Virus record (IMG/VR): IMGVR_UViG_3300009436_000125
Coordinates: 1 to 22,152 of that record
DNA from: a virus
Direction: 5' to 3' (one strand)
DNA: 22,152 nt
Shown here one piece after another: positions 1-22,152 of the stretch (the first letter of the stretch is position 1; each line of letters opens with the position of its first letter). Position numbers and translations under genes: made by a program. The notes under the pieces are model-generated. The model saw only the letters and a program-made list of their open reading frames with translations, had not been told where the DNA came from and did no database searches.

Positions 1-60
1 AAGTATCACAAGGTCGAGAGCGTGAAATACTGGATCGAAATACCCAAGCCGATTCTCTAA
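1..60 (+). CDS. C-terminal end of a DUF551-like protein (partial)
   Basis: Only the last 19 codons are in the window, in frame 1, ending at TAA 58-60. The visible end reads VESVKYWIEIPKPIL. The pattern V.YW..(I/L)P.P close to the C-terminus is what I associate with DUF551, a short domain found at the ends of many phage early proteins of unknown function. The match is short, so the family call is an inference; that a gene ends here is likely because the frame is open from the window edge and the next small ORF starts 17 bases later. Confidence 0.4.
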   Translation, partial: KYHKVESVKYWIEIPKPIL

Positions 61-77
61 TTTAATAACAAGAAGTT

Positions 78-164
78 ATGATTATACTAATAACGGGAAT
101 GGCAGTGGTAATTATCGGGGTGATCGTATTCGCTTGGATGAGCGATGACTTTTCCAACTACTAA
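78..164 (+). CDS. 28-residue single-span membrane microprotein
   Basis: ATG at 78, TAA at 162-164. The product starts MIILITGMAVVIIGVIVFAW (20 residues) and ends in a short acidic tail (MSDDFSNY). It is almost entirely one hydrophobic helix of about 20 residues, so an inner-membrane location with the polar tail on one side is the natural reading. A purine-rich AAGAAG lies just before the start. I do not recognise the family. It lies between the DUF551-like gene end and the next early gene, where T7-like phages keep small host-takeover proteins. It could be a chance ORF, but the composition and start context argue for a real gene. Confidence 0.5.
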   Translation: MIILITGMAVVIIGVIVFAWMSDDFSNY

Positions 165-199
165 TTCAGAACCACTAATTAAAAATAGCAAGTTCAACA

Positions 200-223
200 G
201 CCCAGTAGGGCGCACATATTATG
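200..223 (+). repeat. 24-bp intergenic repeat, copy 1
   Basis: The core is GCCCAGTAGGGCG, followed by a C, ACA, a variable base and ATTATG. GCCC-AGTA-GGGC is a perfect 4-bp inverted repeat around a 4-base loop. The final ATG (221-223) is the start codon of the 62-residue gene. Copy 1 differs from copy 2 at 2 of 24 positions. No ORF with a start codon ends at the TAG inside this copy. Confidence 0.85.
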
Positions 224-409
224 ACAAAAGACCAAGAAATCGAAAACCTCAAAAAGACAGATGCATTTTACGAATGGTGGGATGCCGTAGGTAGCAGCAT
301 TCGACCTAAGAAAGGTCAAGATATGGAGGAACACGCAAAGAGGATTGCCCTAGTAGCTTGGCAGGATAGGGGGCTTCGTCTGGATAACGCAAATAACCAA
401 GCCCAGTAG
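221..409 (+). CDS. Early hypothetical protein, 62 aa
   Basis: A 62-residue charged, soluble protein (starts MTKDQEIENLKK, has the aromatic stretch DAFYEWWDAVGSSIRP, ends NNQAQ). No domain or motif that I recognise. The start codon is the last three bases of repeat copy 1, and the stop codon (407-409) is the TAG inside repeat copy 2, so the gene is exactly bounded by two copies of the repeat. There is no Shine-Dalgarno sequence; the leader is GCGCACATATT. Position among early genes suggests a dispensable host-interaction protein, but nothing in the sequence gives a function. Confidence 0.7.
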   Translation: MTKDQEIENLKKTDAFYEWWDAVGSSIRPKKGQDMEEHAKRIALVAWQDRGLRLDNANNQAQ

Positions 410-424
410 GGCGAACACATTATG
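401..424 (+). repeat. 24-bp intergenic repeat, copy 2
   Basis: Same core GCCCAGTAGGGCG, then AACACATTATG. The TAG at 407-409 ends the 62-residue gene. The terminal ATG (422-424) opens only a nine-codon frame (MNKIITNNT, stop at 449-451), and the HNH gene starts 33 bases further on. The next gene may therefore have lost, or never used, the start codon supplied by the repeat. Confidence 0.85.
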
Positions 425-457
425 AATAAAATAATAACCAATAACACATAACAAACT

Positions 458-931
458 ATGGAACAAAAAACAATATCAGTTAATGGAGTTGAGATCATTG
501 CTCACTCTGACGGGAGTATCACAAGACCTTTCTACGGGGAGGTTAAGCGAACGTTTGGTTATAATAGCAGCACAGGCTATAAGAAATTGGGTCTTGGCAA
601 TAAAATGTTTTCAATTCATCGCATAATTGCTCAAGCTCTGCATCCAGATTTCTCAGAGGAACTACAAGTCGACCACAAAAATGGTGACAAAGTTGACAAT
701 CGTATTGAAAACCTTCGTATGTTAACCGAAGAGCAACAGGATGAGTGGCAACTAGCCACTGACTACTGGATTGAGCTTACCCTCGAAAAGTACAAGGGGT
801 ACGACCCCGATGACCTAACCCAAGTATTTATGCGTGGCCCATTCGCTGGCTGGAGTGAGCGCATGGTGCTGGAGTTAGCTGTGAAGATGGATGACGCAAA
901 TACAAAAGTACCGAGACATAAAACCCAGTAG
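458..931 (+). CDS. HNH endonuclease with an extra C-terminal domain
   Basis: A 157-residue protein. Residues ~50-88 carry an HNH_3-type nuclease core: the segment FSIHRIIAQALHPDF is followed by LQVDHKNGDKVDNRIENLRM, with the D-H pair and the N...N...R..NL pattern of this family. Such proteins usually act as free-standing homing or DNA-nicking enzymes in phages. The N-terminal ~50 residues look like the beta-rich DNA-binding lead-in common in these proteins. From residue ~89 the protein continues for ~70 residues (DEWQLATDYWIELTLEKY onwards) with no HNH resemblance, possibly a fused early gene; an in-frame ATG at 719 lies at the junction. No SD sequence. The stop codon (929-931) is the TAG of repeat copy 3. 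Confidence 0.8.
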   Translation: MEQKTISVNGVEIIAHSDGSITRPFYGEVKRTFGYNSSTGYKKLGLGNKMFSIHRIIAQALHPDFSEELQVDHKNGDKVDNRIENLRMLTEEQQDEWQLATDYWIELTLEKYKGYDPDDLTQVFMRGPFAGWSERMVLELAVKMDDANTKVPRHKTQ

Positions 932-946
932 GGCGTACACATTATA
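923..946 (+). repeat. 24-bp intergenic repeat, copy 3
   Basis: ACCCAGTAGGGCG followed by TACACATTATA. It matches copy 2 at 21 of 24 positions. Its TAG (929-931) ends the HNH gene, but the terminal ATG of the other copies is ATA here and no gene starts, so this copy closes the repeat-bounded block before the long control region. Confidence 0.8.
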
Positions 947-1066
947 CAACAATATACACCCATATACACGAGGACTAAACTTCGCACTGATTCGTTTACT
1001 ATTGGCAGCAAGGGGGCTGCAAATACTCAAACGCACCTCCTGCTGCCCTCTGTAAATACCCTGTGC

Positions 1067-1086
1067 GGTGACAAATCAGTGACAAA
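1067..1086 (+). repeat. GTGACAAA double iteron, copy A
   Basis: The 20-mer GGTGACAAATCAGTGACAAA contains two GTGACAAA octamers whose starts lie 11 bases apart, about one helical turn. It recurs at 1304-1323 with a single mismatch. Related single elements are AGGTGACAAA at 1121-1130 and, on the other strand, ATTGTCACCT at 1218-1227 or nearby. Confidence 0.8.
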
Positions 1087-1160
1087 CATTGTCAAAACAG
1101 CTAAAACAAAGGCAAGTGCGAGGTGACAAAAAAAAGAAACTATCGTTACAAATCAATACG

Positions 1161-1188
1161 TTGACATAGCTTCAAAAAAAGTTAACAT
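1161..1188 (+). promoter_or_regulatory. Candidate host sigma70 promoter for the RNA polymerase gene
   Basis: A perfect -35 hexamer TTGACA (1161-1166), a 16-base A-rich spacer and TAACAT (1183-1188, 4 of 6 matches to TATAAT). Transcription would start near 1195, giving a leader of roughly 140 bases that contains the second double iteron. A host promoter just before the polymerase gene fits the T7 early programme. Confidence 0.5.
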
Positions 1189-1303
1189 ATTGCTCATGGG
1201 ATGGTAAATGTCTTTATTGTCACCTCTTGCCGTAACCCTATTGAAATATAAGCATTTTTAAACAAACACTTATCCGTTTTATCTCTAAGTATTTATTTGC
1301 TTA

Positions 1304-1323
1304 GGTGACAAATCACTGACAAA
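1304..1323 (+). repeat. GTGACAAA double iteron, copy B
   Basis: GGTGACAAATCACTGACAAA, identical to the copy at 1067-1086 except for one base, which changes the second octamer to CTGACAAA. It ends nine bases before the RNA polymerase ATG at 1333, where a bound protein or RNA-binding factor could affect initiation. Confidence 0.8.
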
Positions 1324-1332
1324 TAATTGACT

Positions 1333-3753
1333 ATGGACACACAGCTCACACAAGACGAACTCAACACTGACATGACCACCGTAGGCGTGGGACGCTACCG
1401 CAATAAGGTAGAGGGAGCCCGTGCTCGTGGTATGGAGAGTGAGACATCGTATGGTCAGCGGCTAATACGTGGTGCGTTACCTGCCTATATCAAGGCTATT
1501 GATGACGTAAAAACAAAGTGGCGTGGATTTAAGAACAAAGGGAGGTGGCAACTCGACCTCCTAGAGATGCCCTCCGATAAGATTGGGTTCCTTGTTATCC
1601 GTACTGTCTTAGACCAGCTCACACAGAACTCTAAGATGACCGCTATGTGTACCAAGGTAGGCAACGTTATCGACTACCAGCGTCGCTCAGAGCACCTTGT
1701 ACGTACCAACCCTAAAGGTGAAGGGATTGTTCTAGGGGCTACCCGTAAGAGCGGCTGGCAAGCTACCAAGAACCACATCCGCCTAAGCACCAAGCACGAG
1801 GTAGAGGGGGGACTCATGGAAGAGATCCCTTCTTGGACACGTAGAGACGTAGCAGCCACAGGACTCAACCTCGTAGAACTCCTTCGGGACGTCACAGGGA
1901 TTATTGAGTACAGGTTCATTACTGATACAGGCAGACGCAACCCTACAAGGTACGTCACGGCCTCTCCAGAGACCTTGAAGTGGATAGAAGAGTTCAACTA
2001 CCACAAGGAAATCATAAGCCCCTTCTGGCTCCCTACAGTGGATACACCGATGGAGTGGAAGAACGTGTGGGAAGGTGGATACAAGACAGAAGATACAGAC
2101 CTCCCCAAGCTTCCGTTCATCAAGTCAACCAACATGGATTTCCTACGTGGTATCGAAGGTAAGATTGAAGAGCCTATGGAGGCTTGTAACCTTATCCAGC
2201 AGACACCTTGGAAGATTAACGATGACGTCCTGAAGACAATGCAGTGGGCTTGGAAGAACTCCGTAAAGGTCGGTGGGCTGCCTAGCCGCGACGATGAAGT
2301 GATGCCTGACATCCCTGATGACTTCCACGATAACAAACTGAGCAACCTACAGTGGCGCACGATGGCTTCGGGTGTTCACAAGCGTAACATGAGCACACGC
2401 TCAAGACGCCTATTGGTAGCCAAGGTGCTTTACCTAGCAGAGAAGCTTACAGATAGTCGGTTCTTCTATCCGTCCCACTGTGACTTCCGAGGTCGTGTAT
2501 ATAACATCCCTGCCTTCCTAGGTATCCAAGGCCCTGATATGTGTCGTGGGCTTCTTCGGTTCGCTAGACCTCAACGTATTAAGACAGCAACAGACCGCAA
2601 GTGGTTAGCTATTCAAGGTGCTAACACTTGGGGCTACGATAAAGTCACACTCGACCAGCGCGCTGAGTGGGCTGAGAACTTTTCCAAGGACGCCATCCGC
2701 ATCGCAGCAGATCCTACCAAGGAGCTACTATGGACAAAGGCGGGCGACCCTTGGCAATTCCTTGCGTGGTGCTTTGAATGGGCCACACTACAGAACACGG
2801 GTAAGCTAGATACCTACCTCCCAGTGAATATGGACGCTACCAATAATGGGCTCCAGATTCTCTCTATGCTTACCCGTGACCCCTACGGGATGACTGCTAC
2901 GAATGTGTTACCTACAGACACACCAGCAGACATCTACGGGGTGGTCGCCAAACAAGCAGAGGTAATTCTAAGAGCACAGGCAGCGGAGGGTGATGCTATC
3001 TCTAATGCTTGGGTCAACTTTGGCATAGACCGTAAGACAACCAAGAGACCCGTCATGTGTTACTCGTATGGTCTTACTGAATACAGTAATCGCTTGTATA
3101 TCTCTGATTGGTATGAAGACCAGATACACGGTGAGGGACGCACCAGACCTTTTGATGAGAAGGAGAAGTACCTTGCCATCCACGTGCTTGCTAAAGCCGT
3201 CTGGAAGGGCATTGAGAGCGTCCTAGAGAAGCCTAAGGAATGTATGAAGTGGTTCCAAGATTGTGCCGCTATACTTACTGAGGCCGATCTGCCTGTGTCT
3301 TGGGTGTCACCTAGTGGCTTCCCTGTTCACCAGCAGTATTTCAACTTCACAAGTAAGAACATCAAGACTTGGATTAGCGGAACAGCTACTCACATTCGTT
3401 TCCGTGAGAACGACGATAAGCTTTCCAAGGTTCGCCAGCGGAATGGAGTGAGCCCGAACTTTGTGCACTCACTGGATGCTGCGGCTCTCCATAAAACAGT
3501 CATCAAAGCCAACAAAGATGAGGGTATTTACGACTTTGCTTTCATCCACGATAGCTACGGAACACACGCTACAGGATGCGAAGCTTTAAGTAAAAGTTTG
3601 CGAGATGTATTTATTTCTACTTTTAGTGTTGACCTCCTGCGTGATTGGAAACATCAATTAGAACAGCAATCGGGATTAGAGCTTCCTGAGCCGCCAGAAT
3701 ATGGCACTGCTGACATCTCCAAAATTAAAGATAGCACGTATTTCTTCAGTTAG
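1333..3753 (+). CDS. T7-like single-subunit DNA-directed RNA polymerase
   Basis: An 806-residue enzyme (T7: 883) that transcribes the phage middle and late genes from phage-specific promoters. The catalytic landmarks of T7 RNA polymerase are present: motif A with D501 (PVNMDATNNG), the TKRPVMCYSYG helix with K571 and Y579 (T7 K631, Y639), and motif C AFIHDSYGT with H739 and D740 (T7 H811, D812). CDFRGRVYNIPAF and NGVSPNFVHSLDAA are further signatures, and the protein ends in the family-typical FFS. I chose ATG 1333; an in-frame TTG at 1327 would add two residues. Neither has an SD sequence. The shorter length lies mostly in the N-terminal domain, which in T7 contacts promoter and nascent RNA. 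Likely expressed from the host-type promoter at 1161. Confidence 0.97.
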   Translation: MDTQLTQDELNTDMTTVGVGRYRNKVEGARARGMESETSYGQRLIRGALPAYIKAIDDVKTKWRGFKNKGRWQLDLLEMPSDKIGFLVIRTVLDQLTQNSKMTAMCTKVGNVIDYQRRSEHLVRTNPKGEGIVLGATRKSGWQATKNHIRLSTKHEVEGGLMEEIPSWTRRDVAATGLNLVELLRDVTGIIEYRFITDTGRRNPTRYVTASPETLKWIEEFNYHKEIISPFWLPTVDTPMEWKNVWEGGYKTEDTDLPKLPFIKSTNMDFLRGIEGKIEEPMEACNLIQQTPWKINDDVLKTMQWAWKNSVKVGGLPSRDDEVMPDIPDDFHDNKLSNLQWRTMASGVHKRNMSTRSRRLLVAKVLYLAEKLTDSRFFYPSHCDFRGRVYNIPAFLGIQGPDMCRGLLRFARPQRIKTATDRKWLAIQGANTWGYDKVTLDQRAEWAENFSKDAIRIAADPTKELLWTKAGDPWQFLAWCFEWATLQNTGKLDTYLPVNMDATNNGLQILSMLTRDPYGMTATNVLPTDTPADIYGVVAKQAEVILRAQAAEGDAISNAWVNFGIDRKTTKRPVMCYSYGLTEYSNRLYISDWYEDQIHGEGRTRPFDEKEKYLAIHVLAKAVWKGIESVLEKPKECMKWFQDCAAILTEADLPVSWVSPSGFPVHQQYFNFTSKNIKTWISGTATHIRFRENDDKLSKVRQRNGVSPNFVHSLDAAALHKTVIKANKDEGIYDFAFIHDSYGTHATGCEALSKSLRDVFISTFSVDLLRDWKHQLEQQSGLELPEPPEYGTADISKIKDSTYFFS

Positions 3754-3807
3754 CACTCTGCTGGCTGATTAGTAAAAACCACCGATAACAGGTAATAGTA
3801 AAACAAA
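3754..3807 (+). promoter_or_regulatory. Short gap after the polymerase gene with a possible phage promoter
   Basis: The sequence TTAGCACTCTGCTGGCTGATTAG overlaps the polymerase stop codon. Its CACTCTG core is shared with the element ahead of the major capsid gene (16000-16006) and resembles the CACTATAGGG part of T7 promoters. TTAGC/GCTGA can also pair as a weak hairpin. The location, at the start of the replication genes, suits a phage promoter, but the evidence is resemblance only. Confidence 0.3.
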
Positions 3808-4410
3808 ATGAGTAAAGTAATAACAACACCAAAAGGTAAAGCAGTATGGCCACGCATCGACACACCAGACACCAAGTTTGATGAAGACGGCGTTTATAGC
3901 TGTAAGCTCCACGTAAGTGAAGGTGACTTCAAAGCTTTCGAGGCAATCGTAAAGCCGAAGCTTGATGCCGCTTACAAGGAAGAGTGCAGTCGCCAAGGTA
4001 AAGACAAGATCCGCATGGCTGCGTCATCTCCTCTCCGTATTAACGATGAGGGTGATCACGAAATCTACGCCAAGCAAAAGGCTAAGGTTCACACCAAGTC
4101 TAAGGGGACTCTTGAGTTCACCATTGCAGCAGTAGACAGCCAAGGAAAGAAGATTGCTATGCCTAAGATTGGCAGCGGTTCTATCCTTAAGATGGCAGTT
4201 GAAGTCAACACTTGGTTCGTTCCAAGCCAAGGCTTCGGATACACCCTGCGTCTCCGTGCAGTACAGGTACTCGACCTGATTGAGTACGGTGGCGGTGATA
4301 GCTCCTTCGGCTTTGGTGCTGAAGCAGACGGCTACGTAGGTAGCGGTGAATCCCTCAACCAAGCATTCGAAGTAGCAGATGAAGCGGAAACGTCCAACGC
4401 GCCGTTCTAG
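3808..4410 (+). CDS. Single-stranded DNA-binding protein (gp2.5-like)
   Basis: A 200-residue protein (T7 gp2.5: 232). It begins with TPKGKAVWPRIDTPDTKFDE, matching the start of gp2.5-type OB-fold SSBs, and has the conserved IGSGSILKMAVEVNTWFVP and LRLRAVQVLDLIEY strands near residues 130-165. The tail is acidic (EVADEAETSNAPF) and ends in phenylalanine, the residue that in T7 docks on the polymerase and helicase and mimics DNA when no DNA is bound. It coats single strands at the fork and promotes annealing. The last 32 bases overlap the next gene, so the acidic tail is also coding for the basic N-terminus of endonuclease I in another frame. No SD; leader is A-rich. Confidence 0.93.
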   Translation: MSKVITTPKGKAVWPRIDTPDTKFDEDGVYSCKLHVSEGDFKAFEAIVKPKLDAAYKEECSRQGKDKIRMAASSPLRINDEGDHEIYAKQKAKVHTKSKGTLEFTIAAVDSQGKKIAMPKIGSGSILKMAVEVNTWFVPSQGFGYTLRLRAVQVLDLIEYGGGDSSFGFGAEADGYVGSGESLNQAFEVADEAETSNAPF

Positions 4411-4759
4411 CAAGTTTCGTTCGAAGTTCGAAGAGACCGTAGCCTCCGCCTTAAATGCGGCGGGGGTTACCCACTCTTACGAGTCGATGAAACTTAATTA
4501 CACGAGGGAGTGTAAGTACACACCTGACTTCGTTTTGGACAATGGTATTATTTTGGAGGTAAAGGGATATTGGATAGCGGCAGACCGAACCAAACATTTG
4601 AGAGTCAGGGAAGCAAATCCAGACCTCGACATTCGCTTTGTATTTCAACGAGCATCAAACACACTAAGCAAGAAGAGCAAGACCACCTACGGGGACTGGT
4701 GCGACAAACACGGGTTTCTGTGGTGCGAGAAAAAGCTCCCACACAAATGGACGATCTAG
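4379..4759 (+). CDS. Endonuclease I, Holliday junction resolvase (gp3-like)
   Basis: A 126-residue PD-(D/E)XK nuclease (T7 gp3: 149). By alignment with T7 (E20, D55, E65, K67) the active site is E18, D50, E60 and K62, in FRSKFEETV and YTPDFVLDNGIILEVKGYW. The downstream block KHLRVREANPDLDIRFVFQ and the SKTTYGDWCDKHGF segment also follow T7 gp3 closely. It resolves branched DNA during replication and packaging and breaks down host DNA. It overlaps gp2.5 by 32 bases and the primase-helicase gene by 13 bases, so translation of the three genes is probably coupled. The very basic N-terminus (MKRKRPTRRSSK) is out of frame with the acidic SSB tail. Confidence 0.95.
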   Translation: MKRKRPTRRSSKFRSKFEETVASALNAAGVTHSYESMKLNYTRECKYTPDFVLDNGIILEVKGYWIAADRTKHLRVREANPDLDIRFVFQRASNTLSKKSKTTYGDWCDKHGFLWCEKKLPHKWTI

Positions 4760-6372
4760 AGGCAGTAGCCACACACCAACCTTGCGATGACTGCGGAAGC
4801 AGTGACGCACTCACACACAATTCTGATGGCAGTACCAAGTGTTATGCTTGCGGTATTTTCACGCCTAACAGAAACAAACAAAACACAAACACACACACAC
4901 AAATGGAAACACAAGTATCACCACTAGGATTCGTAAACGGACAGTTCATGGACATCACACCACGTGGTATTCACAAGGACACGTGCGTAAAATATGGTTA
5001 TCAAATCGGGGAACTTAACGGTAAACCTTGTCACGTAGCTAACTACCGCAACCTTGATGGCACACAGGTCGCCCAGAAGTATCGCTTCGCAGACAAGAGC
5101 TTCCACTGTAACGGGAGCCCTGCTTATTTCTTCGGTCAAAACTTGTGGCCTAATGGTGGCAAGAAGCTGGTCATTACTGAAGGCGAGATTGATTGCCTTA
5201 CTGTTAGCCAACTCCAAGGAAACAAGTGGCCTGTAGTATCACTTCCGAGTGGCGCTCAGTCAGCTAAGACTATCTTCAAGAAGCAACTTGAATGGCTCTC
5301 CTCGTGGCAGGAGGTCGTTGTTATGTTTGACGAAGACAAGGCAGGACGCGAAGCAGCCGAGAGTGTTGCTCACATCCTTCCTGCTGGTACTTGTAAGATC
5401 GCTCGGTTGTCTATGAAAGACCCGAACGAGATGCTTCTAGCCAACAAAGGTGAAGAGGTAATCCAAGCTTTCTGGAACGCTAAGGTATGGCGTCCTGATG
5501 ACATTGTAGATGGCTCCGAGCTTTATGACCGTCTTACTGTCCCCAAGGAAAATGACAGCATCCCTTATCCTTACTATGGACTTAACTCGCTCACTCACGG
5601 ACTTCGTAAAGGTGAGATTGTTACCTTCTGTGCTGGCTCAGGCATCGGCAAGTCTGCCGTATGTAAAGAGATTGCCCTACACGTCCTCAAGACTACTGAT
5701 CGTAAGCTTGGTTACATCGCCCTCGAGGAATCCATTGAGCGTACAGCTAACGGTATCATTGGTCTGGAGATGTCCAAGCCTCTACACCTAGAGCCCTTCG
5801 AGCCTGATGAGAAATACAACGAGGCTTACAAGAAGACAGTAGGCTCTGGTCGCTTCTACCTCTACGACCACTGGGGCTCCCTAGACAGTGATAACCTACT
5901 TGGACACATCCGCTACATGGCTAAAGCTATGGATGTAGACTACGTGGTTCTGGATCACCTCTCTATCATCGTATCTGGCATGGGTGATGGCGACGAGCGT
6001 CGTATGATTGACAACACAATGACCAAGCTCCGCGCTCTTGTAGAAGAGACTAAGATTGGTGTTGTTCTTGTGAGTCACCTCAAGCGTCCTGAAGGAAAGG
6101 GACACGAGGAAGGCGCAGCGACATCACTAGCACAACTCCGAGGATCTGCTGCTATCGCTCAGCTCTCCGATATGTGCATCGGTCTTGAGCGTAACCAACA
6201 AGACACCGAGAATCGTAACAGGACAACTCTTCGCGTACTGAAGAACCGTTTCAGTGGGGAGACAGGCGTAGCTTGTAACCTTCTTTACGACAAAGACACG
6301 TGCCGCCTCTCAGAGGATACCAACCCTCTCTTCGATGACACTGATGACGCCACAGCAGGCTTCGGACACTAA
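4747..6372 (+). CDS. Primase-helicase (gp4-like)
   Basis: A 541-residue bifunctional enzyme (T7 gp4A: 566). Order of domains: zinc-binding CX2C...CX2C at residues ~13-35 (CDDCGSS ... CYAC); TOPRIM primase with KLVITEGEIDCLT and VVVMFDEDKAGR; linker; RecA-like hexameric helicase with Walker A GSGIGKS (K302), Walker B YVVLDHLSII and the LRGSAAIAQLSD block. The C-terminus is acidic (LFDDTDDATAGFGH), as in T7 where it contacts DNA polymerase. The frame is open upstream to 4570, but ATG 4747 places the zinc finger at its usual distance and has the ACAC leader typical of this region. An internal in-frame ATG at 4903 (M53) follows an ACAC run and could give a short form lacking the zinc finger, like T7 gp4B. 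Confidence 0.96.
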   Translation: MDDLEAVATHQPCDDCGSSDALTHNSDGSTKCYACGIFTPNRNKQNTNTHTQMETQVSPLGFVNGQFMDITPRGIHKDTCVKYGYQIGELNGKPCHVANYRNLDGTQVAQKYRFADKSFHCNGSPAYFFGQNLWPNGGKKLVITEGEIDCLTVSQLQGNKWPVVSLPSGAQSAKTIFKKQLEWLSSWQEVVVMFDEDKAGREAAESVAHILPAGTCKIARLSMKDPNEMLLANKGEEVIQAFWNAKVWRPDDIVDGSELYDRLTVPKENDSIPYPYYGLNSLTHGLRKGEIVTFCAGSGIGKSAVCKEIALHVLKTTDRKLGYIALEESIERTANGIIGLEMSKPLHLEPFEPDEKYNEAYKKTVGSGRFYLYDHWGSLDSDNLLGHIRYMAKAMDVDYVVLDHLSIIVSGMGDGDERRMIDNTMTKLRALVEETKIGVVLVSHLKRPEGKGHEEGAATSLAQLRGSAAIAQLSDMCIGLERNQQDTENRNRTTLRVLKNRFSGETGVACNLLYDKDTCRLSEDTNPLFDDTDDATAGFGH

Positions 6373-6391
6373 TCACTAACCAAAGGAGTAT

Positions 6392-6898
6392 ATGAGCAAA
6401 TGGATACAAGATTCATCTTGGAAGCGAGGGCAAGTAGTAGAGTCTGCATTCGCTACACTGTTAAACGTGCGGTCTGATAATGTCAGAGCGGCTGACCTTC
6501 GGGAACAGTTCTCTCACGTTGACTACTTCTCGGACTTTGGGAGCATTGACGTGAAAGCCCGTAAGAAGGTTGCTCGTGATGATGACTCCCTACAGGACGA
6601 GTTAGTCTGGCTGGAGTTTAAGAACGTTCAAGGTAAGCTGGGGTGGCTCTACGGCTCTGCCGACTGGATTGCCTTTGAGCGTCTCCTCGACTTCGTTCTA
6701 GTTAAACGTTCCGACCTAGCCAACGAGGGGGAAAACCTCTGCGCTCTAGGTGACCGAGTAGCTGTAGGAAGTGACGCCCTCTACAAAGGCTACCAACGCA
6801 GGGGCCGTAGAGACCTCTTATCAATCGTGAAGATGTCCGACATCCTAAAGTTGCACCATCAACTATGGACAAAAGACGTTGACAACACCGAACACTAA
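6392..6898 (+). CDS. PD-(D/E)XK-like nuclease family protein, 168 aa
   Basis: I recognise this as a type found next to the DNA polymerase gene in marine podoviruses, usually annotated hypothetical. Residues fit a PD-(D/E)XK layout: E18 in a first helix (GQVVESAFATLL), D53 in SIDVKARK, and E75-x-K77 in VWLEFKNVQG, followed by GWLYGSADWIAFE. The middle segments have the alternating hydrophobic pattern of core beta strands. A DNA-cleaving or DNA-processing role in replication or recombination is inferred, separate from the gp3 resolvase already present. It is the only gene in the window with a textbook Shine-Dalgarno (AAAGGAG, 6380-6386, about five bases before ATG), hinting at different acquisition history or high expression. 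Confidence 0.65.
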   Translation: MSKWIQDSSWKRGQVVESAFATLLNVRSDNVRAADLREQFSHVDYFSDFGSIDVKARKKVARDDDSLQDELVWLEFKNVQGKLGWLYGSADWIAFERLLDFVLVKRSDLANEGENLCALGDRVAVGSDALYKGYQRRGRRDLLSIVKMSDILKLHHQLWTKDVDNTEH

Positions 6899-6918
6899 CC
6901 TTTGATTTAAGTACACAC

Positions 6919-8715
6919 ATGAAAACAATAGCTTACTTCGACATAGAAACCAACGGCATCACAGACTGGTCAACTCTATCTGACCTTAAAGATCTGCACT
7001 GCCTTGTAGTAATAGACCAAAATGGAACAGGAGCGTACCGAGCTGATAGCATCCAACAAGGATTAGATCGTCTCTCTGCTGCTGACCATATCGTAGGACA
7101 CAACAGTATCGGCTTTGATGCTATCGCCCTTTGGAAGCTCTACGGCTACCGTCACGAGGGTGTGTTAGACTCAGCAGTCATTGCTAGGTTTATGTTCCCT
7201 GACATCCGTAACGATGACTTCAAACGTGAAGGTTTCCCTAAGCCCCTCATTGGTTCCCACAGCTTAAAGGCTTGGGGTTATCGCATTGGTAACAACAAGA
7301 GTGACCACGGTGAGACTGAAGACTGGTCTACTTGGTCACAAGAGATGGAAGACTATTGTGTGCAAGATGTGGAGGTCACCAAGTCTCTCTATGAGTTCTT
7401 TCTCAAGAAGGGATTAGGTGGCCTCCAGCAAGCGTGTGACTTAGAGCACAGCTTTGCTAAAGCTATCCGTATCCAAGAGATGAACGGATTTCCTTTTGAT
7501 GTTAAAGCAGCCGAGAAGCTTACTGCCACCCTTATGGGTCGTAGAGCTGCTCTGGATGTAGAATTGCGTGAAGTATTCGCGCCTACTGAAGAAGTCACCA
7601 AGAGTAATTGGTGGCTCGCTCCTGATGGTACAAAGTCCCGCACCAAGAAAGCCTTGGTCGAAAAGGGATTCAAGCCAAAGGAGATTACTAAGGGTGAGCA
7701 AGTGACGAAGCTCATTCCGTTTAACCCAAATAGCCGCGACCAAATAGCGGAACGTCTAATGGCTAATGGCTGGAAGCCCAGCGCCTACGAAGGCAAACGC
7801 CCAGCAATTAACGAGGGGGTACTAAAGGAAATCGGAACAACCCAATCCGAGAAGCTCCTTGAGTACCTCCTCGTCACCAAGCGGCTCGGTCAAGTGGCTG
7901 AGGGCAAACAAGCTTGGCTCAAGTTAGAAAAGAAAGGACGTATCCACGGCTCTATCAATACGAATGGAGCTGTATCGGGCAGATGTACACACAGGAATCC
8001 GAACGTGGCTCAAACTCCTTCGGGACGTGCTCCTTATGGTGAAGAGTGTCGCTCTTGCTGGACAGCCCCAACGGGTAAAGTTCTAGTAGGTGCTGACGCT
8101 AGTGGCTTAGAGTTACGATGCCTTGCTCACTACCTAGCTTTGTTCGGTGACAAGGAGTATGCCAAGACTATCTTAGAAGGTGACATTCATACAGCCAACC
8201 AAAAGGCTGCTGGGCTACCTACTCGTGATGACGCCAAGACTTTCATCTACGCCTTCCTGTATGGTGCAGGGGACGCCAAGATTGGTTCTATTGTTGGTGG
8301 TAACGCCAAGCAAGGGAAAGCACTCAAGGCTTCCTTTATGAAGCAGACGCCATCCATCAAGAAGCTCTATGACGCTGTAGCCAACGCCTTGGAAGTTAAA
8401 GGGATGCTCCGAGGTATTGATGGTCGCCCTCTTCCTTGTCGTTCCCCTCACTCAGCGGTCAACTTGTTACTACAGTCAGCAGGAGCAGTAGTAATGAAGC
8501 AAGCCCTCGTAGAGTTCACCAAGATGGCTAAGCTGCCTTATGAGATGCACGGTAACATTCACGATGAAGTCCAGTTCTCCTGTGCTCCTGAACACGCTGA
8601 CGAACTTGGACGGACGTTCTGCAACGCGCTAGGGAAAGCTGGCAAGGTTCTCAAGTTTAACTGCCCACTAGATGGAGAATACTCTGTCGGGGCCAATTGG
8701 AAAGAAACACACTAA
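6919..8715 (+). CDS. T7-like family A DNA polymerase with 3'-5' exonuclease (gp5-like)
   Basis: A 598-residue replicative polymerase (T7: 704). The proofreading domain is intact: Exo I YFDIETNG with D8 and E10, Exo II VGHNSIGFDA, Exo III DYCVQDVEVTK. Polymerase motif A is VGADASGLELRCLAHY (D393), motif B is KTFIYAFLYGAGDAKIG, motif C is GNIHDEVQF (D549). SINTNGAVSGRCTHRNPNVA matches the T7 thumb-palm junction. The stretch between the exonuclease and palm domains, which holds the thioredoxin-binding loop in T7, is roughly 20-25 residues shorter here by eye. The protein ends DGEYSVGANWKETH, where T7 has MGPNWAICH. Leader is GTACACAC with no SD. Confidence 0.97.
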   Translation: MKTIAYFDIETNGITDWSTLSDLKDLHCLVVIDQNGTGAYRADSIQQGLDRLSAADHIVGHNSIGFDAIALWKLYGYRHEGVLDSAVIARFMFPDIRNDDFKREGFPKPLIGSHSLKAWGYRIGNNKSDHGETEDWSTWSQEMEDYCVQDVEVTKSLYEFFLKKGLGGLQQACDLEHSFAKAIRIQEMNGFPFDVKAAEKLTATLMGRRAALDVELREVFAPTEEVTKSNWWLAPDGTKSRTKKALVEKGFKPKEITKGEQVTKLIPFNPNSRDQIAERLMANGWKPSAYEGKRPAINEGVLKEIGTTQSEKLLEYLLVTKRLGQVAEGKQAWLKLEKKGRIHGSINTNGAVSGRCTHRNPNVAQTPSGRAPYGEECRSCWTAPTGKVLVGADASGLELRCLAHYLALFGDKEYAKTILEGDIHTANQKAAGLPTRDDAKTFIYAFLYGAGDAKIGSIVGGNAKQGKALKASFMKQTPSIKKLYDAVANALEVKGMLRGIDGRPLPCRSPHSAVNLLLQSAGAVVMKQALVEFTKMAKLPYEMHGNIHDEVQFSCAPEHADELGRTFCNALGKAGKVLKFNCPLDGEYSVGANWKETH

Positions 8716-8728
8716 CACACACACAAGT

Positions 8729-8965
8729 ATGAAAACAGAACAAGACATAATTAACGAGGCAGTTCTTGAAAGGCTCCTATTAGATCATGAATTACGACGT
8801 ATTGCCTATAAAGAAAAAGAAATCACATTACTGCAGAAGGAAGTAGAGGATATGAAAAACACTCTGGAACCTGAGGGAAGGATGATGCCTAAATGGTATG
8901 GGATACTTATCAAAAAAGTAGACGCATTATATACTTCTCAGACGCCCTCCTCCCATAACTACTAA
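8729..8965 (+). CDS. Hypothetical coiled-coil protein, 78 aa
   Basis: Start chosen at ATG 8729, after an ACACACACACAAGT leader; the frame is open further upstream but that part overlaps the polymerase gene. Residues ~5-50 (INEAVLERLLLDHELRRIAY, KEKEITLLQKEVEDMKNTLE) form a strongly charged heptad-like helix, so a short coiled coil is likely. The tail (KWYGILIKKVDALYTSQTP) is less ordered. No family recognised. It sits between DNA polymerase and exonuclease genes and is spaced 13 bases from the first and 7 from the second, so it is expressed with the replication genes. Confidence 0.65.
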   Translation: MKTEQDIINEAVLERLLLDHELRRIAYKEKEITLLQKEVEDMKNTLEPEGRMMPKWYGILIKKVDALYTSQTPSSHNY

Positions 8966-8972
8966 TACACAC

Positions 8973-9722
8973 ATGAAAGAAACAAAAAACAAACTACTAC
9001 TGATCGATGCTGATATGGTTCTCTACAAGGCGGCCTGTGCTGCTGAGCAAGAGATGCGCTGGGATGATAACACTTGGACACTTCAAACCAATATGTTGGA
9101 AGCTAAAGCCGAGGCAGACCGTCAGATAGACACCATCTGCAAATCCTTAAAGAGTAAGAAGATTAAGTTGTTCTTCTCTCCTAAGCGCACGTTCCGTCAC
9201 GAGATGTGGCCCGCCTACAAAGCCAACCGAAAAGACAAGCGTAAGCCTCTAGGTATCGGCGAGCTTCGTGACTGGATGATGGAGGAGTATGACTCTGTTA
9301 TGTATCCTAACATCGAAGCGGATGACGCTATTGGTATCTGGGCTACAGCAGCTCCCGACTCCCGTGTTGCCGTCTCTGGTGACAAGGACTTCGGAACACT
9401 CCCTATCCACTGGTACAATCATCTAAAGGACACCTTGCGTATCATCACCAAGGAAGAGGCAGATCACTTCCACCTAGTACAATCCCTCATGGGAGACACT
9501 ACGGATGGCTTTGGTGGTCTCAAAGGTTGTGGGCCTATGACAGCTAAGAAACTCCTAGAGAAGAATGGAGCTACTTGGCAGACTGTTGTGGACGCCTACG
9601 AAGCCAAGGGGTTCTCCGAGGATGATGCACTAATGACCGCTCGCCTAGCTCGTATCCTCCGACATGGGGACTACGCCTTTGACACTAACGAAGTAACCCT
9701 GTGGAATCCTACAAATGCTTAA
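8973..9722 (+). CDS. 5'-3' exonuclease (gp6-like, FEN family)
   Basis: A 249-residue FEN/PIN-fold nuclease (T7 gp6: 300). Metal-binding acidic positions are visible in LLLIDADMVLY, NIEADDAIGIWA and AVSGDKDFGTLP. RTFRHEMWPAYKANRKDKRK matches the arch region of phage flap nucleases. GDTTDGFGGLKGCGPMTAKK is the helix-hairpin-helix DNA-binding element with GDxxDG. It removes RNA primers and degrades host DNA in T7-like replication, and provides recombination ends. Leader TACACAC, no SD. It overlaps the next gene by 8 bases. Confidence 0.94.
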   Translation: MKETKNKLLLIDADMVLYKAACAAEQEMRWDDNTWTLQTNMLEAKAEADRQIDTICKSLKSKKIKLFFSPKRTFRHEMWPAYKANRKDKRKPLGIGELRDWMMEEYDSVMYPNIEADDAIGIWATAAPDSRVAVSGDKDFGTLPIHWYNHLKDTLRIITKEEADHFHLVQSLMGDTTDGFGGLKGCGPMTAKKLLEKNGATWQTVVDAYEAKGFSEDDALMTARLARILRHGDYAFDTNEVTLWNPTNA

Positions 9723-10140
9723 TTCAATAGACAAATTAGTACACGACATCGAACAAGCTAGCAGCAAACACAACGAAAACATGACTGAAGTAATTAAAAC
9801 TGTTCTCCCTGACTCTGGGGCTCGCTCCGAGTTCACCACTGGTGCTGTCCGAGATGCCTCCGAAGGAAAGGGGAATCCCTCCTTGATACCTATAGATGCT
9901 CTTCGGGCTGTTTCTCGGCGGTTTGAAGACGGAGCTACCAAGTACGGACGGGATAACTGGAAGCAAGGTATTCCTCTTAGCCGCTACGTGGATTCCCTGT
10001 ATCGCCACCTGTGGCAGCTCATGGAAGGCGATACCACAGAAGACCACGCAGGTGCTATTATCTGGAACGCTATGTGCCTTACTCAAACCAAGAAATGGGT
10101 AGAGCAAGGTAAGCTTCCAAATGAACTTAACGACCTATAG
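9715..10140 (+). CDS. dATP/dGTP diphosphohydrolase-like protein (DUF5664 / MazZ-type)
   Basis: A 141-residue protein. Residues ~58-130 have the family pattern: IPIDALRAVSRRFEDGATKY, GRDNWKQGIPLSRYVDSLYR, HLWQLMEGD, DHAGAIIWNAMCL. The E/D and H residues in these helices are those expected to hold metal in all-alpha nucleotide pyrophosphohydrolases. Members convert purine dNTPs to dNMP and pyrophosphate; in diaminopurine phages they act with PurZ. No PurZ or DatZ gene is in this window, so here a general role in nucleotide pool control is equally likely. It overlaps the exonuclease gene by 8 bases. The first ~30 residues are low-conservation; an internal ATG at 9781 is an alternative start. Confidence 0.75.
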   Translation: MLNSIDKLVHDIEQASSKHNENMTEVIKTVLPDSGARSEFTTGAVRDASEGKGNPSLIPIDALRAVSRRFEDGATKYGRDNWKQGIPLSRYVDSLYRHLWQLMEGDTTEDHAGAIIWNAMCLTQTKKWVEQGKLPNELNDL

Positions 10141-10162
10141 CGGGCTTGTCTCGCGCCCTATA
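10129..10162 (+). promoter_or_regulatory. Hairpin and possible phage promoter between replication and virion genes
   Basis: The gene end AACGACCTATAGCGGGC resembles the CGACTCACTATAGGG part of a T7 promoter. The same place can fold: TATA (10136-10139) and GGGC (10142-10145) pair with GCCC (10155-10158) and TATA (10159-10162), with a 9-base loop. No T-tract follows, so a standard intrinsic terminator is unlikely. It lies at the boundary between replication and structural modules, where a phage promoter or RNA processing hairpin is expected. Confidence 0.35.
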
Positions 10163-10185
10163 AAAACTAAAAAGATACCGTAACG

Positions 10186-10386
10186 ATGGAAATAGACAAT
10201 CAAGCAGAAATGCCACCTATTAACAAGGCGCTCCTAGATGCCCTAGAGAGTTCCTTTCCCACTCAGGATTTCCCTGCAACTGACAGTGTTCCTCAGCTTA
10301 ACTTTCACTATGGACAACGCTCCGTGGTAAATTTCATTAAGCACCACTACCAACTTCAAACTGAAAATATAATCAACCCAAAGTAA
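10186..10386 (+). CDS. Conserved small podovirus protein, 66 aa
   Basis: A 66-residue protein with the recognisable arrangement of small proteins found just before the virion genes in T7-like phages: an N-terminal helix with an ALLDALESSFP-type segment, and a C-terminal FHYGQRSVVNFIKHHYQLQ block ending in NIINPK. Function is unknown to me. No SD; the leader is GATACCGTAACG. The gene follows the hairpin at 10136-10162 and is four bases from the next gene, so it opens the virion gene block. Confidence 0.65.
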   Translation: MEIDNQAEMPPINKALLDALESSFPTQDFPATDSVPQLNFHYGQRSVVNFIKHHYQLQTENIINPK

Positions 10387-10390
10387 TATT

Positions 10391-10594
10391 ATGTGTACAT
10401 CAGCCCCCAAGATCCCAGATCCAGTACCACCACCAGCTCCTCCCCCACCTCCTACTAAGGTGGCTAAGAAGGTCGAAAACAAGGCGCTCAAGAAACGACA
10501 GAGCTCCAAAAAGAGTGGTACTTCTGCTCTTACCGTTCGTCGCTCCACAGTGAACACAGGATCAGCAGGTAGTGGCGCAAACATCTCTTACTAA
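10391..10594 (+). CDS. Small proline-rich virion protein (gp6.7/gp7.3-like)
   Basis: A 67-residue protein in three parts: MCTSAPKIPDP at the start, a proline stretch (PPPAPPPPPT), a lysine-rich middle (KVAKKVENKALKKRQSSKK) and a tail with LTVRRSTVNTGSAGSGANI. From memory T7 gp6.7 begins MCFSPKIKTPK, and T7 gp7.3 ends with a KKSLSVARSSGGGINI-type segment, so this gene looks like a compact protein with both ends. Those T7 proteins are minor virion components that leave the particle or help adsorption. The role here is inferred. Leader GTAATATT, no SD. Confidence 0.6.
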   Translation: MCTSAPKIPDPVPPPAPPPPPTKVAKKVENKALKKRQSSKKSGTSALTVRRSTVNTGSAGSGANISY

Positions 10595-10612
10595 TTAAAA
10601 GCAAAAACTAAT

Positions 10613-12445
10613 ATGGCAGACCGAACCCTCACGATTAACCACGCAGGTGGAGACAGCGAAACTTATACTCTAAAAACCGAGGATGTCTTGGGGGTTCGGG
10701 TAATGTCCGTAGATGGACAGGAGGTTACAGTAGACCGCACAGCACCCGACGCAATCAGAGGCGTCATGGTGGATGATAATTATAGCATCGTTTATGATCT
10801 ACAAGGCGAGGCTGTTAAGACGCTCTACGTGGATGGCTCCGCAATAACCATTGATCGTAGCGACGAGCGTAGTGAGGTCTTACCCTATGACTTTGCTACC
10901 TATGGCACGCCAGAGTATGCTTATTCTGCTTTTCATGACTTCACTGGTACAGGAATGAATATCGTTCAGTTTGAACGTGATGGAGACAATACTAGAAGCG
11001 ACTTTACGGAGGCAGAGATAAAAGACGGGACTGCTGTGGCTTGGGCATCCTCTGGAGGTGGAAATGGAAATGCTCGTTTACGCATCCTATACAATCAAGG
11101 CTCGACCAGTGGTGCTGATGTAGCGAGATACTCTACGAGCCAAACTCCTAAGATCATAGAGAATGGAGGCTTACTTCCACATGCAGAGTTTGATGGTGTG
11201 AATGACTTCTTACAGTCTTCATCTGGAGTTGCTCCCATGGCGGGCGATTTCACATTGGTTTCGGTAGCTGCTACGCGTAGTGATAAATCATATAACCCAG
11301 TAGTCTCCGTTGTAAATACAGGGAACGTAAACAACCGCATAGTACATGAACTCCGAGACTCTGTCCTTCTGGAGTATAACCCTGATGGCACAAATCGCAC
11401 AATCTCCCCTAACGACATTAACAGTGAACAAACCTATATAACATCCGCCCTAGCTGGTTCGGGACGTTTAGACGTGTTCCTCGATGGTTCTAGTAAAGCC
11501 AGTGAAGATATTACGGGTGTTACCTCTAATGGTCTTAATAGGTTGGATATAGGACGCAATAGAGCTGGTAACCGATATGGGAAGATAAACTTCAAGTCGG
11601 TTATTATTTACGAAAATCGTAAGAGCGATGATGAGCATGCTAAGATGGTCGAGTCCGTTAAAAAAACACATGACAATACCATCTACTTGCTTCTTGAAAT
11701 GGGACAAAGCAACTCAGTTACCTTAGCTGCTCCAGCAGTTATTGAACCCTACCCAGAGCAAGATAGCGAAGTCATGATTAAGATGTCTGCTGGTACGGAT
11801 GCAGGTAATAATGACGGCTCTATCAATGAAGCTAACCAAACCACTAATGGAGCTTTCGCATTATCGAGCGACTACCCTAATGCTTATGGAGCAGAACGCG
11901 CCTTCGCTCGTCGCATTCAAGGCTTATTAGGACGTAAGGTTGCTATTGTTAAGTTCTCCCGAAACGGTCGTAACATCGCTCGCTGGAATAACACTGGAAA
12001 TGGTAATTATAAAGACTTCTGGCCTTCATATTTATCTAGTGCCAAAGCCTCCCTAGAAGCTCAGGGTTATACTGTTAAAACTATTTTTCACTGGAACCAA
12101 GGACATTCAGATTGTCAGTGGAGTCGAGGAGCCAGCTATCAAACAAACCTAGAAACGCTTATTGCCGATGTCCGATCCACCGTTAACGAGTCCGACATGC
12201 CTGTTATTATTGGTCGAACATACGCTGATGTTAATCACGTTGAGCTTCCTAACAGTAATGAAACGGATTACAATAACGTCCGAGCGGCTCAAGAGGCCGT
12301 AGGAGGACAAGCTAACTGCTGTTGGTACAACCGAGACTCCATGCAGTTCAGGGATGAGCATACTCACTTTACTAAAGAAGAATACCAACGAGAGGGTTCC
12401 TCGTTAATGTGGGACGCCTACTTCTCTAAGTTCTTTAGCTATTAA
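10613..12445 (+). CDS. LamG-like plus SGNH/sialate O-acetylesterase-type protein, 610 aa
   Basis: Three parts. Residues ~1-90 contain two related beta segments (VMSVDGQEVTVDRTAPD and TLYVDGSAITIDRSDER). Residues ~95-345 look like a concanavalin/LamG jelly-roll (AEFDGVNDFLQ, GRLDVFLDGSSKA, LDIGRNRAGNRYG). Residues ~355-610 are an SGNH/SASA esterase: LLLEMGQSNS with nucleophile S366, FSRNGRNIARWN, HWNQGHSD and DEHTHFTKEEY with candidate H585. In typical members the third block is QGExD; here H498 replaces E, and the final D..H spacing is unusual. The likely role is removal of acetyl groups from host surface polysaccharide by a virion-attached protein. It lies directly before the portal gene rather than with the tail genes. 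Confidence 0.75.
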   Translation: MADRTLTINHAGGDSETYTLKTEDVLGVRVMSVDGQEVTVDRTAPDAIRGVMVDDNYSIVYDLQGEAVKTLYVDGSAITIDRSDERSEVLPYDFATYGTPEYAYSAFHDFTGTGMNIVQFERDGDNTRSDFTEAEIKDGTAVAWASSGGGNGNARLRILYNQGSTSGADVARYSTSQTPKIIENGGLLPHAEFDGVNDFLQSSSGVAPMAGDFTLVSVAATRSDKSYNPVVSVVNTGNVNNRIVHELRDSVLLEYNPDGTNRTISPNDINSEQTYITSALAGSGRLDVFLDGSSKASEDITGVTSNGLNRLDIGRNRAGNRYGKINFKSVIIYENRKSDDEHAKMVESVKKTHDNTIYLLLEMGQSNSVTLAAPAVIEPYPEQDSEVMIKMSAGTDAGNNDGSINEANQTTNGAFALSSDYPNAYGAERAFARRIQGLLGRKVAIVKFSRNGRNIARWNNTGNGNYKDFWPSYLSSAKASLEAQGYTVKTIFHWNQGHSDCQWSRGASYQTNLETLIADVRSTVNESDMPVIIGRTYADVNHVELPNSNETDYNNVRAAQEAVGGQANCCWYNRDSMQFRDEHTHFTKEEYQREGSSLMWDAYFSKFFSY

Positions 12446-12459
12446 AATTGACAGCTACC

Positions 12460-12481
12460 TAATCCCCGACACTATCGAAGA
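12460..12481 (+). promoter_or_regulatory. Candidate phage RNA polymerase promoter before the portal gene
   Basis: TAATCCCCGACACTAT followed by CGAAGA has the same framework as the T7 promoter (TAAT, CGACTCACTATA, GGGAGA). It also resembles TAGTCCCCACTCTGGGAG ahead of the capsid gene. The assignment rests on this resemblance and on position at the start of the virion genes. Confidence 0.4.
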
Positions 12482-12502
12482 TAACATTTAACTACCCTTT
12501 AC

Positions 12503-12587
12503 CCCTTGCTCGTTCTGTAGAGAGCTCCTTAACCCCAATCGGTTAGATTTGCGCCCAACAGAAGGAAGCCCACCGTTCGAGCAAGGG
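12503..12587 (+). other. Structured inverted-repeat element, possible RNA structure or terminator
   Basis: A perfect 10-bp pair, CCCTTGCTCG (12503-12512) with CGAGCAAGGG (12578-12587), encloses 65 bases. Inside, TTCTGT (12513-12518) pairs with ACAGAA (12558-12563), and TAACC (12530-12534) with GGTTA (12541-12545). A competing pairing is GCTCCTT (12524-12530) with AAGGA-GC (12562-12569). TTTATTTTAT follows the outer stem, as after a terminator, but the enclosed loop is far larger than usual. D-arm-like GCTC..GTAGA..GAGC suggests a tRNA, but no T-arm or anticodon arm forms. Confidence 0.55.
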
Positions 12588-12608
12588 TTTATTTTATAAA
12601 GACAATAT

Positions 12609-14153
12609 ATGAATACTGAAACAGCTCAAGCACTCTACTCCAAACTGGAAGGTAAGCGATACCAATACGTAGATCGTGCTCGCCAGTGTTCCAAACTTAC
12701 CCTTCCTTACATTATGACTGAGGAAGGTTTCGGCGCACATAGCCGCCTAGAAACACCCTTTCAAGGCATTGGGGCTCGCGGAGTGAATAACCTCGCATCT
12801 AAACTACTACTAGCACTCCTTCCACCCAATGCCCCTTTCTTTCGTCTCAACGTAGACAACCACGGACTTGAACAAGAAGGCGCTCCAGCAGAGTTAATCT
12901 CTGAGATTGAGAAGTCCCTTCAGCAAGTTGAAGAGTCCGTTATGGATGAGATTAGCCGTGAGACCTATCGCACTGCCCTCCATGAAGCCCTGAAGCATCT
13001 TATCATCACAGGTAATGCACTTATCTACCTTCCTGAAGAGGGTGGTATGCGTGTGTTCCATCTTGATCGTTTTACAGTGGAGCGTGACCCAATGGGTAAC
13101 ATTCTCTACATCTGCACCAAAGAGCAGCTATCCTATATGTCCCTCTCCCAAGAGATGAAAGACATCGCTGGTAACGCTGATGGTGAAGGAGCTGACAACG
13201 ACGTCAACCTGTTCACTGCTGTTTGCCGCAAGGAGAATGGCTGGAAGGTATGGCAAGAAATCAATGGCAACCTTATCCCTGATAGTGAAGGCTTCTACCC
13301 ACTAGACAAGAACCCCTTTATCCCCCTCCGCTTCTCCCGCATCGACGGTGAGGACTATGGACGAGGATACGTTGAAGAGTACCTAGGTGACCTGCAATCC
13401 CTTGAGAGCCTCCAAAGAGCTCTTGTAGAAGGCTCAGCAGCCGCAGCTAAGGTTCTCTTCCTCGTAAATCCCAACGGTACAACACGCGCTAAGACACTTG
13501 CTGAATCACCTAATGGTGCTATCGCTCAAGGTAACGCTGCTGATGTGTCCGTTCTCCAGATCAACAAGTTCAATGACTTCCGAGTAGTCCAAGAGAGCAT
13601 CGTAAAGATCGAAGAGCGTCTTGGTCATGCCTTCCTGTTGACCTCAGGTGTTGTTCGTAACGCAGAGCGTGTCACTGCTGAAGAGATCCGTATGCTAGGA
13701 CAAGAGCTAGAGACTGCTATCGGTGGTCTTTACTCACTGCTTTCCGTAGAGCTCCAGATGCCCATGGTTAATCGCCTCATGGAAGTGATGCGTAAGAAGA
13801 AGAAGCTTCCTAAGCTCCCTAAGGACATCATCAATCCTGTTATCATCACAGGTGTTGAAGCCCTTGGTCGTGGTCACGATCTACAGAAGCTAGATATGTT
13901 CCTAGCTGGTGCTGCTCAAGTAGTAGGCCCTGAAGCTGTAGCTCAATATGTGAACGTCGGAGAATACTTTAAACGTCGTGCTACATCCCTCGGTATTAAG
14001 ACTGATGGATTAGTTAAAGGCGAAGAACAAATGGCTCAAGAAGCCCAACAAGCCCAACAAATGCAGATGGCAGAGAAGCTAGGCCCAAGTGGTATCAAAG
14101 CTATTTCTGACCAAGCGAAAGTACAACAAGAACAAGCTCCCGTAGAGGAATAA
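12609..14153 (+). CDS. Portal protein / head-tail connector (gp8-like)
   Basis: A 514-residue protein (T7 gp8: 536) that forms the dodecameric ring at the packaging vertex, through which DNA enters and leaves. The signature near residues 50-70, PFQGIGARGVNNLASKLLLA, matches gp8 (AVGARGLNNLASKL). HLDRFTVERDPMGNIL, LESLQRALVEGSAAAAKVLF and VTAEEIRMLGQELE are other conserved connector segments. The C-terminus is glutamine-rich (EQMAQEAQQAQQMQ), as in many podovirus portals. No SD; leader GACAATAT. It is the first gene after the structured region at 12446-12608. Confidence 0.96.
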   Translation: MNTETAQALYSKLEGKRYQYVDRARQCSKLTLPYIMTEEGFGAHSRLETPFQGIGARGVNNLASKLLLALLPPNAPFFRLNVDNHGLEQEGAPAELISEIEKSLQQVEESVMDEISRETYRTALHEALKHLIITGNALIYLPEEGGMRVFHLDRFTVERDPMGNILYICTKEQLSYMSLSQEMKDIAGNADGEGADNDVNLFTAVCRKENGWKVWQEINGNLIPDSEGFYPLDKNPFIPLRFSRIDGEDYGRGYVEEYLGDLQSLESLQRALVEGSAAAAKVLFLVNPNGTTRAKTLAESPNGAIAQGNAADVSVLQINKFNDFRVVQESIVKIEERLGHAFLLTSGVVRNAERVTAEEIRMLGQELETAIGGLYSLLSVELQMPMVNRLMEVMRKKKKLPKLPKDIINPVIITGVEALGRGHDLQKLDMFLAGAAQVVGPEAVAQYVNVGEYFKRRATSLGIKTDGLVKGEEQMAQEAQQAQQMQMAEKLGPSGIKAISDQAKVQQEQAPVEE

Positions 14154-14164
14154 TAAACTAGAAT

Positions 14165-14992
14165 ATGGCTGACCTACATCAAGTACAGATCAATGAAGTA
14201 AATGAGGAAGAGAATATCTCCCTCGAAACACAAGCTGCTATGCAAGAAGAAGCAGCTAACCAGCGTAACCAAACGCTTGAAGCAGACCCAAAAGAGGGCA
14301 AGGAAACTATTGAAGAGCAGCTCAAAGTAGACGAAGAGCCTGCTGAAGAAGAACGCCCTGAGTGGCTCGACGAGAAGTTCGAGAGCCCCGAAGAGATGGC
14401 TAAGGCTTACAAAGCTCTTCAACAGAAGATGTCCAAGCCAAAGGCTGAGAAGAAAGAGTCCGCTAAGACGGAAGAAGCTTCTGCTCCAGAGGCCACTACA
14501 AGTGCTATTGAAGATGCTCGTAGTGAGTTCGCTGATAGCGGTGAGTTGTCCGACAAAGCCTTTGATGCTCTTGAGAAGGCGGGACTACCTCGTTCGTTCG
14601 TAGAGCAATACATCGCTGGTCAACAAGCTATGTCAGTACAGCAAGCTGCTACCATCCAAGAGTCTATTGGTGGTGCTGGTAACTACGAGGCTATGTCTGA
14701 GTGGGCTTCTGAGAACCTTGCTGATGGCGACCTTGATGCCTTTAACGATATCGTAGAAGGACCGTCAGTAGAGCAAGCTCGTGTAGCTGTTAAAGGACTG
14801 TATGCTCAGTTCCAAGCTGCTGGTGGTAAAGGCCCTGCTCTTGTCCAAGGATCCACTTCAGGTGATGCAGGTGTAAAGCCATTCGGTTCTACAGCTCAAG
14901 TTACAGAAGCTATGCGTGATCCTCGTTATGCCAGTGATCCAGCTTATCGTGAAAACGTAGAGAAGCGGATGTCTGTTTCCTCAATCTTTTAA
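14165..14992 (+). CDS. Capsid assembly scaffold protein (gp9-like)
   Basis: A 275-residue acidic protein (T7 gp9: 307). The N-terminal ~120 residues are very rich in E, A, Q and K and should be helical or disordered; a PEWLDEKFESPEEMAKAYKA block is the conserved scaffold segment. The central part (FVEQYIAGQQAMSVQQAATI) and the C-terminus (MRDPRYASDPAYRENVEKRM) match scaffolds of T7-like phages, where the C-terminal helices bind the capsid protein. It directs procapsid assembly and leaves before maturation. Leader TAGAAT, 11 bases after the portal stop. In T7 the capsid gene follows directly; here about 1 kb of lysis genes intervenes. Confidence 0.93.
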   Translation: MADLHQVQINEVNEEENISLETQAAMQEEAANQRNQTLEADPKEGKETIEEQLKVDEEPAEEERPEWLDEKFESPEEMAKAYKALQQKMSKPKAEKKESAKTEEASAPEATTSAIEDARSEFADSGELSDKAFDALEKAGLPRSFVEQYIAGQQAMSVQQAATIQESIGGAGNYEAMSEWASENLADGDLDAFNDIVEGPSVEQARVAVKGLYAQFQAAGGKGPALVQGSTSGDAGVKPFGSTAQVTEAMRDPRYASDPAYRENVEKRMSVSSIF

Positions 14993-15010
14993 CCAATAAA
15001 GTAATATAAT

Positions 15011-15199
15011 ATGAAAGAAATTATCTCATACCTAGTATCCAACGTAGACAGTATTCTGTTTGCTGTTTCGGCTGTCGTAGCTGCTGCTTCTGCTGTAGCT
15101 GCTCTTACTCCTACTCCCAAAGATGACTCCATCGTAGCTAAAGCTTACAAGGTTCTCGACTGGGTCGCTCTTAACGTAGGCAAAGCTAAAGACAAGTGA
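15011..15199 (+). CDS. Holin-like small membrane protein, 62 aa
   Basis: One hydrophobic, alanine-rich segment (residues ~14-34, SILFAVSAVVAAASAVAALT) is followed by TPTPKDDSIVAKAYKVLDWV and a basic tail (GKAKDK). This TPTPKDD-type protein is common near lysis genes in phages and is often annotated hypothetical or holin. A role in making the membrane permeable is inferred from the neighbours, which include a lipoprotein and a muramidase. It begins after a GTAATATAAT leader, and its stop overlaps the next gene's start by four bases (GTGA), implying coupled translation. Confidence 0.6.
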   Translation: MKEIISYLVSNVDSILFAVSAVVAAASAVAALTPTPKDDSIVAKAYKVLDWVALNVGKAKDK

Positions 15200-15363
15200 T
15201 TACTACAATCGTTCAGTTACTAATAGCGTTCCCTAAGATCGGAGCTATGTTTCTGAAGATACGAACCGAATATGTTAAAGAACTTGCAACTCGTCGTCAC
15301 CGTGAGCACAGCACTCGTATTAATGAGTGGGTGCGTGACACTAAGAGAGAGCAGGATTCCTGA
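15196..15363 (+). CDS. Short membrane-anchored lysis protein, candidate inner spanin
   Basis: GTG at 15196 overlaps the previous stop as GTGA; TGA is at 15361-15363, giving 55 residues. Residues 2-20 (ITTIVQLLIAFPKIGAMFL) are mostly hydrophobic, and the rest (EYVKELATRRHREHSTRINE, then WVRDTKREQDS) is a highly charged helix. That is the shape of an inner-membrane spanin, although it is shorter than most. It overlaps the lipoprotein gene by 92 bases in another frame, as Rz and Rz1 often do. It could instead be a second holin-type protein. The four-base overlap, lack of early stops and protein-like composition argue that it is real. Confidence 0.6.
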   Translation: MITTIVQLLIAFPKIGAMFLKIRTEYVKELATRRHREHSTRINEWVRDTKREQDS

Positions 15364-15466
15364 GTTCATCGAGGAGCTAGACCAACACGAGTTTAGCTCC
15401 TCTGAACGGGAAACCATCGGGGACATCCTCGACTACGTGAATGATCTAGAAAACAGTGTTAAGTAA
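15272..15466 (+). CDS. Small lipoprotein, candidate outer-membrane spanin
   Basis: A 64-residue product with a lipoprotein signal: K3 and a hydrophobic core (LQLVVTVSTALVL) before MSGC, with C21 as the lipidated residue. The mature part is about 44 residues, charged and helical (RIPEFIEELDQHEFSSSERE), rather than proline-rich as in lambda Rz1. The start lies within the candidate inner spanin gene in another reading frame, and the end overlaps the muramidase gene by 11 bases. A diderm host and a spanin-type envelope fusion step are inferred from this pair. Alternative: an unrelated phage lipoprotein. Confidence 0.65.
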   Translation: MLKNLQLVVTVSTALVLMSGCVTLRESRIPEFIEELDQHEFSSSERETIGDILDYVNDLENSVK

Positions 15467-15995
15467 ACTAATAGTTCTATCCCTTTTGTTGTTCGGGTGC
15501 TGCCAAGCGGACACCTCAATAACCCTTAAAGACTTCGTTAAGTTAATCCCTCAGTGGGAAGTCTACCCTGATAGTCCTCACACAATAGTGGGTGACAACG
15601 GGGCTGCTTATGGTCACTACCAGATACACAAGGTAATGGTGGACGATTACAACCGTATTACTGGTTCTAAAGCCTCCCATACGGACGTATTTGACCCAGC
15701 GTTCGGCCAGAGGGTCGCTTATGCTGTTCTGAAGCACTATGCGAAGCACATACAAGCCTCTGGTGTTACACCTACGGCTGACCACATGCTGTTCATCTGG
15801 AATGGTGGAGGTAGTGCTTGGAAGCGCGTAGATAATCCCATCAATGACCAGAAGCAAATCAATCTAAACAGGTATCGAGCAAAGGCTCTACCTATCATCA
15901 ACCAATTTCGTTCCCAACTGCAAGAAGTAACAGCTTTGCCCTCCGAGGAGGATAACCTAGCAGTGAACCAAGCGAGTAAGAACAACCAACTGTAG
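15456..15995 (+). CDS. Exported lysozyme/transglycosylase-type endolysin, 179 aa
   Basis: The GTG start at 15456 overlaps the lipoprotein gene by 11 bases. The first ~18 residues (MLSKLIVLSLLLFGCCQA) form a signal peptide, possibly a lipobox with L12-F-G-C15. The remainder has a lysozyme-like fold pattern: QWEVYPDSPHTIVGDNGAAY with E35 in the place of the catalytic Glu, YGHYQIHKVMVDDYNRITG, FDPAFGQRVAYAVL, and HMLFIWNGGGSAWKR. Related transglycosylase-like phage proteins have GDxGxAYGxxQIHxxVxDDxN. It should cleave peptidoglycan in the periplasm after export by the host Sec system. T7 instead uses a cytosolic amidase, gp3.5, which is not seen in this window. Confidence 0.75.
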   Translation: MLSKLIVLSLLLFGCCQADTSITLKDFVKLIPQWEVYPDSPHTIVGDNGAAYGHYQIHKVMVDDYNRITGSKASHTDVFDPAFGQRVAYAVLKHYAKHIQASGVTPTADHMLFIWNGGGSAWKRVDNPINDQKQINLNRYRAKALPIINQFRSQLQEVTALPSEEDNLAVNQASKNNQL

Positions 15996-16018
15996 TCCCC
16001 ACTCTGGGAGCTACTCCA
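15993..16018 (+). promoter_or_regulatory. Candidate phage promoter or hairpin before the capsid gene
   Basis: TAGTCCCCACTCTGGGAG, then CTACTCCA. CACTCTGGGAG parallels the CACTATAGGGAGA end of T7 promoters and shares TA(A/G)TCCCC with the element at 12460. TAG..CCC can also pair with GGG..CTA around the CACTCT loop. A strong promoter at this point would match T7, where the capsid gene has its own promoter. Confidence 0.4.
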
Positions 16019-16049
16019 AGTAAACTAACTCAAAAATAGAAATAATATA

Positions 16050-17069
16050 ATGGCTAATACAAGTCCGTCCCGTTTGGGACAAGTAAACGGTTCTGGAGAC
16101 GTCGATAGTCTCTTTCTCAAAGTGTTCTCGGGAGAAATCCTGACAACCTTCGAGGAGCAGAACATCATGAAAGACCTCCACATGGTTCGCACCATTCAGT
16201 CTGGTAAAACAGCTCAGTTCCCTGTTACAGGTGTTGCTGACGCTAAGTACCACACTGTCGGTGAAGACATCGTGGACAGCTCTAACAGCTACCTATCAAC
16301 CATCAAGCACGCTGAGCGCACCATCAACATCGATGACGTTCTGATTGCTTCGACATTCATCGCCAATATCGATGAGCTTAAGAACCACTACGACGTCCGT
16401 AGCATCTACGCTAAGGAACTCGGTAAGGCTCTTGCTAAGCGCTTCGACATCGCAACAATGAAGACTCTCTTCGCTGCTGCTGGTGGTACATCGCCTATCG
16501 GTGGTAATGGCGGTACAAGCATCTCTGGTGCTACTACTGACACTGCTGCTGGTCTTGTTGACTCGCTCTACGCTGTTGCTCGCTCGCTTGACGAGAAAGA
16601 CGCTCCAGACGAGGGTCGTTTCGCAGTTCTGACTCCTTCTCAGTACTACACTCTCCTCACTTCTGACAATGTTGCGATCAATCGTGACACAGGTGGTGTA
16701 GGTAATGTTGCAACTGGTAAGATCGCTCAGGTCGCTGGTATCAACCTCTTCAAGAGCAACCACCTTGATAGCGTTATCTCTCTTGGTGACGCATCTGCTG
16801 TTGCAACTGATGACGGTGCTGCAAACAATGACGTGTTCGGTGCTGGCGGTGCTGGCTACAATGGTGACTTCTCCGCTCTTAGCGGTACAGCATCTGCTAA
16901 GGGATTCCTTGCAGGTACTAAGGAAGCTATCGGTACTGTTAAGTTGCTCGACTTGGCTACTGAGTCTGAGTACCAAATCCAACGCCAAGGTACATTGTTC
17001 GTTGCTAAATACGCAATGGGCCACGGCGCTTTGAGGCCAGAATGTGCTGTGAAGGTTCTTCCTGCATAG
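16050..17069 (+). CDS. Major capsid protein (gp10-like)
   Basis: A 339-residue HK97-fold capsid protein (T7 gp10A: 345). Shared segments with T7 include LFLKVFSGEILTTFEE, HMVRTIQSGKTAQFPVTG, ELKNHYDVRSIYAKELGKAL, and at the end FVAKYAMGHGALRPECAV. Hundreds of copies form the head shell. Codon choice is uniform with GCT/CTC/GGT-type codons, as expected for the most abundant protein. Leader AATAATATA without SD, following the candidate promoter at 15993. A strong terminator follows. I see no extended alternate frame after the stop, so a T7-type 10B frameshift product is unlikely. Confidence 0.98.
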   Translation: MANTSPSRLGQVNGSGDVDSLFLKVFSGEILTTFEEQNIMKDLHMVRTIQSGKTAQFPVTGVADAKYHTVGEDIVDSSNSYLSTIKHAERTINIDDVLIASTFIANIDELKNHYDVRSIYAKELGKALAKRFDIATMKTLFAAAGGTSPIGGNGGTSISGATTDTAAGLVDSLYAVARSLDEKDAPDEGRFAVLTPSQYYTLLTSDNVAINRDTGGVGNVATGKIAQVAGINLFKSNHLDSVISLGDASAVATDDGAANNDVFGAGGAGYNGDFSALSGTASAKGFLAGTKEAIGTVKLLDLATESEYQIQRQGTLFVAKYAMGHGALRPECAVKVLPA

Positions 17070-17086
17070 TAATTAACAATTAAGCG

Positions 17087-17121
17087 GAGCCCCTTGGGAC
17101 AATCCCCTTGGGGCTCTTTTT
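17087..17121 (+). terminator. Intrinsic terminator after the capsid gene
   Basis: GAGCCCC (17087-17093) pairs with GGGGCTC (17110-17116), with additional TTGGG/CCC pairing inside and ACAAT at the tip, followed directly by TTTTT (17117-17121). It corresponds in position to the T7 terminator after gene 10 and would limit transcription of the downstream tail genes relative to the capsid gene. Confidence 0.93.
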
Positions 17122-17144
17122 AAACCACACAACCCACTATCTAT

Positions 17145-17525
17145 TTGAAAGAAACTAAACAGTGTCGCATTTGCAAAGAGGACAAGCACCTCAGCGAATA
17201 CCATGTTCACAGTCATAAGACTGGTAAGTTACGCAGTGAGTGTAAGGCTTGTAGACGTAGCAATGATCTCAACCGCACTTATGGGATTAATGCAGATGAA
17301 TATAATGCCCGCCTAGAATCCCAAAAAGGTGTTTGCGCTATCTGTGGTACTGACACGCCATCCCCGACCCAAGAAGAAACTCACAAACACTTATTCGTTG
17401 ACCATTGTCACACCTCAGGAGCCGTTAGAGGTCTCCTCTGTAGTGCCTGTAACACTGGTCTTGGACTTTTCAAAGACAACCCTGAGCGCCTAAAAGCCGC
17501 CATTCACTATTTAACAAAGAAGTAA
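17145..17525 (+). CDS. Endonuclease VII-like HNH homing nuclease
   Basis: A 126-residue protein, start TTG at 17145. It has two cysteine pairs in an N-terminal zinc region (CRICKEDK, CKACRRSN), a third pair in the core (CAICGTD and CSACNTG), and the recombination endonuclease VII signature LFVDHCHTSGAVRGLLCSAC, then GLGLFKDNPERLKAAIHYL. The D-H residues bind the catalytic metal. These proteins act in phages as free-standing homing enzymes. It sits just after the capsid terminator and one base before the tail tube A gene. A CCCACTATC sequence at 17133-17141 may be a phage promoter. The unusual TTG start and absence of SD suggest low expression. Confidence 0.85.
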   Translation: MKETKQCRICKEDKHLSEYHVHSHKTGKLRSECKACRRSNDLNRTYGINADEYNARLESQKGVCAICGTDTPSPTQEETHKHLFVDHCHTSGAVRGLLCSACNTGLGLFKDNPERLKAAIHYLTKK

Positions 17526-17526
17526 T

Positions 17527-18120
17527 ATGCCCACTCTGACCTCCAAACTAGAAGCAGTTAATTCGATGCTAGGACACATTGGCGAAAGCCCTGTGAACAG
17601 TATCAGTAACACCAACGCACTCCCTGTTTCCGCTGCTACTGCTATCTCTGCTCTTGATGAGATTAGTCGTTCCGTTCAGTCAGAGGGTTGGCAATTCAAC
17701 ACAGAAGTAAACGTCACCCTAAGCCCTGCTGGGGATGGCTCCATAACTTTATCAGAGGACATCCTTGAGCTAGACCCAATCGACACCTCAATAGATGTCG
17801 TACAGCGTGGTTTAAATCTCTTTGATCGTTCTAATAACACCACAGTGTTCACCAAGGATCTCAAAGTGAACCAAACACGTCTCCTAGATTGGGACTCTCT
17901 ACCAGAACCAGCTCGCCGCTATATTGTACTGCGTGCCTCTCGTGTGTTCCAAGGGCGCATCATTGGCTCTCGTGAACTAGAAGCCCTTATCGCTCGTGAT
18001 GAATACAAAGCTTATGCAGCTCTCATGGACTTCGATAGTGGCAGTTCTGATCGGACTATATTTGACAACTACGACGTAGTCTCCAGAATTGGTATTAACC
18101 GTAACTACGACCTTACATAA
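17527..18120 (+). CDS. Tail tubular protein A (gp11-like, gatekeeper)
   Basis: A 197-residue protein, essentially the same length as T7 gp11 (196). The start TSKLEAVNSMLGHIGESPVN and the blocks ALDEISRSVQSEGWQFNTE, LPEPARRYIVLRASRVFQGR and the end GINRNYDLT are family landmarks. It forms the ring below the portal that closes the head exit and connects to the nozzle. Leader AGTAAT. The stop codon overlaps the next start by one base (TAATG), indicating translational coupling with the nozzle protein. Confidence 0.96.
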   Translation: MPTLTSKLEAVNSMLGHIGESPVNSISNTNALPVSAATAISALDEISRSVQSEGWQFNTEVNVTLSPAGDGSITLSEDILELDPIDTSIDVVQRGLNLFDRSNNTTVFTKDLKVNQTRLLDWDSLPEPARRYIVLRASRVFQGRIIGSRELEALIARDEYKAYAALMDFDSGSSDRTIFDNYDVVSRIGINRNYDLT

Positions 18121-20966
18121 TGGCTTTAATTAACACCAGTGTTCCCAACCTTATCCAAGGTGTCTCTCAACAACCTGATGCTACACGCTTTGATGGACAA
18201 TGTGAGGAGCAGGAAAACGCTCTTAGCTCTGTTGCAGAAGGCTTGAAGAAACGCCCTAACACTCGGCATGTTGCTAGGTTGTTAGAGGAGGCTATTGATG
18301 AGAACAGTTTTGTTCACTTTGTTAATCGCAGTGACTCAGAGAAGTATGTTCTTATTCATGATGGCTCTAAGATGCACGCCTACAATACTATTAGTGGGGT
18401 AGAAGCTACAATCAACGGCTCTACTGGAGGTTTTACCGTGTCAGGCGGTTACTTAGATGTTGTTAATCCTAGAACTATTTTAAAAGCACTTACGATTTCC
18501 GATACTACACTTATTCTAAATAACAAGAAAACGGTATTACCTTCTACAACTAAAACAGCAGGCATCGTCAAACAAGCCTTGGTAACTATCATCCAAGGAG
18601 GGTATACAAAAGATTACACGGTAGACGTAAACGTAACAGCAAAGGCTCCTATATCAACAAGCTCTGTTTCAGGTTATGTAGCGCCTACACTTACTATAAA
18701 CACGACTCCCTATAACTATGACACTTATAGCGAGGGCGACGACTCTTATGAGCTGCATATAAACTACTATAAACACCTCGTTTCGTCGGTAACAGTTGTG
18801 AGCGGAGGCACTAACGTACCCTCTGATTTTCAGATTCAGTTAGCCTCAAACTACACCATATACACGTCCCCTACGTTCTCTGTAACCGTTGTAGGGGGAG
18901 TGGTAACTGGAGTTACTGTAGTATCAGGAGGAGATTTTGAAGGAGACCCAATAGAGCAGGTATTATCAGGAGGAGGAAGCAGCGCTACTCATTCTTATAA
19001 TGAAGCAAATATAGGTATCATCCCCCCAAACATAACTGTTACTAATGGAGGATCGACCGTCGATACTATTGTTGCCTCTTTGACTGCCAAGGCTACGAGT
19101 GGTAGCGATAACGCTAGCATACACGCCAACACGGATAACATTGCAGAACGGATGAAAGTCCAAATGATTTCTGGTTCTACGGTATCAGATGAGTTTGATA
19201 ATCACTTCTCCGTCGTAAGGAACGGTAATAGTATTTTACTAACTCTAACATATGATGGTGAAACGGGAGACGACCCTGATATCGAGTATGACTTCAATAT
19301 CACAGCTACAGACTCTCTAGGCGACTCTGGTATGACAGCCGTCTACAAAGCTACAGACACAATATCTAATCTACCTTTAAGAAATCAAAACGGATTTAAA
19401 GTTAAAATTGTAGGAGACGCTGAGTTAGCTCAAGATGATTATTATACTCAGTTTGAAACAGCGGACGGCTCTAATTTTGGTAAAGGGGCTTATGTAGAAA
19501 CTGTTGGCAACGATATTGTAAGAGGAATAGATGCAAGCACAATGCCTCATGTATTAGTAAATTACGGTGTAAACGCCTTTGATTTTAAAGAGGCTTCTTA
19601 TTTGGACAGAGTCGCGGGCGATGACAAAAGTAACCCTCTACCTTCGTTTCAAAACCAAAACATTAGTGGTATGTTCTTCTTCAAAAATCGCCTTGGATTT
19701 CTGAGCGGTGATAACGTAGTTATGACTGAAAGTGGTTTTGGAACATCTTCTACGGATGGGTCGGTTACATTTAATTTAGGACGAACTACTGTTGCGTCTC
19801 TGTTAGACTCAGACCCTATTGATATTTCAGTATCTAGCAGTAGAGTCACTAGCCTGAAAGCCGCTAAAGGCTTCCAAGAGAACCTCATATTGTTTTCTGA
19901 TAATGGACAGTTTGTTTTAAAGGGTGGTGATATTCTAACACCTAAGACAGTCAGCGTCACTCCAGTTACTAACTTCAGCTTTGAAGCCCAAGTAGACCCT
20001 CTTCCATTAGGTTCTTATATATACTTCCCGTTCACTCGTGGAGCCTTTACAGGTATGCGAGAGTTCACTGTAAACGCCTCAACCGATAATTACGATTCCA
20101 CTGAGGTCACTGAACACGTTCCTGCTTACATCCCTAAAAACATTATTGATATGGCGGGAACCACCTCGGAGGACATGATTGTGTTACTCAGTGGTGAGGA
20201 AAAAGGTTCTCTATATATCTACAATTACTTCTGGAACAACAACCAGAAAGTCCTTAGTGCTTGGTCGAAGTTTACCTTCACGGGTGAGATACGAGGTATC
20301 GAGTTCATTGAGTCTACTCTCTACGCAGTCATCACCAACAACGGAGAAACCAACCTCGTAGAGATGCCTCTGGAGTCTGGTCTATCGGACGCTGCTGGTT
20401 ATGTTACTCACCTCGACAACCGAGTAGCAGTCACAGTCACTAATGGCGCCTCTACAATCACCCTGCCGTACACCCCAGCGGACAACTCAGTGGAAGTCTA
20501 TACGACTGATGGTTTATCCCTCAACTGCACCAATAGCGGCTCTACAGTCACCCTTAGCAGTCCTGTGTCATCCGATACAGACGTCTGGGTAGGTATCCCT
20601 TATACAATGAAGTATACGTTCTCTGAGCAACTCTTCAAAGCCAAAGCAGGCAATGGTAAGAGTCCCTCTAATGCAGCTAAGATGATGATCCGTAACGGCT
20701 CGTTGTACTACGACAAATCAGCTTACTTCAAGGTAAAGGTAACCCCTAAGTTCCGTGATACCTACGAGAACATCTTCACGCCTGATGTTGTAGGTTCATC
20801 TGTACTAGGTTCCCTTAGCCTCGACAGTGGTTTCTATCGCTTCCCTGTGTTCACTAAGCCACAGGATACAACCATCACCATTGAAAACGAGAGTGCTCTT
20901 CCGAGTACATTCCAGAGCGCCGAGTTTGAATCCTTTGTTCACTCCCGCTCTAACCGATATGGATAA
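18120..20966 (+). CDS. Tail tubular protein B / nozzle (gp12-like) with an insertion
   Basis: A 948-residue protein (T7 gp12: 794). The N-terminus (SVPNLIQGVSQQPDATRFDG, then CEEQENALSSVAEGLKKRPN) and the later blocks FFFKNRLGFLSGDNVVMTES, LKAAKGFQENLILFSDNGQF and SFEAQVDPLPLGSYIYFPF are typical nozzle segments. It forms the tube below gp11 and binds tail fibres. The extra ~150 residues are mainly at residues ~173-329 (18640-19106), a beta-rich, Gly/Ser/Thr/Val segment with VTVVSGG-type repeats and more A+T-rich codons than either end. It probably makes a surface loop or domain on the nozzle. The last 8 bases overlap the gp13-like gene. Confidence 0.96.
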   Translation: MALINTSVPNLIQGVSQQPDATRFDGQCEEQENALSSVAEGLKKRPNTRHVARLLEEAIDENSFVHFVNRSDSEKYVLIHDGSKMHAYNTISGVEATINGSTGGFTVSGGYLDVVNPRTILKALTISDTTLILNNKKTVLPSTTKTAGIVKQALVTIIQGGYTKDYTVDVNVTAKAPISTSSVSGYVAPTLTINTTPYNYDTYSEGDDSYELHINYYKHLVSSVTVVSGGTNVPSDFQIQLASNYTIYTSPTFSVTVVGGVVTGVTVVSGGDFEGDPIEQVLSGGGSSATHSYNEANIGIIPPNITVTNGGSTVDTIVASLTAKATSGSDNASIHANTDNIAERMKVQMISGSTVSDEFDNHFSVVRNGNSILLTLTYDGETGDDPDIEYDFNITATDSLGDSGMTAVYKATDTISNLPLRNQNGFKVKIVGDAELAQDDYYTQFETADGSNFGKGAYVETVGNDIVRGIDASTMPHVLVNYGVNAFDFKEASYLDRVAGDDKSNPLPSFQNQNISGMFFFKNRLGFLSGDNVVMTESGFGTSSTDGSVTFNLGRTTVASLLDSDPIDISVSSSRVTSLKAAKGFQENLILFSDNGQFVLKGGDILTPKTVSVTPVTNFSFEAQVDPLPLGSYIYFPFTRGAFTGMREFTVNASTDNYDSTEVTEHVPAYIPKNIIDMAGTTSEDMIVLLSGEEKGSLYIYNYFWNNNQKVLSAWSKFTFTGEIRGIEFIESTLYAVITNNGETNLVEMPLESGLSDAAGYVTHLDNRVAVTVTNGASTITLPYTPADNSVEVYTTDGLSLNCTNSGSTVTLSSPVSSDTDVWVGIPYTMKYTFSEQLFKAKAGNGKSPSNAAKMMIRNGSLYYDKSAYFKVKVTPKFRDTYENIFTPDVVGSSVLGSLSLDSGFYRFPVFTKPQDTTITIENESALPSTFQSAEFESFVHSRSNRYG

Positions 20967-21429
20967 AATACTAAGTACCAATGGGTCTTGTAAGGTAGTT
21001 GTTGCTACCCACGAGCACGTAGAGCGTATCTATCCTTATATGCGAAAAGCAGACCAAGTGGAGATAGCTTGTATGGGCCACGAGCCCCGTCAGTCACTCT
21101 TGAGTGCTCTTGAGAGTGATGACGTTACCCTGACAGCCTTAGACGGTGAAGGGGTTCCCTTTGCTATGTTCGGTGTAGGTCAAGTAGAGAACCAAGCGTA
21201 CATCTGGTGTCTAGGCACTGATGGTGTTTCTGATAACGCCTATGACTTCCTTAAAGCGTCCCGTGAGTGGACTCAACGATTAACCAAGCCTTATGGCGCA
21301 ACCTTTAACTTTGTCCATGAGGATAACCACGTAGCCCTAAAGTGGCTCAAATTCTGTGGAGCAATCTTCATTCGTAAACTTACCTTTAGCAATCAACCCT
21401 TCTTTGAATTTATAATCCCCTCTAAATAA
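20959..21429 (+). CDS. Internal virion protein A (gp13-like, GNAT-related fold)
   Basis: Start chosen at ATG 20959, which overlaps the nozzle gene by 8 bases; the frame is open further upstream only within that gene. 156 residues (T7 gp13: 138). The C-terminal half (LKASREWTQRLTKPYGATFN, FVHEDNHVALKWLKFCGAIF, then TFSNQPFFEFI) is the acetyltransferase-like segment of this family. T7 gp13 is needed for particle assembly and has a GNAT-like fold but no proven enzyme activity. The position between gp12 and gp14 genes is the T7 order. Confidence 0.85.
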   Translation: MDKILSTNGSCKVVVATHEHVERIYPYMRKADQVEIACMGHEPRQSLLSALESDDVTLTALDGEGVPFAMFGVGQVENQAYIWCLGTDGVSDNAYDFLKASREWTQRLTKPYGATFNFVHEDNHVALKWLKFCGAIFIRKLTFSNQPFFEFIIPSK

Positions 21430-21430
21430 T

Positions 21431-21940
21431 ATGTGTCCTCCAATAATAGCAGCAGGTCTCGGCATCGCATCAATGGGTGCTCAGATCCATGGTCAAAAGC
21501 AACAAGCAAAGACCCAAGCGAAAGTCCAAGCAAATGCTTCGGCAGCAGAACGTCAGCGTTATCTTCAAGAGGTATCCTCTATGCGTGTCCAGCAAGGACA
21601 AGAGGAAGTTGCAGCAGCACAGCGTGTTAATGCGTCCGCTAGGAAAGCCCGTGAAGCACGAGCAACGGCACGAGTAAGCGCTGGTGAGGCAGGAGTAGCA
21701 GGACTTAGTGTTGATGCTCTTATTAATGATCTGACACGAGAAGAAGCTGAATACAACTTTGCTACACAGCAACAGCTACAGATGAACGATGTAGGACGCT
21801 CAATGCAGCTCGAAAACGCTGGCCTTGGTTTCACTAACAACATGCTTCGTATCAACAAGCCTATCGAAAAGCCTGATTACCTTGGGGCCGCTATCAGCGG
21901 TGCTCAAACAGGGATGTCCACTTATTCAACTCTTAAATAA
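21431..21940 (+). CDS. Internal virion protein B (gp14-like)
   Basis: A 169-residue protein (T7 gp14: 196). It starts with a Gly/Ala-rich hydrophobic stretch (CPPIIAAGLGIASMGAQI), continues as a long Q/A/R-rich helix (residues ~22-85), then AGEAGVAGLSVDALINDLTR and a terminal YLGAAISGAQTGMSTYSTL. In T7 gp14 is ejected first and forms a channel in the outer membrane together with gp15 and gp16 for DNA entry. Leader AAATAAT, one base after the gp13-like stop. Confidence 0.88.
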   Translation: MCPPIIAAGLGIASMGAQIHGQKQQAKTQAKVQANASAAERQRYLQEVSSMRVQQGQEEVAAAQRVNASARKAREARATARVSAGEAGVAGLSVDALINDLTREEAEYNFATQQQLQMNDVGRSMQLENAGLGFTNNMLRINKPIEKPDYLGAAISGAQTGMSTYSTLK

Positions 21941-21942
21941 TA

Positions 21943-22152
21943 ATGCGTAAACAAGTACAACTAGACCTAGGAACACCAGCGTTATCTCCAACAGCAGCAC
22001 GTGGAGGACAATATAATGTGGCTGTCGCACCTACGCCAAAGACAAACTCGGCGTTACAACTAGCGCAAGCGTTGCGACGCACTCCGCAAGTCTTAGGGCA
22101 AGCATCTAACATCGCTAAGGAGATGGGAGCTGAAGCAGCAGCATCTACTATG
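21943..22152 (+). CDS. Internal virion protein C (gp15-like), N-terminal part
   Basis: The frame opens at ATG 21943, two bases after the gp14-like stop, and runs off the window after 70 codons. It begins MRKQVQLDLGTPALSPTAAR and continues LQLAQALRRTPQVLGQASNI, an N-terminus typical for podovirus inner core proteins of the gp15 type. In T7 gp15 spans the periplasm as part of the DNA ejection machine. The family call rests on gene order and this short segment. Confidence 0.75.
   Translation, partial: MRKQVQLDLGTPALSPTAARGGQYNVAVAPTPKTNSALQLAQALRRTPQVLGQASNIAKEMGAEAAASTM

Follow-up and report, generated by a model that had tools for sequence, protein, structure and literature searches.

What does a short repeat do that recurs at the borders of early genes and supplies their stop and start codons, and are genes exchanged at it? 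This question was raised by a 22-kb fragment of an uncultured marine T7-like phage (22,152 nucleotides, hereafter the window), in which three copies of a 24-bp repeat lie upstream of the gene for a single-subunit RNA polymerase (RNAP; Table 1).

Repeat and cassette genes in the window

The three copies described in a sequence-only reading of this DNA were all recovered, with neighbouring copies identical at 22/24 and 21/24 positions, as that reading had it, and the outer pair at 20/24. With up to two mismatches allowed, the core occurs three times in the window against 0.28 expected, and it never reached three occurrences in 100 shuffles of the window. No fourth copy is present in the 22 kb, and none precedes the middle or late genes. 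The codons assigned to the repeat also hold: the TAG within it stops both the 62-aa ORF and the HNH ORF, and the ATG of copy 1 starts the 62-aa ORF.

Table 1. Repeat array and adjoining RNAP region of the window.
Feature	Position	Strand	Description
Shortened left border	169..199	+	GAACCACTAATTAA-AAATAGCAAGTTCAACA; deleted form of the 56-nt element AACCACTAATTAACGTGTCGAGGGACGAGATCACCGTTCAATAGCAAGTTCAACA
Repeat copy 1	200..223	+	Hairpin GCCC-AGTA-GGGC (200-211); start codon ATG (221-223)
Cassette gene 1	221..409	+	62 aa, family F16; homologue between repeats in L038/L041, in another order
Repeat copy 2	401..424	+	TAG (407-409) is the stop of cassette gene 1; ATG opens only nine codons
Cassette gene 2	458..931	+	Family F5, with an HNH_3 domain (E=1e-12) fused in front
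Repeat copy 3	923..946	+	Last copy of the array; TAG (929-931) stops gene 2; ATA replaces ATG
Right border	947..974	+	CAACAATATACACCCATATACACGAGG..., common to the last copies of L005, L006, L030 and L046
Noncoding RNAP leader	1068..1323		Paired GTGACAAATCA[C/G]TGACAAA motifs and TTGACA-16-TAACAT
RNAP	about 1333..3753		Single-subunit RNA polymerase

The 62-aa product of cassette gene 1 has no Pfam match. Its homologue in L038 (2852-3115 in the oriented contig) contains the 11 residues AYGHYQIHKVM, which are also found in a small lysozyme-like protein of the window (15456-15995). The second gene had been read as one HNH gene. Its HNH part stands, but the ORF is a fusion rather than a single gene, and its final ~67 aa are a cassette gene, which forms an independent ORF of 71 aa downstream of the repeat in L035 and is also free-standing in L006/L067 (at a contig edge, after ACATTATG). 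The nine-codon stub behind copy 2 is present because the HNH_3 domain was joined to the front of this F5 cassette gene. The in-frame combination of HNH_3 and the 67-aa cassette protein resembles a homing-type gene that invaded a cassette. Elsewhere in the window, a gene with a Recombination endonuclease VII domain (17145-17525) is inserted between capsid and tail genes.

Distribution and anatomy of the repeat

An exact scan of IMG/VR for CCCAGTAGGGCGNACA returned 52 stretches. Many have a lone match that is due to chance, while about 20 hold several spaced copies of the longer consensus ACAGCCCARTAGGGCGCACACATTATG. Scans with a variable loop and a scan with the 3' half only gave the same contig set and a few new contigs; the motif is highly specific, the 3'-half scan yielding only family members. 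Altogether, the IMG/VR scans gave about 84 non-redundant copies on some 35 contigs. By protein comparison these belong to at least five unrelated groups, T7-like, T4-like, ERF-type and PolA-type phages among them. Group A (22 contigs) has a DnaB helicase and an exonuclease, group B a family A DNA polymerase (PolA-type) and a primase, group C baseplate proteins, and group E a T7-like head-tail connector and terminase; group D consists of the window and L006/L067, and L011, L142 and L148 are further single carriers. The ORFs scanned in carriers include two ERF recombinase genes and T4-type baseplate, gp32, gp59 and gp19 families. Groups A–E have little in common apart from the repeat and its cassettes. 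About 39 small gene families are tied to the repeat, mostly with no assigned function; family F1 (L011, L016, L022, L038, L068) contains GDHxGxH-type short repeats in varying number. Neither similar DNA nor the repeat was found in the INPHARED collection (50,697 phage records), and four matches to the repeat pattern among genome_contigs (L140, L141, L143, L144) look like chance.

The repeat consists of a hairpin, GCCC-RRYA-GGGC, followed by GCACACATT and ATG, and its consensus across the IMG/VR copies is AACA-GCCCARTAGGGCGCACACATTATG. Nine A/C-rich nucleotides separate the hairpin from the ATG, which lies at this fixed position in 70/84 cassette ORFs; the copies lacking it are mostly the last of their array. 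In the 48 copies not used for retrieving their contigs, conservation is 94–100% for the 3' arm and 81–94% for the 5' arm, and the second loop base is split between G and A. The loop is more variable than the stem, and in two copies it measures 3 nt above an unbroken stem. Folded in native context, 95% of 63 copies are predicted to form the stem (median pair probability 0.99), with the start region mostly open. No compensatory stem changes were found among the copies compared, so that common descent, instead of selection, could account for the hairpin. In about ten copies the 5' arm is lost or altered while the stretch from CARTAG onwards is retained, which shows the complete hairpin to be dispensable. 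The repeat has no Rfam match at the gathering threshold, and hits below it are at chance level only.

The stop codon proved less general than the sequence-only reading implied. Of some 70 non-duplicate copies, about 22 provide the upstream ORF with its stop through the in-repeat TAG, roughly the proportion expected for one frame in three, so that supplying a stop is optional and no fixed function. For the start codon, repeat-free homologues of cassette genes begin at the same Met, which shows the predicted ATG of the repeat to be the true start. The values for Shine-Dalgarno-like starts in groups A–D are 0.10–0.14, and start regions in the carrier phages are rich in A, with a T ahead of the ATG; ACACATTATG resembles a strong form of this ordinary start context. 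We infer that the repeat works as a translation-start module. Another hairpin, GGCCGTAAGGCCGACCTTACTATG, stands at the same distance from start codons but is limited to four contigs, where it precedes different genes (L059, L060, L068, L150).

Homology breaks and shared cassettes

All carrier contigs are metagenomic fragments. A comparison of the flanks of 100 copies gave 96 pairs alike only upstream, 96 alike only downstream and 16 alike on both sides, nearly all of the last from duplicate contigs; the pairs are not independent, many upstream pairs stemming from a common left border. The behaviour of the repeat was set against that of other gene starts on these contigs in a synteny control. 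Where downstream identity was at least 90%, the upstream sequence was alike at 74/82 other starts but at 0/10 repeat starts, and with the control restricted to small ORFs (45–130 aa) the contrast was 35/39 versus 0/10 (Fisher p=1.2e-7). Individual backbones show where similarity stops. L025 and L051 share 98% identity along 3.3 kb as far as the end of the helicase gene, and the match ends inside the repeat, with entirely different arrays beyond it. The backbones of L025, L016 and L051, 94–98% identical, likewise end at the repeat before their cassettes diverge. In L051 and L016, the terminal part of the same helicase gene holds two separate CAGTAG motifs, each the site of one join. These homology breaks lie no more than a few bases from the repeat.

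Conversely, cassettes nearly identical in DNA (94–99%) are found in unrelated phages. F2 occurs in groups A and E and in L011 with 94–97% identity, F1 in groups A and B and L011, F5 in groups B, C and D, F7 in groups A and D, and F16 in group B and the window. Even a noncoding segment of 165 nt, bounded by two repeats, shows 99% identity between L006 (T7-like) and L030 (group A), the latter having one extra cassette between this segment and the next shared gene. Cassette order changes as well, being F16-F5 in the window versus F5-F16-F8-F1 in L038. The common repeats, the breaks at them, the same cassettes in unrelated phages and their altered order are observed directly, and support the view that phages of at least five unrelated groups swap small genes at a common repeat. 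The proposal of a cassette junction for gene swapping, made from the window, is thus strongly supported by the flank test, the synteny control and the backbone breaks, and would extend across unrelated phages.

The arrays also have conserved ends. The 56-nt left border lies upstream of the first copy in about ten contigs, as found by side-by-side comparison of L011, L015, L016, L018, L026, L031, L035 and L044 and by an exact scan. Six contigs have the right border after their last copy, and in L038 it is shortened; the genes past it differ between contigs, and L068 has the right-border block with the hairpin core absent. Further downstream, the RNAP leader of the window is conserved in relatives that have nothing in common with it upstream, and therefore marks a fixed edge of the variable region.

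Most relatives of this RNAP lack the repeat, including some 97–98% identical to it, which have other small genes at that place. Some of these small genes are homologues of cassettes with plain junctions such as AAGCACTATG, indicating that other joints exist beside the repeat and that the genes can both occur and move without it. Relatives with the same genes but no repeat, which the sequence-only reading had named as counting against its proposal, were thus found in part, for some of the cassette genes. In L061, L066, L069, L074 and L119, the RNAP leader holds a sequence resembling the 3' end of tRNA-Leu, and a tyrosine-recombinase-like gene was seen by eye upstream in several of these relatives, possibly together the attP region of a temperate T7-like phage.

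A probable start-associated linker and its alternatives

We give a probability of about 0.68 to the reading that the repeat serves as a start-associated linker, by which we mean a 5' module that is portable and doubles as homology for gene exchange. The module would comprise the 4-bp hairpin, the 9-nt start context typical of phages not relying on Shine-Dalgarno sequences, and the ATG, and would precede small accessory genes common to many unrelated phages, presumably of one host group. It would be retained for expression in the shared host, with portable homology as a by-product. Because all cassettes carry the same module, recombination would be possible at every one of them. Homologous or annealing recombination at the module, assisted by brief identities (CAGTAG, for example) where neighbouring genes end, could insert, delete, reorder or exchange genes, and each new junction would retain a functional start and, in many cases, a stop codon. 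On this view the hairpin and the start context would act in translation or mRNA handling, general phage recombination would do the joining, and the carriers would probably share a host. ERF and exonuclease genes are present in carriers, and annealing recombinases of the ERF type together with exonucleases would fit annealing recombination. Annealing or homologous recombination is also made likely by the absence of integrases, resolvases and transposases among 25 of the 29 Pfam families found, those listed for 71 ORFs of 14 partial carrier contigs; phage integrases occur in two carriers or relatives. Against the start-linker account stand the last copies lacking an ATG, which have no obvious role in translation, the cassette genes that move without the repeat, the lack of compensatory stem changes, the copies with a lost or altered 5' arm, and the non-independence of the pairs compared on metagenomic fragments.

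A purely regulatory repeat, serving as a translation start, as the site of an RNA-binding protein or in RNA processing (which the sequence-only reading had suggested for the hairpin), with mosaic flanks resulting from general turnover of accessory regions, would explain the fixed distance to the ATG and the conserved stem with its variable loop, and has precedents of the kind described for Start Associated Sequences (PMC3203893). We consider it unlikely, since general turnover does not predict that synteny is kept in small-gene pairs of the same contigs and lost at the repeats, or that the breaks fall within a few bases of them.

Integrons are arrays of small genes, each with a common site of hairpin potential (attC, at the 3' end), between conserved borders. 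The phage arrays resemble them in all three respects, and junctions with native genes at CAGTAG/CAATAG, as well as the retention of CARTAG when the 5' arm is lost, would suit a dedicated recombinase joining cassettes at the hairpin loop. However, the repeat is at the gene start and includes the ATG, the listed Pfam families of these partial contigs contain no integrase, the same genes also travel without the repeat, and a 6-bp match that also keeps a stop codon suffices for the junctions. Such an integron-like site-specific system is therefore improbable. The same low standing goes to a speculative extension, a gene-exchange code in which unrelated phages of one host group use a common recombination joint, with crossover at the hairpin loop by a shared host or phage enzyme; if true, it would be an integron spread over a phage community, trading small host-takeover genes.

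The start-associated linker that we prefer has relatives among known elements. Lambdoid phages have short conserved boundary or linker sequences at gene borders, thought to aid recombination of modules; these are alike as short border sequences but are lambdoid only and have no common start module. The sequence-only reading knew of no such described system, and our search of the open-licence literature likewise found none matching the repeat, but two elements close in kind exist, and neither fits fully. Promoter early stem-loops (PeSLs) of T4-type phages (Arbiol 2010 and Comeau 2014, as cited in PMC4503421) are repeated intergenic elements with a stem-loop before small early genes, and are held to mediate gene shuffling. 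They combine an early promoter with a terminator-like stem-loop and are described among related T4-like phages. The repeat shares with them the stem-loop, the short intergenic position before small genes and flanks that change at the element among relatives. It differs in including the start codon, in lacking a T-run after the stem or any coding-strand terminator called at the repeats, in being common to T7-like, T4-like and other phages, and in having no clear promoter, apart from a weak sigma-70-type match in copy 1.

A phage or host promoter, which had been suggested for the repeat, is very unlikely. Copy 1 scores a weak match to the sigma-70 consensus, the only one scanned (TCAACA-17-TATTAT, 9/12), but the same element in L018 has none, promoter-like sites are fewer than in shuffles (2 vs 3.6), and the repeat is missing before the window's middle and late genes. 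The -10 would overlap the start codon that repeat-free homologues use, and a promoter ending at the repeat ATG is unlikely because transcription would then begin inside the gene.

Start Associated Sequences (SAS/ESAS) of cluster K mycobacteriophages and Microbacterium cluster EF are, according to the SAS sections of PMC3203893 and PMC7302621, highly conserved 13-bp cores with complementary ends, placed just before the ATG of nonstructural genes in one orientation, sometimes with an upstream extension or overlapping the upstream stop codon, and containing AGGAG 3–7 bp from the start. The repeat also lies a few bases before start codons in a single orientation, but it has neither the AGGAG core, its hairpin ending 9 nt before the ATG, nor the SAS sequence GGGATAGGAGCCC; moreover, those sections place SASs within a cluster and report no role as breakpoints of gene exchange. 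Compared with PeSLs and SASs as these sources describe them, and with lambdoid boundaries, what is new is that the repeat is common to unrelated phages.

The joining of unrelated contigs through short repeats during assembly, conceivable for metagenomic contigs in which border and repeat reach 80 identical bases, is hardly tenable, as six arrays recur in the same order in a second metagenome at 97–100% identity, the repeat by itself falls short of the word length that assemblers usually employ, and cassettes of different contigs are often 80–97% alike rather than copies of one read set.

For the linker reading, the shared host is of particular interest. The only family-type match in cellular genomes, L142, belongs to a temperate phage whose contig encodes an integrase, a portal and a major head protein and was binned in an Opitutales MAG, a weak pointer to the host. 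This contig (L163-L165) is 64 kb long and has a single copy of the repeat, a gene for PAPS reductase and an ORF of 5322 aa. None of the remaining 114 Opitutales genomes sampled has the repeat, and none of 388 genomes of that phylum has the RNAP; the tRNA-Leu-like sequence of the relatives, compared along its length, is only about 80% like Opitutales tRNAs.

Gene sharing among phages of unrelated lineages is already known. A start-site linker with clean homology breaks would provide a concrete route by which small early genes pass between T7-like, T4-like and other phages. The roughly 39 families at the repeat are thereby flagged as candidates for roles in takeover or counter-defence, and the repeat itself may serve as a sequence tag for finding exchangeable host-takeover genes, and phages that share a host, in metagenomes.
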